Shown here: positions 1 through 55,441 of the stretch, one piece after another
Layout: every line of letters starts with the position of its first letter
Position numbering within the stretch: position 1 is the first letter of the stretch
DNA from: Oscillospiraceae bacterium
Lineage (GTDB): Bacteria > Bacillota > Clostridia > Oscillospirales > Oscillospiraceae
Assembly: GCA_017436035.1 (NCBI GenBank)
Contig: JAFSDV010000026.1
Coordinates: 1 to 55,441, forward strand
Length of the DNA: 55,441 bases
Direction of reading: 5' to 3'
Position numbers and translations under genes: made by a program
The notes under the pieces: model-generated
Told to the model about the DNA's origin: nothing
Databases searched by the model: none
Seen by the model: only the letters and a program-made list of their open reading frames with translations

Positions 1-183
1 GGCAAGGGCAGAAAAATCGAATCTCCCAAGCGAAAGAAGCTGAAACATGTCCGCAGAGTCACTCGGACAGATTCCCGCGTCGCCCGAAAACTTCTGCAGG
101 GCGGCACGGTTCTCAACAGTGAATTACGCAGGGATTTGGCTGTAATCCGCCAAACCCTCCGCAGTCAAAACCAAGGAGGTTAA
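1..183 (+). CDS. KOW-domain RNA-binding protein, C-terminal part (5' end outside window)
   Basis: Frame 1 is open from the first base and ends with TAA at 181-183, leaving about 60 residues. They are very basic, with the segment [14 protein letters not shown] near the start. This matches the small L14e/L6e-like KOW proteins that clostridia carry between map and infA. The start and the KOW core lie upstream of the window. The last codons (GGA GGT TAA) overlap the ribosome binding site of infA, so the two genes are probably translationally linked. The family's role is thought to be RNA or ribosome binding; its exact function is not established. The call rests on position and on the lysine-rich segment. 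Confidence 0.75.
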
Positions 184-187
184 AAAC

Positions 188-406
188 TTGGCAAAAGACG
201 ACGTAATCGAACTTGAGGGCATCGTTACCGATGCACTGCCGAACGCGATGTTCAAGGTCGATATCGGCAATGGACACACGATTCTGGCGCATATTTCCGG
301 CAAGCTGAGAATGAATTTTATCAAAATCTTGACCGGTGATAAGGTAAAAGTTCAGATGTCTCCTTACGATCTGACCATCGGCCGGATCATCTGGAGAAAC
401 AAGTAA
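188..406 (+). CDS. infA: Translation initiation factor IF-1
   Basis: The protein has 72 residues, the usual IF-1 length, and is one S1-like OB fold ([13 protein letters not shown] near the start, GRIIWRNK at the end). IF-1 binds the 30S A site and helps IF-2 and IF-3 select the initiator tRNA. The start codon is TTG at 188, placed by an AAGGAGG at 173-179; no ATG fits the conserved N-terminus. It sits directly before rpmJ in the ribosomal operon, as in most Firmicutes. Confidence 0.97.
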
Positions 407-441
407 TTCGAGATAATGTGCTCATATGGAGGTTAAACAGT

Positions 442-555
442 ATGAAGGTAAGACCGTCCGTTAAGCCCATGTGCGAGAAATGCAAGGTCATCAAGCGCAA
501 GGGCCGCGTTATGGTAATTTGCGAAAATCCCAAGCATAAGCAGAGACAAGGCTAA
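442..555 (+). CDS. rpmJ: 50S ribosomal protein L36
   Basis: This 37-residue gene starts at ATG 442 after a GGAGG at 428-432. It is the zinc-binding form of L36: Cys11, Cys14, Cys27 and His32 are all present. L36 is the smallest large-subunit protein and binds 23S rRNA. It lies between infA and rpsM, the standard order. Keeping the cysteines means this copy is the zinc-replete type rather than the zinc-free paralogue. Confidence 0.96.
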
Positions 556-575
556 TAGGAGGTGCTTTAAGAAAC

Positions 576-944
576 ATGGCACGTATTGCTGGTATTGACC
601 TGCCCCGCGATAAAAGAATTGAAATTGGCTTGACCTATATTTATGGCATTGGCAGAAAGAGCGCGACCGATATCCTGGCCGCAGCCGGTGTTAACCCCGA
701 CACCCGTGTAAAGGATCTGACCGAAGCGGAAGAGTCCGCCCTGCGTGAAGTGATCGACAAGAACTACACCATTGAGGGTGACCTGCGCCGTGAGGTTGCA
801 ATGAACATCAAGCGCCTGACTGAAATCGGTTGCTATCGTGGCGTCCGCCACAGAAGAGGCCTGCCGGTTCGTGGTCAGCGCACCAAGACCAATGCCCGTA
901 CCCGCAAGGGTCCCAAGAAGACCATTGCGAATAAGAAGAAGTAA
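576..944 (+). CDS. rpsM: 30S ribosomal protein S13
   Basis: The product has 122 residues beginning [14 protein letters not shown], the conserved S13 start with its helix-two-turn-helix domain, and a basic tail ending [11 protein letters not shown] that reaches toward the P-site tRNA. S13 lies in the 30S head and contacts 5S rRNA/L5 of the large subunit through bridges. RBS AGGAGG at 558-563 precedes ATG 576. It is co-transcribed with rpsK 14 bases downstream. Confidence 0.97.
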
Positions 945-958
945 GGGAGGGATATGTA

Positions 959-1360
959 ATGGCAAAAGCAAATGCTAAGAAGGTTATCAAGCGCCGCAGA
1001 GAGCGTAAGAATATCGAAAAGGGTGCCGCACATATCCGTGCTTCCTTTAACAACACCATGGTTACGATCACCGACCTCAACGGCAACGCGCTGAGCTGGG
1101 CCTCCTCCGGCGGTCTCGGCTTCCGCGGCAGCAGAAAGTCCACTCCCTACGCCGCTCAGATGTGCGCTGAGACTGCCGCCAAGGCAGCCATCGACAACTG
1201 CGGCCTCAAGACTGTGGAAGTTTTCGTTAAGGGTCCCGGCCAGGGCCGTGAAGCTGCCATCCGTGCACTTCAGACCGCAGGTCTGGAAGTCGTAATGATC
1301 AAGGACGTCACCCCCATTCCGCACAATGGCTGCCGTCCCCCCAAGAGACGTCGTGTCTGA
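959..1360 (+). CDS. rpsK: 30S ribosomal protein S11
   Basis: The product has 133 residues with the conserved segments [16 protein letters not shown] and the C-terminal [13 protein letters not shown]11 forms the platform of the 30S subunit near the mRNA exit. A GGGAGGG lies a few bases before ATG 959. Gene order rpsM-rpsK-rpsD is standard. Nothing unusual is seen. Confidence 0.97.
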
Positions 1361-1386
1361 TTTTGGTATAGGAGGAATTTGAGAAT

Positions 1387-1983
1387 ATGGCTAAGAATAT
1401 GCAGCCTGTGCTGAAGCGTTGCAGAACGCTGGGCGTTTCTCCTGCCGCAATGGGTTACAACAAGACTTCCAATAAGAACCCCGGCGGCCAGAGAAGAACT
1501 AAGAAGTCTGAGTATGCTATTCAGATGACTGAAAAGCAGAAAGTGAAGTTTGTATACGGCATTCAGGAGAAGCAGTTCCGTAATTACTACGAGAAGGCTG
1601 CTCGTCATGAAGGCAACACCGGTGAAAACCTGCTGAGCCTGGTCGAGCGCAGACTGGACAACGTAGTTTACCGTTTGGGCTTTGCCAACTCCCGCCGTCA
1701 GGCCCGTCAGCTGGTTAACCACGCCCATTTCACCGTGAACGGCAATCGCGTGAACATCCCCAGCTACCTGATCAAGGAAGGCGATGTGATCGCTGTTTCC
1801 GAGAAGAGCATTTCCAACAACTTCTTCAAGAAGCTGAAAGAGGATGATGCTTTTGTAGCTGCTCCCAAGTGGCTGGACCGCGATAAGAATACCCTCACCG
1901 GCAAGGTCGTTGCTATGCCTACCAAGGCGGATATCGACTTCGACATCGCTGTCAACCTGATCGTCGAGTTGTACTCCAAGTAA
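1387..1983 (+). CDS. rpsD: 30S ribosomal protein S4
   Basis: The protein has 198 residues. The N-terminal region carries one isolated Cys (Cys12) rather than the four-cysteine zinc cluster, so this is a zinc-independent S4. The S4 RNA-binding domain is clear at about residues 88-150 (RRLDNVVYRLGFANSRRQAR). S4 nucleates 30S assembly and in other bacteria represses its own operon. RBS AGGAGG lies at 1371-1376. A 7-bp hairpin follows the gene before rpoA. Confidence 0.97.
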   Translation: MAKNMQPVLKRCRTLGVSPAAMGYNKTSNKNPGGQRRTKKSEYAIQMTEKQKVKFVYGIQEKQFRNYYEKAARHEGNTGENLLSLVERRLDNVVYRLGFANSRRQARQLVNHAHFTVNGNRVNIPSYLIKEGDVIAVSEKSISNNFFKKLKEDDAFVAAPKWLDRDKNTLTGKVVAMPTKADIDFDIAVNLIVELYSK

Positions 1984-2017
1984 TTGACCCCCTGTTTAGC
2001 AACGCGTATATGCAGAA

Positions 2018-2041
2018 GTGGGGTTCTGTAAATTACCCCAC
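2018..2041 (+). other. Hairpin between rpsD and rpoA
   Basis: A perfect 7-bp stem (GTGGGGT at 2018-2024, ACCCCAC at 2035-2041) encloses a 10-base loop. There is no U run after it, so it is unlikely to be a full terminator. It may be a processing or stability element, or an S4 autoregulation site, in this 84-base gap. Confidence 0.45.
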
Positions 2042-2067
2042 ATATTCAAAAAGGAGGGTTATGATTC

Positions 2068-3024
2068 ATGGTTGAAATTGAAAAGCCTCGCATTACCTGC
2101 ATAGACACACCGGAGGACGCTGCTTACGGCAAGTATGTGGTTGAGCCGCTGGAGCGTGGCTATGGCATGACATTGGGAAACTCCCTGCGCCGTATTTTGC
2201 TTAGCAGCCTTCCCGGCTATGCGGCAACATCTGTAAAGATCGCAGGCGTGCAGCATGAGTTTTCCACCATCCCCGGTGTCACGGAGGATGTAACAGAGAT
2301 CGTTTTGAATGTAAAGCGGATGATTATGAAGCTTTACAGCCAGAGCACGAAAACTGTTTATATTGATGCAGTAGGCCCCTGTGAGGTTACTGCCGGCGAC
2401 ATCAAGGCGGATGGCGAGGTGGAGATCCTGAATCCCGAGCTGCATCTTTGCACGCTGGGTGAGGGTGCCACATTCAATATGGAGATCACACTGTCTCAGG
2501 GTCGGGGCTACGTTCCTGCTGATCGCAACAAGACTGCACAGACCACGATCGGCGTGATTCCCATTGACTCCATCTATTCTCCTGTTAAAAAGGTGAATTA
2601 TACGGTGGAGCCCACCCGTGTCGGTGACAAGACCGATTTTGACAAGCTGACCCTTGAGGTCTGGACAGATTCCACCATCACTGCCAAGGATGCAGTATCC
2701 CTGGGCGCAAAGATCCTGTCTGATCACCTGACAGTATTTACCAACCTGTCTGATGTCAGTGCCGGTTCTACTGTTGTGGAGAAGAATATGGATCGGCCGG
2801 ATACCAAGCTGGCAATGACGATCGATGAGCTGGATCTGTCTGTCCGGAGCTTTAACTGCCTGAAGCGCGCCAATATCAATACCGTGGCTGATCTGATCAG
2901 CAAGACCGGTGAGGATATGATGAAGGTCCGCAATATGGGCAAGAAGTCTTTGGACGAGGTGCAGAAGAAGCTGGAAATGATGGGTCTGTCCCTGGCCAGC
3001 GAAGATTCTGTCAGCAACAACTAA
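2068..3024 (+). CDS. rpoA: DNA-directed RNA polymerase subunit alpha
   Basis: The protein has 318 residues. The N-terminal domain (about 1-230) holds the assembly motif [20 protein letters not shown]; the C-terminal domain (about 250-310) holds [19 protein letters not shown] and the helix-hairpin-helix that binds UP elements and activators. Alpha dimerises to start polymerase assembly. RBS AAGGAGG lies at 2051-2057. The ATG at 2061 is out of frame with the protein, so 2068 is the start. rplQ follows after 15 bases. Confidence 0.97.
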
Positions 3025-3039
3025 AAGGAGGAAACGTTC

Positions 3040-3381
3040 ATGTTCGGAACTCGTAAGCTGGGTAAGACCAGCACGCAGAGAAAGGCCCTGCTGCGTCAGC
3101 AGGTAACCGACCTGCTGGAGAACGGCAAGATGGAGACTACCTTCTTTCGTGCAAAGGAAGTGCAGCCTGTTGTTGAGAAGATGATCACCCTGGGTAAGAA
3201 GGGTGGCCTGTCCAACTACCGCAGAGCACTGGCTTTCATCACTAAGGAAGATGTAGCAAACAAGCTGTTTAAGGAGATCGCTCCCAAGTATGCTGACCGT
3301 AACGGTGGCTATACCAGAGTGACCCGCACCGGAGCCCGCCGTGGCGATGCTGCTGAAATGGCAGTGATTGAGCTGGTGTAA
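3040..3381 (+). CDS. rplQ: 50S ribosomal protein L17
   Basis: The 113-residue product begins [20 protein letters not shown], the L17 signature, and ends with the basic [20 protein letters not shown] segment. L17 lies near the polypeptide exit tunnel. RBS AAGGAGG is a few bases before ATG 3040. It is the last gene of the operon; a strong terminator follows 20 bases later. Confidence 0.97.
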
Positions 3382-3400
3382 TTCGGAATCAACACACATA

Positions 3401-3435
3401 AAAAGAGCGTGCTGTTTTGCAGCACGCTCTTTTTC
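3401..3435 (+). terminator. Intrinsic terminator of the ribosomal operon
   Basis: An 11-bp perfect stem (AGAGCGTGCTG at 3404-3414 with CAGCACGCTCT at 3420-3430) and a 5-base loop are followed by a T run. It closes the infA-rplQ operon. Confidence 0.93.
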
Positions 3436-3486
3436 TAAGACAAGCCCATTATGGAAATAGAGGCGGAAGCTAAAATACGATTTTTC

Positions 3487-3515
3487 TTGCAAAATTACAA
3501 AATATACTGTATTAT
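3487..3515 (+). promoter_or_regulatory. Sigma-A promoter of the PHP phosphatase gene
   Basis: TTGCAA (3487-3492), a 17-base spacer and TATTAT (3510-3515) form a good housekeeping promoter about 60 bases before the start codon. Confidence 0.7.
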
Positions 3516-3577
3516 AAAAAAAGATTGTTTTCTAATTCAGTGGCTTTGCCGCTAGGAAAGAAAGTGGGACTTGCGTT

Positions 3578-4306
3578 ATGGTTGTAAATCAAGAATTTTG
3601 CGATATGCACAGCCATCTGCTGCCCGGAATGGATGACGGCTGTAAATCGGTAGAAGAATCTGTTCGTGTGCTTCGGTCCAGTTACGATCAGGGCGTTCGT
3701 CAGATTTTTGCTACGCCCCATTATTATCCTGTGGAAACAGTGGACACTTTTTTGAAGCGGCGGGAGGCGGCAATGCAGGCACTTTCCAAACGGTTAGAGC
3801 AGGTAGAGCTGCCGGTCCCTCAAATTTGCCTGGGTGCAGAAGTAGCCTACCGCCCCGGCATTGGTTATCAGGAAGACCTTGAGAAGCTGTGCCTGGGAAA
3901 ATCCCGGTATATGCTGTTGGAAATGCCATCAAGTCCGTGGAGCGATGAGGTTGTGCGTTCTGTGCGCAATATGTGCAGCACCAAAGGCATTATACCGATC
4001 ATTGCCCATATTGAGCACTGCATGCCTATGCAGTCGCGGGATGTGCTGATGCGGATTTTGGAGCAGGATGTTTTGGTGCAGATGAACGCCGGGTATCTGC
4101 TGCGTTTTTCTTCCCGGGGCAACGGCAGAAGATTGCTGAAAAACGGTGTGGTGCAGCTTTTGGGAACAGACTGCCACAATATGACCAGCCGAAAGCCGAA
4201 TATGGGGCTTGCAATGGCGTATTTGGAGAAAAAAGGAATGACACGCACGGTTCGTGAAATCACGGCCTTAAGCCAGTCCATTTTCCGGGAAGCCTTCGGA
4301 GAATAA
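3578..4306 (+). CDS. CpsB/YwqE-type PHP-family protein-tyrosine phosphatase
   Basis: The 242-residue protein begins with the PHP metal-binding motif DMHSHLLPGMDDG (about residues 9-21). Further metal ligands are in FATPHYYP, AHIEH and LGTDCHN. This pattern is that of the manganese-dependent CpsB/CapC/YwqE phosphatases, which dephosphorylate the bacterial tyrosine kinase of capsule and exopolysaccharide export. Here it stands alone between its own promoter and a terminator, with no capsule kinase or chain-length gene beside it, so its substrate is inferred only from the family. The RBS before ATG 3578 is weak. Confidence 0.85.
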   Translation: MVVNQEFCDMHSHLLPGMDDGCKSVEESVRVLRSSYDQGVRQIFATPHYYPVETVDTFLKRREAAMQALSKRLEQVELPVPQICLGAEVAYRPGIGYQEDLEKLCLGKSRYMLLEMPSSPWSDEVVRSVRNMCSTKGIIPIIAHIEHCMPMQSRDVLMRILEQDVLVQMNAGYLLRFSSRGNGRRLLKNGVVQLLGTDCHNMTSRKPNMGLAMAYLEKKGMTRTVREITALSQSIFREAFGE

Positions 4307-4313
4307 TAGAAAC

Positions 4314-4365
4314 AAAAGCAGATTCTGTACAGCCTGCCGGACAGGCAAACACAGAATCTGCTTTT
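4314..4365. terminator. Bidirectional terminator
   Basis: Arms AAAAGCAGATTCTGT (4314-4328) and its complement (4351-4365) enclose a second small stem. The A run on the left and T run on the right let it serve both the rightward phosphatase gene and the leftward YdcF gene. Confidence 0.88.
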
Positions 4366-4369
4366 GGCT

Positions 4370-5122
4370 TCAGAAGAGAAGGTAGTACCACAGAGCAGCC
4401 ACTTCCCGCAGATAGTAATTCAGCTTCAAGGTCAGTTGGTGCGTTGGAGCGGGAAGCCCCAATGCCTGAACACCACAGTCCTCTGCAACAAGCGAGGCAC
4501 GATAAATGTGATACGCACTGGAGACCAGACCGATTTTAACCGGACGGCAGTTGGTTTTTTCTTCAATCAAGGTCAGAGAATAGCTGAGATTTTCACGGGT
4601 AGAGGTGGAGCGGTCTTCAATCCAGATCCGATTTGGCGAGATACCCATTTTTGTCAGCGTATTATACATACACAGAGCTTCAGAGATCTCTTCGTCCGGT
4701 CCTTGACCGCCGGAGACGATGGCAATGACGTGGGGATGCTCGGACAGGTATTCAAAGGCGGTGTCAATTCGATCCTGCAAGCTGGCGGAGGGGGCTTCAC
4801 CGATCACCCGTGCACCCAAAACGATGATGTATTCCGGTGCCGGTTCTGTAGGAGGACGGGAGGCCTGTAGGATGGGAACAAGGGTAATACCATATAATAT
4901 AGACCCCAAAATAAGAATAGCAGTCAGTAAAGGGATCATAACGCCGGTTGTTTTTGGATGTGTCTTCTTTAAGGAAAACAGCAGGTAGAAGCAGGTTATG
5001 ACAGCGGCGATCCCGCAAAGGAGCACCCCCAAAAAATGATGACCGGATACGAAAAGCCAAAGGTATGCGCCGAACAACAGGAGCAGCACCGGAACGGACC
5101 ATTTCAAAAGCTTTTTAAGCAC
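4370..5122 (-). CDS. YdcF/SanA-family membrane protein (DUF218)
   Basis: The 250-residue protein has three hydrophobic segments in the first 85 residues and then a DUF218 domain: YIIVLGARV, VIAIVSGGQGPDEEISEA, IWIEDRSTSTRENL and LVSSAYHIYRA are the family's motifs. Family members (SanA, ElyC, YdcF) act at the cell envelope, and some affect peptidoglycan or vancomycin tolerance; no reaction is firmly known. The start is GTG at 5122, seven bases after AAGGAGG; the ATG just upstream is out of frame. Confidence 0.85.
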   Translation of the reverse strand: MLKKLLKWSVPVLLLLFGAYLWLFVSGHHFLGVLLCGIAAVITCFYLLFSLKKTHPKTTGVMIPLLTAILILGSILYGITLVPILQASRPPTEPAPEYIIVLGARVIGEAPSASLQDRIDTAFEYLSEHPHVIAIVSGGQGPDEEISEALCMYNTLTKMGISPNRIWIEDRSTSTRENLSYSLTLIEEKTNCRPVKIGLVSSAYHIYRASLVAEDCGVQALGLPAPTHQLTLKLNYYLREVAALWYYLLF

Positions 5123-5165
5123 ACATATTCCTCCTTAAAAAACGGGATTTTCGACGCTTTTCCCC

Positions 5166-5194
5166 ATTATAACACGGAAGGAACATAAAAACAA
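5166..5194 (-). promoter_or_regulatory. Promoter of the YdcF-family gene
   Basis: On the minus strand TTGTTT (5194-5189), a 17-base spacer and TATAAT (5171-5166). The -35 box overlaps the foot of the thrS terminator. Confidence 0.6.
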
Positions 5195-5236
5195 GCACAC
5201 CCTATGTGCGTCCGCACATAGGGTGTGCTTGTTTTT
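5187..5236. terminator. Long bidirectional terminator after thrS
   Basis: Two 24-base arms (5187-5210 and 5213-5236) are perfectly complementary and end in A and T runs. It ends the leftward thrS transcript immediately after the stop codon. Confidence 0.92.
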
Positions 5237-5239
5237 TTG

Positions 5240-7036
5240 TTAGACCTCTTTGCTTTTGGAGGCGATCTCCAGCAAGCATTTGGCAGTAAATTCCTCAGGG
5301 GTCATAGCACCCAGGTCCTCGCCCTTACGGGTTCTTACGGAAACTGTGCCGTTTTCCATATCCCGGTCGCCGATGACCAGCATATAAGGGATCTTTTGCA
5401 GCTGTGCCTCCCGGATCTTGTAGCCCAGCTTTTCACTGCGGCAGTCGGTTTCAGCGTGGATATTCACGGCGTTCAGCTTGGCAGCCAGCTCTTTGGCATA
5501 CTCGTGTGCCCGGTCGGTGATGGGCAGGACCTTGACCTTTGTAGGCATCATCCACAGGGGCAGAGCACCGGCGTATCGCTCAATGAGATATGCCAGCGTC
5601 CGCTCGTAGCAGCCCAGGCTGGTACGGTGGATGATATAAGGGGTCTTTTTCTGACCGTCTGCATCGGTGTATTCCATGCCGAACTTTTGAGCCAGCAGCA
5701 TATCGATCTGAATGGTAACAATGGTATCTTCTTTGCCGAAGACATTCTTGTACTGAATGTCCAGCTTGGGGCCGTAGAAGGCGGCCTCATCGATGCCGAT
5801 GGTGTATTCAACACCCAAATTGTCCAGAATCTGACCCATTACCCGCTGTGCTTCCTCCCACTGCTCAGCAGTGCCTTCGTACTTGATGCCGGCGCGGGCG
5901 GGATCCCACTGGCTGAAGCGGAAGGTGCAGTTTTCCAGCATACCCACAGTATCCAGAACGTACTTAGCCAGCTCCAGACAGCCCCGGAATTCTTCCTCCA
6001 GCTGATCGGGACGCAGTACCAGATGTCCTTCGGAAATGGTAAACTGACGGACGCGGATCAGACCGTGCATCTCACCGGAATCCTCGTTACGGAACAGGGT
6101 AGAGGTTTCACCCAAACGCATGGGCAGATCCCGGTAGGAACGGGCGCGGTTCAGATAGACCTGATACTGGAAGGGGCAGGTCATCGGACGCAGCGCGAAG
6201 CACTCCTTGGTCTCGTCTGTGGGATCACCCAGCACGAACATACCGTCCAGATAATGATCCCAGTGACCGGAGATCTTGTAAAGGTCGGATTTGGCCATTA
6301 GGGGGGTCTTGGTCAGCAGATAACCCCGTTTCTGCTCCTCGTCTTCGATCCAACGCTGCAGGGTCTGGATGACCCGGGCACCCTTGGGCAGCAGAATGGG
6401 CAGACCCTGCCCGATCTCCTCCACAGTGGTGAAAAATTCCAGCTCCCGGCCCAGCTTGTTGTGATCCCGCTTCAGGGCCTCTTCCTGTGCTGTCAGGTAG
6501 GCATCTAACTCATCCTTGCTGGGGAAGCCAATGCCGTAGATCCGCTGCAGCATTTTCCGGTTGGAATCGCCGCGCCAGTAAGCACCGCAGGATTTGGTCA
6601 GCTTAAAGCCGTTGTGACGGAGACGTCCGGTGTGGTCCAAATGGGGACCGGCGCACAGATCGGTAAATTCGCCTTGGGTGTAGAAGCTGATGACCGCGTC
6701 CTCGGGAAGATCCTCTATCAGCTCCTTCTTGTAGGGCTCGTTATTGGCTTCTGCCCAGGCAAGGGCTTCTTCCCGGCTCTTTTCGCTGCGCTCCAGGCGG
6801 ATGCGCTCCTTGACGATCTTCTTCATCTCCCCTTCGATCTGAGAAAGGTGATCAGGGGTAAAGGAGAAGGGTGCGTCAAAGTCGTAGTACCAGCCCTCGT
6901 CGATGGCAGGACCGATTGCAAGCTGCACCTCCGGCCACAGCCGCTTGACAGCCTGCGCCATCACATGAGAGCTGGTGTGCCAAAAGGTCTTGCGGTATTC
7001 AGGATTTTCAAAGGTATACAGATTTTCTTCAGACAT
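5240..7036 (-). CDS. thrS: Threonyl-tRNA synthetase lacking the N-terminal TGS domain
   Basis: The enzyme charges tRNA-Thr with threonine. It has 598 residues rather than about 640. It begins directly with the editing domain (FWHTSSHVMAQAVKRLWP, about residues 13-30; FTDLCAGPHL), then the class II core (ALRPMTCPFQYQVY with the zinc Cys; FRNEDSGEMHGLIRVRQF) and the anticodon-binding domain (VKVLPITDRAHEYA onward). The usual N-terminal TGS domain is absent. The start is ATG 7036 because AAAGGAGGT lies seven bases upstream; a longer in-frame reading would run into the T-box terminator. Expression is controlled by the T-box leader. Confidence 0.95.
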   Translation of the reverse strand: MSEENLYTFENPEYRKTFWHTSSHVMAQAVKRLWPEVQLAIGPAIDEGWYYDFDAPFSFTPDHLSQIEGEMKKIVKERIRLERSEKSREEALAWAEANNEPYKKELIEDLPEDAVISFYTQGEFTDLCAGPHLDHTGRLRHNGFKLTKSCGAYWRGDSNRKMLQRIYGIGFPSKDELDAYLTAQEEALKRDHNKLGRELEFFTTVEEIGQGLPILLPKGARVIQTLQRWIEDEEQKRGYLLTKTPLMAKSDLYKISGHWDHYLDGMFVLGDPTDETKECFALRPMTCPFQYQVYLNRARSYRDLPMRLGETSTLFRNEDSGEMHGLIRVRQFTISEGHLVLRPDQLEEEFRGCLELAKYVLDTVGMLENCTFRFSQWDPARAGIKYEGTAEQWEEAQRVMGQILDNLGVEYTIGIDEAAFYGPKLDIQYKNVFGKEDTIVTIQIDMLLAQKFGMEYTDADGQKKTPYIIHRTSLGCYERTLAYLIERYAGALPLWMMPTKVKVLPITDRAHEYAKELAAKLNAVNIHAETDCRSEKLGYKIREAQLQKIPYMLVIGDRDMENGTVSVRTRKGEDLGAMTPEEFTAKCLLEIASKSKEV

Positions 7037-7071
7037 GGTTTTACCTCCTTTGGATTGGGGCAGGCAAATAT

Positions 7072-7307
7072 AAAATCCCACCCCTGAAAAAATCAGGGGT
7101 GGGATACTAGCTTGTATTCCACGGTTCCACCCTGGTTGCAGATCGCTCTGCCACTCATTGACGCTTTAACGGGCGCACCCGGACGGCTATTTCCAACCGA
7201 CGGCTCAGAAGTGGTATGCAGCTTTGCAGGGGTTCAAAGCCCTTTCACCGGACAGGCTTCTCTCTGAGAATCTTACAAAGCGCCGTGTCTTCCTCACAGC
7301 CTTTTAC
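7072..7307 (-). ncRNA. T-box riboswitch leader (tRNA-Thr sensing) of thrS
   Basis: On the minus strand the leader has the conserved T-box GGGTGGAACCGTGG (about 7133-7118), which pairs with the uncharged tRNA acceptor end. It ends in a strong terminator: 13-bp arms at 7105-7093 and 7087-7075 followed by a T run. The probable specifier codon is ACC (7215-7213, threonine) in the sequence GCATACCACTTCTGAG of stem I. Uncharged tRNA-Thr should stabilise the antiterminator and let thrS be read. Confidence 0.93.
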
Positions 7308-7313
7308 CTGCCT

Positions 7314-7342
7314 AATATAGCACAAAAACACTCCGGTGTCAA
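7314..7342 (-). promoter_or_regulatory. Promoter of the thrS T-box transcript
   Basis: On the minus strand TTGACA (7342-7337), 17 bases, TATATT (7319-7314). Transcription would start near 7307, just before the T-box structure. Confidence 0.82.
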
Positions 7343-7660
7343 TGGTTTGCTTCCCTGCAGAATGAAAGCAGTCCGCCAATAGGTCAGGTGGAGCATCCGG
7401 ATGAACCAACACTGTATTTTACCCGGTTGGGGGAGGAAAAATAAAAAATACAAGGGAAATAGTTTACCATAATCTCTTTGAAGGTTGACTTGCCGGGCAG
7501 TTGCGTTTTCTTCAATGTTATGTAAACAAAAAGGGGCGGATTCCACTATATGTGGTGGTTTACAGAATATAAAAATGCATATTTAGAATGAAAGTTTACA
7601 TAAAAGTTATGGAATAATTTGACGAAAAGTTGCGCTAATACCGAGTTTGGGTGAAAAAGC
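7343..7660. other. Intergenic stretch without a recognisable gene
   Basis: This AT-rich gap between the divergent thrS and 3D-domain promoters holds no open frame with a good RBS and coding character. A short GTTTACAT element occurs in both orientations (near 7519 and 7593), and a small CCAC-TATA-GTGG hairpin lies near 7542. Their function is unknown. Confidence 0.5.
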
Positions 7661-7688
7661 TTGACTTTTCAGGAATATTTGCTATAAT
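7661..7688 (+). promoter_or_regulatory. Promoter of the 3D-domain protein gene
   Basis: TTGACT (7661-7666), 16 bases, TATAAT (7683-7688). This leaves a 5' leader of about 100 bases in which I see no known riboswitch. Confidence 0.75.
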
Positions 7689-7791
7689 GAACCCACTATT
7701 CTTTACTGAATAGTAATCTTTTGTTACTGTTTGATACAGCCGATTTATCGGCAGGTAAGCCTTGAGAAGTGTTGAAAGGAGGCACATGCTT

Positions 7792-8856
7792 ATGGAGATT
7801 ATAACCAAGCTCAAAAAGAGCTGGATCGTGCGCATTGCCGCGTTGGTGCTGCCGGTAATTTGTTTGGCAGCAGTATTGGCAACAACGGCATTTGCACAGC
7901 GCACCTATGTGATCACAGACGGCGATCAGGTGATTGTGCATACCACCAGCACAACCAACCCGAAAAAGGTTTTGGATGAAGCCGGTTTCCAGTTGGATGA
8001 AAACGACTATTATACAACCAGCACCGCAGATGGGGTATCTGAAATTACGGTGCAGCGCAGACAGAAGGTTGTGATCAATTACTGCGGGATCGTTCAGGAG
8101 GAAAACGGCTACAAAGAGACGGTTCAGGAGCTGCTGGACCGGTTGAGTATTCCTACATACGGAAATTACCAGATCTCGGAAGAGCTGGACGCCATGGTTT
8201 ATGACGGTATGCAGATCCGGGTGGACTATGTGGTCCGTCAGTCTGAGACCTACACAGTAGAGCTTCCTTATCAGGTGATCTATTGTGAAGACCCCTCTAT
8301 GGAGAAGGGACAACAGCGGGTGATCACTACCGGCGCGGCAGGGCAGAAGCTGTGCAGTGCAGATGTGGTATACATTAACGCCCAGGAGCAGGACCGGACG
8401 GTTATCAGAGAAACAGTGATCCGTCAGCCTGTTAATCAGGTGATCGCAGTCGGCACCGGAGAAGGCGTTGAAAAAGAGAAGGACAGTTTGCCGCTGATCG
8501 GAGACGGTGTGATCGTATTGCCTTCCGGTGAGGTGCTGACCTACAGCAGCGCAGAGCAGTTTGTAGCCACAGCATATACCAAGACCGATGAGGGCTGCGA
8601 CGAGATCACAGCAACAGGCTCTCAAGTTCGTATGGGCGTTGTTGCGGTAGATCCCAAGGTTATTCCCTACGGTACGCGGATGTTTATCGTGACCAACGAC
8701 GGTCAGTATATCTACGGTCTGAGTACTGCTGAGGATTGCGGCGGTGCGATCAAGGGCAACCGGTTGGACCTGTACTTTGAAACAGACCCGGAGTGCTGGC
8801 AGTTCGGCATACGGGACTGCACGGTGTACTTCCTGGGTGACGCAAACTGGAGATAA
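7792..8856 (+). CDS. YabE-like cell-wall protein with DUF348, G5 and 3D domains
   Basis: The 354-residue secreted or anchored protein has an N-terminal membrane segment (IVRIAALVLPVICLAAVLA), DUF348-type repeats (about 35-150), a G5-like region (about 155-235) and a C-terminal 3D domain (VATAYTKTDEGC ... VAVDPKVIPYG ... AEDCGGAIKGNRLDLYF). 3D domains have the double-psi-barrel fold of lytic transglycosylases such as MltA, so it probably cleaves or remodels peptidoglycan. ATG 7792 is preferred over ATG 7786 because AAAGGAGG (7775-7782) then sits 9 bases away. The next gene, rsmA, is also the neighbour of yabE in Bacillus, although rnmV is missing here. Confidence 0.88.
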   Translation: MEIITKLKKSWIVRIAALVLPVICLAAVLATTAFAQRTYVITDGDQVIVHTTSTTNPKKVLDEAGFQLDENDYYTTSTADGVSEITVQRRQKVVINYCGIVQEENGYKETVQELLDRLSIPTYGNYQISEELDAMVYDGMQIRVDYVVRQSETYTVELPYQVIYCEDPSMEKGQQRVITTGAAGQKLCSADVVYINAQEQDRTVIRETVIRQPVNQVIAVGTGEGVEKEKDSLPLIGDGVIVLPSGEVLTYSSAEQFVATAYTKTDEGCDEITATGSQVRMGVVAVDPKVIPYGTRMFIVTNDGQYIYGLSTAEDCGGAIKGNRLDLYFETDPECWQFGIRDCTVYFLGDANWR

Positions 8857-8866
8857 TGCAGATTGA

Positions 8867-8911
8867 AAAAATACCTTTATGCTGTTATAATGGCAGCATA
8901 AAGGTATTTTT
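8867..8911 (+). terminator. Terminator after the 3D-domain gene
   Basis: 18-bp arms (8867-8884 and 8894-8911) enclose a 9-base loop and end in a T run. It separates the 3D-domain gene from rsmA although the start of rsmA is only 23 bases away. Confidence 0.88.
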
Positions 8912-8933
8912 GTTGGAATAATCGAGGGATGAT

Positions 8934-9797
8934 ATGATTGATGTATGCAATATTCAGGTAATGAAGCCCCTGTTAAGTGACCACGGATTTCATTTTTCCA
9001 AGGCAAAGGGACAGAATTTTTTGACAGCCCGGTGGGTCCCGGAACAGATCGCGGAGGATTCCGGCATAGACCGGACCACAGGTGTACTGGAGATTGGTCC
9101 GGGAATCGGTCCGCTGACCCAGCAGCTCTGCCTGCGGGCGGGAAAGGTCTGTGCGGTGGAGGTAGACCACCGGCTGGAGCCGCTTTTGAAGCAGACAGTC
9201 GGGGAATTTGACAATCTGGAGATCGTTTGGGACGATGTGCTGAAGCTGGATGTTCAGACGCTGGTTGCAGAGCGGTTTTCAGGATTGCGCCCGGTAGCCT
9301 GCGCCAATCTGCCCTATTATATTACATCACCGATCTTAACTGCGCTGCTGGAAGCGGAATGCTTTGATGCCGTGACGGTAATGGTTCAAAAAGAAGTCGC
9401 CCAGCGGATGTGTGCCAAGCCGGGGACAGCGGATTACAGCGCGTTTACGGTATTTTGTCAGTTCTATGCAGAGCCGGAGCTGCTGTTTGATGTGCCGCCC
9501 CATTGCTTTATGCCCCAACCCAAGGTGACCTCTGCGGTAGTCAAACTGCAGGTCCGTAAGGAGCTTCCCTGGAGGATCGAGAGCAAGGAGCTGTTTTTCC
9601 GTACAGTCCGGGCAAGCTTTGCTATGCGCCGGAAGAAGCTGTCCAACGGACTTACCTCCGGATTCCCGGAGCTTGGAAAAGCCGGTGCAGAGGAAGTTCT
9701 TCGCGCATGCGGTCTTCCGGAAAATGTCCGGGGCGAGACGTTGGATATCCGTCAGTTTGCAGATATCGCCAACGAAATTCTGCGCAGGAGGGGATGA
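8934..9797 (+). CDS. rsmA: 16S rRNA dimethyladenosine transferase (RsmA/KsgA)
   Basis: The 287-residue enzyme dimethylates A1518 and A1519 (E. coli numbering) at the 3' end of 16S rRNA using SAM. Motifs in order: FSKAKGQNFL near residue 22, SAM-binding VLEIGPGIGPLTQQL near 50, acidic AVEVD, catalytic ANLPYYITSPIL near 125, and the C-terminal MPQPKVTSAVVKL. The start at ATG 8934 follows a weak GAGGG. Its stop overlaps the next start codon as ATGA, implying translational coupling to the HAD gene. Confidence 0.95.
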   Translation: MIDVCNIQVMKPLLSDHGFHFSKAKGQNFLTARWVPEQIAEDSGIDRTTGVLEIGPGIGPLTQQLCLRAGKVCAVEVDHRLEPLLKQTVGEFDNLEIVWDDVLKLDVQTLVAERFSGLRPVACANLPYYITSPILTALLEAECFDAVTVMVQKEVAQRMCAKPGTADYSAFTVFCQFYAEPELLFDVPPHCFMPQPKVTSAVVKLQVRKELPWRIESKELFFRTVRASFAMRRKKLSNGLTSGFPELGKAGAEEVLRACGLPENVRGETLDIRQFADIANEILRRRG

Positions 9798-10486
9798 GCG
9801 TGTACGAATTTTTGCTTTTAGACCTGGATGATACCATTCTGGATTTCAAATTGGCAGAAAAAATCGCCTTGGATCAGACGCTGCAGTCCTTTGACCTGAA
9901 GCCTACCCGGGAAGTCTGCGCCCGATACAGTCAGATCAATCAGCTTCATTGGGAGATGCTGGAACGGAAGGAGCTGACCCGGGAGCAGGTGAAGGTTGGG
10001 CGGTTTAATATGCTTTTTCAGGAATATGGGATCCAGGCGGACAGCAAGATCTGCGCCCGCAGATACATGGAAAATCTGGCACAGGGTCATTACTTTATTC
10101 CCGGTGCCCGGGAGGCGGTTACGAGGCTTTCAAAAAAGTATAAGCTTTATTTGGTGAGCAACGGTACTGCGGATGTGCAGCTTTCCCGGCTGAACAGCGC
10201 CGGGATCGGTAAATATTTTCAAAAAATCTTTATTTCTGAGCAGGTTGGCGCAGACAAGCCCGATCCGGTGTTTTTCCGCCGGTGCTTTGAAAAGATCCCG
10301 GGCTTTGAGAGGCGGAAGGCGCTGATCGTAGGAGACAGCCTGACTTCAGATATGCTGGGCGGCAAGAACGCAGGCATTGATAGCTGCTGGGTCAACCCTC
10401 AAAAAAAGCCTGTTCGGGAAGATATTCCTGTGACCTACCAGATCGGGGCGTTGTCAGAGCTGGAGGATTTGCTGGAAGCACTGTGA
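9794..10486 (+). CDS. YjjG-family HAD hydrolase (probable noncanonical pyrimidine nucleotidase)
   Basis: The 230-residue protein has the HAD motifs in order: nucleophile LLLDLDDTILDF (Asp about residue 9), VSNGT, the lysine in GADKPDPVFF and VGDSLTSDMLGG. A long helical cap follows motif I. The profile is closest to YjjG, which dephosphorylates noncanonical or damaged pyrimidine nucleotides; substrate specificity is inferred. The start is ATG 9794, overlapping the rsmA stop, with AGGAGGGG just before it. A terminator lies immediately downstream. Confidence 0.85.
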   Translation: MSVYEFLLLDLDDTILDFKLAEKIALDQTLQSFDLKPTREVCARYSQINQLHWEMLERKELTREQVKVGRFNMLFQEYGIQADSKICARRYMENLAQGHYFIPGAREAVTRLSKKYKLYLVSNGTADVQLSRLNSAGIGKYFQKIFISEQVGADKPDPVFFRRCFEKIPGFERRKALIVGDSLTSDMLGGKNAGIDSCWVNPQKKPVREDIPVTYQIGALSELEDLLEAL

Positions 10487-10494
10487 TACAAAAA

Positions 10495-10521
10495 ATAAAG
10501 GGCGTGCTCCACGCCCTTTAT
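10495..10521. terminator. Bidirectional terminator between convergent genes
   Basis: 12-bp arms ATAAAGGGCGTG and CACGCCCTTTAT around a CTC loop. The stop codon of the leftward sfsA gene lies inside the stem. Confidence 0.88.
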
Positions 10522-11195
10522 AATTTTATTTCCACTGGTTTGCGGAGCGTCATTGTTTCCGGTGTGACAGAACAGTCCATAGCAAGGAGCTGAACACCCG
10601 CCGCTGCTGCATCCCGCAGAGCTGATCCAAAAGCAGGATCAGTGGCATCGTTAGGTTGCAGATATTGCACATCCGCCATTTGGATTACGAACAGCACATA
10701 CGCCCCAAAGCCCTTTTGCGCCAGCTCGGTCAGCTCCCGCAGGTGCTTTACGCCCCGCTGGGTAGGAGCGTCTGGAAAAGCGCAGATGCCGTTCTGCTCC
10801 AGTGTAACACCCTTGACCTCCAAAAAGCAGGGCTTTGTGTCCAATGTGAAGGCGAAATCGAAGCGGGAAGCGCCGTTACGGACCTCCCGGCGCAGCTCCT
10901 GCACCGGACCCAGTCCGCCTGCTTCCAGCCATTCCCCCGCAGCGGTGTTGGGCGCTTGGGAATCCATATTGATCAGCCGGGAACCCTTTTCTACACAGAT
11001 CAGGTCATAGCGGGTTTTGCGGGAGGAGGATGGAGCATCCTGACACCACACAGATGCGCCCGGGGTGAGCAGCTCCCGACAGCGTCCGGTGTTTTTGACA
11101 TGGCAAACCTCCTGTTTGCCACCAAGGGCAATATGGGCAATAAACCGGTTGGGACGGTCAAGAAAAATACCGGGAACCATATTGGTATACTGCAT
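10518..11195 (-). CDS. sfsA: SfsA family protein
   Basis: The 225-residue protein carries SfsA landmarks: NRFIAHI, HVKNTGRCRELLTPGA, FLEVKGVTLE and FPDAPTQRGVKHLREL. E. coli SfsA was named for its effect on maltose metabolism and binds DNA; the fold includes a nuclease-like core (D..EVKG), but no activity is firmly established. The start is ATG 11195, placed by AAAGGAGG eight bases upstream. It reads leftward from a promoter shared back to back with the YhcH gene. Confidence 0.9.
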   Translation of the reverse strand: MQYTNMVPGIFLDRPNRFIAHIALGGKQEVCHVKNTGRCRELLTPGASVWCQDAPSSSRKTRYDLICVEKGSRLINMDSQAPNTAAGEWLEAGGLGPVQELRREVRNGASRFDFAFTLDTKPCFLEVKGVTLEQNGICAFPDAPTQRGVKHLRELTELAQKGFGAYVLFVIQMADVQYLQPNDATDPAFGSALRDAAAAGVQLLAMDCSVTPETMTLRKPVEIKL

Positions 11196-11220
11196 ACGCC
11201 AGCCTCCTTTCTTTTGAAAA

Positions 11221-11249
11221 ATTATACCACACAGCGGATTTTCGTGCAA
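11221..11249 (-). promoter_or_regulatory. Promoter of sfsA
   Basis: On the minus strand TTGCAC (11249-11244), 17 bases, TATAAT (11226-11221). Confidence 0.7.
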
Positions 11250-11262
11250 TGAAAAAAACTAC

Positions 11263-11290
11263 TTGCCATTTCACGCAGATCAGCTATAAT
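11263..11290 (+). promoter_or_regulatory. Promoter of the YhcH-family gene
   Basis: TTGCCA (11263-11268), 16 bases, TATAAT (11285-11290), 37 bases before the start codon. Confidence 0.7.
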
Positions 11291-11326
11291 AGAAGCAGAT
11301 CCTATACTAAAAAATGAGGTGTTCAT

Positions 11327-11776
11327 ATGCTTTACATGACTGCGGATCAAAAATCCGACAATAAGTACCTGCAGAAGTGCCTGGACTTTCTGAACGGCGG
11401 AAAGCTTCCCGGCAACAAGGAAACAGTAGAGCTGGGCGACGGCATCCGCTGCATCGGCAACTACTACGAAACCATTCCTGCGGAAACCTGCCCCTTTGAA
11501 GCCCATTACAAGTTTGCAGATGTTCAGTGCGTAGTGGAAGGCGTGGAGAAGATCGGTGTTGCACCTGTAAGCAAGGGTGTGGCCGGTCCATACAACGAGA
11601 CCAAGGATGTATACTTCTCTGAGGTTGAGGCTGACGAGTATGTGATTATGGAGCCCGGCTCTGTTCTGTGCTTGATGCCCGAGGATCTGCATCAGGTGAA
11701 GGTGCAGCTGGAAGAGGGTAAGCCGGAAAAGATCACCAAGATGGTGTTCAAGGTCCCGGTAGAGCTGCTGAAGTAA
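11327..11776 (+). CDS. YhcH/YjgK/YiaL (TabA, DUF386) family cupin protein
   Basis: The 149-residue protein has the family core FEAHYKFADVQCVVEG (about residues 62-77), the YFSEVEADEYVIMEPG strand pair and the metal-binding LMPEDLHQVKV. Members are small beta-barrel proteins with a conserved His/Glu metal site, found with sialic-acid and sugar catabolism and biofilm control (TabA). No sugar genes adjoin it here, so its substrate is open. GAGG lies about 10 bases before ATG 11327. Confidence 0.88.
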   Translation: MLYMTADQKSDNKYLQKCLDFLNGGKLPGNKETVELGDGIRCIGNYYETIPAETCPFEAHYKFADVQCVVEGVEKIGVAPVSKGVAGPYNETKDVYFSEVEADEYVIMEPGSVLCLMPEDLHQVKVQLEEGKPEKITKMVFKVPVELLK

Positions 11777-11801
11777 GATCTGTATTTTTAGAAACGGCAA
11801 T

Positions 11802-11836
11802 AGCGATGCGCGGATTCGTCCGTGCATCGCTTTTTT
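11802..11836 (+). terminator. Terminator of the YhcH-family gene
   Basis: Stem AGCGATGC...GCATCGCT with an extended GC-rich inner part, followed by a T run. Confidence 0.85.
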
Positions 11837-11853
11837 ATAACTGTAGAACAGAA

Positions 11854-11883
11854 CAGTTATTTAACCAAAGAGTTAAATAACTG
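11854..11883. promoter_or_regulatory. Upstream operator of the sdpR-like gene
   Basis: A perfect 12-bp inverted repeat (CAGTTATTTAAC at 11854-11865 and its complement at 11872-11883) lies just before the -35 box. It shares the core TTTAACC with the second operator downstream. Confidence 0.7.
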
Positions 11884-11912
11884 TTGACAGGGACAAAAAA
11901 TTGTGATACCAT
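11884..11912 (+). promoter_or_regulatory. Promoter of the sdpR/sdpI-like operon
   Basis: TTGACA (11884-11889), 17 bases, TACCAT (11907-11912). It is flanked on both sides by related palindromes, a layout fitting autorepression. Confidence 0.65.
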
Positions 11913-11914
11913 AT

Positions 11915-11934
11915 ATTTAACCAAAAGGTTAAAT
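11915..11934. promoter_or_regulatory. Downstream operator of the sdpR-like gene
   Basis: ATTTAACC-AAAA-GGTTAAAT is a perfect 8-bp palindrome over the expected transcription start, the usual size for an ArsR-family binding site. Confidence 0.72.
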
Positions 11935-11951
11935 GATAAGGAGGCGATACC

Positions 11952-12221
11952 GTGGGAATCCAGAATACACTCAAGGCGCTGTCCGATCCCATTCGCAGGG
12001 AAATATTAGAGCTGCTGAAGTCGGGGCGGCTTTCTGCCGGTGAGATCGCGGAACAATTTCCGGTCAGCACTGCCGCGGTTTCCAAGCACCTGTCTGTGCT
12101 GAAGGAAGCAGATCTGATCCGGGATGCCCGGGAAGGCAAGTTTATTTTCTATGAGCTGAACACCTCTGTTTTGGAGGAAGTGATGCTGTGGCTCACAGGA
12201 CTGAAAGGAGCAGAAAAATGA
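11952..12221 (+). CDS. ArsR-family autorepressor, SdpR type
   Basis: The 89-residue winged-helix repressor has LSDPIRREILELLKSGRLSA, the recognition helix in FPVSTAAVSKHLSVL and the wing DAREGKFIFYELN. It has no cysteine pair of the metal-sensing ArsR type. It resembles SdpR, which represses the sdpRI immunity operon in Bacillus. The start is GTG 11952 after AAGGAGG. Its stop overlaps the next start (ATGA), so the pair is co-translated. Two palindromes at the promoter are its probable sites. Confidence 0.88.
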   Translation: MGIQNTLKALSDPIRREILELLKSGRLSAGEIAEQFPVSTAAVSKHLSVLKEADLIRDAREGKFIFYELNTSVLEEVMLWLTGLKGAEK

Positions 12222-12850
12222 TTAAGAAAAATCTGAAGGTTTTGATTATTACATCCATTGTGATCCTTCTGCCGGTCATGGCAGGATTGATTTTGTGGAA
12301 TCAGCTGCCGGAGCAAATGCCCACCCATTGGAATGCAGCCGGAGAAGTGGACGGCTGGTGCGGTAAGGCTTTTGCGGTGTTCGGTCTGCCGCTGATCCTG
12401 CTGGCAGCCCAGTGGCTGTGTATGCTGGGTACTGCTGCAGATCCTAAAAAAAACAACCATCCGGTAAAGTTGCTGCATCTGGTTTTGTGGATCATACCTG
12501 TTTTGTCTGTTATACTCCACGCGGTGACCTATGCCACCGCTTTGGGTGCTGCGGTCCGGATGGAGCTGGTGATGCCGGTACTTATGGGACTTCTGCTTAC
12601 CATTATCGGCAATTACCTGCCTAAGTGCAAGCAAAATTACACCATTGGCATCAAGATCCCGTGGACGCTGAACAGTGAGGAGAACTGGAACAAAACCCAC
12701 CGGTTTGCCGGTTGGATCTGGACGGTTGGAGGTATTGCAATGATGATCACCGGCTTCCTTGGCGGTTTTTGGATATTCCTGCCGGTTGTTCTTTTAATGG
12801 TTCTTGCGCCGTTGATCTATTCCTATAAGCTCCATAGAAAAGGTATATAA
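12218..12850 (+). CDS. SdpI-family membrane protein
   Basis: The 210-residue protein has a first hydrophobic helix (VLIITSIVILLPVMAGLIL), then the SdpI/DUF1648 signature LPEQMPTHWNAAGEVDGW (about residues 29-46), further membrane helices and the second SdpI motif IGIKIPWTLNSEENWNKTHR. In Bacillus SdpI gives immunity to the SdpC toxin and sequesters SdpR at the membrane. No SdpABC toxin genes are seen here, so it may protect against a neighbour's toxin or sense the envelope. The start is ATG 12218, overlapping the regulator's stop. Confidence 0.9.
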   Translation: MIKKNLKVLIITSIVILLPVMAGLILWNQLPEQMPTHWNAAGEVDGWCGKAFAVFGLPLILLAAQWLCMLGTAADPKKNNHPVKLLHLVLWIIPVLSVILHAVTYATALGAAVRMELVMPVLMGLLLTIIGNYLPKCKQNYTIGIKIPWTLNSEENWNKTHRFAGWIWTVGGIAMMITGFLGGFWIFLPVVLLMVLAPLIYSYKLHRKGI

Positions 12851-12866
12851 AACTTTCGTTTTTTCG

Positions 12867-12895
12867 TTGCAAACAGTATCCCTGTGTGCTATAAT
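12867..12895 (+). promoter_or_regulatory. Promoter of the cobalamin riboswitch transcript
   Basis: TTGCAA (12867-12872), 17 bases, TATAAT (12890-12895), immediately before the riboswitch. Confidence 0.78.
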
Positions 12896-12896
12896 A

Positions 12897-13070
12897 CAGA
12901 GGCTGTCCGGGGAAGCAGGTGAGAATCCTGCGCGAGCCCGTCGCCGTAAGAAGCCTTTGTTTATCTGCCTGACCTGAATGCCGCAATTCAGGGACACGCC
13001 ATTGGAGAGATCTGAGAAGGCGGCAGATGATGTGCTTCAAGCCGGAATATCCGGAAGCTCAGCCTTTTGT
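12897..13070 (+). ncRNA. Cobalamin (B12) riboswitch
   Basis: The leader has the conserved cobalamin-aptamer blocks in order: GGGGAAGCAGGTGAGAATCC, GAGCCCGTCGCCGTAAG, GCCATTGGAGA, GAGAAGGCGGCAGATGATG and the 3' strand CAAGCCGGAATA. Between it and the gene lies a GC-rich segment (13060-13095) that could form the switching hairpin near the RBS. Adenosylcobalamin or a related corrinoid should turn the downstream gene off. Confidence 0.9.
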
Positions 13071-13121
13071 TCGCTGCGGTGCCGGTTTGAAAAGGCAATC
13101 TATTATAAGGAGTATACAGGT

Positions 13122-13568
13122 ATGAAAATGAACAGCAAGAAAAACCTGCTGTCGTTCATCACATGTATCGTGCTGACTGCGGCTATGGCACTATGCATGA
13201 TCGGTTGTAACGGCGCAAATCAGGACCCGGTTACAGAACCATCGGTTTTCTCAGACGGTCAGTCTTTGGGAAGCGGAGCGGTCAGCTTCACATTGATCGT
13301 GGAGGATCTGGACGGGAGCAAGGCAACAGCGCAGATCAGTACGGACAAAGACAAAGTCGGTGCCGCGCTGCAGGAGCTCGGTGTGATCAAAGGCGTGGTG
13401 GAGGATTACGGCTTATATATTAAGACTGTGAACGGCATCACCTATGACTACGCCAAGGATGGAGCTTATTGGGGCTTTTACATCAACGGCGAGTACGCTA
13501 TGACAGGCGCGGATCTTACCGATATTACGCCGGGCGCAACCTACACCCTGAAAGCGGAAAAAGCATAA
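13122..13568 (+). CDS. DUF4430-domain lipoprotein under cobalamin riboswitch control
   Basis: The 148-residue protein has a signal peptide with a lipobox-like end (MALCMIGC, Cys about residue 27) and one DUF4430 domain (about 50-147): SFTLIVEDLDG, KDKVGAALQELGVI, GAYWGFYINGEYAMTGADL. DUF4430 is related to the C-terminal domain of transcobalamin and intrinsic factor, so a surface corrinoid-binding role fits the B12 riboswitch in front of it. No B12 importer adjoins it. The start is ATG 13122 after AAGGAG at 13107-13112; an ATG two codons later is also possible. Confidence 0.85.
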   Translation: MKMNSKKNLLSFITCIVLTAAMALCMIGCNGANQDPVTEPSVFSDGQSLGSGAVSFTLIVEDLDGSKATAQISTDKDKVGAALQELGVIKGVVEDYGLYIKTVNGITYDYAKDGAYWGFYINGEYAMTGADLTDITPGATYTLKAEKA

Positions 13569-13576
13569 TAAAACTG

Positions 13577-13602
13577 AGGCGTGCTGCATTTGCAGCACGC
13601 CT
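13577..13602 (+). terminator. Hairpin terminator after the DUF4430 gene
   Basis: A perfect 11-bp stem AGGCGTGCTGC/GCAGCACGCCT with an ATTT loop; the T run after it is interrupted, so termination may be partial. Confidence 0.7.
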
Positions 13603-13700
13603 GCTTTGCCTTTTCGGCGGGTAAGTAAAATGTTTTAGGTTGTTTGCGGTAAACTATAACACGCGTCTTTGTCGCACCTGGGATTCTATTAAACGATGTT

Positions 13701-14414
13701 TTATACATATTGATCCAGTGTTTCCTGGATACGGGCTTTGACCAGCGCAGCCAAAGCGACGGTGTTCAGCTCCCGGTATTCTTCATAGGGGATCGGTCTT
13801 AAATAGTGCAGCTGCACAGAAAGGGGCGCGCTGCCCTTTTGGTCCAGCACCCGGAAGCTGTCCACAAAAACAATGGGCAGAATGGGACATTTTGCCTTCA
13901 TGGCGGCCTTGAAGCTGCCGCTGTGAAAGTCGCCCATTTGGTTTCCGGTTTTGCTGCGGGTGCCTTCCGGGAAAATCAGGTAGTTGCGACCCTTCTTTAT
14001 TTCCTCTGCCACAGCATTGATGACGGTCAAGGACTGACGCACATCCTGCCGGTCCATAGCAAAGGAGTTGGTGCAGGCGACGATTTGCTTCAGCAGGGGA
14101 ACATCCTTGAGCTCCTGCTTAAACACCGCCGCCAGCGGTCCGGGAAAATCCGCGGCAATAGCTACAGCGTCAAACATGCCCTGATGGTTGCCGTAGAGCA
14201 TATAGCCGTTTTCGGAAGGAATGTTCTCGCGGCCAAAGACCTGCAGCTCCACATTTCCCTTTTCGATCGCCCAACTCATAATGCGCTGAATATGCCGGTA
14301 TTTTTCCATCTCCGGATATCTTTGGGTGTGCCTGGCATAGCGGCACAGCTTGATATAGGCTCCCGGAAGCTTAGGCAGGTTTCGCAGGATCATCATTACC
14401 AGTCGGTTCATCAT
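13701..14414 (-). CDS. plsC: 1-acyl-sn-glycerol-3-phosphate acyltransferase (PlsC family)
   Basis: The 237-residue protein has the acyltransferase motifs NHQGMFD (HX4D catalytic pair, about residue 74) and FPEGTRSKTGNQMG (about 149), plus PILPIVF. It transfers an acyl group to lysophosphatidic acid in membrane phospholipid synthesis. There is no long N-terminal membrane anchor. The start is ATG 14414 or the adjacent ATG 14411, placed by AAGGGG just upstream; the open frame continues farther but crosses the promoter. Confidence 0.88.
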   Translation of the reverse strand: MMNRLVMMILRNLPKLPGAYIKLCRYARHTQRYPEMEKYRHIQRIMSWAIEKGNVELQVFGRENIPSENGYMLYGNHQGMFDAVAIAADFPGPLAAVFKQELKDVPLLKQIVACTNSFAMDRQDVRQSLTVINAVAEEIKKGRNYLIFPEGTRSKTGNQMGDFHSGSFKAAMKAKCPILPIVFVDSFRVLDQKGSAPLSVQLHYLRPIPYEEYRELNTVALAALVKARIQETLDQYV

Positions 14415-14439
14415 ACATCCCCTTAGTGGTTTTTTCTGT

Positions 14440-14468
14440 ATTTTACCATAGTTTTTATGGGAAATCAA
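14440..14468 (-). promoter_or_regulatory. Promoter of plsC
   Basis: On the minus strand TTGATT (14468-14463), 17 bases, TAAAAT (14445-14440). Confidence 0.65.
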
Positions 14469-14538
14469 CGGTGGGTCGTTAGGGGCAAAAAAACAGACGA
14501 CCCAATATAAACTTATTATGAAATATTTGAAAATTCTA

Positions 14539-14567
14539 TTGCCAAGGCAGGCTGCGTATGCTAAAAT
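14539..14567 (+). promoter_or_regulatory. Promoter of the marR-ABC exporter operon
   Basis: TTGCCA (14539-14544), 17 bases, TAAAAT (14562-14567). Confidence 0.65.
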
Positions 14568-14571
14568 GTTC

Positions 14572-14585
14572 GGTAGCTTGCTACC
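14572..14585. promoter_or_regulatory. Candidate MarR operator
   Basis: A perfect palindrome GGTAGC-TT-GCTACC lies right over the expected transcription start, 12 bases before the regulator gene. Such a position suits autorepression by the MarR protein. Confidence 0.5.
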
Positions 14586-14597
14586 TTTTCGGGAGGG

Positions 14598-15059
14598 ATG
14601 AATTTGAAAAAGTATTACGGTCCGCGCCTTCGGATGCTGCACTGCTGCACGGATCAGGCGATTACCAACGCCCTTGCGGAAATGGAGCTAACCGCTGCCC
14701 AGGGGCGTATTCTCGGGTTTCTCTCCCGGCAGCCTCAGCCTCCTTGCCCAAAGGATATTGAGGAAGTTTTTCGGCTGCGTCATTCGACGGTATCCGGACT
14801 GCTGAACCGGCTGGAAAAAAAGGATTTTATTGCCATACAGCCCGATCCGGCAGATAAACGCTGCAAACGGATCTGTATGCTGGAAAAGGGTGCGCTGTGC
14901 TGTCAGCTGATGGACAAAACCATCGAGGAAATGGAGCAGCAGCTGGTACAGGGCTTTACACCGGAAGAACAGACGTGCTTTTCCGATTTACTGGACAGAG
15001 CAATTACCAATATGGGCGGCGGCTGCCGACGCCCGCCCCATAAGGAGGACATAAAATGA
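14598..15059 (+). CDS. MarR-family transcriptional regulator
   Basis: The 153-residue winged-helix regulator has a dimerisation helix at the N-terminus, the recognition helix in RLRHSTVSGLLNRLEKKDFI (about residues 62-81) and a wing at DPADKRCKRICML. It is cysteine-rich (CC at about 16-17 and 98-99), which could allow thiol sensing, but that is inference. GGGAGGG precedes ATG 14598. It overlaps the first exporter gene by four bases (ATGA), so it most likely controls the exporter in response to a toxic compound. Confidence 0.9.
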   Translation: MNLKKYYGPRLRMLHCCTDQAITNALAEMELTAAQGRILGFLSRQPQPPCPKDIEEVFRLRHSTVSGLLNRLEKKDFIAIQPDPADKRCKRICMLEKGALCCQLMDKTIEEMEQQLVQGFTPEEQTCFSDLLDRAITNMGGGCRRPPHKEDIK

Positions 15060-16792
15060 TCAAAACACTTGCCCGAAGTATTCGGGAATATAAATGGGCT
15101 GCGCTGCTCAGTCCGCTGTGCATGATCGGCGAAGTGTATATGGAGGTCAGCATTCCGGGAATTATTTCCCAAATCGTAGACTATGGAATTAAGCCGGGAG
15201 ATATGAGCGTTGTGCTGCAGCAGGGCCTGATGCTGGTGCTGTGCGCGCTGTGCAGCTTGGGCTTTGGTGTGTTGTCGGCAGTGTTCGCAGCCAAGGCGGC
15301 AACCGGCTTTGCCCGGAATCTGCGCCACGATATGTACTATAAGGTGCAGACCTTTGATTTTTCCAATATTGATAAATTTTCCACTGCCAGCATCGTCACC
15401 CGCTTGACCACGGATGTTGCCAATTTGCAGATGACCTTCCAGATGATGATCCGTATGGCAGTGCGCTGTCCTATGATGGTGGTGCTGGCAAGTATCAAGG
15501 TCTATCGGCTCAGCCCCAAGCTGTGTATCATCTATCTGGTGGCATTGCCCCTGCTGGCGTTGGGCCTGTTTACACTGGTGCGGCTGGTGTTCCCGATTTT
15601 TGACCGGGTATTCAAAACCTATGACAAGCTGAACAATGTAGTTCAGGAAAACCTGCACGGTATGCGTGTGGTCAAATCCTTTGTCCGGGAGGACAAGGAG
15701 ACCCAGAAATTCACGGAGATCTCCGGCGATATTTATAAGGATTTTGTGAAGGCGGAAAAAATCATGGCCTTCAACAGCCCGATGATGCAGCTGGCAGTGT
15801 ATACCTGCACTATTCTGATTTCCTATCTGGGTGCGGTGATGATTGTGGAGTCCGGCGACACCACCTTTACTACCGGTAACCTGACATCAATGTTTACTTA
15901 TACCACTCAGATCCTGATGGGTCTGATGATGGTGTCTATGGTCTTTGTAATGCTCACCATGAGCCGGGCGCCTCTGCGCCGGACCTACGAGCTGCTGGTG
16001 GAAAAGCCGGTGCTGGATAATCCGCCCCAGCCGGTCATGGAAGTAAAGGACGGCTCTGTGGATTTTGAAAATGTGTCCTTCCGGTATTCCAAAACTGCCG
16101 GACGCAATGCATTGGAGCAGATCGATCTGCACATTGAGCCGGGTATGACTGTGGGTATTTTGGGCGGAACAGGCTCGTCCAAGTCCACCTTGGTGCAGCT
16201 GATTCCCCGACTTTATGATGTAACGGAAGGCACGGTGCGGGTCGGCGGCGTGGATGTGCGGGACTATGATCTGACCGCTCTGCGGGATGCGGTTTCTATG
16301 GTGCTGCAGAAGAATGTGCTGTTTTCCGGCTCTATTAAGGAAAATCTGCGCTGGGGCAATCCCCATGCTACCGATGAAGAGCTGGTTCACGCCTGTGAGT
16401 TGGCATGCGCCCATGATTTTATCCAGGCCTTCCCTGACGGCTATGACACCCATATCGAGCAGGGCGGAAAGAATGTTTCCGGCGGTCAGAAGCAGCGGCT
16501 GTGCATTGCCCGTGCGCTGCTGAAGAAGCCGAAGATCCTGATTTTGGATGACTCCACCTCTGCGGTGGATACCCATACAGATGCCATGATCCGCAAAGCC
16601 TTTGCCGAGGAGATTCCGGATACCACCAAGCTGATCATTGCCCAGCGGGTGGCATCGGTGCAGGAGGCAGATCTGATCATCGTGCTGGACGGCGGTAAAA
16701 TCGCCGCCGCAGGAACCCACGAAGAGCTTCTTGAGAACTCTACCATTTATCAGGAAGTTTATTATTCTCAGACGAAGGGAGGAACAGAATAA
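15056..16792 (+). CDS. ABC exporter half-transporter with a degenerate ATP site
   Basis: The 578-residue protein has six membrane helices (about 1-320) and an ATPase domain (about 335-578). Its Walker A is GGTGSSKST (about 370) with Ser in place of the second conserved Gly, the signature is VSGGQKQR, Walker B is ILILDDSTSAVD with Asp where the catalytic Glu belongs, and the H-loop reads AQR rather than AHR. Such changes mark the degenerate partner of heterodimeric exporters such as TM287/288 and BmrCD. It would pair with the next gene product. The gene overlaps both its neighbours. Confidence 0.9.
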   Translation: MIKTLARSIREYKWAALLSPLCMIGEVYMEVSIPGIISQIVDYGIKPGDMSVVLQQGLMLVLCALCSLGFGVLSAVFAAKAATGFARNLRHDMYYKVQTFDFSNIDKFSTASIVTRLTTDVANLQMTFQMMIRMAVRCPMMVVLASIKVYRLSPKLCIIYLVALPLLALGLFTLVRLVFPIFDRVFKTYDKLNNVVQENLHGMRVVKSFVREDKETQKFTEISGDIYKDFVKAEKIMAFNSPMMQLAVYTCTILISYLGAVMIVESGDTTFTTGNLTSMFTYTTQILMGLMMVSMVFVMLTMSRAPLRRTYELLVEKPVLDNPPQPVMEVKDGSVDFENVSFRYSKTAGRNALEQIDLHIEPGMTVGILGGTGSSKSTLVQLIPRLYDVTEGTVRVGGVDVRDYDLTALRDAVSMVLQKNVLFSGSIKENLRWGNPHATDEELVHACELACAHDFIQAFPDGYDTHIEQGGKNVSGGQKQRLCIARALLKKPKILILDDSTSAVDTHTDAMIRKAFAEEIPDTTKLIIAQRVASVQEADLIIVLDGGKIAAAGTHEELLENSTIYQEVYYSQTKGGTE

Positions 16793-18687
16793 TGCCTCCT
16801 GTCAGATTGCGGGGAGACGGTCGAAAGGCCAAAAACCCCAAGAAAACATTGCTTCGGCTTCTGAGCTATATGAAGCCTTATAAGTTCCGCCTGATCGGTA
16901 TGGTGGTTTGCATCATCCTTTCTACGGTAGCGCAGGTGGTCAGTAACAGCTCCTTAAGCACGCTGATCGAAGATTATATCAAGCCGATGCTGAAGCAGCA
17001 AGTTCCGGATTACGGTCCTCTGATCGGTTTTTTGTGTATTTTAGCTTGTGTATATGTGACAGGTCTGATCGCCAACTTCCTCCAGCAGCGGCTGATGGTG
17101 GTGGTCGGTCAAGGGACACAGAAAACGGTGCGGGATCAGCTGTTTACCCACATGCAGCGGCTGCCTATCCGATATTTTGATACCCATCCTGTAGGCGATG
17201 TGATGAGCCGCTACACCAACGATATTGACACCCTGCGGCAAATGATCTCCCAGGCGATTCCCCAATGTATCCACTCTGCGATCACCATTGTGGTGGTATT
17301 CTTTGCGATGCTGATCACATCTCCTATACTCACAGCCGTAGTGATTTTGTCCATCGTTGGAATTTTATTCATCACCAAGGCGGTAGCAGGGCGTTCGGCC
17401 AAGTTTTTTATCGGTCAGCAGAAGGCACTTGGCGCGGTAAACGGCTATGTGGAGGAATTGGTGAACGGTCAGCGGGTGGTCAAGGTCTTCTGCCATGAGG
17501 ATACCTGCAAGGAGGAATTTGACCGGCTCAATGACAACCTGCGGGATAACGCCTTTAAGGCGGGCGCGTTTTCCAATATGATGGGTCCGGTGAACAACAA
17601 CCTGAGCTATATTCAGTATTCCATCCTTGCCATTGTGGGTGGTCTGCTGGTCATTGCTTCCGGCGGTAAGCTGTTGAACACCGGTAAGCTGGTATCCTTC
17701 CTGCTCTTCTCCCGCACCTTCAATCAGCCCATTGGGCAGGTTTCCAATCAGATTAATGCCATCGTGATGGCATTGGCAGGCGCGGAGCGGATCTTCGAGC
17801 TGATGGATGAACAGCCGGAGGAGGATGAGGGCTATGTGACACTGGTCAACGCCAAGGAGGACGAAAACGGAACTCTGACTGAGTGCAGCGAGCGCACCGG
17901 TCGGTGGGCTTGGCGGCATCCTCACGGGGACGGTACGCTGACCTATACAGAGCTCAAGGGTGATATTACCATGCACAATGTGGATTTCGGTTATGTGCCG
18001 GAGAAGCAGGTGCTTTATGATGTATCCCTTTACGCTACGCCCGGTCAGAAGATTGCTTTTGTAGGCGCTACCGGCGCGGGAAAGACCACCATTACAAATT
18101 TGATCAACCGGTTTTATGATATTGCTGACGGCAAGGTCCGCTATGACGGGATCAATATCAACAAGATCCGCAAGTCTGATCTGCGCCGCTCTCTGGGCGT
18201 GGTACTCCAGGAAACAAACCTGTTTACCGGCACAGTGATGGACAATATCCGTTACGGCAGACTGGATGCCACCGATGAGGAATGTATTCAGGCGGCAAAA
18301 ACTGCCAATGCTCATGATTTTATCACCCGTCTGCCTGATGGCTATGATACCATGCTGGTAGGCAACGGCGCGCAGCTTTCTCAGGGTCAGCGGCAGCTGA
18401 TCGCCATTGCCCGGGCGGCGGTGGCAGATCCGCCGGTAATGATTTTGGATGAGGCGACCTCTTCCATCGATACCCGTACCGAGGCGCTGGTCCAGAAGGG
18501 TATGGATGCCCTGATGAAGGACCGCACCACCTTTGTGATTGCGCACCGGCTCTCCACGGTTATGAATTCCGACTGCATTATGGTTTTGGATCACGGTCGG
18601 ATTATTGAGCGTGGCTCCCATGAGGACCTGATTGCCCAAAAGGGCACCTACTATCAGCTCTATACCGGCGCGTTTGAATTGGAATAA
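16792..18687 (+). CDS. ABC exporter half-transporter with the catalytic ATP site
   Basis: The 631-residue partner has six membrane helices, then an insertion of about 45 residues (about 345-390, containing ERTGRWAWRHPHGDGTL), then a complete ATPase domain: GATGAGKTT (about 424), the signature LSQGQRQL with the SQG variant, MILDEATSSIDT with the catalytic Glu, and IAHRLST. The SQG signature fits the degenerate site of asymmetric heterodimers. Together the two proteins form a multidrug- or lipid-type exporter. Start ATG 16792 overlaps the preceding TAA. Confidence 0.9.
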   Translation: MPPVRLRGDGRKAKNPKKTLLRLLSYMKPYKFRLIGMVVCIILSTVAQVVSNSSLSTLIEDYIKPMLKQQVPDYGPLIGFLCILACVYVTGLIANFLQQRLMVVVGQGTQKTVRDQLFTHMQRLPIRYFDTHPVGDVMSRYTNDIDTLRQMISQAIPQCIHSAITIVVVFFAMLITSPILTAVVILSIVGILFITKAVAGRSAKFFIGQQKALGAVNGYVEELVNGQRVVKVFCHEDTCKEEFDRLNDNLRDNAFKAGAFSNMMGPVNNNLSYIQYSILAIVGGLLVIASGGKLLNTGKLVSFLLFSRTFNQPIGQVSNQINAIVMALAGAERIFELMDEQPEEDEGYVTLVNAKEDENGTLTECSERTGRWAWRHPHGDGTLTYTELKGDITMHNVDFGYVPEKQVLYDVSLYATPGQKIAFVGATGAGKTTITNLINRFYDIADGKVRYDGININKIRKSDLRRSLGVVLQETNLFTGTVMDNIRYGRLDATDEECIQAAKTANAHDFITRLPDGYDTMLVGNGAQLSQGQRQLIAIARAAVADPPVMILDEATSSIDTRTEALVQKGMDALMKDRTTFVIAHRLSTVMNSDCIMVLDHGRIIERGSHEDLIAQKGTYYQLYTGAFELE

Positions 18688-18692
18688 GCAAA

Positions 18693-18716
18693 AGACGGAG
18701 GCATATGCCTCCGTCT
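18693..18716. terminator. Bidirectional terminator
   Basis: A perfect 10-bp stem AGACGGAGGC/GCCTCCGTCT with an ATAT loop, with A residues to the left and T residues to the right. It serves the exporter operon and the leftward amidohydrolase gene. Confidence 0.85.
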
Positions 18717-19550
18717 TCAAAATTTTTCTTTGATTATTTTAACACTCTGCTCCAACCGTTCAGGGGTAATGCCTGCCCGGGCAAGAAGCGGAAGCTCTGT
18801 ATCGATGCCGTGGGGGACAGCCCAGGCACCCGCGTCTGTGCCGGGAGCGACCGGGCAGCGGCACCGGGACAGGTTTTCCAAAGCGCTGTCCAAGATTTCT
18901 TCAACAGCCCGTTCTGAATAACGGTTTGTTCCTCTGAGATTGCCCACAGTCGATAAGGTGGGAACCCAAACAGTTCCGGTATCTGCCATTGCAGCAAGGG
19001 CATCGGCATCCAAATACGCGCCGTGCTCAATGGAGTCCACGCCTGCCGCCGCAGCTGCTTCCACGGTCCGCGCGCCATTGGCGTGCGCCATGACCGACAT
19101 GCCCTCTTCGTGGGCAATGTGGATCAGCTCCCGGATCTCTTCAGGCGCAAGAGCCGGCTCTGTCAGTACACCGAATTGGTTAAAATCCATCAGCCCGGAG
19201 ATCATAATTTTAATAAAATCGCCGCCCTTTTCCCGAATCTGTGTTACCAGCCGGGCGTATTCTGCCATGGATGCATAAGCAGTGCCGATAAAACTGCCGT
19301 AATGACCTTGCTTGCACAGGGGGGACAAGGGTGTACGGTATGTAATGCCGTATTCAGCTGCCAAGGATCGGGCAGCAGCGCCTACGCCCCAGCGGTCGCC
19401 TCCGTCCCGCAGATAGGTATAGCCCAGCGCCTGATAGTGGGATAAGACCTGCCGGATCAGCGGCTCATCGGGCTTGTTTTTGTGTCTGAGAATGGAAGCG
19501 CGCCAGTCCACTCCGTCCAGCACCATATGAATATGACAGTCAGCGTTCAT
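18717..19550 (-). CDS. Amidohydrolase-superfamily metal-dependent hydrolase
   Basis: The 277-residue TIM-barrel hydrolase has all five classical metal-ligand sites: HIH near residue 6, Lys in FIKIMISG, His in VMAHANGA, His in SIEHGAYL and Asp in PGTDAGAW. This arrangement is that of two-metal amidohydrolases related to imidazolonepropionase and prolidase types; the substrate cannot be read from sequence. It is shorter than most because the flanking beta-sandwich is absent. The start is ATG 19550, eight bases after AAAGGG; the GTG three codons upstream is too close to the RBS. Confidence 0.8.
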   Translation of the reverse strand: MNADCHIHMVLDGVDWRASILRHKNKPDEPLIRQVLSHYQALGYTYLRDGGDRWGVGAAARSLAAEYGITYRTPLSPLCKQGHYGSFIGTAYASMAEYARLVTQIREKGGDFIKIMISGLMDFNQFGVLTEPALAPEEIRELIHIAHEEGMSVMAHANGARTVEAAAAAGVDSIEHGAYLDADALAAMADTGTVWVPTLSTVGNLRGTNRYSERAVEEILDSALENLSRCRCPVAPGTDAGAWAVPHGIDTELPLLARAGITPERLEQSVKIIKEKF

Positions 19551-19701
19551 CAGCTTCACCCTTTCTGGTCTCAGTATAACAAATCTGTAATGGGAAAGTC
19601 AAATTAAGGGGTAAAATGCAAAATTTCAACCCCCAGGGGGGCTTCCGCTTCCAAAATTGAGGAAGTATAATGGCTTTCAGAAAGAGACGGAGGCGTTAAA
19701 A

Positions 19702-20253
19702 ATGAAGATGTCCTATGTGAAAAAACTGGTATTTACCGCGGTCAGTGCAGCGTTGTGTGTTGTGCTGCCTATGGCATTTCATGCTGTACAGAATGCAGGC
19801 GCGATCTTTCTGCCCATGCATATTCCGGTGCTGCTGTGCGGTCTGATGTGCGGCTGGCCCTTTGGTTTTATTTCCGGTCTGATCGGACCTTTGCTGTCCA
19901 GTCTGCTTACTGCAATGCCTCCGGCGGCGATGCTGCCGTCTATGATGGTCGAGTGCGCAGCTTACGGCTGTGTTACAGGTTTGATGATGGTCTTTGTGCG
20001 CACCGGAAAGGTGTTTGGGGATCTGTATATCAGTATGATCACGGCAATGCTGGCGGGGCGTGTGCTGGCAGGGCTGGCGAAGGCACTGGTGTTTACGCCC
20101 GGCACAGCTCCCTTTGCCTGGGTCACCACCTCTCTGATCACCGGTATTCCCGGTATTGTGATCCAGCTGATCCTGATCCCGCTGGTGGTCTTTACTTTGA
20201 CAAAAGCAAAGCTGTTACCCCAGCGGTATCCCAAGGAGCAGGTTCATGGATAA
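19702..20253 (+). CDS. ECF transporter substrate-binding (S) component
   Basis: The 183-residue protein has about six hydrophobic helices and the group II ECF S-component look: LVFTAVSAALCVVLPMAFH at the N-terminus, then IFLPMHIPVLLCGLMCG and FGFISGLIGPLLSSL. Such proteins bind a vitamin or related small molecule and share an energising EcfAAT module encoded elsewhere. The vitamin cannot be assigned. The start is ATG 19702, preceded by GGAGG at about 19688; a longer in-frame start would include the promoter region. It overlaps the next gene by eight bases. Confidence 0.78.
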   Translation: MKMSYVKKLVFTAVSAALCVVLPMAFHAVQNAGAIFLPMHIPVLLCGLMCGWPFGFISGLIGPLLSSLLTAMPPAAMLPSMMVECAAYGCVTGLMMVFVRTGKVFGDLYISMITAMLAGRVLAGLAKALVFTPGTAPFAWVTTSLITGIPGIVIQLILIPLVVFTLTKAKLLPQRYPKEQVHG

Positions 20254-20821
20254 GCAGGATGTAATTCGATTTTTTGATGCACAGGCATCTCGGTGGGATG
20301 GGGATATGATCCGTTTAGACAGTGTGATCAGCACTATTTTGGACGGGGCGGGGATCGCTCCGGGCAAGGCTGTTTTGGATGTTGCCTGTGGAACGGGCGT
20401 GCTGTTTCCGGACTATTTGCGTCGGGGCGTGGAGGCACTGACAGCCATCGATATTTCGCCGGAAATGGTGAAAATTGCCCGGCAGAAATGCCCACAGGCA
20501 GAGGTTCTTTGCGGGGATGTGGAGACAGCGATATTTGACCGGCAGTTTGACTGCATCATGGTGTATAATGCTTTTCCCCATTTTCCAGATCCGGAGAACC
20601 TGATCCGGGTGCTTGCGGGGCTGCTGAAGCCCGGCGGTACACTCACAGTTGCCCACGGTATGAGTCGGGCAGAGATCGACAGGCATCACAAAGGTGCTGC
20701 CAGCAAGGTGTCTGTGGGACTGATGCATGAGGATCAGCTGGCTGCGATTTTTGAAAAGTACCTGACAGTAACAATAAAAATTTCCAATGACCGGATGTAT
20801 CAGGTCACCGGATCAAAATAA
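20246..20821 (+). CDS. Class I SAM-dependent methyltransferase
   Basis: The 191-residue protein has motif I VLDVACGTGVL (about residue 43), the acidic AIDISPEMV, CGDVETAIF and the post-motif LLKPGGTLTVAHG. It is one Rossmann-type domain. It overlaps the ECF S-component gene, so the methyltransferase may act on the imported compound, or on a metabolite of it. Substrate unknown. Confidence 0.85.
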   Translation: MDKQDVIRFFDAQASRWDGDMIRLDSVISTILDGAGIAPGKAVLDVACGTGVLFPDYLRRGVEALTAIDISPEMVKIARQKCPQAEVLCGDVETAIFDRQFDCIMVYNAFPHFPDPENLIRVLAGLLKPGGTLTVAHGMSRAEIDRHHKGAASKVSVGLMHEDQLAAIFEKYLTVTIKISNDRMYQVTGSK

Positions 20822-20865
20822 AACAGGGGGTGCTGCAATATAAACTGCAGCACCCCCGTTTTATT
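20817..20865. terminator. Bidirectional terminator
   Basis: Long arms (20817-20837 and 20846-20865) with one bulged A and an AT-rich loop, A run on one side and T run on the other. It separates the methyltransferase gene from the convergent transketolase genes. Confidence 0.9.
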
Positions 20866-21806
20866 TACTTTCCACAGAAGTCCTTTGCGACTTCCACGAT
20901 GTGATCGCTGGTCAGACCGAACTGCTGCAGCAGGGCAGCGGCAGGACCGGAGTGACCGAATTCGTCGTTGACACCGATGCGGCGCACGGGAGTGGGCAGC
21001 TTCTCGCTGAGCACGCTGCACACAGCCTCGCCCAGACCGCCAATAATGGAGTGCTCCTCGCAGGTGATCACCTTGCCGCACTTCTTGGCAGCTTCCACAA
21101 CCAATTCCTCGTCCAAAGGCTTGATGGTTGCCATGTTGATAACCATGGCGTTAATACCGGCAGCTTCCAGCTCTTCACCGGCCTTGATCGCCTCGTAGGT
21201 CAGCAGACCGTTAGCGATGATGGCGACGTCTGTGCCGTCCTTCAGGATCTCGCCCTTGCCAACCTGGAAGTCAAAATCTTCATTATGGAATACCGGGATC
21301 GCCAGTCTGCCAAAACGCAGATAGACCGGTCCGTCGATCTCGTAAGCAGCCTTCACAGCAGCTCTTGCTTCCACATCGTCGGCGGGGCAGATGATGGTCA
21401 TACCGGGAATGGAGCGCATCAGGGCGAAGTCTTCGCAGCACTGATGGCTTGCGCCATCCTCACCAACGGAGATACCGCCGTGGGTCGCGCCGATCTTCAC
21501 GTTCAGGTGGGGGTAGCCGATGGAGTTGCGGACCTGCTCAAAAGCACGACCTGCCGCAAACATAGCAAAGCTGGATGCGAAGGGAACAAGTCCGGCAGTG
21601 GACATGCCCGCAGCAATACACATCATATTGGCTTCGGCGATGCCGCAGTCAAAGTGACGCTCGGGGAAAACCTTCTTGAAAGCGCCGGTTTTGGTGGCGG
21701 CAGCCAGGTCGGCATCCAAAACCACCAGGTTGTCGTGCTCTTTGCCCAGCTCGATCAGGGCGTTGCCGTAGCTGTCACGGGTTGCGATTTTCTTCATCTC
21801 TGCCAT
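20865..21806 (-). CDS. Transketolase, C-terminal subunit
   Basis: The 313-residue protein carries the pyrimidine-binding and C-terminal domains: LVVLDADLAAATKTGAF, the GIAEANMMCIAAGMSTAG segment with the catalytic Glu, THGGISVGEDGASHQ, and EEHSIIGGLGEAV. Together with the N-terminal subunit it makes a split transketolase moving two-carbon units in the non-oxidative pentose phosphate pathway. It begins one base after the stop of the N-terminal gene, so the subunits are made together. Confidence 0.94.
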   Translation of the reverse strand: MAEMKKIATRDSYGNALIELGKEHDNLVVLDADLAAATKTGAFKKVFPERHFDCGIAEANMMCIAAGMSTAGLVPFASSFAMFAAGRAFEQVRNSIGYPHLNVKIGATHGGISVGEDGASHQCCEDFALMRSIPGMTIICPADDVEARAAVKAAYEIDGPVYLRFGRLAIPVFHNEDFDFQVGKGEILKDGTDVAIIANGLLTYEAIKAGEELEAAGINAMVINMATIKPLDEELVVEAAKKCGKVITCEEHSIIGGLGEAVCSVLSEKLPTPVRRIGVNDEFGHSGPAAALLQQFGLTSDHIVEVAKDFCGK

Positions 21807-21807
21807 C

Positions 21808-22653
21808 TTACATTGCCTCCAGTTCTGCCAGCTGAGACTTCAGCTCGTTCATTGCCTGCTCGTACTCAGCATCGTTGGGTGCTTTTCCGTGCCAGCCAGC
21901 CTCATTTTCCATGTAGGAAACGCCCTTACCCTTTACGCTCTTGATCACGATGGCAAAGGGCTTGCCTTCGGTCTTCTTTGCCTGATTGAAGGCCTCTTCG
22001 ATAGCATCAAAGTCGTGGGCATCGATCTGCAGGACTTCAAAGCCGAAGGCCTCCAGCTTGCCGACGATGGGGTAGGGGCTCATAACGTCAGCGACGCTGC
22101 CGTCGATCTGCAGACCGTTGTTATCTACTACGATGCACAGGTTGTCCAGCTTGTAGTGAGCGGCTGCCATGCAGGCTTCCCAAACCTGACCCTCTTCCAG
22201 CTCGCCGTCGCCCAGCAGGGAATAGACCCGGTTGGACTTGCCGGTGTGCTTGAATGCCATTGCCATACCAACGGCAACAGAAATGCCCTGACCCAAAGAG
22301 CCGGTGGACATATCCACACCGGGCACCATAGTCATATTGGGATGACCCTGCAGGTAGCTGTCGATGTGACGCAGGGTGGGCAGGTCCTCTACAGGGAAGA
22401 AGCCCCGCTGTGCCAGTGCGGAATACAGACCGGGAGCGGTATGACCCTTACTCAGTACAAAGCGGTCACGACCATCCCACTTGGGATTTGCCGGATCGAT
22501 GTTCATTTCCTTAAAATACAGGTACGTAAAAATCTCCGCGGCGGACAGACTGCCGCCCGGGTGACCTGCTTTAGCACCGTGGGTGGACTCGATCACACCC
22601 ATACGCACTTTGCAGGCGGTGATTTGCAGTTGTTTCTTTTCGCTGGAAGTCAT
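21808..22653 (-). CDS. Transketolase, N-terminal (thiamine diphosphate-binding) subunit
   Basis: The 281-residue protein has STHGAKAGHPGGSLSAAE, SKGHTAPGLYSAL and the thiamine diphosphate/Mg motif GDGELEEGQVWEACMAAAHY with the downstream DNNGLQIDG. It lacks the second half, which is the next gene. The start is ATG 22653 after AAGGAGG; a promoter lies about 60 bases upstream. Confidence 0.94.
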   Translation of the reverse strand: MTSSEKKQLQITACKVRMGVIESTHGAKAGHPGGSLSAAEIFTYLYFKEMNIDPANPKWDGRDRFVLSKGHTAPGLYSALAQRGFFPVEDLPTLRHIDSYLQGHPNMTMVPGVDMSTGSLGQGISVAVGMAMAFKHTGKSNRVYSLLGDGELEEGQVWEACMAAAHYKLDNLCIVVDNNGLQIDGSVADVMSPYPIVGKLEAFGFEVLQIDAHDFDAIEEAFNQAKKTEGKPFAIVIKSVKGKGVSYMENEAGWHGKAPNDAEYEQAMNELKSQLAELEAM

Positions 22654-22713
22654 GGTGTTCCTCCTTGTGTTGTATTCCCGCATACGCAGAAAAATGCTAT
22701 AATTTGCAAGAAT

Positions 22714-22742
22714 ATTTTACCACCATTGGGTGAATCTTGCAA
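22714..22742 (-). promoter_or_regulatory. Promoter of the transketolase operon
   Basis: On the minus strand TTGCAA (22742-22737), 17 bases, TAAAAT (22719-22714). Confidence 0.72.
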
Positions 22743-22788
22743 GCACTTTTCAAAGAAATCCTGAAGAAATCTCTAAAAGAAAAGTAAA

Positions 22789-22817
22789 ATCCCCTGCACG
22801 GAAACCGCGCAGGGGAT
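22789..22817 (-). terminator. Terminator of the lipoprotein gene
   Basis: Arms ATCCCCTGC and GCAGGGGAT with a small inner stem; on the minus strand T residues follow. It lies 14 bases after the lipoprotein stop codon. Confidence 0.75.
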
Positions 22818-22831
22818 CAAGCAGCGAAAAA

Positions 22832-23548
22832 TTACTTCTTAACGACCTTGGTGATGTGGGTGTTTACGCCATTGTACCAGTATACAAAGCCCTCTACATC
22901 AATGACATCGCCAACTGCCAGTGCGCCAACGGTCTTGTAAACATCAGAGTCGGTACCGGTCAGGTAGCTCTCAACGCAGAAGCTGTACTCCTTGCCGTTG
23001 AGGGTAACATTCACATAGATGTCCTTGCCGGGCTGACCACCCTGATACTCGATCTTGGAAACAGTCAGACCCTTGAAGGAAGCAAACTGGTTCTGATAGT
23101 TGATCAGATCCTCTGCGCCCAGCTTATCGGTCAGATCCTTGACAGGAGCAATGTAAGTATCGGCGTCCTTGATGAACTCAAAGGTAGCGTCTACGATCTC
23201 ATACTCACCGGCCCATACAGTCTTATAACCGGTGACACGAATCTTGGTGCCGGGGGTCAGCTTCGCGGCATCAGCTTCTGTACAAGCCATCTCGTACATG
23301 AAGTAAGCGCCGTCTTTGTCCTGAGCGTAGAGCGTGATCTTGTTATCCCACCAAGACTGGTGGTTCTGAACATAGCACTCCACAACAACAGGAACCTGGT
23401 CGCCGCCTTCAACAACTTCAATAGCTGCGTACTCGGCGTAGCTCATAACACCGTCATCGTTACCAGTGCTCTCGTCGTTGTTTTGACCGCAGGCGGCAAA
23501 CATCATAACTGTACAAAGCACCAGCAGAATTGCAAGAAACTTTTTCAT
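22832..23548 (-). CDS. Lipoprotein of unknown function with OB-fold-like repeats
   Basis: The 238-residue protein has a lipoprotein signal (LVLCTVMMFAACGQ, Cys about residue 20) and an acidic linker. The rest looks like two nucleic-acid-type OB beta units (about 40-125 and 140-238): VVVECYVQNHQSWWDNKITLYAQD, TPGTKIRVTGYKTVWAGEYEI, then GDVIDVEGFVYWYNGVNTHIT. Similar repeated units occur in secreted clostridial proteins and probably bind a ligand on the cell surface; no function is known. AAGGAG precedes ATG 23548. Confidence 0.7.
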   Translation of the reverse strand: MKKFLAILLVLCTVMMFAACGQNNDESTGNDDGVMSYAEYAAIEVVEGGDQVPVVVECYVQNHQSWWDNKITLYAQDKDGAYFMYEMACTEADAAKLTPGTKIRVTGYKTVWAGEYEIVDATFEFIKDADTYIAPVKDLTDKLGAEDLINYQNQFASFKGLTVSKIEYQGGQPGKDIYVNVTLNGKEYSFCVESYLTGTDSDVYKTVGALAVGDVIDVEGFVYWYNGVNTHITKVVKK

Positions 23549-23612
23549 GTTGAATCTCCTTTTTGAAATGAATAGGTTGGATAGACTTACCAGTGTGTTT
23601 TACACGTAAGAC

Positions 23613-23640
23613 ATTATAGCGTAAAACAAAAAATAATCAA
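23613..23640 (-). promoter_or_regulatory. Promoter of the lipoprotein gene
   Basis: On the minus strand TTGATT (23640-23635), 16 bases, TATAAT (23618-23613). The short palindrome GTGT-TTT-ACAC lies just downstream of it near 23595. Confidence 0.65.
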
Positions 23641-23646
23641 TAGTTT

Positions 23647-25233
23647 TTATCGGATTTTTTGTTTTTTCTTCTTAATCGTTCCTGCAACCAGGTAAAAGCC
23701 CATGATCAGCCAGATCCCTGCCAAAGCGGCAAGCAGTACGATGGAAGCGGTAGGCAGCCCGGAAAGCTCTGCTTTTCCAGCCACCAAATTTCTGCCGCCC
23801 TGATCCAGTCGGTACAGGGAGGAGGTCTCTAAATAAAGCTGCGTAATATCTACCGTGCCGCCGCGGCGAATCGTTTTGACTGCCGATTCAATCAGCTGTC
23901 CGGCGGCGTTGCGTACAGAGGCGGAGCCGTTAAACACCGCGGTTGTAAAGGTGTGCTCTGTGTTCTCCAGCAACAGCTGCGCCGCCTGAATTTTAGCGGA
24001 ATAGTAAAGCTGGTTGTCTTCGCCTGCCCGGGAAAGGTAATCCTGATACTGGGTAGAATTCTGCGCCTTGGAGGTGACGGGAACGTATCCCTCCGTTTGA
24101 GAATAAGCAATCTGGACATCGTTGGTCAGCAGATACTGGGTAAACAGCCAGGAAGCCAGCACCTCCTGAGGGTCTTCCTTGTTAAACACGCAGACCGACG
24201 GACCTTGAGAAATCATTTTTGGATTATCTGTATCGAACTGGGGAACAGTCATAACCTCCAGCTCAAAATCCACCAGCTTTTCTTCCGCGATATCGATCAG
24301 CGGCGCATCCGAGCCCATCCAAGTGGCACCGGCAGTGGAGTCGATCGCAAAGATACACTGACCGGCGTTCAGGAAGTTGGCAGGATAGCTGGAGATTTTG
24401 AAGGTGGAAAAGGCACGGGTCTTTGCGTGCTGCGCAACCGTTTCCAGTATTTGAGTGGTGGTGTCATTGAACAGCAGGATATCACCTTCGTTGGTAGAGT
24501 AGCCTGCGCCCTTCTGTTCCAGCATTTGGATCATCATATTGTCTGTGGACTTGTAAATACAGGGAATCAGCACGTTTTGTCCATTGACCAAAAAACGACC
24601 GTCAGCATCTTTTGCCATAGCAGCCTCAGACACTTCCCAGATAAAATCCCAGGTCAGCGTTTCCGGCAGGGTAAAGCCCAGCTTTTCCACATAGGTCTTG
24701 TTTACATAACACGCCTCGGTGGAGCGCATATAGGGAAGCGCGTAGTATTTTCCGTCCAGCTTACATTCCTCTAAAAACTGAGGAACAAGCTCGTCACGGG
24801 TCGGACCGTCAAACCGAAGCTGACTGCCCCCAAGACCGTACTGTTCATTTGCAAACAGCCCGTCCAGGGGTACGACGGTGTTGTCACCGGACAAATAGGT
24901 AGCGATGTGGTCCGGATAGGTAATACACACATTAGGCGTGGTATCCGTGGCGATGTTGGTGATCACATCGTTATAGATATCGCCGTAATTCACATACAGC
25001 CGCAGATTGACCTTAATATTGGGGTAGAGCGCTTCAAAATCCGTGATCGTCTGCCTGTAAATGGCTACCTGATTCTGATTGTTATCGTTTTTTGCCCAAA
25101 AGGTGATTTCGTACTGCCGGTCTGTATCAAATTCAGAGGGCATGGAAAAGGGCATCATACCTTCCGAACCGTGACAGCCGCAAAGCCCGCATAACGTACA
25201 CAGCAGCAGAACCGCTCCAATGAATCGTTTCAT
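23647..25233 (-). CDS. Sugar ABC transporter substrate-binding protein with an extra C-terminal membrane anchor
   Basis: The 528-residue protein starts with a lipoprotein signal (LLLCTLCGLCGCHG, Cys about residue 20). The family 1 solute-binding domain (about 40-440) includes YEITFWAKNDNNQNQVAIYR, TPNVCITYPDHIATYL and WLFTQYLLTNDVQIAYSQTEGYVPV. Unlike typical members it ends with a hydrophobic helix and a basic tail (VLLAALAGIWLIMGFYLV then KKKKQK). It would therefore be held at both ends. It is the last gene of the four-gene importer operon; its start ATG 25233 overlaps the permease stop (ATGA). Confidence 0.88.
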   Translation of the reverse strand: MKRFIGAVLLLCTLCGLCGCHGSEGMMPFSMPSEFDTDRQYEITFWAKNDNNQNQVAIYRQTITDFEALYPNIKVNLRLYVNYGDIYNDVITNIATDTTPNVCITYPDHIATYLSGDNTVVPLDGLFANEQYGLGGSQLRFDGPTRDELVPQFLEECKLDGKYYALPYMRSTEACYVNKTYVEKLGFTLPETLTWDFIWEVSEAAMAKDADGRFLVNGQNVLIPCIYKSTDNMMIQMLEQKGAGYSTNEGDILLFNDTTTQILETVAQHAKTRAFSTFKISSYPANFLNAGQCIFAIDSTAGATWMGSDAPLIDIAEEKLVDFELEVMTVPQFDTDNPKMISQGPSVCVFNKEDPQEVLASWLFTQYLLTNDVQIAYSQTEGYVPVTSKAQNSTQYQDYLSRAGEDNQLYYSAKIQAAQLLLENTEHTFTTAVFNGSASVRNAAGQLIESAVKTIRRGGTVDITQLYLETSSLYRLDQGGRNLVAGKAELSGLPTASIVLLAALAGIWLIMGFYLVAGTIKKKKQKIR

Positions 25234-26105
25234 CCCTTCATCCCTCCTCTGGACACGCCTGCCATAATCTTCTTCCGGAAGATCAGAAACAGCACGATCA
25301 GCGGCACAGAAATGACGACCACTGCAGCCATCATAGCCGGGATATTTTCTCTGCCGAAGCCGTTTTCCCGGATCTCCTGAATACCGTTGGATACAAGAAA
25401 ATATGCCTGATCGTCGGTGATCAGCCGGGGCCATACATAGCTGTTCCAGCACTCAATGACCTTCAGGATGGTAATAGTGATCAGGGTGGGCTTGCAAATG
25501 GGGATCATCACCTTCAGCAGGTACTTCAGGTCTGATGTGCCGTCTACCTTTGCGGCATAGTACAGCTCATCAGGGATCTGAGAAAAGTTTTCCTTCAGCA
25601 GGTAAATGTAGAACACCGATGCCACCGAAGGCAGGATCAGACCCATAAAGGTATTGCGCAGCTCCAGCTCGGTCACGGTGACAAAGTTGGTAATGATCAC
25701 CAGCTCACTGGGGATCATCATTAGTGACAGAAACAGGGTGAACGCCAGATTTTTACCCCGGAACTCCAGCCGGGAGAAGGCGAATGCCGCCAAGACTGTT
25801 ACTACCAGCATAATGGCGGTAGTGGCAAGGGTAAAGATCAGGGTGTTCAGCAGGTAATCCGCAAGGGGAACAGAGGTGAATACATCCAAATAGTTTTGCA
25901 GCGTAGGGGAGAGGGTGAAGAGCTGGGGAATAAATTCCGAATTGTATGCGCCGTAGCTTTTTAAGGAGGTGAGCACCATCCAGTAAAAGGGAAACAGCAC
26001 CATCAAGCCCCAAATTGTTAAAAAGGTATAGATCAACACATTCCGGATGCGCTGCTTGTGCTTGGCAGCGTGTTCCAGATTCTTAAAGTCCGATCGTTTA
26101 TCCAT
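25230..26105 (-). CDS. Sugar ABC transporter permease, UgpE/MalG type
   Basis: The 291-residue protein has six predicted helices and the EAA loop YYAAKVDGTSDLKYLLKVMI (about residues 190-210) that docks on the ATPase. N-terminal LTIWGLMVLFPFYWMVLTS is typical of MalG/UgpE. The start ATG 26105 follows AGGTGA by six bases; an in-frame GTG three codons upstream overlaps that RBS. It pairs with the following permease to form the channel. Confidence 0.9.
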   Translation of the reverse strand: MDKRSDFKNLEHAAKHKQRIRNVLIYTFLTIWGLMVLFPFYWMVLTSLKSYGAYNSEFIPQLFTLSPTLQNYLDVFTSVPLADYLLNTLIFTLATTAIMLVVTVLAAFAFSRLEFRGKNLAFTLFLSLMMIPSELVIITNFVTVTELELRNTFMGLILPSVASVFYIYLLKENFSQIPDELYYAAKVDGTSDLKYLLKVMIPICKPTLITITILKVIECWNSYVWPRLITDDQAYFLVSNGIQEIRENGFGRENIPAMMAAVVVISVPLIVLFLIFRKKIMAGVSRGGMKG

Positions 26106-26115
26106 GGCAGTCACC

Positions 26116-27009
26116 TCAATGGTAATGAACGTGTTTCCGGCTGACCAGCAGATTGATGCAGGTGATGGTCAGGACAATGGCAAACAGCAGGATTGCGGCA
26201 GCGGAGGCATAGGATGGGTAACCGCCGCTGTTTCCGTAAAGCATATCGTAAACATAGCCTACGATGGTGTTCATACCTGCGGCGTTCAGATCTGTGCCAA
26301 ACAGAGCCACCGCATCGGAATAGGCCTTGAACGCACCGATAAAGCCGGTGATGATCAGATAGAACACAGAGGGGGAGATCATGGGCAGAGTAATCTTCGT
26401 GAACATCCGCAGCCGGGAAGTGCCGTCTACCTTGGCGGCGTTGTAATAGGTCTGGTTTACGGAAGCCAGCGCGCCGGTGAGGATCAGGATCTTGAAGGGC
26501 ATGACCACCCACACAGTGTAGAAGCACAGCACGAACATTTTTGCCCAGTAAGGACCGTCGATAAAGTCCACGGATTCACCGCCAAACCAGTTGATCAGCA
26601 GGTTTACAAAGCCGTCGGTGTAAGCGGTGGGCTTAAACAGGATCATAAAAACCAAACCCACTGCCAGGGTGTTTGTGACATAAGGCAGGAAGTATACCGT
26701 CTGATACAGATTCCGCAGGGGGCGGATGGCGTTCAGTCCTACAGAGATCAGCAGGGCAATGCCGGTGGACAGGGGGACGGTGATAACCACTAAAATCAAG
26801 GTGTTTTGCAGAGCCTGCAGGAAATAAGGGTCCTGCAGGACATAGGCGTAGTTATAAAGACCGATGCCAAAGAAGGTCTGGGAGGCAGAGTTGTAGCCCT
26901 CTTCCAGAGAGTAGATCAGCACATCGATCAGCGGGTATACCAAAAACACACCCAAAAACACGATGGCAGGAAGCAAATACAGCCAGCCTTTGAAGTTTTG
27001 CTTTTTCAT
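26116..27009 (-). CDS. Sugar ABC transporter permease, UgpA/MalF type
   Basis: The 297-residue protein has six helices, N-terminal LYLLPAIVFLGVFLVYPLID, and the EAA loop YYNAAKVDGTSRLRMFTKIT. It forms the translocation channel with the UgpE-type protein. GGGAG precedes ATG 27009. The substrate is probably a glycerol-phosphate-like compound or an oligosaccharide; the family assignment alone does not decide. Confidence 0.9.
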   Translation of the reverse strand: MKKQNFKGWLYLLPAIVFLGVFLVYPLIDVLIYSLEEGYNSASQTFFGIGLYNYAYVLQDPYFLQALQNTLILVVITVPLSTGIALLISVGLNAIRPLRNLYQTVYFLPYVTNTLAVGLVFMILFKPTAYTDGFVNLLINWFGGESVDFIDGPYWAKMFVLCFYTVWVVMPFKILILTGALASVNQTYYNAAKVDGTSRLRMFTKITLPMISPSVFYLIITGFIGAFKAYSDAVALFGTDLNAAGMNTIVGYVYDMLYGNSGGYPSYASAAAILLFAIVLTITCINLLVSRKHVHYH

Positions 27010-27024
27010 AAGTGCTTCTCCCTG

Positions 27025-28128
27025 TTAGTCGGCGCGGAAAGCAACGCGCGCATGGGTGGATTCGTTGAACAGGAAAACCTTGCTGGGCTTCAGGGAGAAG
27101 CGGATGACCGGATTGGTTACATCCACCTTGTTTTCCGCACTGATAATGGAACGGATGGTCCGGTTTTCAGAAGCGTCATGGGTGCTGACCACGCTGATGT
27201 CCCGACCCATCACTTCGATACCGCTCAGCTTGCAGCACAGTGCGCCCTGTTCATCGGGGATAAAGCCCTCGGGACGGATACCTACGCAGACCTGCTGGTC
27301 TGCTGCTCCGGGAACATCCAGCACAGCAGCGTTGCCGATATACAGCTGCCCGTCCCGCACACAGCCGGTAAAAACATTGATGGGAGGTGTGCCCAAAAAT
27401 TTCGCCACAAACAGATTGGCAGGATCGTCATAGACCTCCTGGGGCTTGCCAATCTGCTGGACCACACCGTCCTTCATCACCACGATCAGATCGGAGATGC
27501 TCATAGCTTCTTCCTGATCATGGGTCACGAATACGGTGGTAATGCCGGTCTGGGTTTGAATCCGCTTCAGCTCCTCCCGGGTCTGCAGGCGCAGCCGGGC
27601 GTCCAGATTGGACAAAGGCTCATCCAGCAGCAGCACCCGGGGCATTTTCACCAGTGCCCGGGCAATGGCGACCCGCTGCTGCTGACCGCCGGAAAGCTCA
27701 CTGGGCTTCCGGTCCATGAGGGTTTCGATCTGAACAAGCCGGGCGGCATCATAGGCCTTTTCCAGCATTTGCTCTTTACTGAGCTTATCCTTGCCCTTCA
27801 GATTCTGCAAAGGGAAGAGAATATTTTGCAGTACCGTCAGGTGGGGATAGAGGGCGTAATTCTGAAAGACCAAACCGACTCCCCGGTTTTCCGCAGGCAG
27901 ATCTGTAACATCTTCATCGCCGAAAAAAATGCGTCCGCCGGTAGGCTTTTGCAGTCCGGAGAGCAGATTCAGGGTTGTACTTTTTCCACAGCCGGAGGGG
28001 CCCAGCAGACCAATCAGCTTACCGTCGGGAATTTCGAAGGTAAAATCGTGGACAGCCACCACTTCTTTACCGGATTTTTTATCCCGGCTGGGATAGATCT
28101 TTGTCAGATTTTGCAGCGTTACGTTCAT
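27025..28128 (-). CDS. Sugar ABC transporter ATP-binding protein, UgpC/MsmX type
   Basis: The 367-residue ATPase has Walker A GPSGCGKST (about residue 43), Q-loop VFQNYALYPH, signature LSGGQQQRVAIARAL, Walker B LLLDEPLSNLDA and H-loop VFVTHDQ, then a TOBE/MalK-like regulatory domain (about 240-367). It is the first gene of the operon. AAAGGGA precedes ATG 28128. Many clostridia have a separate shared MsmX ATPase; here the ATPase is encoded with its own permeases and binding protein, making a complete importer. Confidence 0.93.
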   Translation of the reverse strand: MNVTLQNLTKIYPSRDKKSGKEVVAVHDFTFEIPDGKLIGLLGPSGCGKSTTLNLLSGLQKPTGGRIFFGDEDVTDLPAENRGVGLVFQNYALYPHLTVLQNILFPLQNLKGKDKLSKEQMLEKAYDAARLVQIETLMDRKPSELSGGQQQRVAIARALVKMPRVLLLDEPLSNLDARLRLQTREELKRIQTQTGITTVFVTHDQEEAMSISDLIVVMKDGVVQQIGKPQEVYDDPANLFVAKFLGTPPINVFTGCVRDGQLYIGNAAVLDVPGAADQQVCVGIRPEGFIPDEQGALCCKLSGIEVMGRDISVVSTHDASENRTIRSIISAENKVDVTNPVIRFSLKPSKVFLFNESTHARVAFRAD

Positions 28129-28182
28129 ACGATCCCTTTCCTTATAATCAAATTTCTGGTGGGTTTGTAAAGCTTTGCCTAT

Positions 28183-28211
28183 ATTATAAGTTTTTTCGGG
28201 CGTGTTTTCAA
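28183..28211 (-). promoter_or_regulatory. Promoter of the sugar ABC importer operon
   Basis: On the minus strand TTGAAA (28211-28206), 17 bases, TATAAT (28188-28183). Confidence 0.75.
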
Positions 28212-28242
28212 GAGGGTGTTTCTATTTCCTGCGTCGGTGCTG

Positions 28243-28272
28243 TTTGACAAGGACGGGGAAGAAAGCTATAAT
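28243..28272 (+). promoter_or_regulatory. Promoter of the RNA methyltransferase gene
   Basis: TTGACA (28243-28248), 18 bases, TATAAT (28267-28272), 29 bases before the start codon. Confidence 0.78.
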
Positions 28273-28300
28273 GATTAAAACAGTACATAGGAGAAGAACT

Positions 28301-29110
28301 ATGCCGAATGTGGTTGAAATTCAGGAGTTTGAAGCGCCGGAGCTGGACATCTATGCCCGACTGACAGAAGCCCAGCTTCTGAACCGGTTTGACCCGAAAA
28401 GGGCGCTGTTTATTGCGGAAAGTCCCAAGGTCATTCAGCGGGCACTGGATGCAGGCTATGAGCCGGTATCTGTACTTGTAGAGCGCAGCAGGATGACCGG
28501 AGAGTCCTTGGAGGTCATTGACCGGTGCGGGAATATTCCGGTGTATACAGCGCAGATGGATGTACTTACAAAGCTTACCGGCTATCAGCTGACTCGGGGA
28601 CTGTTGTGCGCCATGCGCCGCCCGCCCCTGCCGGAGCTGCAGCAGGTGCTGTCGGGTGCCCGGCGGATCGCGGTGCTGGAGGAAATCATGAATCCTACCA
28701 ATGTGGGTGCTATATTCCGCTCCGCGGCAGCACTGGGCATGGATGCGGTGCTGCTCACCGGTGGCTGCAGTGACCCTCTTTACCGCCGCGCTGCCCGGGT
28801 CAGTATGGGCACAGTGTTTCAAGTGCCATGGACCTTTGTGGAGGACTGCTGGCAGGAGCAGCTGAGTGCTTTGGGCTTCAAAACAGCAGCTATGGCACTG
28901 ACGGATCAATCGGTGTCTGTTGAGGATCCGTCTTTACAGGAAGCAGAAAAGCTGGCGATCGTATTAGGCTCGGAGGGTGACGGCTTAGCACCTGCCACCA
29001 TTGCCTGCTGCGATTATACAGTCCGTATCCCGATGGCCCACGGCGTGGATTCGCTGAACGTGGCGGCAGCCAGCGCAGTGGCGTTTTGGCAGCTCCGGGT
29101 TCGGGGATGA
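28301..29110 (+). CDS. SpoU/TrmH-family RNA 2'-O-methyltransferase
   Basis: The 269-residue enzyme has an N-terminal substrate-binding part (about 1-105) and a SPOUT knot: motif 1 EIMNPTNVGAIFRSAAALG, motif 2 VLGSEGDGL, motif 3 IPMAHGVDSLNVAAASAVA. SPOUT enzymes of this group methylate a ribose in rRNA or tRNA with SAM; the exact target is not predictable. ATG 28301 is chosen because AGGAGAAG lies just upstream and the promoter makes earlier starts untranscribed. Confidence 0.9.
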   Translation: MPNVVEIQEFEAPELDIYARLTEAQLLNRFDPKRALFIAESPKVIQRALDAGYEPVSVLVERSRMTGESLEVIDRCGNIPVYTAQMDVLTKLTGYQLTRGLLCAMRRPPLPELQQVLSGARRIAVLEEIMNPTNVGAIFRSAAALGMDAVLLTGGCSDPLYRRAARVSMGTVFQVPWTFVEDCWQEQLSALGFKTAAMALTDQSVSVEDPSLQEAEKLAIVLGSEGDGLAPATIACCDYTVRIPMAHGVDSLNVAAASAVAFWQLRVRG

Positions 29111-29125
29111 GCGGCAATAGGCTGT

Positions 29126-29154
29126 TTGACATTGAGTTGCAGGAACGTTATAAT
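29126..29154 (+). promoter_or_regulatory. Consensus promoter of the sulfite-reductase-like/importer operon
   Basis: TTGACA (29126-29131), 17 bases, TATAAT (29149-29154): a perfect sigma-A consensus, 30 bases before the start codon. Confidence 0.85.
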
Positions 29155-29183
29155 AAAAGTGTCTGAATATTATGGGAGGTACG

Positions 29184-30158
29184 ATGATGAAGATCAGTGA
29201 ACATGCGGTAATCCGGACTGTGGAGGGACAGAAGGTAAGCTGCGCTCTGCCGGCAGAAGAGGTGGCACGGGTCAAGGGCTTAGGCTGCCTGTGGGATAAG
29301 CGGACAGAGGACCGGTTTAATGTGCGGGTGATCACAGTCAATGGCAAGCTGACCGGAGAAAAGCTGTCAGCTATTGCGGAAGCGGCGCAGCGGTTTGGCA
29401 GCGGTGAGGCGGCAATGACCTCCCGGCTGACCATTGAGATACAAAGCGTTCCTTTTGAAAATATTGAGCCCATGCGGGAATTTTTGGCGCAGTACGGATT
29501 GGAGAGCGGCGGCACAGGTCCGAAGGTCCGACCGGTGGTTTCCTGCAAGGGTACAAGCTGCCAGTACGGTCTGATTGATACCTTCAGCCTCTCAGAGAAG
29601 ATCCATACCCGCTTTTATAAGGAATATCACGGGGTCAAGCTGCCCCATAAGTTTAAGATCGCCGTTGGCGGCTGCCCCAACAACTGCGTCAAGCCCAATC
29701 TGAACGATCTGGGCGTGGTAGGTCAGCGGGTCCCGGTGGTGGATGCGGAGCAATGCAAGGGCTGTAAGACCTGCCAGCTGGAAAAGGCATGTCCCGTCCG
29801 TGTTGCCCATGTGGAGGACGGCAAGGTGGTCATCGATCCCGAGGCATGTAAGCATTGCGGTCGGTGCGTGGGCAAGTGCCCGTTCCATGTAACGGACCGG
29901 TTTATAAATGGCTACCGGGTCTATTTGGGTGGTCGCTGGGGCAAGGATTTTGCCCACGGAAAGCCTATGGATCAGCTTTTTGCCACAGAAGAGGAAGTGC
30001 TGGAGGTTGTGGAAAAGGCAATTTTGCTGTTCAGAGATCGGGGCAGTGCCGGTGAGCGTTTTGCCGACACCGTTAATCGGATCGGGTTCGAGGAAGCCTG
30101 CCGTATACTGGAATCAGATGACCTTCTGAAGCGGAAAGCGGAGATTTTAAGCAAGTGA
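29184..30158 (+). CDS. Siroheme/4Fe-4S sulfite or nitrite reductase-like protein (AsrC-like)
   Basis: The 324-residue protein has a ferredoxin-like half-domain (about 1-115), the siroheme-cluster cysteines in VVSCKGTSCQYG and VGGCPNNCVKP, and two inserted 4Fe-4S ferredoxin motifs, CKGCKTCQLEKACP and CKHCGRCVGKCP (about 190-235). This order resembles AsrC, the anaerobic sulfite reductase subunit of clostridia and Salmonella. No asrA or asrB adjoins it, so electron delivery and substrate are uncertain. The start is ATG 29184 or 29187; the earlier ATG 29172 is part of the RBS region. It overlaps the importer's binding-protein gene. Confidence 0.82.
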   Translation: MMKISEHAVIRTVEGQKVSCALPAEEVARVKGLGCLWDKRTEDRFNVRVITVNGKLTGEKLSAIAEAAQRFGSGEAAMTSRLTIEIQSVPFENIEPMREFLAQYGLESGGTGPKVRPVVSCKGTSCQYGLIDTFSLSEKIHTRFYKEYHGVKLPHKFKIAVGGCPNNCVKPNLNDLGVVGQRVPVVDAEQCKGCKTCQLEKACPVRVAHVEDGKVVIDPEACKHCGRCVGKCPFHVTDRFINGYRVYLGGRWGKDFAHGKPMDQLFATEEEVLEVVEKAILLFRDRGSAGERFADTVNRIGFEEACRILESDDLLKRKAEILSK

Positions 30159-31108
30159 AACGCAGACTGATCGGGATATTCCTTACTGCACTTTTGCTTA
30201 CAGGGTGTGCATTCCAAAATCCCATAGGCTCGGAAGGAAGCTGGTCCTATACCTTTACTGACAGTACAGGTGCGGCGGTGAGGCTGACAAAAAAACCCCG
30301 GCGGGTGGCGGTGCTGTTCTCCTCCTATGCGGAGATCTGGACCCTTGCCGGCGGAACGGTAGAGGTAACGGTTGGCGAGAGCGTGGAACGGGGCTTCGCC
30401 TCGGAGGATGCGAAGCTGGTGGATGCCGGCGCAGGCAAAACGATTGATATGGAGCTGCTGCTGGCGGCGCAGCCGGATCTGGTGATCGGTTCAGCGGATA
30501 TTACGGCGCAGGTGGAAGCCTGTAGAGTGGCAGCGCAGGCGGGCATCCCGGCGGCGGTGTTCCGGGTGGATACATTTGAAGAATATCTGGGTATGCTGAA
30601 GATCTGCACAGATATCACCGGGGACGCCCAGGCATATCAGACCAACGGAACGGCGGTGGCAGAACGGGTGGAAAAGATCCTGTCTGCGGCGCAGGCGCGC
30701 CGGTCGGAAGCAAAACGGATTTTATTTATCCGGGCGGGCAGTCAGTATGCTTCCTCCAAGGCCAAGCGGGCGCCGGAAAATTTTGTGTGCATTATGCTCG
30801 ATGAATTGGGTGCGTATAACATTGCCGATGAAGCGCAGATGCTGTTGGACGGACTATCCCTGGAGGAGATCCTGCTGCAGGACCCGGAATGTATATTCCT
30901 GACCACTATGGGCAGCGAGGCTGCTGCAGTCAGCTACATACAGGACCTTTTTCAGCAGGATGGCTGGAAGGAGCTGGGGGCGGTGAAGAACGGAAGCTGC
31001 ATCTTCCTCCAAAAGGAGCTGTTCCATTTTAAGCCCAATGGCCGGTGGGCAGAGGCGTATGAAATGCTGGCAGAGTATTTGTATCCGGAGTTCGATATTG
31101 ATGAATAA
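30155..31108 (+). CDS. Iron/corrinoid-type ABC transporter substrate-binding lipoprotein
   Basis: The 317-residue protein has a lipoprotein signal (FLTALLLTGCAF, Cys about 18) and the class III binding fold of FhuD/BtuF: RVAVLFSSYAEIWTLAGG, LLLAAQPDLVIG and LLDGLSLEEILLQDPECIFL, joined by a long helix. Ligands of this fold are siderophores, heme or cobalamin. The start is GTG 30155, which overlaps the stop of the reductase gene (GTGA); this argues that reductase and importer are one operon. Confidence 0.87.
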   Translation: MKRRLIGIFLTALLLTGCAFQNPIGSEGSWSYTFTDSTGAAVRLTKKPRRVAVLFSSYAEIWTLAGGTVEVTVGESVERGFASEDAKLVDAGAGKTIDMELLLAAQPDLVIGSADITAQVEACRVAAQAGIPAAVFRVDTFEEYLGMLKICTDITGDAQAYQTNGTAVAERVEKILSAAQARRSEAKRILFIRAGSQYASSKAKRAPENFVCIMLDELGAYNIADEAQMLLDGLSLEEILLQDPECIFLTTMGSEAAAVSYIQDLFQQDGWKELGAVKNGSCIFLQKELFHFKPNGRWAEAYEMLAEYLYPEFDIDE

Positions 31109-32099
31109 GAACAAGAACAGGTCCTTTTGGTGGCTGACGGTGCTGCTTTTAGTACTGACTGGGGCGGCTGCCTTTTTGGGACTGCGGTACGGCAGCGCGA
31201 AGCTAAGCCTTTCGGAAGTGCTGGCGGGGCTTTTGCGGCTGGACCCGCAGAGCGTCTATACAAAGATCCTGTGGGTAGTCAGACTGCCTCATGTAGCGGC
31301 ATGTGTGCTGGCGGGCGCAGGTCTGGCGGTCAGTGGCGTGCTGCTGCAGAATGCTGTGAACAATCCCCTGGCAGGACCGAATATCATCGGCGTCAATGCC
31401 GGTGCGGGCTTTGCGATGGTGCTGGGGCTGTGTATCGCGCCGATGGCATACGGACTGCAATCGGTGATGGCCTTTGCAGGCGCGTTTGCCTGTACGGTAC
31501 TGATCGTGCTGACTGCAAACCGGGCAGGGGGCTCAAAGGTGACGATCGTGCTGGCAGGCGTGGCAGTGTCTGCTTTGCTCAGCGCGGGGATTTCCTTGTT
31601 GAAGCTGCTGTACCCGGACGTAGCGATCATTTACAGCTATTTTTCCGTTGGCGGTGTCAGCGGCGTGACCTTTCAGCAGCTGAAGCTGCCTGCCGGGATT
31701 ATACTGGCGGTGCTGGCGGCGTCGGTGGTACTGGCAGGTCGGCTGAACCTGCTGTGTTTAGGGGATTCTATGGCGCAGACACTGGGCGTGCGCGCCAAGC
31801 TTGTGCGGATTGTTTCGCTGCTGCTGGCAAGCGCGTCAGCAGGTGCGGTGGTGTCCTTTGCGGGGCTGCTGGGCTTTGTAGGACTGATGATCCCCCACAT
31901 GGCGCGAAAAATAACCGGCAGCGGCGATGTGCGCAAGCTGATACCGGTTTCTGTCCTGTTGGGCGCGATGCTGGTGCTGTTGGCAGATCTGCTGGGACGG
32001 GTGCTGTTTGCACCGTCGGAGATCCCGGCGGGCATTATCACCGCATTGATTGGTGCGCCTTTCTTTTTTGTGCTGCTGCTAAGGAGGAACAGGCTGTGA
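31101..32099 (+). CDS. Iron/corrinoid-type ABC transporter permease (FecCD/BtuC family)
   Basis: The 332-residue protein has about ten helices and the family's landmarks: RLPHVAACVLAGAGLAVSG, LLQNAVNNPLAGPNIIGVNAG, LGFVGLMIPHMARKITG (coupling helix) and the C-terminal PSEIPAGIITALIGAPFFF. It dimerises as the import channel. The start is ATG 31101, overlapping the binding-protein stop by eight bases. Confidence 0.92.
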   Translation: MNKNKNRSFWWLTVLLLVLTGAAAFLGLRYGSAKLSLSEVLAGLLRLDPQSVYTKILWVVRLPHVAACVLAGAGLAVSGVLLQNAVNNPLAGPNIIGVNAGAGFAMVLGLCIAPMAYGLQSVMAFAGAFACTVLIVLTANRAGGSKVTIVLAGVAVSALLSAGISLLKLLYPDVAIIYSYFSVGGVSGVTFQQLKLPAGIILAVLAASVVLAGRLNLLCLGDSMAQTLGVRAKLVRIVSLLLASASAGAVVSFAGLLGFVGLMIPHMARKITGSGDVRKLIPVSVLLGAMLVLLADLLGRVLFAPSEIPAGIITALIGAPFFFVLLLRRNRL

Positions 32100-32857
32100 A
32101 GGTGACTTTTGAGCACGTAGCCGCCGGTTATCGAAAAAAACCGGTGCTGAGAGATGTATCGTTTACAGTTCCTGAAGGTAGTGTTACAGCCCTGATCGGC
32201 AGAAACGGCGCGGGAAAATCTACGCTTTTGCGCTGTCTTACCGGAGAAAAGACCGACTATCAGGGCAAGATTCTGCTGGACGGGAAAGAGGTCCGGTCTA
32301 TGGAGCTGGCTGAGCGTACCCATATGCTGGCGAGCCTGCCCCAAATGCTGCCCAGACCCCATGTGACGGTTTGGGAATTGGTCAGCTTCGGAAGAACGCC
32401 CTATATACCGCTGACAGGAACGCTTTCGGACAAAGATCAAGCTGCGGTGGATCGGGCGATCAGTGCGGTAGGAATAGAAGCGTTTCGTGACAGCTTTGTG
32501 GATACCCTTTCAGGCGGGGAGCTGAAAAAAGCCTTTTTTGCTATGACCCTGGCACAGGATACACCGGTGGTGGTGCTGGATGAGCCTACTGCCCATTTGG
32601 ATGCGTACAACCGCTTTTCTTTTTTAGAGCTGATTACCCGGATGGGCAAGCAGCTGGGAAAGACTTTTTTGGTGGTGATGCACGAATTGCCGGAGATCCT
32701 TCGCTATGCAGACCGGATCGCGGTCCTGCAGGATGGACAGGTCGCGTTTGAAGGTACGCCGGAGGAATGTTTGGAAACAGGCGTTCCTGAAAGCTGTTTT
32801 CAGCTGTGCATTACCGGAAGCAGGGAACACGGCTACGCAGCAATACCGAATAAATAA
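32096..32857 (+). CDS. Iron/corrinoid-type ABC transporter ATP-binding protein
   Basis: The 253-residue ATPase has Walker A GRNGAGKST (about residue 35), Q-loop SLPQM, a signature changed to LSGGELKKAFFAM where LSGGQ is usual, Walker B VVVLDEPTAHLD and H-loop VMHEL. Start GTG 32096 overlaps the permease stop (GTGA) and follows AAGGAGG. The same DNA is open in frame far upstream, but that reading crosses the permease gene and is not real. A strong terminator follows. Confidence 0.9.
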   Translation: MKVTFEHVAAGYRKKPVLRDVSFTVPEGSVTALIGRNGAGKSTLLRCLTGEKTDYQGKILLDGKEVRSMELAERTHMLASLPQMLPRPHVTVWELVSFGRTPYIPLTGTLSDKDQAAVDRAISAVGIEAFRDSFVDTLSGGELKKAFFAMTLAQDTPVVVLDEPTAHLDAYNRFSFLELITRMGKQLGKTFLVVMHELPEILRYADRIAVLQDGQVAFEGTPEECLETGVPESCFQLCITGSREHGYAAIPNK

Positions 32858-32891
32858 TACAGGCCCCACAATCTGTGGGGCCTGTATTATT
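32853..32891. terminator. Bidirectional terminator
   Basis: Perfect 18-bp arms (32853-32870 and 32874-32891) around a three-base loop, with A and T runs. It separates the importer operon from convergent uxaB. Confidence 0.92.
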
Positions 32892-32900
32892 TTGTAATGT

Positions 32901-34397
32901 TTACTTGCAGGCGGAAGCGTAAGCGGCAATAGCACCATCGCGGCGGATCTTCTTCAGATTCTCCACAGTAGCAGCCTCGAAGCCCTCAACCTGGGTCAGG
33001 TCACGGCCCCACATCCGCTCGTTGGTCATAACAGCGTGGACCAGATCCTCTACGCTGTCATCCTTGTGCTCATAGTAGAACTCCAGAACCCAACGGTCAT
33101 CGGAAGCGGTGTAGGTGTTGCCCTTGGGACGGCGGCAAACCAAACCGGCGTCGTTCAGCTCCTGAATGTCGTTGCTGAAGAAGGCCATATAAGCGGCGAA
33201 GCTCATGGTCATGCAGGAGGGCAGCTTTCCGAACTTCTCAATGTACTCCAGGAAGCTGGGCATATTTCTTGCGCGCCACTTGGAGGTGGAGTTCAGGGCA
33301 ATGCTCAGCAGCTCGTGGTTGACAAAGGGGTTCTTGAAGCGGTCCTGCACTGCGCCGGCAAAGCTTTCGATCTCATCCTTGGGAAGAGGCAGAACGGGCA
33401 GGATCTCATCGAACAGCATGGTGTTCATGAAGCCGCTGACCGCGTCATCATACATGCAGTCCCGAACGATGTCATAGCCGCCCAGATAAGCGCCCAGAAC
33501 AAAGCCGGTGTGCGCGCCGTTGAGGATACGGACCTTGCGCTTCTTGTAGGGGGTTACATCGGGAACGACAATGCAGTTTACGCCGGCCTTCTTGAAGGGC
33601 AGCTTCTCTGCCAGCCATTCGGGACCTTCAATGTTCCAAACGCCGAAGATCTCACCAACGTCCGTCAGCGGGTCAGTATAGCCGTTCTCCTTGTCCAGAC
33701 GGGCAACCTCCTCTGCATCACGGATGCGACCGGGCACAATCCGGTCAACAAGGGTGGAACAGAAGGTGCACTGATCGTTAACATAGGCACGGAAAGCGTC
33801 CTCCAGACCCCACTGATCTACATACTGCAGCACGCACTTTTGCAGCTCCTTGCCGTTGTTGTCGATCAGCTCGCAGGACAGGATCACCAGACCGCTCTTG
33901 CCTGCCTGCCAACGCTTGTAGAGTACCTGTGTCAGCTTGCCGGGGAAGGAAGCGCAGGGCTCATCAGCCAGTTGGCAGGTAGGATCGTAGACGATGCCTG
34001 CCTCGGTGGTGTTGGAGACAATGTACTCCAGATCGTCGGAGACAACGACCTGCATCATAGCATCAAAATCTTCTTTCTTGTAGGGGTTCAGGCAGCGGGA
34101 AACAGAGGAGATCACACGCTTGTAGTCGATCTTCTCGCCGTTTTCCATACCCCGCAGGTACAGGGTATACAGACCCTCCTGCTCGTTGATCATATCTGCC
34201 AGGCCCGGTGCAATAGGCTGAACCAGGCAGCACTTGCCGTTCCAGCCGGCCTTTTCGTTGGCAACGTCAAACCAGTAGTTGGTAAAAGCACGCAGGAAGT
34301 TACCCTCGCCAAACTGCAGCACCTTTTCCGGTGCATTTTCCAGAATGTAGCCCTTATAGCCGGACTTTTTCAGAACTTCATAATTCAGTTTTTCCAT
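32901..34397 (-). CDS. uxaB: Tagaturonate reductase (altronate oxidoreductase) family
   Basis: The 498-residue NAD-dependent dehydrogenase has the UxaB start VLQFGEGNFLRAFTNYWFD (about 24-42), NTTEAGI, CELIDNNG, the catalytic-region RILNGAHTGFVLGAYL (Lys in the preceding KKRKVR) and KNPFVNHELLSIALNSTSKWRAR. UxaB reduces tagaturonate to altronate in galacturonate breakdown; related enzymes act on fructuronate or mannitol. It is the last gene of the rhaB-led operon. No uxaA or uxaC is nearby. The start ATG 34397 follows GGAGG. Confidence 0.88.
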   Translation of the reverse strand: MEKLNYEVLKKSGYKGYILENAPEKVLQFGEGNFLRAFTNYWFDVANEKAGWNGKCCLVQPIAPGLADMINEQEGLYTLYLRGMENGEKIDYKRVISSVSRCLNPYKKEDFDAMMQVVVSDDLEYIVSNTTEAGIVYDPTCQLADEPCASFPGKLTQVLYKRWQAGKSGLVILSCELIDNNGKELQKCVLQYVDQWGLEDAFRAYVNDQCTFCSTLVDRIVPGRIRDAEEVARLDKENGYTDPLTDVGEIFGVWNIEGPEWLAEKLPFKKAGVNCIVVPDVTPYKKRKVRILNGAHTGFVLGAYLGGYDIVRDCMYDDAVSGFMNTMLFDEILPVLPLPKDEIESFAGAVQDRFKNPFVNHELLSIALNSTSKWRARNMPSFLEYIEKFGKLPSCMTMSFAAYMAFFSNDIQELNDAGLVCRRPKGNTYTASDDRWVLEFYYEHKDDSVEDLVHAVMTNERMWGRDLTQVEGFEAATVENLKKIRRDGAIAAYASACK

Positions 34398-34412
34398 AAT
34401 AGATCCTCCGTT

Positions 34413-34478
34413 GCAGGACGTCCGGGACGTCCTGCCAAAGTGATGTAGGAGCGTGCCGCGAAAACGCGGCACAGCTCC
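34413..34478 (-). other. Two stable hairpins before uxaB
   Basis: The first has 9-bp arms GCAGGACGT/ACGTCCTGC (34413-34435). The second has GTGCCGCG-AAAA-CGCGGCAC (34453-34472) with extra GGAGC/GCTCC pairing outside it. Neither is followed by a T run on the minus strand. They may be RNA-processing or stabilising structures giving uxaB a separate level of expression, or an attenuated terminator. Confidence 0.5.
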
Positions 34479-34495
34479 GTTTGTTTTGTAATGGG

Positions 34496-34966
34496 TTATA
34501 ATTCAAAACCCATTTGCTCGGGAAGCCATGCGAACACCGCATCGTCGTCACCGGTACCATTTCGGAATATGACGGCGCAGGTAGCGTCACCGCCGATGGG
34601 GAACGGGGCATAGTGCCACACGTTGGGCGCCCAGGAAATACCCATGCCTACCGGTACGTAGAATGCCTGTACCCGGTCGGGAGTGACCTCTCCGGCAGGA
34701 ATACCGGCAACGATCAGTCCGCCGGTAAGGGGCAGGACGGTCTCGGTGGTACGCTTATGGGCTTCAAACTTGTCGAATACATATTCCCGCTGAATGGCGG
34801 TCAAGAGGTTTACGGATACACACTCTGCGTTCTCAACGCAAGCCTGCTCCGCGTACCAGCGGTACATACCCGCTTCTCCGCCGTAGGGACGGTCTTCACA
34901 GGAAATAACTGCGCCAAAGGGGGCAAACGCTTCCTGTGTAAGCATTTGAACTTTTACCTTCTGCAT
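34496..34966 (-). CDS. Ureidoglycolate lyase (AllA)-like cupin
   Basis: The 156-residue protein follows the AllA pattern: VQMLTQEAFAPFGAVISC at the start, VNLLTAIQREYVFDKFEAHK, TVLPLTGGLIVAGIPAG and MGISWAPNVWHYAPFPIG near the end. AllA releases urea or ammonia from ureidoglycolate, but this fold is also found in sugar operons with unknown substrates. No allantoin genes are nearby. It is the seventh gene of the leftward operon, next to the creatininase-family protein. Confidence 0.78.
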   Translation of the reverse strand: MQKVKVQMLTQEAFAPFGAVISCEDRPYGGEAGMYRWYAEQACVENAECVSVNLLTAIQREYVFDKFEAHKRTTETVLPLTGGLIVAGIPAGEVTPDRVQAFYVPVGMGISWAPNVWHYAPFPIGGDATCAVIFRNGTGDDDAVFAWLPEQMGFEL

Positions 34967-34981
34967 CGATCAGCAACCTCC

Positions 34982-35719
34982 TTATTGAATCGCTTCTCTA
35001 AGCCACTCCAGTGTGCAGTTGACCATATGCTTTCCAAGCTCTTCGCTGGCTTCCTGTGCGCTCTGGGCAAACCATTCGGTATTGCGCTCGCAGCGGGACA
35101 GGTCTACCAGCTCCGGATAAGTACCCATCAGCAGGGAGGTTTCCCACTTGCCGGCGTGATCAAAGCCGCCGCACTTGATCTGAGCATCTGCTCCGATCAG
35201 CGGGATCACCTTGATGTAGGAGAACGGATCGTCTCCGCTGCCCAGCTGTTCATAGTAGGAAGCATAGTCGTCACTGCCCCACCAGCCCTTGCCAAGGGTG
35301 TTTTCCATGTATTCCATGGTGACCTTCTTGGCTGCCTTGTGGCAGGCGATGGTCATGGGCATCAGTCCTGCGCCCTCAGTCTGATGATGGGGGATCAGGT
35401 AGATGTTCTTGTGACCTGCGTCGATCATGGACTTGAGCACATAGTACAGATAATCAACGTATGCGTCTTCGTCCACATGGAAATGGCTGGGCTTCGGACC
35501 GCAGACCGCATAGGAGGCCACACCGTACCAGATCGGCGGGCATACCACGATCTCCTTTTCCTTCTCCAGCTCCCGCAGGCATCCGGTGATCACCAACGTG
35601 TCGGTGCCGCAGGATGCGTGCTTGGCATGATACTCCAGTGTGCCGATGGGGATAATGAAGGGGACCTTCCGATCCACAGCATCCTGGATCTCATCATAGA
35701 ACATTTCAAGCATCTGCAT
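34982..35719 (-). CDS. Creatininase-family amidohydrolase
   Basis: The 245-residue protein has the family's metal sites: FIIPIGTLEYHAKHASCGTD (Glu29, His31 and Asp40), VCPPIWYGVA, the YLIPHHQTEGA segment and the Glu in FDHAGKWETSLLMGTYPELVD. The family includes creatininase and enzymes opening cyclic amides or formamides, all with two metals. It differs from typical members at YHAKHASCGTD (usually HGPHLP). It lies between AllA-like and creatinase-like genes, so the three may act in sequence. Confidence 0.85.
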   Translation of the reverse strand: MQMLEMFYDEIQDAVDRKVPFIIPIGTLEYHAKHASCGTDTLVITGCLRELEKEKEIVVCPPIWYGVASYAVCGPKPSHFHVDEDAYVDYLYYVLKSMIDAGHKNIYLIPHHQTEGAGLMPMTIACHKAAKKVTMEYMENTLGKGWWGSDDYASYYEQLGSGDDPFSYIKVIPLIGADAQIKCGGFDHAGKWETSLLMGTYPELVDLSRCERNTEWFAQSAQEASEELGKHMVNCTLEWLREAIQ

Positions 35720-35743
35720 TAGGATGCCCTCCTCAATTCAGAA

Positions 35744-36916
35744 TCAGAACAGCAGCTCGGGGCAGACCTCGGGGATCTCAGGGCTGAGCATCTCAAAGCC
35801 ATTCTCCTTAACGGCGATGCCCTTCTCCCAACGGACGCCGAAGGTGTCAGCAGAGATGTAGGTGTCGACCTGATAGCACATATTGGTCTTCAGGTAGTAA
35901 TCGGAGCTGGTCTCGCACCAGGGAGCCTCAACCTCGATGATGCCGGTGCCGTGGAGCGGTCCGTAAACATAGTTCTTCTCGTAGCCGTGGTCTACAAAGT
36001 ACTTGTAGAAGCCCTTGGCAATGTCAGCGGCATATACACCGGCCTTGACCTGCTGTGCACTCCAGCTGTGTGCCTCACGGCAGAACTGCACAATATCCCG
36101 GCGCTGGCCTTCCAGCTTGCCCAGGCAGATGGGGTAGCCGATTGCAGCGGAGTAGCCGTCGATCTTAGCGGACAGGTTCAGCTGCACGATGTCACCCTTC
36201 TGGAACTCACGGTAGCTGGAACGGGAGATGGCGTGGCGGGTGGAAGCCTCGGAGAAGACATACATGGGCAGACCCTCGTACTCTGCGCCGTGCTCATAAA
36301 CAGCCTTCTGTGCAACACCGACCATCTGCAGCTCAGTCATACCGGGACGGATCGCCTTGATGACTTCCTCAGTAGCAATGTTGGCGATCCGGTAGCCTTC
36401 ACGCAGACAAGCCAGCTCGTTTTCAGACTTGACGGAACGCAGCTCCACCATGATCTTGCCGGCGTCCACGATCTCTGCCTCGGGGAAGGCCTCGCGGATG
36501 GCGTTGAAGATGACCACGGAGGTGTCCAGATAGGAAGCAACACCGATGCGGATCTTCTTACCGGTAACGCCGATAGCCTTGAAGACATCGTGGAAGGTGT
36601 CGGGCTTCAGCTCGGGGTAAGCGGGGTTTGCGCTTTCACGGTAAGCCAGCAGGGTGAAGATTTTGTCCAGCTTGTTGCGGTCTGCACCGAAAACGGAAGA
36701 CTCAGGACCAACCATCAGGGCAGCTTCACCGGCAGCGGAGATCGCAACACCGGCGCGCTCAAACAGGGGCCAGAAGCCGGAGAAGTACCGGGGGTTTGCG
36801 TAGTCAGCTTCGTTGCCGTTGACGATCAGGGCGTCCAGACCCTCTCTGCACAGGATTGCTGCAGCGCGCTGCACTCTTTCCTTGTACTCATAATCGGGGA
36901 TACAAATTCTTGCCAT
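35744..36916 (-). CDS. M24-fold protein, creatinase-like, with incomplete metal site
   Basis: The 390-residue protein has the two-domain architecture of prolidase/creatinase: an N-terminal domain (about 1-150, LDALIVNGNEADYANPRYFS) and a pita-bread domain (about 160-390). Of the five M24 metal ligands only the His in PLHGTGIIEVEAPW and the last Glu in GVRWEKGIAV remain; the Asp pair is Asn and Ala (IVQLNLSAKIDGYSAAIGYP) and the other Glu is Asp (YQVDTYIS). Creatinase also works without metal, so a C-N hydrolase rather than a peptidase is likely. AGGAGG precedes ATG 36916. Confidence 0.82.
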   Translation of the reverse strand: MARICIPDYEYKERVQRAAAILCREGLDALIVNGNEADYANPRYFSGFWPLFERAGVAISAAGEAALMVGPESSVFGADRNKLDKIFTLLAYRESANPAYPELKPDTFHDVFKAIGVTGKKIRIGVASYLDTSVVIFNAIREAFPEAEIVDAGKIMVELRSVKSENELACLREGYRIANIATEEVIKAIRPGMTELQMVGVAQKAVYEHGAEYEGLPMYVFSEASTRHAISRSSYREFQKGDIVQLNLSAKIDGYSAAIGYPICLGKLEGQRRDIVQFCREAHSWSAQQVKAGVYAADIAKGFYKYFVDHGYEKNYVYGPLHGTGIIEVEAPWCETSSDYYLKTNMCYQVDTYISADTFGVRWEKGIAVKENGFEMLSPEIPEVCPELLF

Positions 36917-36945
36917 ATTAATTTCCTCCTATATATAAATTATTT

Positions 36946-37302
36946 TTATTCACAATAGCCGGGGGTAGTATAGAACGCGACAGTTCTGGGCTCGGCACGA
37001 CCGTACTGGGCAACAATGGGCACATTGCTCTCCAGCATCAGGGCGTACTGCTCTTCTGCAACTGCAGTGCAGGCACCGAAGTCCTCAGGCTTGTTGGACC
37101 GCAGGCAGCGTACCCGCATGGGGGCGACCTCAGCCATAAAGCTGACAGGCTCTTTATCCGTATAGATCAGGGTGAATTTCACCTGCGCCGTTTCGTTGGA
37201 AACGTTGGTGATGATCACGGATTCGTGTCCGGGAATGGCGTTGACTCCGGCGGGGGGCAGTTCTGCGTCCGGGAAGATCCAAACCTTTTTTCCGTAGCTC
37301 AT
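36946..37302 (-). CDS. Sensory rhodopsin transducer (ASRT)-family protein
   Basis: The 118-residue protein matches the Anabaena sensory rhodopsin transducer family: KVWIFPDAELPP, SVIITNVSNETAQVKFTLIY, the hallmark YTDKEPVSFMAEVAPMRVRC and SNVPIVAQYGRAEPRTVAFY. In Anabaena this soluble beta-sandwich tetramer binds a photoreceptor and can bind DNA; there is no rhodopsin here. Homologues in non-photosynthetic bacteria lie in carbohydrate operons, suggesting a sugar-binding or regulatory role. AAAGGAG lies before ATG 37302. Confidence 0.85.
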   Translation of the reverse strand: MSYGKKVWIFPDAELPPAGVNAIPGHESVIITNVSNETAQVKFTLIYTDKEPVSFMAEVAPMRVRCLRSNKPEDFGACTAVAEEQYALMLESNVPIVAQYGRAEPRTVAFYTTPGYCE

Positions 37303-37381
37303 AATACATGATCTCCTTTATTTATTGTTGTATTTTGCTGTTGAAGCACTATAAAAAGCAGCAAGATCCGCTTTTTTGCGA

Positions 37382-38557
37382 TCAGTTCCGCTCCCGCTCT
37401 ACCAGCTTCCATGCCATGTCTACCAAATGGGTAAACTGGGGCAGTGCCAGCTGGGGACATACCATGCTCTGACGGGAGGCGTTGACATCCTCACCGGAGA
37501 TCTCCGTCATCTTATAGCGTCTGCACAGACTTTGCAGCCGCTCCAGCTGCTGGGGTGTGTTGCGGGCGGGCATATAGGTGACAGCCTTTACCCCCTCCTG
37601 ACAGAGCATCTCGAACAGCTCGTCCAGGAAGTCGTCCTCAAACTTGGCGGTCTTTTTATCGCCGGTCACGGAATCTCCTACGTCACCTAAGTAGGCGTAG
37701 CACAGAATCGCGCCGGTTTCCTCCGCCAGCTTTACTGCCTGCTTGAGCGTCATGCACTCATCGGTAGCGGGAATGTAGAATTTCTCCACCAGCTGCGCCT
37801 TCAGAACGCCCAGCAGATCATAGATCAGGTGGGGGTTGTTTGCGTCAGATAGCTGCTGGACCTGCTTGGCTGTCAGGGGAAGCTTCAGTTCGTTCTGTAA
37901 AAATGCCGCGCAGTTTTCCAAACCGCAGGTATTGGCGATCTTCAGACTCAGCGCATACAGCAAATGCCGTTCCGTTACCGAGCCGCCCTTTGCAAAGCAG
38001 GATACAGGCAGTACATCTTTTTCAAAATCCAGATGGATCCCGTAAGGCGCGGTGATGGCGTTGATGTTTACAAGCATTTTCTGATTGCGCACATTCCGCT
38101 TTTGGCGCAGGGGTTCGAAAACCTCCTGGACATAGGCAAATTTGTCTGCTGGAACGCTGTGCAGAGCCATATAGGCAATGCCTGCCTGATCCGGATTGTT
38201 CAGCTTCCGTCCGGCCATAGAGGTGCCGGTAAGGTCGACACGGCATTCCAGACCGCAGGTGGTCCCGATTCCGGCGATTCGTCCCGCTTCCCGAAATTCC
38301 TCCGCACCACCGATGCTGTCGTGGTCCATAATGCCTGCAGTTTGCAGACCCTCTGCCCGCGCCATATAGATCGCGGCGGTGGGGGAGTACGGAGAGAAGG
38401 AATAGCAGGTGTGGATGTGGTTGTTGGCGTACTGGGGCTTTACATCAGGCTTCTGTACTTCCTGCTGCAAAAGCAGCTCCAGATTTTTCAGACGCTGCGC
38501 AGGGTCTTCTACGTTCAGAAGCCGCAGCTGCTCCTGTAATTGCACATACATATTCAT
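37382..38557 (-). CDS. PHP-domain metal-dependent phosphoesterase-like protein
   Basis: The 391-residue protein has an N-terminal helical lead (1-40) and PHP motifs NNHIHTCYSFSPYSPT (about residue 45), GIMDHDSIGGAEEF, GLECRVDL and the late SGEDVNASRQ. PHP proteins hydrolyse phosphate esters; this long form is known from sugar operons but not characterised. It begins four bases after the SDR stop codon with almost no separate RBS, which suggests translational coupling. Confidence 0.78.
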   Translation of the reverse strand: MNMYVQLQEQLRLLNVEDPAQRLKNLELLLQQEVQKPDVKPQYANNHIHTCYSFSPYSPTAAIYMARAEGLQTAGIMDHDSIGGAEEFREAGRIAGIGTTCGLECRVDLTGTSMAGRKLNNPDQAGIAYMALHSVPADKFAYVQEVFEPLRQKRNVRNQKMLVNINAITAPYGIHLDFEKDVLPVSCFAKGGSVTERHLLYALSLKIANTCGLENCAAFLQNELKLPLTAKQVQQLSDANNPHLIYDLLGVLKAQLVEKFYIPATDECMTLKQAVKLAEETGAILCYAYLGDVGDSVTGDKKTAKFEDDFLDELFEMLCQEGVKAVTYMPARNTPQQLERLQSLCRRYKMTEISGEDVNASRQSMVCPQLALPQFTHLVDMAWKLVERERN

Positions 38558-38561
38558 CTGC

Positions 38562-39434
38562 TTAGTTTAACATGGTCTGACCGCCGGTAACGGGGATCGC
38601 CTGTCCGGTCTCGTAATCCTGCTCGACGCAGTAGAACAGAGCCTTGGAAACATCCTCGGGGGTACAGCCTCTGTGAATGGGAGATTTGGCCATGTAAAAT
38701 GCCTTTACATCATCCACAGTCTTTGCGCCGGGCACTTTTCCGGCGTGCAGATACTGGACGAACAGACCTCTTTCCGGATCAGACCACAGAGGACCGTCGT
38801 AGTAGTTACCCGGGCAGATGGCGTTGACCTTGATCTGGTGCTCCACCAGCTCCAGTGCAAAGCTCTGAGTCAGACCGATGCCGCCGAACTTGCCGCCGGC
38901 GTAGGCAAAGTTGTTTTTAGAGCCTTCAAGACCGGACTTGGAGTTGATCTGAATAATGTCGAACCATTTTTCGGGAGCAGCCTCGTGCTGTGCCTTCATG
39001 ATCTCGGAGGCGTACTTTACACAGTAGAAATAGCCGGTATAGTTGACCTTGGTTACAAAATCAAACTGCTCAGCAGTCAACTCTGACAGGCTGCCTGCCT
39101 TCAGTACGCCGGCATTGGAAACGAAAATGTCCACGCCGCCGAAATGCTCCACAGTGCGGATCATCAGCTCCTCCACCGAGGCGGGGTTGCCTACATCCAC
39201 CCGGATGCCCACTGCCCGGTCACCTAGGGTGGCTGCCGAAGCCTGCGCCAGCTCTTCGTTGATATCAGCCAGGACCACGCTGGCACCCTGCTGATACATC
39301 TGCTGGGCAATGCCAAAGCCAAAGCCCTGTGCACCGCCGGTCACAACAGCAATTTTGCCGCTCAGGCGGCCTGCTGTTACAGGACGGTTGTAAATGTTCT
39401 TTTTTGCCAATTCTTTTGCTTCTGATAAAGTCAT
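38562..39434 (-). CDS. Short-chain dehydrogenase, sorbitol-6-phosphate/lactaldehyde-dehydrogenase-like
   Basis: The 290-residue enzyme has the cofactor motif VTGGAQGFGFGIA (about residue 32), NAG in VSNAGVL, catalytic Ser in INSKSG and the YAGGKFG Tyr-Lys pair, and ICPGNYYDGPLW. Unlike most SDRs it keeps a 24-residue N-terminal extension. It resembles the dehydrogenase half of RhaD-type rhamnulose-phosphate aldolase fusions and sorbitol-6-phosphate dehydrogenases, and follows the rhamnulokinase-like gene. No aldolase is seen. AAAAGGAG precedes ATG 39434. Confidence 0.85.
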   Translation of the reverse strand: MTLSEAKELAKKNIYNRPVTAGRLSGKIAVVTGGAQGFGFGIAQQMYQQGASVVLADINEELAQASAATLGDRAVGIRVDVGNPASVEELMIRTVEHFGGVDIFVSNAGVLKAGSLSELTAEQFDFVTKVNYTGYFYCVKYASEIMKAQHEAAPEKWFDIIQINSKSGLEGSKNNFAYAGGKFGGIGLTQSFALELVEHQIKVNAICPGNYYDGPLWSDPERGLFVQYLHAGKVPGAKTVDDVKAFYMAKSPIHRGCTPEDVSKALFYCVEQDYETGQAIPVTGGQTMLN

Positions 39435-39460
39435 TTTTATGTACTCCTTTTCTGACAGGA

Positions 39461-40759
39461 TTATGAACGTCGCATTTGAACCAACAGGTTGCCAAGCGCG
39501 GTAGCTTCAATGGGCAGGGCAATGACCTGTTTGCCGGTAGCTTCCTCGGTGAGCCGGTTCAGGAAGGCGTTTTTTGCGCCGCCACCCACAATGTACAAGC
39601 GGGAATAGCTGCAGCCGGTGTTGGCTTCCAGCTCCCGGATTGCCAGATCATAGCTTTGAGCAAGGCTGCGGTAAGCGCAGCGGAAATAATCGCCCAGACA
39701 GGTGAGGCGTCCGCCGGTTGCCCGGTCAAAGGCGTCTTTCATACTGTCGGGGGACAGGAACATGGGATCGTTGGCGTCGATCAGTACGTCACAGCTGCTG
39801 CTTTGCGCTTCTTCCACGATCTGGGGGAAGCTCATATCCGGGCAAAGCTCCTTTTGAAGAGACTGTACCAGCCACAGACCCATGATGTTCTTCTGGTAGC
39901 GGTTATAGCCAACGCCGCCCTCGTTGGAATAGTTGGCATCTTCGCTGGCGGGGTTTGTAATAGGTGCCGGGGTCTTAATGCCCAGCAGCGACCATGTTCC
40001 GGAAGAAATATACGGAGCGTTGCCCTCCATGGGGATGCCCTCCACGGCGGAGGCGGTATCGTGGGTCGCGCAGAAGACCACGTCGCAGCTGCCGCCAACC
40101 TCAGCAGCCACCTCCGGCAAAAGCGTTCCCAACAGGCTTCCGGTGGGTGTGGGGGTAGGGAACAAGTGAGCGGGAAGCCCTAAGGCGGAGAGAAGCTCCT
40201 TGTCAAAATCGCCGGTTTCGGCGTTAATCAGACCTGTGGTGGTGGCGTGGGTATATTCTTTTGCCTTGACACCGGTGAGCTTATACATTAGGTACTCCGG
40301 CATCATCAGAAAATCGGTAACACCTTCCAAACGACCCTGCAGCTTATCCGTATACAGCTGGTAGATGGTGGTAAAGGGCTGGAACTGACAGCCGGTATGG
40401 CGGTACAGCTCGGAAAAGCCGATGATGCTATGTACTTCGGATATGGCAGCCTCAGTCCGGTTATCCCGGTATGCGAAGCAGGGAAGGACCTCCTGATCAC
40501 CCTGCATGAGGACGTAGTCTACGCCCCAGGTATCGATGGACAGGCTTTGGATCGAACCAAATGTGTCAAAGGCTGCCCGGATGCCGTTTTTTACTTCCCG
40601 GAACAAATGATCAATGTCCCAGGTCAGGCTGCCGTTCGCCGGCTTTGTTGCATTTGCGAAGCGGTAAACCTCTTTCATCTGTACGCTGCCGTTTTCCTGC
40701 CAGCCAACAATATGCCGTCCGGAAGACGCGCCCAAATCAATAGCCAAATAGTAACGCAG
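39461..40759 (-). CDS. rhaB: Rhamnulokinase-like FGGY carbohydrate kinase, probable CTG start
   Basis: About 432 residues. The FGGY kinase has AIDLGASSGRHIVGW at the N-terminus, LSIDTWGVDYVL, YRDNRTE, ATHDTASAV, YISSGTWSLLG and the C-terminal IVGGGAKNAFLNRL. RhaB phosphorylates L-rhamnulose; other ketoses are possible. The strongest RBS (GGAGGGG, 40772-40766) lies six bases before an in-frame CTG at 40759, while the in-frame ATG 40798 falls at the predicted transcription start without an RBS and the TTG 40747 is 18 bases away. CTG is therefore the best start, though unusual. First gene of the eight-gene operon. Confidence 0.85.
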   Translation of the reverse strand: MRYYLAIDLGASSGRHIVGWQENGSVQMKEVYRFANATKPANGSLTWDIDHLFREVKNGIRAAFDTFGSIQSLSIDTWGVDYVLMQGDQEVLPCFAYRDNRTEAAISEVHSIIGFSELYRHTGCQFQPFTTIYQLYTDKLQGRLEGVTDFLMMPEYLMYKLTGVKAKEYTHATTTGLINAETGDFDKELLSALGLPAHLFPTPTPTGSLLGTLLPEVAAEVGGSCDVVFCATHDTASAVEGIPMEGNAPYISSGTWSLLGIKTPAPITNPASEDANYSNEGGVGYNRYQKNIMGLWLVQSLQKELCPDMSFPQIVEEAQSSSCDVLIDANDPMFLSPDSMKDAFDRATGGRLTCLGDYFRCAYRSLAQSYDLAIRELEANTGCSYSRLYIVGGGAKNAFLNRLTEEATGKQVIALPIEATALGNLLVQMRRS

Positions 40760-40806
40760 AAAGATCCCCTCCAATCTGTTTCTGAAAGGTACAACCATTC
40801 ATTATT

Positions 40807-40835
40807 ATTTTAGCATTGACAAACAGGAAATACTT
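40807..40835 (-). promoter_or_regulatory. Activator-type promoter of the rhaB operon
   Basis: On the minus strand an extended -10 box, TGC-TAAAAT (40815-40807), has only a poor -35 (AAGTAT, 40835-40830) at 17 bases. A weak -35 fits dependence on the divergent AraC-family activator. Confidence 0.5.
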
Positions 40836-40845
40836 GTGCTATTAT
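40816..40845 (+). promoter_or_regulatory. Promoter of the araC-type regulator gene
   Basis: TTGACA (40816-40821), 18 bases, TATTAT (40840-40845). Confidence 0.68.
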
Positions 40846-40850
40846 CATAA

Positions 40851-40870
40851 AAAATAGTAAAATAGTCACT
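40851..40870. promoter_or_regulatory. Candidate AraC-family operator at the rhaB operon
   Basis: The 8-base unit AAAATAGT occurs twice in tandem (40851-40858, 40859-40866) and runs into TCACT. The core AAAATAGTCACT (40859-40870) nearly matches AAAATATTCACT upstream of the glycosidase-like gene at 44636. Confidence 0.45.
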
Positions 40871-40883
40871 TTAAGAGGAAGCT

Positions 40884-41765
40884 ATGCACGTATATACAAA
40901 TTTGGATCAAAAGCAGCACGGGACTCCGGAATTTCCAGCGGAGTATTATTATGTGGATCACCTCCATCCCCGGTATCAAATGTCAGTCCATTGGCACAAT
41001 GAATGGGAGCTTCTGCGGGTAAAAGCCGGGGCGTTTCAGATTCTTCTGGACGATGAGCAGATCACTGCACAGGCAGGTGATGTTCTCTTGATTCGCGGCG
41101 GTGTGCTCCACGGCGGGATTCCCGCTTCCTGCGCTTATGAATGCTTTGTCTTTGACCTTTACGGTCTTTTCCGGGGAACAGAAATGGTAAAAAAGCATCT
41201 GCGGCCCTTTTACCGGCAGCAGATCTGCCCCAAAAGCTTTTTCTCTTCAGAAACAGAACCGGCTGTCTGCGCCATCGCAGACGAGCTGATGGCGATTTTT
41301 AACGACAGTGCCGCGCAGGATACAGATTGCCATGAGTTGGAAACGGCAGCTTGTATCTGCAAGCTGTTTGCCCGGATTCTGAAGGACAAGTGCTACACGC
41401 CTGCCTCGCCTGAGGTATATGCCGATCATCATCGCATCGATCAGATGAAGGAGGTGCTGGAGTACATTGAGAAGCATTATAATTCCGGCTTGTCCCTGGA
41501 GGAGCTGGCTGGGGTGGTGGGCATGAATCCAAAGTATTTTTGCAGAGTTTTCGCGGCACTGACTCACCAAACACCAATGGATTATGTAAACTTCTTCCGG
41601 ATCGAACACGCCGCCTATTTACTGGACAGCACCGACCTTTCTGTGACTGCTATCGGTACGGAATGTGGCTTTTCGGAAAGCAGTTATTTTACAAAGGTAT
41701 TCAAAAAGTACAAGGGTACTACCCCGAAGGCCTACCGGCAACTTAAAGCCAATACAGCAGTCTAA
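40884..41765 (+). CDS. AraC-family transcriptional regulator
   Basis: The 293-residue regulator has an N-terminal cupin sensor (about 20-110: YQMSVHWHNEWELLRVKAG, AGDVLLIRGGVLHGG) and a C-terminal AraC DNA-binding domain (about 190-287) with two helix-turn-helices, SLEELAGVVGMNPKYFCRVF and VTAIGTECGFSESSYFTKVF. It is divergent from the sugar operon and convergent with the glycosidase-like gene, and is the obvious activator of both. AGAGGAAG lies before ATG 40884. Confidence 0.93.
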   Translation: MHVYTNLDQKQHGTPEFPAEYYYVDHLHPRYQMSVHWHNEWELLRVKAGAFQILLDDEQITAQAGDVLLIRGGVLHGGIPASCAYECFVFDLYGLFRGTEMVKKHLRPFYRQQICPKSFFSSETEPAVCAIADELMAIFNDSAAQDTDCHELETAACICKLFARILKDKCYTPASPEVYADHHRIDQMKEVLEYIEKHYNSGLSLEELAGVVGMNPKYFCRVFAALTHQTPMDYVNFFRIEHAAYLLDSTDLSVTAIGTECGFSESSYFTKVFKKYKGTTPKAYRQLKANTAV

Positions 41766-41783
41766 GATAAGTGGTTAAAAAAG

Positions 41784-41817
41784 CCGCCAACCGTCAAAAA
41801 ACTTTGACGGTTGGCGG
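41784..41817. terminator. Terminator between the regulator and glycosidase-like genes
   Basis: A perfect 15-bp stem (41784-41798, 41803-41817) with an AAAC loop. The T run is strong on the minus strand (end of the glycosidase-like gene) and weak on the plus strand. Confidence 0.88.
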
Positions 41818-41825
41818 TATTGTCG

Positions 41826-44504
41826 TTACGGGATCAGCCAGCCAAATTCGCCGGGGGAAATATACTTCTTTCCAAGAGTGTGCACCGGATATTCTTCGAT
41901 GATCCACAGGGCGTCGCCGGACTTGACACTGAGCTTGATGGGAGTGTTTCCGGTCCAGCCAATGTCTGCTCTGTTTAGTGTCAGCAGAATGCCGTCATCC
42001 AGCTTGCTGGTTTTCCATTTGGCTTGCTCCTTTTCGTAGGCTTCGCCAAACAGGGAATAGTAGTAGGTTGCCTGCATCCAGTCATGGGTCGCAGTGCCAT
42101 CCTTGCCGATGATGATGGGCGGGTAGGGATGCATCAGCTGGAACTCGGCGGAAAGGATAAAATCCGTGCTTCCGGAGACCTTGATATACAGATTCTCGTC
42201 GTCGTAAGCAACCGCGAAGCGGGAGGCACCGTCTGTTAAATGCTGCACCGGTGCATCGTGGATGCTTCCGCTATGCATCTGATACCGCACAGAATCCTCC
42301 TCAATGCCCTGGTAGTACTCCAGAGGAACAAGACCCTGTGCTACCCGCTCTTCGATCTCGGGGAATTCGGTGGCAAGAAGCTTTTTCAGCTTTTCGATAC
42401 GGTCAGCGATCTTTTCGGGGAAGTATTTATAGCCTTCCGCCTCGGAGTGATAGCCCAGTCTTCCGTCCTGCTTGCAAAGGGTGATCATATTCTGGGAATT
42501 AACCATCTCGTCTGAAACGAGAGCTTTCATTTCCTGCAGAAGCTGTTTTGCGTTTCCGTCACACAGACCCAGCTGCTCCCGCTTCTTGTAGAATTTGAGG
42601 ATGTTGCAGCCGCTTTTGAACAGGGTGTCAATGGCCTTAATAACGCTCAGATGCTCATCGGGGATGGGTACGCCTGCAAGCTTTTGCAGACCTTCTGTGA
42701 AGCTTTTGCTCATCTGCCCGGTGAGGGTGATTGCCTCTTCCAGCGTATGACCGCACATCAGGGCTTCGTAGATGCGGTCGCCGTCCGGTTTATCCAAAAG
42801 CAGCCAGGAACGGGACAGGGAGAAGTTTCGGGGCTTCAGGTACAGCTGCCAGCAGACACTGTCGTGCATCGGTCCGTAGTAGCTGAACATCACATTCAGG
42901 GGATACTTGCTGTAGCCTTCTTCAAAACAGTTCCACGCGCTGCAAAGGGCCTTGGCGGTGGATCTTCCGGAGTAGATGGAAGAAAGATGCTCTAAGAAGG
43001 CTTCTTTATCGGAGAAATCCTCCCAGAAAGCAAGCTCGCCTGCGGCCTTGCTCATTATAGAGGGGTAGTTACCGAAGTACCAACACTCCACAACACCCTC
43101 AACACCGAGACGGCGGGCACCCTTGAACTTGTCAAAAAGGATGCCGGGAACAGGGATGTAAGGAACGGTAGCGATCTCGTGGGAGCAGCAGACCTGCATT
43201 TTTGCATACAGATGCTTGCCGAATTTTTTGGCTGCTTCGCCGGTCTTTTCAAACATCGGAGACGGGCCGGTATAGGAAAGCCAGTAATCCACGCCCTGAC
43301 GAACTTTGCCGAGCTGTTCCTGGTAGCCCATATCGTCAAAATTCTGCATGAGCATCACATCTTCTGGCGCATGCTCTACATAACTGACGATATCCCGGTC
43401 CGTCCATCTTCTGTGTCCGTAGGTCCAGCTTACAAACTCAGCCTTGCTGCCGCTCTGACGCATACCTTCCCGCAGGCAGTCCAGCGTGTGGGACAGGGCC
43501 TCTCCCCGGTCAATATGACCGCAATGAGGACAGGTATTCCCAGCCTGTGCAGCGCAGGTGGTAATCCGTTCGCCGGCGGTAATGCTCATATAGCCGGCAA
43601 GCTTGGGGACCATTTCACACAGCTTCTTAGTGGCATCGATGCAAAACTGTCTGCCCTTTTCTGTGTGGGTGCAGAAAGCCCGAAAGCCGTTGGTTGTCTG
43701 AAACTCTGAATTGTCGCTGGAGGTTCCCAGCAGATCCTGATGTTTTTTAATAATTGCTTCATCCGTGGGTGCGGCAGGCTCAATGGCAAACACATACACG
43801 CCAATGCCGTAGCGGGCGCATTTTTCGCATACCCGGTTGAGCTTGGCGATCCGCTTCTCGTGCCCCTGTCCGTATTCCGGGATTATTGCGGAAGGAATGA
43901 TGTCGAAAAAGTTGGTGTAGATCCACAAACCGTTGGTTCCGTCATGGGCAAGGCGGCTTAAATAATTGTCGTCGTAGTAGTCAATGTCGTCGGAAAGCTC
44001 GTCTCCGCATTTGGGCGGCCGGTTGGTAGGGCTGAAGAAGCCACGGGTAATTCTTTTGCGAATGTACGGTGTCCGCTTGGTGGTTCCTTTGGGTAAAAAC
44101 GGACCTTCAGCGGCAATCAGCGCATCCTCAAGGTAGTAGATGCCACGGCGAATACCCTCTGTGTCGTTGGCGGTGATGGTCACGCCGGTATCGTTGATTT
44201 CAATAAGATGTTCCTCGAATTTATCGGTAGCGCCTTGTCTGACTGTGACCGGAAAACGGTCGCCTTTTAAGGCGTATGTATTCAAAAAGACGTTAAAATC
44301 GTCGTAAGCGGTCTCCAGCAGACCTTCCTCATCCGGGAAGTCACAGACCAAATACATACCCTGAGCGCAGATCTCACTGTCTTTGGCTGCTCCTGTGCCG
44401 AAAGTCTTGACCTTTTCTTGGTGCAGAGGGGATTTCAGATCCTCTAAAAACAAAAGATCGGGCTGTTTGTTAAAAAATTCGTCTGTTTTTACTGTTCTTT
44501 TCAT
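41826..44504 (-). CDS. Large glycosidase-like protein of uncertain family
   Basis: The 892-residue protein has an N-terminal alpha/beta domain of the type that precedes GH20, GH67 and GH84 barrels (about 60-135, ending TANDTEGIRRGIYYLEDAL), a barrel-like region (about 150-500) with GYMSITAGERITTCA and a cysteine cluster (TTCAAQAGNTCPHCG), a helical region (about 560-720) and a C-terminal CBM9-like beta domain (about 740-880, FAVAYDDENLYIKVSGS). No signal peptide is seen, so it acts inside the cell. I cannot name the GH family or the catalytic acids. The start is ATG 44504, five bases after GGGAG. Confidence 0.65.
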   Translation of the reverse strand: MKRTVKTDEFFNKQPDLLFLEDLKSPLHQEKVKTFGTGAAKDSEICAQGMYLVCDFPDEEGLLETAYDDFNVFLNTYALKGDRFPVTVRQGATDKFEEHLIEINDTGVTITANDTEGIRRGIYYLEDALIAAEGPFLPKGTTKRTPYIRKRITRGFFSPTNRPPKCGDELSDDIDYYDDNYLSRLAHDGTNGLWIYTNFFDIIPSAIIPEYGQGHEKRIAKLNRVCEKCARYGIGVYVFAIEPAAPTDEAIIKKHQDLLGTSSDNSEFQTTNGFRAFCTHTEKGRQFCIDATKKLCEMVPKLAGYMSITAGERITTCAAQAGNTCPHCGHIDRGEALSHTLDCLREGMRQSGSKAEFVSWTYGHRRWTDRDIVSYVEHAPEDVMLMQNFDDMGYQEQLGKVRQGVDYWLSYTGPSPMFEKTGEAAKKFGKHLYAKMQVCCSHEIATVPYIPVPGILFDKFKGARRLGVEGVVECWYFGNYPSIMSKAAGELAFWEDFSDKEAFLEHLSSIYSGRSTAKALCSAWNCFEEGYSKYPLNVMFSYYGPMHDSVCWQLYLKPRNFSLSRSWLLLDKPDGDRIYEALMCGHTLEEAITLTGQMSKSFTEGLQKLAGVPIPDEHLSVIKAIDTLFKSGCNILKFYKKREQLGLCDGNAKQLLQEMKALVSDEMVNSQNMITLCKQDGRLGYHSEAEGYKYFPEKIADRIEKLKKLLATEFPEIEERVAQGLVPLEYYQGIEEDSVRYQMHSGSIHDAPVQHLTDGASRFAVAYDDENLYIKVSGSTDFILSAEFQLMHPYPPIIIGKDGTATHDWMQATYYYSLFGEAYEKEQAKWKTSKLDDGILLTLNRADIGWTGNTPIKLSVKSGDALWIIEEYPVHTLGKKYISPGEFGWLIP

Positions 44505-44620
44505 AAATCTCCCAACCCTTTCGTTGCGGTCTATATTGAAATTACCGATGATATTCATATAAAATCTTATTATTATTTTACTTATTCTACCACCTGAGCA
44601 AAGATGTTTCTTGTAAGTTT

Positions 44621-44647
44621 TTCACTAAAAAAAGAAAAATATTCACT
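44621..44647. promoter_or_regulatory. Candidate AraC-family operator upstream of the glycosidase-like gene
   Basis: TTCACT occurs at 44621-44626 and again at 44642-44647, 21 bases apart (two helical turns), the usual spacing of AraC-family half-sites. The second is part of AAAATATTCACT, nearly the core found at the rhaB operon. Confidence 0.45.
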
Positions 44648-45033
44648 TCCATGTGGATGATGGAGAGGAAGCGATGGTTGACACTGAGATCCCGAGGGGA
44701 TATTACAGGGGATAAGAATATTGCAGTTTCGCAGGAGGTCTGTCAAGAGGACAGGAAAGTATGTGTAATATGAAAAAAGTGTTATAGATTTTCAGCCCCG
44801 GCAGAACGGCCAATATGCAGAAATTGTTTACGTTGAAAAGCCCTGCTGACCTGACAACTGAATATGCTGCTGTTCTGCGGGAATTGGAGGAGCTGTGTGC
44901 ATACTTTGGTAAGAACTATTTGCGCAGATTCCTGAACAGGATTTATGGCTGCACTACCGAGGTTGCGGGGCAGAGGGGCGTGCCGCATACATAGAGGTGT
45001 CCGAATAAATTGAACCCACAAAATATATAAAAA
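44648..45033. other. Stretch without a recognisable gene; possible gene remnant
   Basis: The only coding-looking piece is 44815-44994 (+), 59 codons beginning MQKLFTLKSPADL and including ELEELCAYFG. It has no RBS and I recognise no family. It could be a relic left at the edge of the accessory region. Confidence 0.4.
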
Positions 45034-45074
45034 CACTAAAGCCTTGAAAATCATTGATTTTCAAGGCTTTAGTG
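45034..45074. repeat. Perfect 19-bp inverted repeat
   Basis: CACTAAAGCCTTGAAAATC (45034-45052) and its exact complement (45056-45074) flank ATT. It directly abuts the tRNA-Ala fragment and could be the former terminator of that tRNA gene or part of a recombination site. Confidence 0.75.
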
Positions 45075-45114
45075 GATATAAGCGGGATCAAACCGCTGAC
45101 CTCTTGAATGCCAT
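45072..45114 (-). other. 3' fragment of a tRNA-Ala(GGC) gene, attachment-site-like
   Basis: Read on the minus strand, 43 bases match the 3' half of a tRNA-Ala: the anticodon loop ATGGCAT, half-stem TCAAG, variable loop AGGTC, T-arm AGCGGTTTGATCCCGCT and the acceptor strand TATATCCAC. The 5' half is absent; the matching half-stem CTTGA is not found upstream. The copy starts in the anticodon loop, where tyrosine recombinases often cross over, so this is probably an att scar. No integrase is in the window. Confidence 0.65.
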
Positions 45115-45246
45115 GGCCTCGGGAGGTGGACAGAATGAATACATATGGATAAAGCGGACTAAATAGCACCAAAATCACGAATAAAAATACATTATGTGTC
45201 AGTTGGTATACAGTGTTTCGTCGTAATTCAAGATTTATTCAAGATG

Positions 45247-45281
45247 AAAAGTAGCGACCTACTCCAAAAGTAGCGACCTAC
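45247..45281. repeat. Tandem 16-bp repeats before the Fic-fold gene
   Basis: AAAAGTAGCGACCTAC occurs at 45247-45262 and 45266-45281 (19-base period). Each contains GTAG-CGAC-CTAC, an imperfect palindrome. They lie about 35-65 bases before the start codon and are candidate operators for the protein's own N-terminal DNA-binding domain. Confidence 0.6.
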
Positions 45282-45313
45282 GACACCAAATCAAAGAATG
45301 CGAGGAATGTTGT

Positions 45314-46252
45314 ATGAATTACTTATCTGCAAAAGAAACTGCCTTTAAATGGGGCGTAAATGTTTCATTAGTGAAGCGCTACTGCGCTCAAGGACGAGTG
45401 CCCGGAGTAGCATTCCGAAACGGTGTTTGGCGCATCCCAGAGGATGCAATCCGTCCTATACGGACAGATTTGGAGTATACATCGGAGGTGGAGTTGCCGG
45501 AACTGGCCAAAAAGCTGCAAAATCAGAAGAAAAAGCGGAATTTTCACGGTTTGTACGATTTCACCGTAATTGACCTTACTTACTCTTCTTCCCGGATGGC
45601 AAGCGTTCGCCTGACCCGTCAGCAGGTGGAAACCATCTTCAAAAAGGGCAAGATCCGGGAGGCTTTCGAGCCCTTTAAAGTCTCCGATGTGATCGAGGTG
45701 CTGAACCACATCCATTGTGTGGACTATATCCTTGACCACGTGATGGAGCCTCTATCCCAAAAGTTCATCCGCAAGCTTCACCATATTTTGATGACCGGCA
45801 CGGTGGACGAGTACCGGGAGCAGGTGCGCCCTGGCGAGTACCGGACGGTTACATCCCGTCCCCGAGATCGTCAACTACTGCACCCGGACAAAATCCATTC
45901 CAGTCTGGCAGAGCTGATCGCTGCCTACGAAAAGCAGACCGATATCGAGCGCAATCACATTCTGGACTTCCACGTCCGCTTCGAGGAAATCTTCCCCTTC
46001 GAGGACGGCAATGGCCGCGTGGGCAGATTGCTTATGTTTAAGGAATGCCTGCGCCACAATGTGATGCCCTTCATCATCGACGATAAACGCCGTTCCCGCT
46101 ACCTTCGTGGTATCAAGGAATGGCACGACGACCGCTACGAACTGGTGGACGTGGTAATGGAAGCCCAAGACCGCTTCGAAGCCCAAATTGAACTCCAAAA
46201 GCTCTACGCCCACAGCCGTCTCTACCTACCTGCAGGCTATACGGAGGACTGA
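45314..46252 (+). CDS. Fic-fold protein with N-terminal HTH and altered active site
   Basis: The 312-residue protein begins with an excisionase/MerR-like helix-turn-helix (about 1-48, YLSAKETAFKWGVNVSLVKR with a wing GVWRIPEDA) and then has a Fido domain (about 85-280). The Fic motif reads HVRFEEIFPFEDGNGRVGR: Phe227 stands where the catalytic His of HPF should be. The usual inhibitory motif (S/T)xxxE(G/N) reads SSRMASV, so its Glu is Ala96. The protein probably does not AMPylate targets; a DNA-binding regulatory role is more likely. GAGG lies a few bases before ATG 45314. The small helical protein follows after three bases. Confidence 0.85.
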   Translation: MNYLSAKETAFKWGVNVSLVKRYCAQGRVPGVAFRNGVWRIPEDAIRPIRTDLEYTSEVELPELAKKLQNQKKKRNFHGLYDFTVIDLTYSSSRMASVRLTRQQVETIFKKGKIREAFEPFKVSDVIEVLNHIHCVDYILDHVMEPLSQKFIRKLHHILMTGTVDEYREQVRPGEYRTVTSRPRDRQLLHPDKIHSSLAELIAAYEKQTDIERNHILDFHVRFEEIFPFEDGNGRVGRLLMFKECLRHNVMPFIIDDKRRSRYLRGIKEWHDDRYELVDVVMEAQDRFEAQIELQKLYAHSRLYLPAGYTED

Positions 46253-46255
46253 GCT

Positions 46256-46519
46256 ATGGATATGAAGAAACTCTGCACCGATGCCGATACCGTCTTGGAG
46301 CTGCTGTACAACACCTATTACGAGCACGTGTGCACCGACGATACCGACGAGATCAAACAGGCCTTTGACGACCTCTATAACGCCCTGTCCGATAAAACCC
46401 TCAAAGAAAAGGACACTATTATCGACCTTGTCTGTAACCTCTGCCGCCTGCACCAACAATCCGGCTTCATCGCCGCCCTCAAACTCGCCCACCGCCTCTC
46501 CCACGAACTAAATATCTAA
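46256..46519 (+). CDS. Small acidic helical protein of unknown function
   Basis: The 87-residue protein is almost wholly alpha-helical by composition: DADTVLELLYNTYYEHV, then a helix through TDEIKQAFDDLYNALS and a C-terminal FIAALKLAHRLSHELN. I do not recognise a characterised family, though DUF6809-type proteins have a similar look. It starts three bases after the Fic-fold gene and ends at a hairpin, so it is probably its partner. The last 70 bases and the hairpin occur again, decayed, at 50267-50391. Confidence 0.75.
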   Translation: MDMKKLCTDADTVLELLYNTYYEHVCTDDTDEIKQAFDDLYNALSDKTLKEKDTIIDLVCNLCRLHQQSGFIAALKLAHRLSHELNI

Positions 46520-46566
46520 CTCTCCCAACGCAAAGGGCCGCCCATTCCGGGCGGCCCTGATTCTAA
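46452..46566 (+). repeat. Direct repeat copy A (gene tail plus terminator)
   Basis: These bases, covering the end of the small helical gene and its hairpin, match 50267-50391 in the same orientation at roughly 80% identity by eye, including CAACGCAAAGGGCCGCCC-like and CCGGCTTCATCG blocks. The two copies bracket the XRE/ASCH/HNH operon. Confidence 0.75.
46534..46558 (+). terminator. Hairpin after the Fic-fold gene pair
   Basis: A perfect 10-bp stem AGGGCCGCCC/GGGCGGCCCT with an ATTCC loop; the T run after it is weak. Confidence 0.72.
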
Positions 46567-46680
46567 ATGCGATATTGCTTGGAGTACTACTTGTCATATG
46601 GCAAGTAGTAAAATTGTCTGGATCCAATGACTTACCATAAATAAACTCTCTTCAAATTTGGTGTTCTAATTTAAAGGATG

Positions 46681-46709
46681 TTGACATAATGCAAATATTT
46701 TGTTATAAT
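46681..46709 (+). promoter_or_regulatory. Consensus promoter of the XRE-ASCH-HNH operon
   Basis: TTGACA (46681-46686), 17 bases, TATAAT (46704-46709): a perfect sigma-A consensus. Confidence 0.87.
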
Positions 46710-46734
46710 GTTCTATGTAATATAACATAGAACA
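46709..46734. promoter_or_regulatory. Palindromic operator over the transcription start
   Basis: TGTTCTATGT (46709-46718) and its exact complement (46725-46734) flank AATATA. The 10-bp perfect palindrome covers the expected start of transcription and probably binds the XRE regulator encoded 14 bases downstream. Confidence 0.75.
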
Positions 46735-46747
46735 AGGGGGGCGAAAA

Positions 46748-47131
46748 ATGCCGAAAAAGAACTTTGATAGTAAGCAAGAGCAGAAGCAACAACTAGGTGC
46801 AATGCTGGCTCTTTGCCGTGGCGAAAGAAGTCTGCGCGAAATCGCTAGGGCAATCGAAATCCCTGCGTCAAATCTCAGCTATATTGAAAAAGGCATCAAC
46901 GCTCCTAGTCCGGAAGTGTATGAGAAAATTATTTTAGAGTTAGCACCTTCCGATGAAAAGCGACAAGAAATGGATGCTTTATATAGTTGCATTAGAGACC
47001 TACCTCCACCTGACATATGCGAAATACTTATTACTAACAACGGACTCAACAATTCGCTGCGGTTACTGGGAAATAAACAAATTTCTAATGATATGCTTAT
47101 GCAAATCAACAAATTGTTTGCATCGTTTTGA
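46748..47131 (+). CDS. XRE-family transcriptional regulator of the ASCH-HNH cassette
   Basis: The 127-residue protein has an HTH_3 domain (about 15-65): LGAMLALCRGERSLREIARA, then the recognition region IPASNLSYIEKG. The C-terminal 60 residues are helical and unrecognised. AAGGGGGGCG precedes ATG 46748. A strong promoter and a 10-bp palindrome precede it, the layout of an autorepressed cassette as seen in many defence and toxin-antitoxin loci. The fusion protein gene follows after 15 bases. Confidence 0.88.
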   Translation: MPKKNFDSKQEQKQQLGAMLALCRGERSLREIARAIEIPASNLSYIEKGINAPSPEVYEKIILELAPSDEKRQEMDALYSCIRDLPPPDICEILITNNGLNNSLRLLGNKQISNDMLMQINKLFASF

Positions 47132-47146
47132 TAGAGGAGCAATAAC

Positions 47147-49009
47147 ATGAAAACATATTACCTGAAAATTAGAGATAAATTCATAGGCGAAATCAAGGCA
47201 GGAAATAAAAAACATGAATATAGATTAGCGTCACCAGAAAGAACGCAGATCAAAGTGGGGGATACTTTGGTGTTGGTTTCTAATCAAAATAGATCTGTGT
47301 TCGTAAAAACCACCGTAAAGGGCATAAGAATTTTCCCTGGATGGAAAGAAGCACTTGAAGATAATTGGAAACAGGATTTTCAGAATTTGTATTCTACGAT
47401 TGATGAAGCGTTGAAAGAGTGCTATAAGTTTTATCCCAAAGACGAAGTTGATACCTATGGTATTATTGTCTATGAAATTGAACCACTTAAAACGGACATT
47501 TTGCAATCCAGTATCCTTATTGACACTAATATCATAATCAAAAGGGAAAGCAGCAATAATGCAACCTTTGAAATTGCCAGCTTGTTTAATTGGTTTGCTA
47601 AAAAAAGCTCTGCGATTTTTGTTCATGAGTGTTCCAGAGAGGAACTTTCAAACCACCGTGATGAAGCGGTAAAAAACAATATGCTTACAAAACTGAAGTC
47701 ATATAACACCTTGCCGGTGTTTGCGCATCAGCCGGACCCTTATTTTGAAGCGGTGACATCTCAGTATGCAAAAGATCAAAACGGTATTATTGACAATGCT
47801 TTGTTGCGCGAGGTATACGATGGTAATGTCGGTATACTTTTGACGGATGACAACCTTATTCTAAGAAAGGCACAGGAGCTATATATACGGGATAGGGTTC
47901 TTACTTCGGCGGAACTTTTGTCATGGTTTGAAAGCTGTGATCCCAAAAATATTGAATATAAAATGTTGGCCGTTACGTTGAGTGAATTTGGCGATGTTGA
48001 TTTGAATTCTTCGTTTTTTGATACACTAAGAGAGGATTACGAAGGGATTGCTTTCGATAATTGGTTCAAGAAGAAAGCTCGCAACAAAGAAAAGGCATAT
48101 ATATTCAAAAATGAATCAGGACTGTTACAAGGTTTTTTATACCTAAAAGATGAGTACGAGGATGAACCTGACTATCTAAAAGTAACACCACCTCTTACAC
48201 CTAAGCGGAGAATGAAGGTAGGAACTTTTAAAATTGAGCAAACAGGCTTCCGGCTTGGCGAACGCTTCTTAAAAATTATTTTTGATAATGCAAGAAGCCG
48301 CAAGGTTGACGAAATCTATGTCACCTTGTTTGAAAACAAGCGCGAAGAGGTCAAAAGGTTAAAGTCGTTGATGGAAGAATGGGGATTCCACAAACATGGC
48401 TATAAACCGAATGGTGAACTTGTCCTTGTAAAAACAATGGAACTATATGATTCTAGCGAAAGCCCTAAATTTAACTATCCACTTCTCAAAGCAGCACCTG
48501 ATTGTTATTTTCTTCCAATATATGCCCAGTATCATACAGACCTTTTTCCCGATATGATATTAAAAAACGAGGACATGCATCTGTACGAAGACAAAAAGGC
48601 TCATCGATATGCGTTAGAAAAAATCTATCTTTCTGGTTCTTTTAACGCACCTGCCAATCCGGGAGACTTGTTCGTAATATACAGGATAGCGGATCAAGGG
48701 TATAAAAAGTATTCTTCTGTTGTAACTGGTATTGCCATTATCGAAAGCATTACCAAAACTAAAACTGCAGATGAGTGTGTAGCTATATGTAAAAATCGCT
48801 CTGTATTCACGGAAGAAGAAATCAGAGAAATGCATAAAACTCGCCCAATCGTTATTAAGCTACTCGATTATATGCCCTTTACGACAAAAGTTACTTTGGA
48901 TCAACTACGAGCAAACGGAATAGTAGCAAAAAATGCCGGACCGCGACAATTTGATCAGATATCTAAGGAACAATTTGAAATTATGTACAGATTAGGAACG
49001 GAGGGGTGA
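47147..49009 (+). CDS. ASCH-PIN-GNAT-PUA-like four-domain fusion protein
   Basis: 620 residues. Domain 1 (about 1-112) is ASCH/PUA-like: YYLKIRDKFIGEIKAGNKKHEYR, VGDTLVLVS. Domain 2 (about 121-262) is a PIN nuclease: SSILIDTN (Asp126), FVHECSREEL (Glu161 or Glu165), IIDNALL (Asp216) and LLTDDN (Asp234). Domain 3 (about 305-432) looks like a GNAT acetyltransferase: VGTFKIEQTGFRLGERFLKI and MEEWGFHKHGYK. Domain 4 (about 465-615) is again PUA/ASCH-like, with GDLFVIYRIADQGYKKYSSV. PUA-type folds bind RNA or modified bases and PIN domains cut RNA; the whole is not a protein I know by name. RBS GAGGAG at 47132-47137. Confidence 0.75.
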   Translation: MKTYYLKIRDKFIGEIKAGNKKHEYRLASPERTQIKVGDTLVLVSNQNRSVFVKTTVKGIRIFPGWKEALEDNWKQDFQNLYSTIDEALKECYKFYPKDEVDTYGIIVYEIEPLKTDILQSSILIDTNIIIKRESSNNATFEIASLFNWFAKKSSAIFVHECSREELSNHRDEAVKNNMLTKLKSYNTLPVFAHQPDPYFEAVTSQYAKDQNGIIDNALLREVYDGNVGILLTDDNLILRKAQELYIRDRVLTSAELLSWFESCDPKNIEYKMLAVTLSEFGDVDLNSSFFDTLREDYEGIAFDNWFKKKARNKEKAYIFKNESGLLQGFLYLKDEYEDEPDYLKVTPPLTPKRRMKVGTFKIEQTGFRLGERFLKIIFDNARSRKVDEIYVTLFENKREEVKRLKSLMEEWGFHKHGYKPNGELVLVKTMELYDSSESPKFNYPLLKAAPDCYFLPIYAQYHTDLFPDMILKNEDMHLYEDKKAHRYALEKIYLSGSFNAPANPGDLFVIYRIADQGYKKYSSVVTGIAIIESITKTKTADECVAICKNRSVFTEEEIREMHKTRPIVIKLLDYMPFTTKVTLDQLRANGIVAKNAGPRQFDQISKEQFEIMYRLGTEG

Positions 49010-49014
49010 GTGAA

Positions 49015-49386
49015 ATGAAACGAAAAATACTTATATCCATAAATCCTGAACACGTTCAAAATATTATTGCAGGGATAAAAAAATACGAGTATCGCAAAAT
49101 CGCTGCTAAGCAAGATATCTCATCTATAATAATTTACGAAACGACTCCTATAAAACGAATTGTAGCAGAAGCCGAAATTATTGATGTATTAGAACTGCCC
49201 CCTGAGGAACTTTGGGAACAGACGAAAAATGAGTCGGGTATAAGTAAAGCATTCTTCGACAGATACTTCGACAATAGGACAATAGCCTTTGCATATAAAT
49301 TAGGTGAGATAAAAGTATACGATAAACCAAAGACATTGATGGATTACGGCATTAAAGTTGCACCACAGTCATTTGTATATGTTTGA
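49015..49386 (+). CDS. ASCH-domain protein
   Basis: The 123-residue protein is a single ASCH domain: ILISINPEHVQNIIAGIKKYEYR, IIIYETTPIKRIVAEAEI, ELWEQTKNESGISKAFFDRYF and VYDKPKTLMDYGI. The ASCH fold is PUA-related and predicted to bind RNA; this subgroup often lies beside GNAT and nuclease genes. The start ATG 49015 follows GGAGGGG; an in-frame GTG 49006 overlaps the preceding stop and is less likely. It shares fold and probable origin with domain 1 of the fusion protein. Confidence 0.85.
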   Translation: MKRKILISINPEHVQNIIAGIKKYEYRKIAAKQDISSIIIYETTPIKRIVAEAEIIDVLELPPEELWEQTKNESGISKAFFDRYFDNRTIAFAYKLGEIKVYDKPKTLMDYGIKVAPQSFVYV

Positions 49387-49388
49387 CT

Positions 49389-50204
49389 ATGAGATGTATT
49401 TTCTGTGAAAAGGATTCTTCGTCATCAAGAAGTGTAGAACATATTGTCCCAGCGTCGTTTGGCAATTCTATTTCGATTTTGCCCAAAGGTATTGTGTGCG
49501 ATAAATGTAATAATTATTTTGCACGAAAAATCGAATCTCCTTTTCTTAATTCAGAAGTGGTCCTTCAATTGAGACAAGAACTTAAGATAAATAACCGAGA
49601 GGGAAAAACGGTTAATAGATTTGACGACTTGCCAACCAAAAACATAATGCAAATTTCTCAAGATTTACATATTGTCATGTCTCAAGAAGAGAAAACAGAG
49701 GAAGAAGTAGCGCAAACTGTATTGAAGTATCAACAATACCTCAAAAGAACGGACGAATTGCTCATAAAACTTGATTATAATTTGTCCCGACTTCTAGCTA
49801 AAATGGCGGTGGAAGCTTTTGTGCATAAGTGTCTTGATGATATGAGTGTAATTGATTACATTATTGAAGACGAGGCATTTAAAAAGATTCGGCAATATGT
49901 TCGTTATGGTGGAAATTACATTTGGGAGTACAATGCTCGGAGAATATATGCACGTAACGAAGCGTATCAAGGTGATATTACAACGCACATCAATTATGAA
50001 TTTGATTTTCTATTTACTTCTCAAGGAAAGGCATATTTTATAATTGTTCTGTACGGTATTGAGTATGTTATCAATATAATTGATAACACAATAGCGGATT
50101 ATGCTGAATGGCTAAAAGATAATCACTATATAAGCCCTTTATATATATCACCTGGACAGCGACAAAAAGAATTTGAAGGATATACAAATTTTTATGCAAA
50201 GTAA
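49389..50204 (+). CDS. HNH endonuclease-family protein
   Basis: The 271-residue protein starts with the HNH/zinc motif CIFCEKDSSSSRSVEHIVPA (about 3-24) and the second zinc pair in GIVCDKCNNYFARKIE (about 37-50): two CxxC knuckles around EHIVP. This is the HNH architecture of DNA nucleases in restriction and defence systems. The remaining 200 residues are unrecognised and may recognise the target. It starts two bases after the ASCH stop with no RBS of its own, implying coupling. An in-frame TTG at 49383 is an alternative start. Confidence 0.8.
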   Translation: MRCIFCEKDSSSSRSVEHIVPASFGNSISILPKGIVCDKCNNYFARKIESPFLNSEVVLQLRQELKINNREGKTVNRFDDLPTKNIMQISQDLHIVMSQEEKTEEEVAQTVLKYQQYLKRTDELLIKLDYNLSRLLAKMAVEAFVHKCLDDMSVIDYIIEDEAFKKIRQYVRYGGNYIWEYNARRIYARNEAYQGDITTHINYEFDFLFTSQGKAYFIIVLYGIEYVINIIDNTIADYAEWLKDNHYISPLYISPGQRQKEFEGYTNFYAK

Positions 50205-50266
50205 AATGGACTATCCCAAACTGCTTTTAAAGTAATGGAAAAAAGAGCAATGACCTTTGTAGCTTC

Positions 50267-50391
50267 CACCAATAATCCGGCTTCATCGACACCCTCAAAC
50301 TCGCCTACCGGCTTTCCCCCGAACGAAACACCTAACCCTAACGCAAAGGGCCGCCCGGTCACCCCGGACGGCCCTTTGATAGGTGCGATTT
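50267..50391 (+). pseudogene. Decayed second copy of the small helical gene tail and terminator (repeat copy B)
   Basis: Same orientation and order as 46452-46566. In the original frame it has an in-frame stop (CAC CAA TAA where copy A reads CAC CAA CAA), and no start is present, so it is not functional. Its hairpin (AGGGCCG... with GGCCCTTT) may now serve the leftward gene that ends at 50390. Confidence 0.72.
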
Positions 50392-51355
50392 AATTATCTT
50401 GCTCATCTTCTTCTAAGCTATCTTCGTCTTCGGGGAAAAATATGTTTTGAGCCCCGATGATAGATATTGCATCTTTTCTGTCATTTATTTCACTGCGAGA
50501 CATATCTTCATATATTGTCGCAACTTCGTCCACAAGGCTTTGCGGAATGTTTCTGTTCATAATGTCGACAAGATACTCTTGCACCATAAAAGGATCAAAG
50601 GGCAGAGGTTTAATTTTGCGCAAGTAGTTGAAATAGCCGGTTGAATCAGTTGTTGTACACAGATATAGAATCAGTTCGGCAAGAGCATTGCGTTCACTTT
50701 CGTGCACTGCTTGTAAAGAGCTCTTTGGAAATAAATTTAAAAACACTTTTTCGGCAGGAGAGTCGACGCGTAATTCATACGTGTAAAGGTTTTCTTCTCG
50801 TGCTTTATCTTTTATTAGTTCATAGTAATAGCAAAGAAGTTTGCCGAGGGTACGGCCAATTCGCTCTTTAGCCTGCTCTGTAATATAAGTATCGTGACTA
50901 AAAATTGAAGTCTCAACCAATGCAGGATCATAATGCTTTTTTACATAACTTTCAAATTCAGCCTTATAATCAAAATTTGTGTTTATGGAGAAATTGGAAT
51001 AGCGTCCTTGTTCATAAAAATTCTTTAAAAGATCTAGCAAGGCATTTTGTTCTTCTGATAGTTTCTTTTTAGTATGAAGATTAATCTTACTTTGAAGAGC
51101 AGGTTGGGAGTGAATTTTAAGTTCAAGTGCGAAAGCATCAATATCGGACAAATCGTAACTGCCATACAAAAACAGAACACACTTTTGGATTCTTTCAATG
51201 CTTACTGCAGCATTGTAAAGAAACATAAAAATCTGATCGTTTTGATAGATATTTCTCTCGTTGTTCAGAATAGTTAACGCATTGTATGCAAATGTTCCCG
51301 CGAGGTCGATTTCCTGTCCAATATTGAAGTTTTTAAAATATTGTAAGGTATTCAA
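50390..51355 (-). CDS. Unknown helical protein, probably accessory
   Basis: The 321-residue acidic protein looks all-helical. An N-terminal segment (about 25-65) reads ILNNERNIYQNDQIFMFLYN and SIERIQKCVLFLYGSYD, a pattern that recalls HEPN-type helical bundles, but no clear HEPN Rx4-6H motif is present. The C-terminus is highly acidic (EDEDSLEEDEQDN). I do not recognise the family. The start is TTG 51355, eight to nine bases after AAAGGAG. It is AT-rich like its neighbours. Confidence 0.6.
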   Translation of the reverse strand: MNTLQYFKNFNIGQEIDLAGTFAYNALTILNNERNIYQNDQIFMFLYNAAVSIERIQKCVLFLYGSYDLSDIDAFALELKIHSQPALQSKINLHTKKKLSEEQNALLDLLKNFYEQGRYSNFSINTNFDYKAEFESYVKKHYDPALVETSIFSHDTYITEQAKERIGRTLGKLLCYYYELIKDKAREENLYTYELRVDSPAEKVFLNLFPKSSLQAVHESERNALAELILYLCTTTDSTGYFNYLRKIKPLPFDPFMVQEYLVDIMNRNIPQSLVDEVATIYEDMSRSEINDRKDAISIIGAQNIFFPEDEDSLEEDEQDN

Positions 51356-51507
51356 TCTTATCTCTCCTTTGCTATAGAAAAACCTTAAGAGTATTATACA
51401 TATAGAAGTGCTGAAGTTCCAGTGCTAAATTAAGAAACAAACTGCTGTGGGCTGTTCGGTGTATAGCCCGATAAGATGTTGTTCTTTGGGCATGCACCAT
51501 AATAAAT

Positions 51508-51539
51508 TTGGCTGCGTGAGCTAATGCTCATGCAGCCAA
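51508..51539 (-). terminator. Terminator of the small XRE regulator gene
   Basis: 14-bp arms (51508-51521, 51526-51539) with a TAAT loop and one G-U pair. It lies eight bases beyond the regulator's stop codon. Confidence 0.75.
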
Positions 51540-51546
51540 TAATAGT

Positions 51547-51789
51547 TTATTTGATTTCTTGCTCTAGTCCGGCAAATAGTCCAGAGTGGAAGAACTCGTC
51601 AATTGTAATACCTAAACCGTCACACAGCTTTTTGATGGTAGATACAGTTGCACTATTATTTCGTCCGCTAACGATATTGTTCACAGTGGACTGCGTAACG
51701 CCGCTGATGCTACTCAGCTTATTGATTGAAATATCGCGTTCTTGGCACAGTTGAATGATTCTCTGCCGGACAGCTTCGCCTACGGTCAT
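51547..51789 (-). CDS. Small XRE-family regulator
   Basis: The 80-residue protein is one HTH_3 domain: VRQRIIQLCQERDISINKLS, recognition helix SGVTQSTVNNIVSGRN and the closing STIKKLCDGLGITIDEFF. Start ATG 51789 follows GAGGTG; the GTG three codons earlier is part of that RBS. It is divergent from the SLOG gene, with inverted repeats between them, so it may control that gene. Confidence 0.86.
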   Translation of the reverse strand: MTVGEAVRQRIIQLCQERDISINKLSSISGVTQSTVNNIVSGRNNSATVSTIKKLCDGLGITIDEFFHSGLFAGLEQEIK

Positions 51790-51822
51790 AGGTATCACCT
51801 CTTTCTAAGTAAAATGATACCT
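51790..51822. promoter_or_regulatory. Inverted repeat next to the small XRE gene
   Basis: AGGTATCA (51790-51797) and its exact complement TGATACCT (51815-51822), 17 bases apart, cover the RBS of the XRE gene. A candidate autoregulatory site. Confidence 0.5.
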
Positions 51823-51841
51823 TTATGTACTTGAAAAGATT

Positions 51842-51874
51842 ACCCCTTTTGAGTTAAAATAACCCAAAAGGGGT
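51842..51874 (+). promoter_or_regulatory. Long inverted repeat hiding the SLOG gene RBS
   Basis: A 15-bp arm (51842-51856) and its complement (51860-51874) with one mismatch and an AAA loop. The right arm contains AAAAGGGG, the RBS of the gene at 51881. A probable -10 (TAAAAT, 51855-51860) lies in the centre, so it may act as DNA operator or as RNA hairpin. Confidence 0.6.
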
Positions 51875-51880
51875 GAAACT

Positions 51881-52309
51881 ATGCATTCGTGTACATTTTT
51901 TGGTCACCGGGAGTGCCCGGAAACGATCAAAACAAAACTGCGAGATACTCTGATCGACTTGATCGAGAATCATGCAGTGGATCTGTTCTATGTGGGAAAT
52001 CAGGGGCATTTTGATCATTATGTGCGGTGCGTGTTGCGGGACATAAAGCAGGCATATCCCCACATCCAATATGCCGTCGTGCTGGCTTATATGCCAGGTA
52101 AGCAGAACGAGTATGACGACTACTCCGACACCATGCTCCCGGAGGGGATTGAATCTGTCCATCCGCACTACGCCATCTCCTGGCGCAACAACTGGATGCT
52201 CCGGCAGGCAGATTATGTCGTCACCTACATCACCCATTCCTGGGGCGGCGCAGCGCAGTATGCAAAGAAGGCAAAAAGCCAGAAGAAGATAGTAATCAAT
52301 TTGGTTTAA
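51881..52309 (+). CDS. SLOG-fold (DUF1273/YspA-like) protein
   Basis: The 142-residue protein begins CTFFGHRECP, the start of a SLOG (Smf/DprA/LOG-like) nucleotide-binding fold, with FYVGNQGHFDHYVRCVLRDI and the C-terminal ADYVVTYITHSWGGAAQYAKKA. SLOG proteins bind nucleotides or nucleotide second messengers, and some are sensors in conflict systems. Its ligand is unknown. Start ATG 51881 follows AAGGGG inside a hairpin. Confidence 0.82.
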   Translation: MHSCTFFGHRECPETIKTKLRDTLIDLIENHAVDLFYVGNQGHFDHYVRCVLRDIKQAYPHIQYAVVLAYMPGKQNEYDDYSDTMLPEGIESVHPHYAISWRNNWMLRQADYVVTYITHSWGGAAQYAKKAKSQKKIVINLV

Positions 52310-52344
52310 CAACTCCAAAAGTGGCAAACAATTGAAAAAACTTA

Positions 52345-52373
52345 TTGATATCTGGCAAGTATATTCTTATAAT
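52345..52373 (+). promoter_or_regulatory. Promoter of the HTH-containing gene
   Basis: TTGATA (52345-52350), 17 bases, TATAAT (52368-52373). Transcription would start near 52380, which excludes the TTG at 52379 as start codon of the next gene. Confidence 0.75.
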
Positions 52374-52414
52374 AAGAATTGAATAATAGTATTAACCAAA
52401 AGAAGGTGACGTGC

Positions 52415-52957
52415 GTGCGAGAACTGACATTCAAAGGCTTTTTAGCTCAATATGTAAAACGATTATCAAAGTTTGACACAAATAGCTTATATAAACTGGC
52501 TGAAGAAGCGAGCAGCGATAATGCCAGACTCAGAGAGCCCTTGTTTTTGTTTGCTCTCTATTCCGGCAAGCAAACAGTTCTGCTGCAGGCAACTAAGGAC
52601 CAACATTTGTTTGCAGAGTATCAAAAAATGGTTTCGCAATATAGTGCCCAACAGATGACTCAGATGTTTGAGGATAATGATTCTGTGCTGCCGAATGAGT
52701 ATCACAAGGTTTGGAGAAGCTTTCAATCTCAAAAGAACAGAGGGCAGTCGGACGATCACACAAAAGAATTGATGCGCCTTAAAGTAAAGCGTTTGCAGGA
52801 ACAATACGGAGTATCTAACTATCGCATCTATACTGATCTGCAACTGAATCCAGGCAATGTAAATGCGTGGCTCAAGCATGGTGTAGCAGATAAAGTAAGC
52901 TTGGATACAGCGAGAAGAACTCTTCGCTATGTAGAGGGATATTTGTCTAAAAACTAA
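52415..52957 (+). CDS. Unknown protein with C-terminal HTH
   Basis: The 180-residue protein has a helical N-terminal half (RELTFKGFLAQYVKRLSKFD) and a C-terminal region (about 125-178) that looks like a helix-turn-helix: QYGVSNYRIYTDLQLNPGNV then NAWLKHGVADKVSLDTARRT. Proteins of this shape often act as antitoxins or local regulators beside nuclease or nucleotidyltransferase genes, but no toxin follows here. The start is GTG 52415, eight bases after AGAAGG. Confidence 0.65.
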   Translation: MRELTFKGFLAQYVKRLSKFDTNSLYKLAEEASSDNARLREPLFLFALYSGKQTVLLQATKDQHLFAEYQKMVSQYSAQQMTQMFEDNDSVLPNEYHKVWRSFQSQKNRGQSDDHTKELMRLKVKRLQEQYGVSNYRIYTDLQLNPGNVNAWLKHGVADKVSLDTARRTLRYVEGYLSKN

Positions 52958-52967
52958 ATAGTATAAG

Positions 52968-53001
52968 CAACCAGATCAACCGGCATGGGCTGATCTGGTT
53001 G
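52968..53001 (+). terminator. Probable terminator of the HTH-containing gene
   Basis: 11-bp arms CAACCAGATCA/TGATCTGGTTG with a short mixed loop; the T run is weak (GTCTCTATTT). Confidence 0.65.
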
Positions 53002-53047
53002 TCTCTATTTCGGTAATAAAAAAGTTGTAATCAATCTAAAAAACCTC

Positions 53048-53078
53048 TTGACTCTGACGTAACGTCATAGTATATGAT
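53048..53078 (+). promoter_or_regulatory. MerR-type promoter with 19-base spacer and central palindrome
   Basis: TTGACT (53048-53053) and TATGAT (53073-53078) are 19 bases apart. In the spacer lies TGACGT-A-ACGTCA (53055-53067). The over-long spacer with a dyad in it is the hallmark of promoters that MerR proteins untwist. Confidence 0.85.
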
Positions 53079-53100
53079 AGTGCCAAGAGGAGGGATGCGT

Positions 53101-53835
53101 ATGATGACGGTTACGCAAGTGAGCAAGCGCACTGGGGTCAGCGTGCGGACGCTGCACCATTACGATCAGATCGGTCTACTGAACCCCACCGAGGTAACCG
53201 AGGCCGGCTATCGGCTGTATGACGACGGGGCTTTAGACAAGCTTTATATGATCCTGGTGTATCGGGAGCTGGGTCTGTCTCTGAATGAGATCAGCAGCAT
53301 TCTGGACGCACCGGACTATGACCGAAACCGGGTTTTGGAGCACCAGATCAAGCTGATGCAGGAGCGCAAAGAAAAGCTGCAAAATCGAATCAGTTTTGCA
53401 AGAGAAATGTTAATGTTAGGAGTGAAATACATGGATTTTGAAGGCTTTGACCCCAAGAAAATTGATGAATACAGCCAGCAGGCTAAGGTGCTTTACGGCA
53501 AGACCGAGGCCTACAAGGAATTTGAGCAGAAGCAAAAAAGCCGCACCAAGGAGCAGGAAAAAGACCTGAACGCACAGGTGATGAACTTCTTTGCGCGGCT
53601 GGGCAAAATGCGCCCCTGCGCACCGGACAGCGAAGAAGCCCAAAATTGGGCGAAGGAGCTGCAGGCGTTCTTCACGGAGCATTTTTACACCTGCACGCCC
53701 CAGATCCTCAAAGGGCTGGCAGAAAGCTACGCCGGCGGCGGCAGTATGACGGAAAACATCGACAGAGTCGGTGGCGAGGGCACGGGCGCTTTTGCCAAGC
53801 AGGTCATTGACCTCTACACCCAGAAACTGCTATGA
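53101..53835 (+). CDS. MerR-family regulator with TipAS drug-binding domain
   Basis: The 244-residue protein has a MerR HTH (about 1-70: TVTQVSKRTGVSVRTLHHYD, GLLNPTEVTEAGYRLYDD), a coiled-coil helix (about 75-110) and a C-terminal TipAS domain (about 120-243: IDEYSQQAKVLYG, FFTEHFYTCTPQILKGLAES). TipAL-type activators bind thiopeptide or other drugs and then activate their own promoter, which here has the expected 19-base spacer. The start is ATG 53101 or 53104, after AGGAGGG. The small membrane protein gene overlaps its end (ATGA). Confidence 0.92.
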   Translation: MMTVTQVSKRTGVSVRTLHHYDQIGLLNPTEVTEAGYRLYDDGALDKLYMILVYRELGLSLNEISSILDAPDYDRNRVLEHQIKLMQERKEKLQNRISFAREMLMLGVKYMDFEGFDPKKIDEYSQQAKVLYGKTEAYKEFEQKQKSRTKEQEKDLNAQVMNFFARLGKMRPCAPDSEEAQNWAKELQAFFTEHFYTCTPQILKGLAESYAGGGSMTENIDRVGGEGTGAFAKQVIDLYTQKLL

Positions 53836-54032
53836 AAACCAGGTGGATCCTGTTCGCCGTTGCCCTGATCTTAATTGCGGTCAACCTGCTGAACGCGGAT
53901 TTTTCTGCTTATCAGCAGTTATCCGCGGTCGATCTTCTTCCGGTGATCGTGATCGTATCGGTGAGCTTTCTGATAAAGACCGGCGTTCTTTCCGCCGTGT
54001 TGATCGGCATTAAAAGGATTCGGAAGAAATAA
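53832..54032 (+). CDS. Small membrane protein
   Basis: The 66-residue protein has two hydrophobic helices (WILFAVALILIAVNLL and VDLLPVIVIVSVSFLI) and a basic C-terminus (KRIRKK). It overlaps the MerR stop codon, so both are co-translated and drug-inducible together. No family recognised; an immunity or membrane-stress role is a guess. Confidence 0.7.
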   Translation: MKTRWILFAVALILIAVNLLNADFSAYQQLSAVDLLPVIVIVSVSFLIKTGVLSAVLIGIKRIRKK

Positions 54033-54040
54033 GCAAGCTG

Positions 54041-54066
54041 CGGATGCTTCGGCATCCGCTTTTTGT
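54041..54066 (+). terminator. Terminator of the MerR operon
   Basis: Perfect stem GCGGATGC-TTCG-GCATCCGC followed by TTTTT; a UUCG-type tetraloop. Confidence 0.92.
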
Positions 54067-54094
54067 TGCGAACCCCGGAAAAATGCGGTATAAT
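54066..54094 (+). promoter_or_regulatory. Promoter of the CPBP protease gene
   Basis: TTGCGA (54066-54071), 17 bases, TATAAT (54089-54094). Confidence 0.72.
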
Positions 54095-54119
54095 GCTTTT
54101 GGACAAAGGAGGGATACAT

Positions 54120-54851
54120 ATGCTCAAAAAACTATATACAAAAAGCGAAATCTGGTTTGCGGCGGCGTGGATCATAGCCTATGTTGTCCTTGCATCCGCA
54201 GCAGACAACATATCGGCAGATCTGGGCACCCAAAAGATCGTGACGCTGCCCATACTGATCGCAATGTCTGCAATACTCTGTTTCTTTGTCAGAAAGAACG
54301 GTCTGACGGAAAAATACGGCCTGTGCAAACCCCAACTGCCTGCCGGGAAACTGCTGTTTTACATCCCGCTGCTTGTGCTGCTGACGGCCAATTTGTGGTA
54401 CGGCGCGGCGATGAATCTGCCGCCCCTGGAGACGGTGCTGTATGTCCTGAGTATGTTCTGCGTGGGCTTTCTGGAGGAACTGATCTTCCGGGGTCTGCTG
54501 TTTCAGGCCATGGCAAAGGACAGCGTGAGATCCGCCGTCATTGTATCCAGCGTTACCTTTGGCATCGGGCATATCGTAAACCTCTTTAACGGCTCCGGGG
54601 CGGAGCTGCTGCCGAATCTTTTGCAGGTGGTGTACGCCATCGCCATCGGCTTCGCCTTCGTGATGATCTATGTAAAAAGCAAGAGCTTGCTGCCCTGTAT
54701 CCTCACCCACAGCATTTTCAACGGACTCAGCGCCTTTTCCAACAAAGCGGCTATGACACCCCAAAGAGAGCTCCTCTCCGGCATTTTGCTTGCGGTGATC
54801 GCCGGGAGCTATGCCCTGTATCTTGCGTTGGCAGTAAAGGAAGCTGAATAG
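54120..54851 (+). CDS. CPBP-family intramembrane metalloprotease
   Basis: The 243-residue protein has about seven hydrophobic helices and the CPBP (Abi, CAAX-protease) motifs: GFLEELIFRGLLFQ (EExxxR, about residue 125), FGIGHIVN and the late LTHSIFN His. Members process prenylated or bacteriocin peptides or give bacteriocin self-immunity. There is no bacteriocin gene here. Start ATG 54120 follows AAAGGAGGG; earlier in-frame starts fall inside the promoter. Confidence 0.9.
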   Translation: MLKKLYTKSEIWFAAAWIIAYVVLASAADNISADLGTQKIVTLPILIAMSAILCFFVRKNGLTEKYGLCKPQLPAGKLLFYIPLLVLLTANLWYGAAMNLPPLETVLYVLSMFCVGFLEELIFRGLLFQAMAKDSVRSAVIVSSVTFGIGHIVNLFNGSGAELLPNLLQVVYAIAIGFAFVMIYVKSKSLLPCILTHSIFNGLSAFSNKAAMTPQRELLSGILLAVIAGSYALYLALAVKEAE

Positions 54852-54852
54852 C

Positions 54853-55161
54853 GAGACAATAACAGATGGAGAGCTGACAAGGAAACAAGGCTTTAAGAAT
54901 TACAAGTTGAAAAATCGTTCCGTTCCGAATGCTGTAGAATATACCTATACATACACAGTCAATGGTAAGTCGTATCATCTCCGAGGGGTACAACATACGC
55001 ATTCACGAAATCTCCGTAAACGCATCACAATTGTATATCTACGCGGTTTTCCGCGTTGTGCATATGAAGAACATTTTTCTGGGATACAAGAATGGTTGAT
55101 TGGAACCAGTTTTACCGCAATGGGTATATTTTTGCTTTTGCTCTATTTTTGTGTTGCTTGA
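54853..55161 (+). pseudogene. 5'-truncated DUF3592-like membrane protein
   Basis: The frame from about 54853 encodes a sequence with KQGFKNYKL, AVEYTYTYTVNGKSYHLRG, IVYLRGFPRCAYEE and a C-terminal hydrophobic helix (GTSFTAMGIFLLLLYFCV). DUF3592 proteins have two membrane helices with this beta-rich domain between; the first helix is missing and no start codon with an RBS is seen (TTG 54907 has none). It begins straight after the CPBP stop, so it was probably cut by a deletion or recombination. Confidence 0.6.
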
Positions 55162-55210
55162 ACAGCTAAACAGATCATCACATTTCGGACGGACAGCAAC
55201 AGACAGTTGC

Positions 55211-55249
55211 TTGTGAAGTGACACACCCAATGATACAATAGCTGTATCA
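55211..55249 (+). promoter_or_regulatory. Promoter and palindromic operator of the terminal XRE gene
   Basis: TTGTGA (55211-55216), 17 bases, TACAAT (55234-55239). A perfect palindrome TGATACA-ATAGC-TGTATCA (55231-55249) overlaps the -10 box; it is a likely autorepressor site. Confidence 0.68.
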
Positions 55250-55269
55250 CATATACGAAGGTAGGGAAG

Positions 55270-55441
55270 ATGGAAACCAAAGATATCATTCTGCAGCTTC
55301 GGACGAAAAAGGGCCTTTCCCAGGAGGCGCTGGCCGAAAAGGTGTTCGTCACCCGGCAGGCGGTGAGCCGCTGGGAAAACGGCGAAACTGTGCCCAGTAC
55401 CGAGACCCTGAAGCTTCTTTCCAAGCTCTTTGATGTGTCTA
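55270..55441 (+). CDS. XRE-family regulator (3' end outside window)
   Basis: The first 57 residues form an HTH_3 domain: DIILQLRTKKGLSQEALAEK, then VFVTRQAVSRWENGETVPST and LKLLSKLFDVS. This form is typical of clostridial regulators that carry a membrane or zinc-ribbon C-terminus, but that part is not visible. The start is ATG 55270 after a weak GGGAAG. The palindrome over its promoter suggests autoregulation. Confidence 0.85.
   Translation, partial: METKDIILQLRTKKGLSQEALAEKVFVTRQAVSRWENGETVPSTETLKLLSKLFDVS

What the first reader, a model, noticed from the sequence alone, without database searches (positions are those of the whole stretch)
46681..50204. Candidate undescribed system: XRE regulator, ASCH-PIN-GNAT-PUA-like fusion, ASCH protein and HNH nuclease in one operon
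Four AT-rich genes are read together from a consensus promoter with a 10-bp palindrome at its start. Gene spacing is 15, 5 and 2 bases. The contents (autorepressor, two PUA-type base- or RNA-binding proteins, a PIN RNase, an acetyltransferase and an HNH nuclease) are parts typical of conflict systems, but I know of no named system with this set. The PUA-type domains could recognise modified bases or tRNA and direct the PIN and HNH nucleases. The defence role is inference.
Basis: partly seen in the sequence, partly recalled or inferred. Interest (0 to 1): 0.85.

Follow-up and report, generated by a model that had tools for sequence, protein, structure and literature searches.

The report
Mobile predicted toxin-antitoxin cassette with HNH
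Four bacterial genes travel together as one mobile cassette; its core is an already predicted but, as far as could be searched here, untested type of toxin-antitoxin or anti-phage system, and the new part is an extra nucleic-acid-binding domain and an HNH nuclease that has been joined to such cores in distantly related bacteria.

Summary
In detail: four genes, spacings 15, 5 and 2 bases, perfect consensus promoter and palindrome. The core is not undescribed. The 620-aa fusion and the ASCH protein match PADLOC candidate PDC-M11A/B (E 1e-154, 7e-40) and the (PIN)-GNAT-EVE + ASCH toxin-antitoxin prediction of Bell et al. 2020 (PMC7641849, passages); a coliphage record names homologues GevT toxin/GevA antitoxin. 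New here: (1) 46678-50214 is a discrete cassette, 86% identical in four other Clostridia MAGs with unrelated flanks, all four genes under purifying selection. (2) An extra N-terminal ASCH domain, in 8 of 29 PIN-bearing proteins aligned. (3) A recurrent HNH partner: 26 of 80 genome loci of this HNH family carry an EVE-type fusion plus ASCH on the same strand, in six phyla, once as an ASCH-HNH fusion (L220). Against: HNH is in only 1 of 14 PIN-GNAT-EVE loci found without it. Most likely an anti-phage toxin-antitoxin module with an HNH add-on; no function was tested. New variant of a known kind.

The parts
46681..46709 (+). sigma-70 consensus promoter TTGACA-17-TATAAT
   Evidence: 12 of 12; TTGACA invariant in the 7 loci aligned
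46709..46734 (.). 10-bp palindrome right behind the -10, candidate operator of the XRE protein
   Evidence: (z -6.4); the role as operator is inferred
46748..47131 (+). XRE-type HTH regulator, 127 aa
   Evidence: HTH_31, HTH_3; homologue at the same place in 6 of 7 relatives L147-L153, not L150
47147..49009 (+). 620-aa ASCH-PIN-GNAT-EVE fusion (PDC-M11A); PIN residues D126, E166, D216, D235
47147..47506 (+). extra N-terminal ASCH domain; in the window and L147-L153 only, 8 of 29 PIN-bearing proteins aligned
   Evidence: (E 7.9e-08)
49015..49386 (+). ASCH protein, 123 aa (PDC-M11B, GevA homologue), putative antitoxin
49389..50204 (+). HNH_5 nuclease, 271 aa, with a roughly 200-aa C-terminal part without a PDB match
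   Evidence: (C3, C6, H18 60 of 61; C37, C40, N41 61 of 61)
46678..50214 (+). whole mobile cassette: the block shared with L147, L148, L149, L153 while both flanks differ
50253..50375 (.). partial copy (79%) of 46437-46558 (3' end of a gene with a weak DUF6809 match and the inverted repeat behind it); the cassette lies between the two copies

Best explanation
A horizontally moving, probably autoregulated toxin-antitoxin-type anti-phage cassette of the (PIN)-GNAT-EVE/ASCH (PDC-M11, 'GevAT') family, in a variant so far seen in Clostridia. Inferred working: the XRE protein sits on the palindrome and keeps expression low; the small ASCH protein holds the ASCH-PIN-GNAT-EVE toxin inactive; infection, or a phage-modified nucleic acid read by the EVE/ASCH pockets, releases it, and the PIN RNase and the GNAT-like domain shut down translation. 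The HNH protein is an added DNA-directed effector that works with the ASCH protein. Shown here: gene set, family membership, conserved PIN and HNH catalytic-type residues, cassette mobility, purifying selection, recurrent HNH association. Inferred: toxicity, inhibition by ASCH, trigger, target, phage protection.
For: PADLOC PDC-M11A/B. Bell et al. predict a toxin-antitoxin role and name ASCH partners, AAA_17, type I RM and prophage contexts (passages). A GNAT-EVE/ASCH pair lies directly downstream of cI in lambdoid phage PhiR47_2 and is named GevT toxin/GevA antitoxin in the record; window proteins are 35% and 39% identical to them. ASCH beside the fusion in 13 of 14 PIN-GNAT-EVE loci and 92 of 94 GNAT-EVE loci, many of the latter near-identical prophages. 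PIN D126 28 of 29, D216 and D235 29 of 29, E166 E in 24 and D in 5; HNH C3, C6, H18 60 of 61, C37, C40, N41 61 of 61. Cassette edges agree in five genomes with unrelated flanks (in L148 the alignment ends 20 bases before the HNH stop). An rve-type transposase, TnpV or a serine recombinase is near it in L147, L148 and L153 (10 neighbours picked). dN/dS 0.04-0.11 for the four genes, 0.03-0.08 for each domain of the fusion, 10 pairs. HNH with fusion and ASCH in 26 of 80 genome loci, all 26 on the HNH strand, HNH last in 16 and first in 10, some with overlapping reading frames (L161, L172, L184, L190). The label needs 14 changes on the HNH tree, at least 9 forced by starred branches. ASCH-HNH fusion in L220.
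Against: HNH is missing from 13 of 14 PIN-GNAT-EVE loci found without it and from 94 of 94 GNAT-EVE loci (L006-L008 and L120-L129 hold only 1.5 kb of flank). In the two plasmid records that have both genes close together, they are on opposite strands (hit tables; not fetched). HNH relatives without the fusion sit beside other defence genes in the cases scanned, so part of the association may be island clustering. The GNAT acetyl-CoA loop lacks the usual first glycine (R there in the window, K or R in most relatives shown; motif recalled), so acetyl transfer is uncertain. No structure could be predicted. No experimental paper was found in the held library (preprints are not held).
Confidence: 0.6

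Rival explanations
1. A type IV-like (modification-dependent) restriction system: ASCH/EVE domains read modified bases in phage DNA and deliver the HNH nuclease to it; the PIN/GNAT part is a back-up toxin.
For: ASCH-HNH fusion in L220; ASCH directly before HNH in the window and L147-L153; the EVE-HNH enzyme VcaM4I acts on 5mC/5hmC DNA with the PUA-superfamily + HNH plan (PMC7897488, abstract and outline); in L152 the HNH gene overlaps an hsdM-hsdS-hsdR operon by 4 bases, and hsdR-hsdM follow in L150.
Against: Reader and nuclease are separate proteins here; the small ASCH is nearest to the ssRNA-cutting ZmASCH, whose Y47, T49, K53 and R32 are matched; most PIN-GNAT-EVE loci have no HNH.
Confidence: 0.25
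2. An addiction module that keeps a mobile cassette in the genome and has no role in phage defence.
For: Discrete mobile cassette; toxin/antitoxin naming in a record; relatives on phages, plasmids and IMG/VR contigs.
Against: Stabilisation alone does not explain recurrent HNH or type I RM partners or the place directly after cI in a phage, which in lambda is held by the rex exclusion genes (recalled).
Confidence: 0.15
3. HNH is only a neighbour from the defence island; the functional unit is the XRE-fusion-ASCH trio.
For: HNH without a fusion found in 54 of 80 genome loci; among neighbours picked for scanning there are SduA (L191), PDC-M19 (L195), PDC-S15 (L217), PDC-S21 (L176) and HsdR (L178); opposite strands in two plasmids; HNH in 1 of 14.
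Against: 26 of 26 genome loci same strand, overlapping frames, ASCH-HNH fusion, cassette edge at or just behind the HNH stop codon in five genomes, dN/dS 0.11.
Confidence: 0.15

Closest known systems
PDC-M11 (PADLOC-DB 2.0.0 phage defence candidate)
   Same: M11A covers residues 123-616 of the fusion (E 1.2e-154), M11B the small ASCH protein (E 6.6e-40)
   Different: the window adds an N-terminal ASCH domain, an XRE gene and an HNH gene; PDC-M11 is a candidate, and the name is in no paper of the held library
(PIN)-GNAT-EVE + ASCH toxin-antitoxin class, Bell et al. 2020 (PMC7641849, passages seen)
   Same: domain order PIN-GNAT-EVE, ASCH gene next door; type I RM beside the cassette in relatives L150 and L152
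   Different: no AAA_17 gene in the window; extra ASCH, separate XRE, HNH. HNH occurs once in that text, for EVE-HNH fusions, not for this operon
GevT/GevA of Escherichia phage PhiR47_2 (PV340567.1)
   Same: GNAT-EVE and ASCH homologous, 35% and 39% identical, same gene order
   Different: no PIN, no N-terminal ASCH, no HNH, phage-borne; the names are from the record only (no paper found)
EVE-HNH modification-dependent endonuclease VcaM4I (PMC7897488, abstract and outline)
   Same: PUA-superfamily reader combined with an HNH nuclease
   Different: one polypeptide there, separate proteins here; the HNH sequences were not compared
ZmASCH ssRNA ribonuclease (PDB 5GUQ and others; PMC5615036, passages and one section)
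   Same: the only PDB relatives of the small ASCH protein at E <= 1 (best 7e-06); ZmASCH Y47, T49, K53, R32 match Y41, T43, K47, R27 (alignment printed for the L153 homologue; window residues)
   Different: alignment stops before S128; activity of the window protein unknown

Membership tests
PDC-M11 (PADLOC) | M11A-type PIN-GNAT-EVE protein | tested here: met
   E 1.2e-154
PDC-M11 (PADLOC) | M11B-type ASCH protein encoded beside it | tested here: met
   E 6.6e-40, 5 bases downstream
PDC-M11 (PADLOC) | phage protection | not testable with these tools
   needs plating assays
(PIN)-GNAT-EVE toxin-antitoxin (Bell et al. 2020) | fusion of PIN, GNAT-like and EVE domains | tested here: met
   GNAT and EVE at family level only
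(PIN)-GNAT-EVE toxin-antitoxin (Bell et al. 2020) | AAA_17 ATPase in the operon (often, not always) | tested here: not met
   an XRE gene is in that place in the window; AAA_17 present in relatives such as L114/L165, and by a home-made profile in L115 and L161
(PIN)-GNAT-EVE toxin-antitoxin (Bell et al. 2020) | toxin neutralised by the ASCH partner | not testable with these tools
   only record names GevT/GevA
modification-dependent EVE-HNH restriction enzymes | reader domain and HNH in one polypeptide | tested here: not met
   separate genes in the window; an ASCH-HNH polypeptide was seen only in L220
YqfB-type ASCH amidohydrolase (ac4C deacetylase) | catalytic Lys21, Thr24, Arg26 in GxKxx[ETS]xR | tested here: not met
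   Lys and Arg kept, Thr24 is Glu in both ASCH domains (P0002 K21, E24, R26; P0003 K22, E25, R27; read); YqfB residues from passages of PMC9599836; Glu74 not compared
classical GNAT toxins (TacT/AtaT type, recalled) | acetyl-CoA loop Q/R-x-x-G-x-G/A (recalled) | tested here: not met
   window TGFRLGE: R where the first glycine is expected; a divergent loop could still bind
ZmASCH ssRNase | binding/nucleolytic residues Y47, K53, S128 | tested here: inconclusive
   Y47 and K53 matched; S128 outside the alignment

The most novel reading that the evidence does not exclude
The small ASCH protein is a shared switch for two effectors: it restrains the RNA-directed ASCH-PIN-GNAT-EVE toxin and steers the HNH nuclease to (modified) phage DNA, so that one infection signal triggers attack on RNA and DNA at once. 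The HNH is a portable DNA module added independently to PIN-GNAT-EVE/ASCH systems in several phyla.
Probability: 0.25. Interest if true: 0.75.

Novelty: new variant of a known kind. Interest (0 to 1): 0.5.

Why it matters
The (PIN)-GNAT-EVE/ASCH class was predicted in 2020, occurs in prophages, plasmids and islands, and no experimental account of it was found in the library searched here (no preprints held). The HNH association and the ASCH-HNH fusion give a concrete lead on what the ASCH protein does, and a 3.5-kb naturally mobile cassette with its own consensus promoter is a convenient unit to test in a laboratory strain.

Tried and rejected
ASCH as an acetyl-cytidine eraser reversing the GNAT domain: attractive because E. 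coli YqfB is an ASCH amidohydrolase, but the catalytic Thr is Glu in both window ASCH domains. A two-gene unit of HNH with the convergent 321-aa neighbour: suggested by L026, where a 273-aa gene follows HNH; the likeness is one 38-residue stretch (E 2e-4 in a pairwise test with composition correction off), and the 321-aa protein hits nothing else in the loci held at that point at E < 0.5; dropped. Duplicates merged before the count of 14: L005 and L115 are one locus, L117 and L258 another, L108, L114 and L165 lie on one contig; L259 was left out because no PIN match was found in its split frames. Single-sequence scan of viral contigs with the fusion found nothing; the alignment did (134 relatives, best 80 kept). 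Flanking genes in genus mates were uninformative (2 of 21 and 17 of 21 genomes with a match). Profile search of the HNH family against PDB gave nothing credible. tRNA genes: none in the window. On the HNH tree 8 of 84 loci were left out as partial, fused or duplicate (L190, L215, L216, L219, L220, L222, L224, L227). Papers: the IbfA paper (PMC12111858, passages) proved unrelated; of the 7 papers holding HNH, ASCH domain and defense all were looked into by passages or outline and none of the passages shown describes this HNH with (PIN)-GNAT-EVE. Searches listed only the top 20 and 15 of many matches, so they are not used as evidence of absence.
Full report
OBSERVATION. The four reading frames, spacings (15, 5, 2 bases), consensus promoter (46681-46709, 12 of 12) and 10-bp palindrome are as described. 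GC is 35-37% in 47-50 kb and still 38% in the next 2 kb, against 44-58% before 47 kb. Pfam sees HTH, ASCH and HNH_5 above cut-off; PIN is weak and GNAT/EVE are invisible in the window protein alone. They appear at family level: of the 59 members of alignment A5 (four of them lone ASCH proteins) 9 match Acetyltransf_1, 8 EVE, 10 PIN_3 at E <= 0.05, and the family profile finds NAA50 in PDB at E 0.0018.

WHAT IT IS. PADLOC identifies the fusion as PDC-M11A and the small ASCH protein as PDC-M11B. Bell et al. 2020 (PMC7641849; passages) describe (PIN)-GNAT-EVE proteins with an ASCH partner, often an AAA_17 ATPase, as predicted toxin-antitoxin systems, PIN-bearing ones near type I RM and other defence genes, PIN-less ones in prophages. 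The phage PhiR47_2 record calls a GNAT-EVE/ASCH pair GevT toxin and GevA antitoxin; it lies directly downstream of cI in the same direction. Identities to the window are 35% and 39%. That pair is in 274 of 5426 complete E. coli genomes at 99% identity or more. A whole-word search for GevT and related names (9 papers, all listed, none about this pair) and a search for (PIN)-GNAT-EVE, GNAT-PUA, PDC-M11 and ASCH antitoxin (only Bell et al.) found no experimental paper; preprints are not held.

PARTNERS. In loci not found through HNH, the M11B-type ASCH is beside 92 of 94 GNAT-EVE genes, many from near-identical prophages, and beside 13 of 14 distinct PIN-GNAT-EVE genes, the 14th being cut by its contig end. 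Only one of the 14 (L114) has the HNH gene, and none of the 94. From the other side, one genome scan with an HNH alignment gave 83 relatives, 80 kept. Of these 80, 20 have a GNAT-EVE match in the stretch held (up to 8 kb each side). One of the 20 (L160) and 6 more have a second fusion type of 685-738 aa: Pfam finds an N-terminal GNAT in 7 of 7 and a PIN in 4 of 7, and PADLOC M11A profiles match the C-terminal part in the 3 of 7 scanned. Together 26 of 80, each with an ASCH match; 0 of 4 viral loci. All 26 are on the HNH strand; HNH stands last in 16 (as in the window) and first in 10, sometimes with overlapping frames (L161, L172, L184, L190; frames start at the first possible start codon). 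In L197 two other frames lie between. They come from Bacillota 11, Bacteroidota 7, Pseudomonadota 5 and one each of Spirochaetota, Acidobacteriota and Thermodesulfobacteriota. On a tree of 78 HNH sequences the association needs 14 changes, at least 9 on starred branches. L220 encodes an ASCH-HNH fusion right after PIN-GNAT-EVE. As a base rate, among 398 genomes of the phylum 2 have a full-length HNH match (7 any match) and 3 a full-length PIN-GNAT-EVE (28 any match); both HNH genomes, the window's and G658, have the two side by side. Against: two plasmid records carry both genes close together but on opposite strands, and HNH relatives elsewhere neighbour SduA, PDC-M19, PDC-S15, PDC-S21 or HsdR in the cases scanned.

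THE WINDOW'S OWN VARIANT. The N-terminal ASCH is found in the window and L147-L153 only, 8 of 29 PIN-bearing proteins aligned; these 8 HNH genes form one clade (97*). The XRE gene stands where several relatives have AAA_17; it is present in 6 of the 7. DNA similarity to L147, L148, L149 and L153 (85.6-86.1%) begins at 46678-46680 and ends at 50184-50214 with unrelated flanks on both sides: a mobile cassette. A transposase, TnpV or a serine recombinase is near it in L147, L148 and L153. In L152 the HNH gene overlaps hsdM by 4 bases, followed by hsdS and hsdR, and L150 has hsdR and hsdM behind it. In the window it lies between the end of a gene with a weak DUF6809 match and a 79% partial copy of that end. 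Mean dN/dS over 10 pairs: XRE 0.048, fusion 0.058, ASCH 0.043, HNH 0.108; within the fusion N-ASCH 0.031, PIN 0.081, GNAT 0.032, EVE 0.081.

HOW IT MAY WORK. PIN residues D126 (28 of 29), D216 and D235 (29 of 29), E166 (E 24, D 5) and HNH C3, C6, H18 (60 of 61), C37, C40, N41 (61 of 61) are conserved, so both nucleases are probably active (their catalytic roles are recalled). The GNAT loop lacks the first glycine of the usual motif (recalled), so this domain may bind rather than transfer; it is nevertheless one of the two most constrained domains. The small ASCH is nearest to ZmASCH, an ssRNA-cutting protein, and matches its Y47, T49, K53 and R32; an ac4C-eraser role like YqfB is unlikely because the catalytic Thr is replaced. 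I commit to an anti-phage toxin-antitoxin module: ASCH restrains the fusion, infection frees it, PIN/GNAT act on RNA, and HNH adds a DNA attack linked to ASCH. Everything after gene content, conservation and mobility is inference.

VERDICT. Observation confirmed. 'Undescribed' is wrong for the core; for the HNH partner, the double ASCH and the cassette no description was found in the searches made here (with passages of all 7 papers). New variant of a known kind that is untested as far as these searches reach.

Noticed in passing
window 45314-46252 (+): Fic-domain gene with an N-terminal HTH_17 match, PADLOC candidate PDC-S04 (E 4e-75), directly upstream of the DUF6809-like gene and the cassette.
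   Followed up: no
window 50390-51355 (-): 321-aa protein convergent with HNH; no match better than E 0.03 in Pfam, NCBIfam, PADLOC or PHROGs.
   Followed up: partly
window 46437-46558 and 50253-50375: The cassette lies between two 79% copies of a gene end plus the inverted repeat behind it; only these two copies in the held genome (62% complete); possible clue to how cassettes enter this site.
   Followed up: partly
L160, L166, L183, L198, L199, L206, L212: Second fusion type with an N-terminal GNAT, a PIN (Pfam match in 4 of 7) and an M11A/EVE-like end (3 of 3 scanned), with ASCH and HNH.
   Followed up: partly
L184:6940-8001, L177:4805-5833, L190:104-622: Unknown related proteins (354, 342 and a 172-aa piece) inside PIN-GNAT-EVE/HNH loci, with hydrophobic stretches near the C-terminus by eye; no Pfam or PADLOC match for the L184 one.
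   Followed up: no
L157:6339-8810: HNH relative behind a weakly viperin-like radical-SAM protein (pVip E 1e-5) and a VakA-like kinase (E 3e-8); related genes on the other strand in L158 and L171.
   Followed up: no
L195, L201, L202, L208, L225: HNH relative directly after genes clustering with PDC-M19A/B (L195 scanned) in Muricauda/Allomuricauda.
   Followed up: no
L004 (psiM100; locus 4016-5494 and 5472-5861): PIN-GNAT-EVE (ORFD) beside ASCH (ORF5) in an archaeal virus; ORFD is mostly inside the annotated insert IFa, while ORF5 is noted as shared with psiM2.
   Followed up: no
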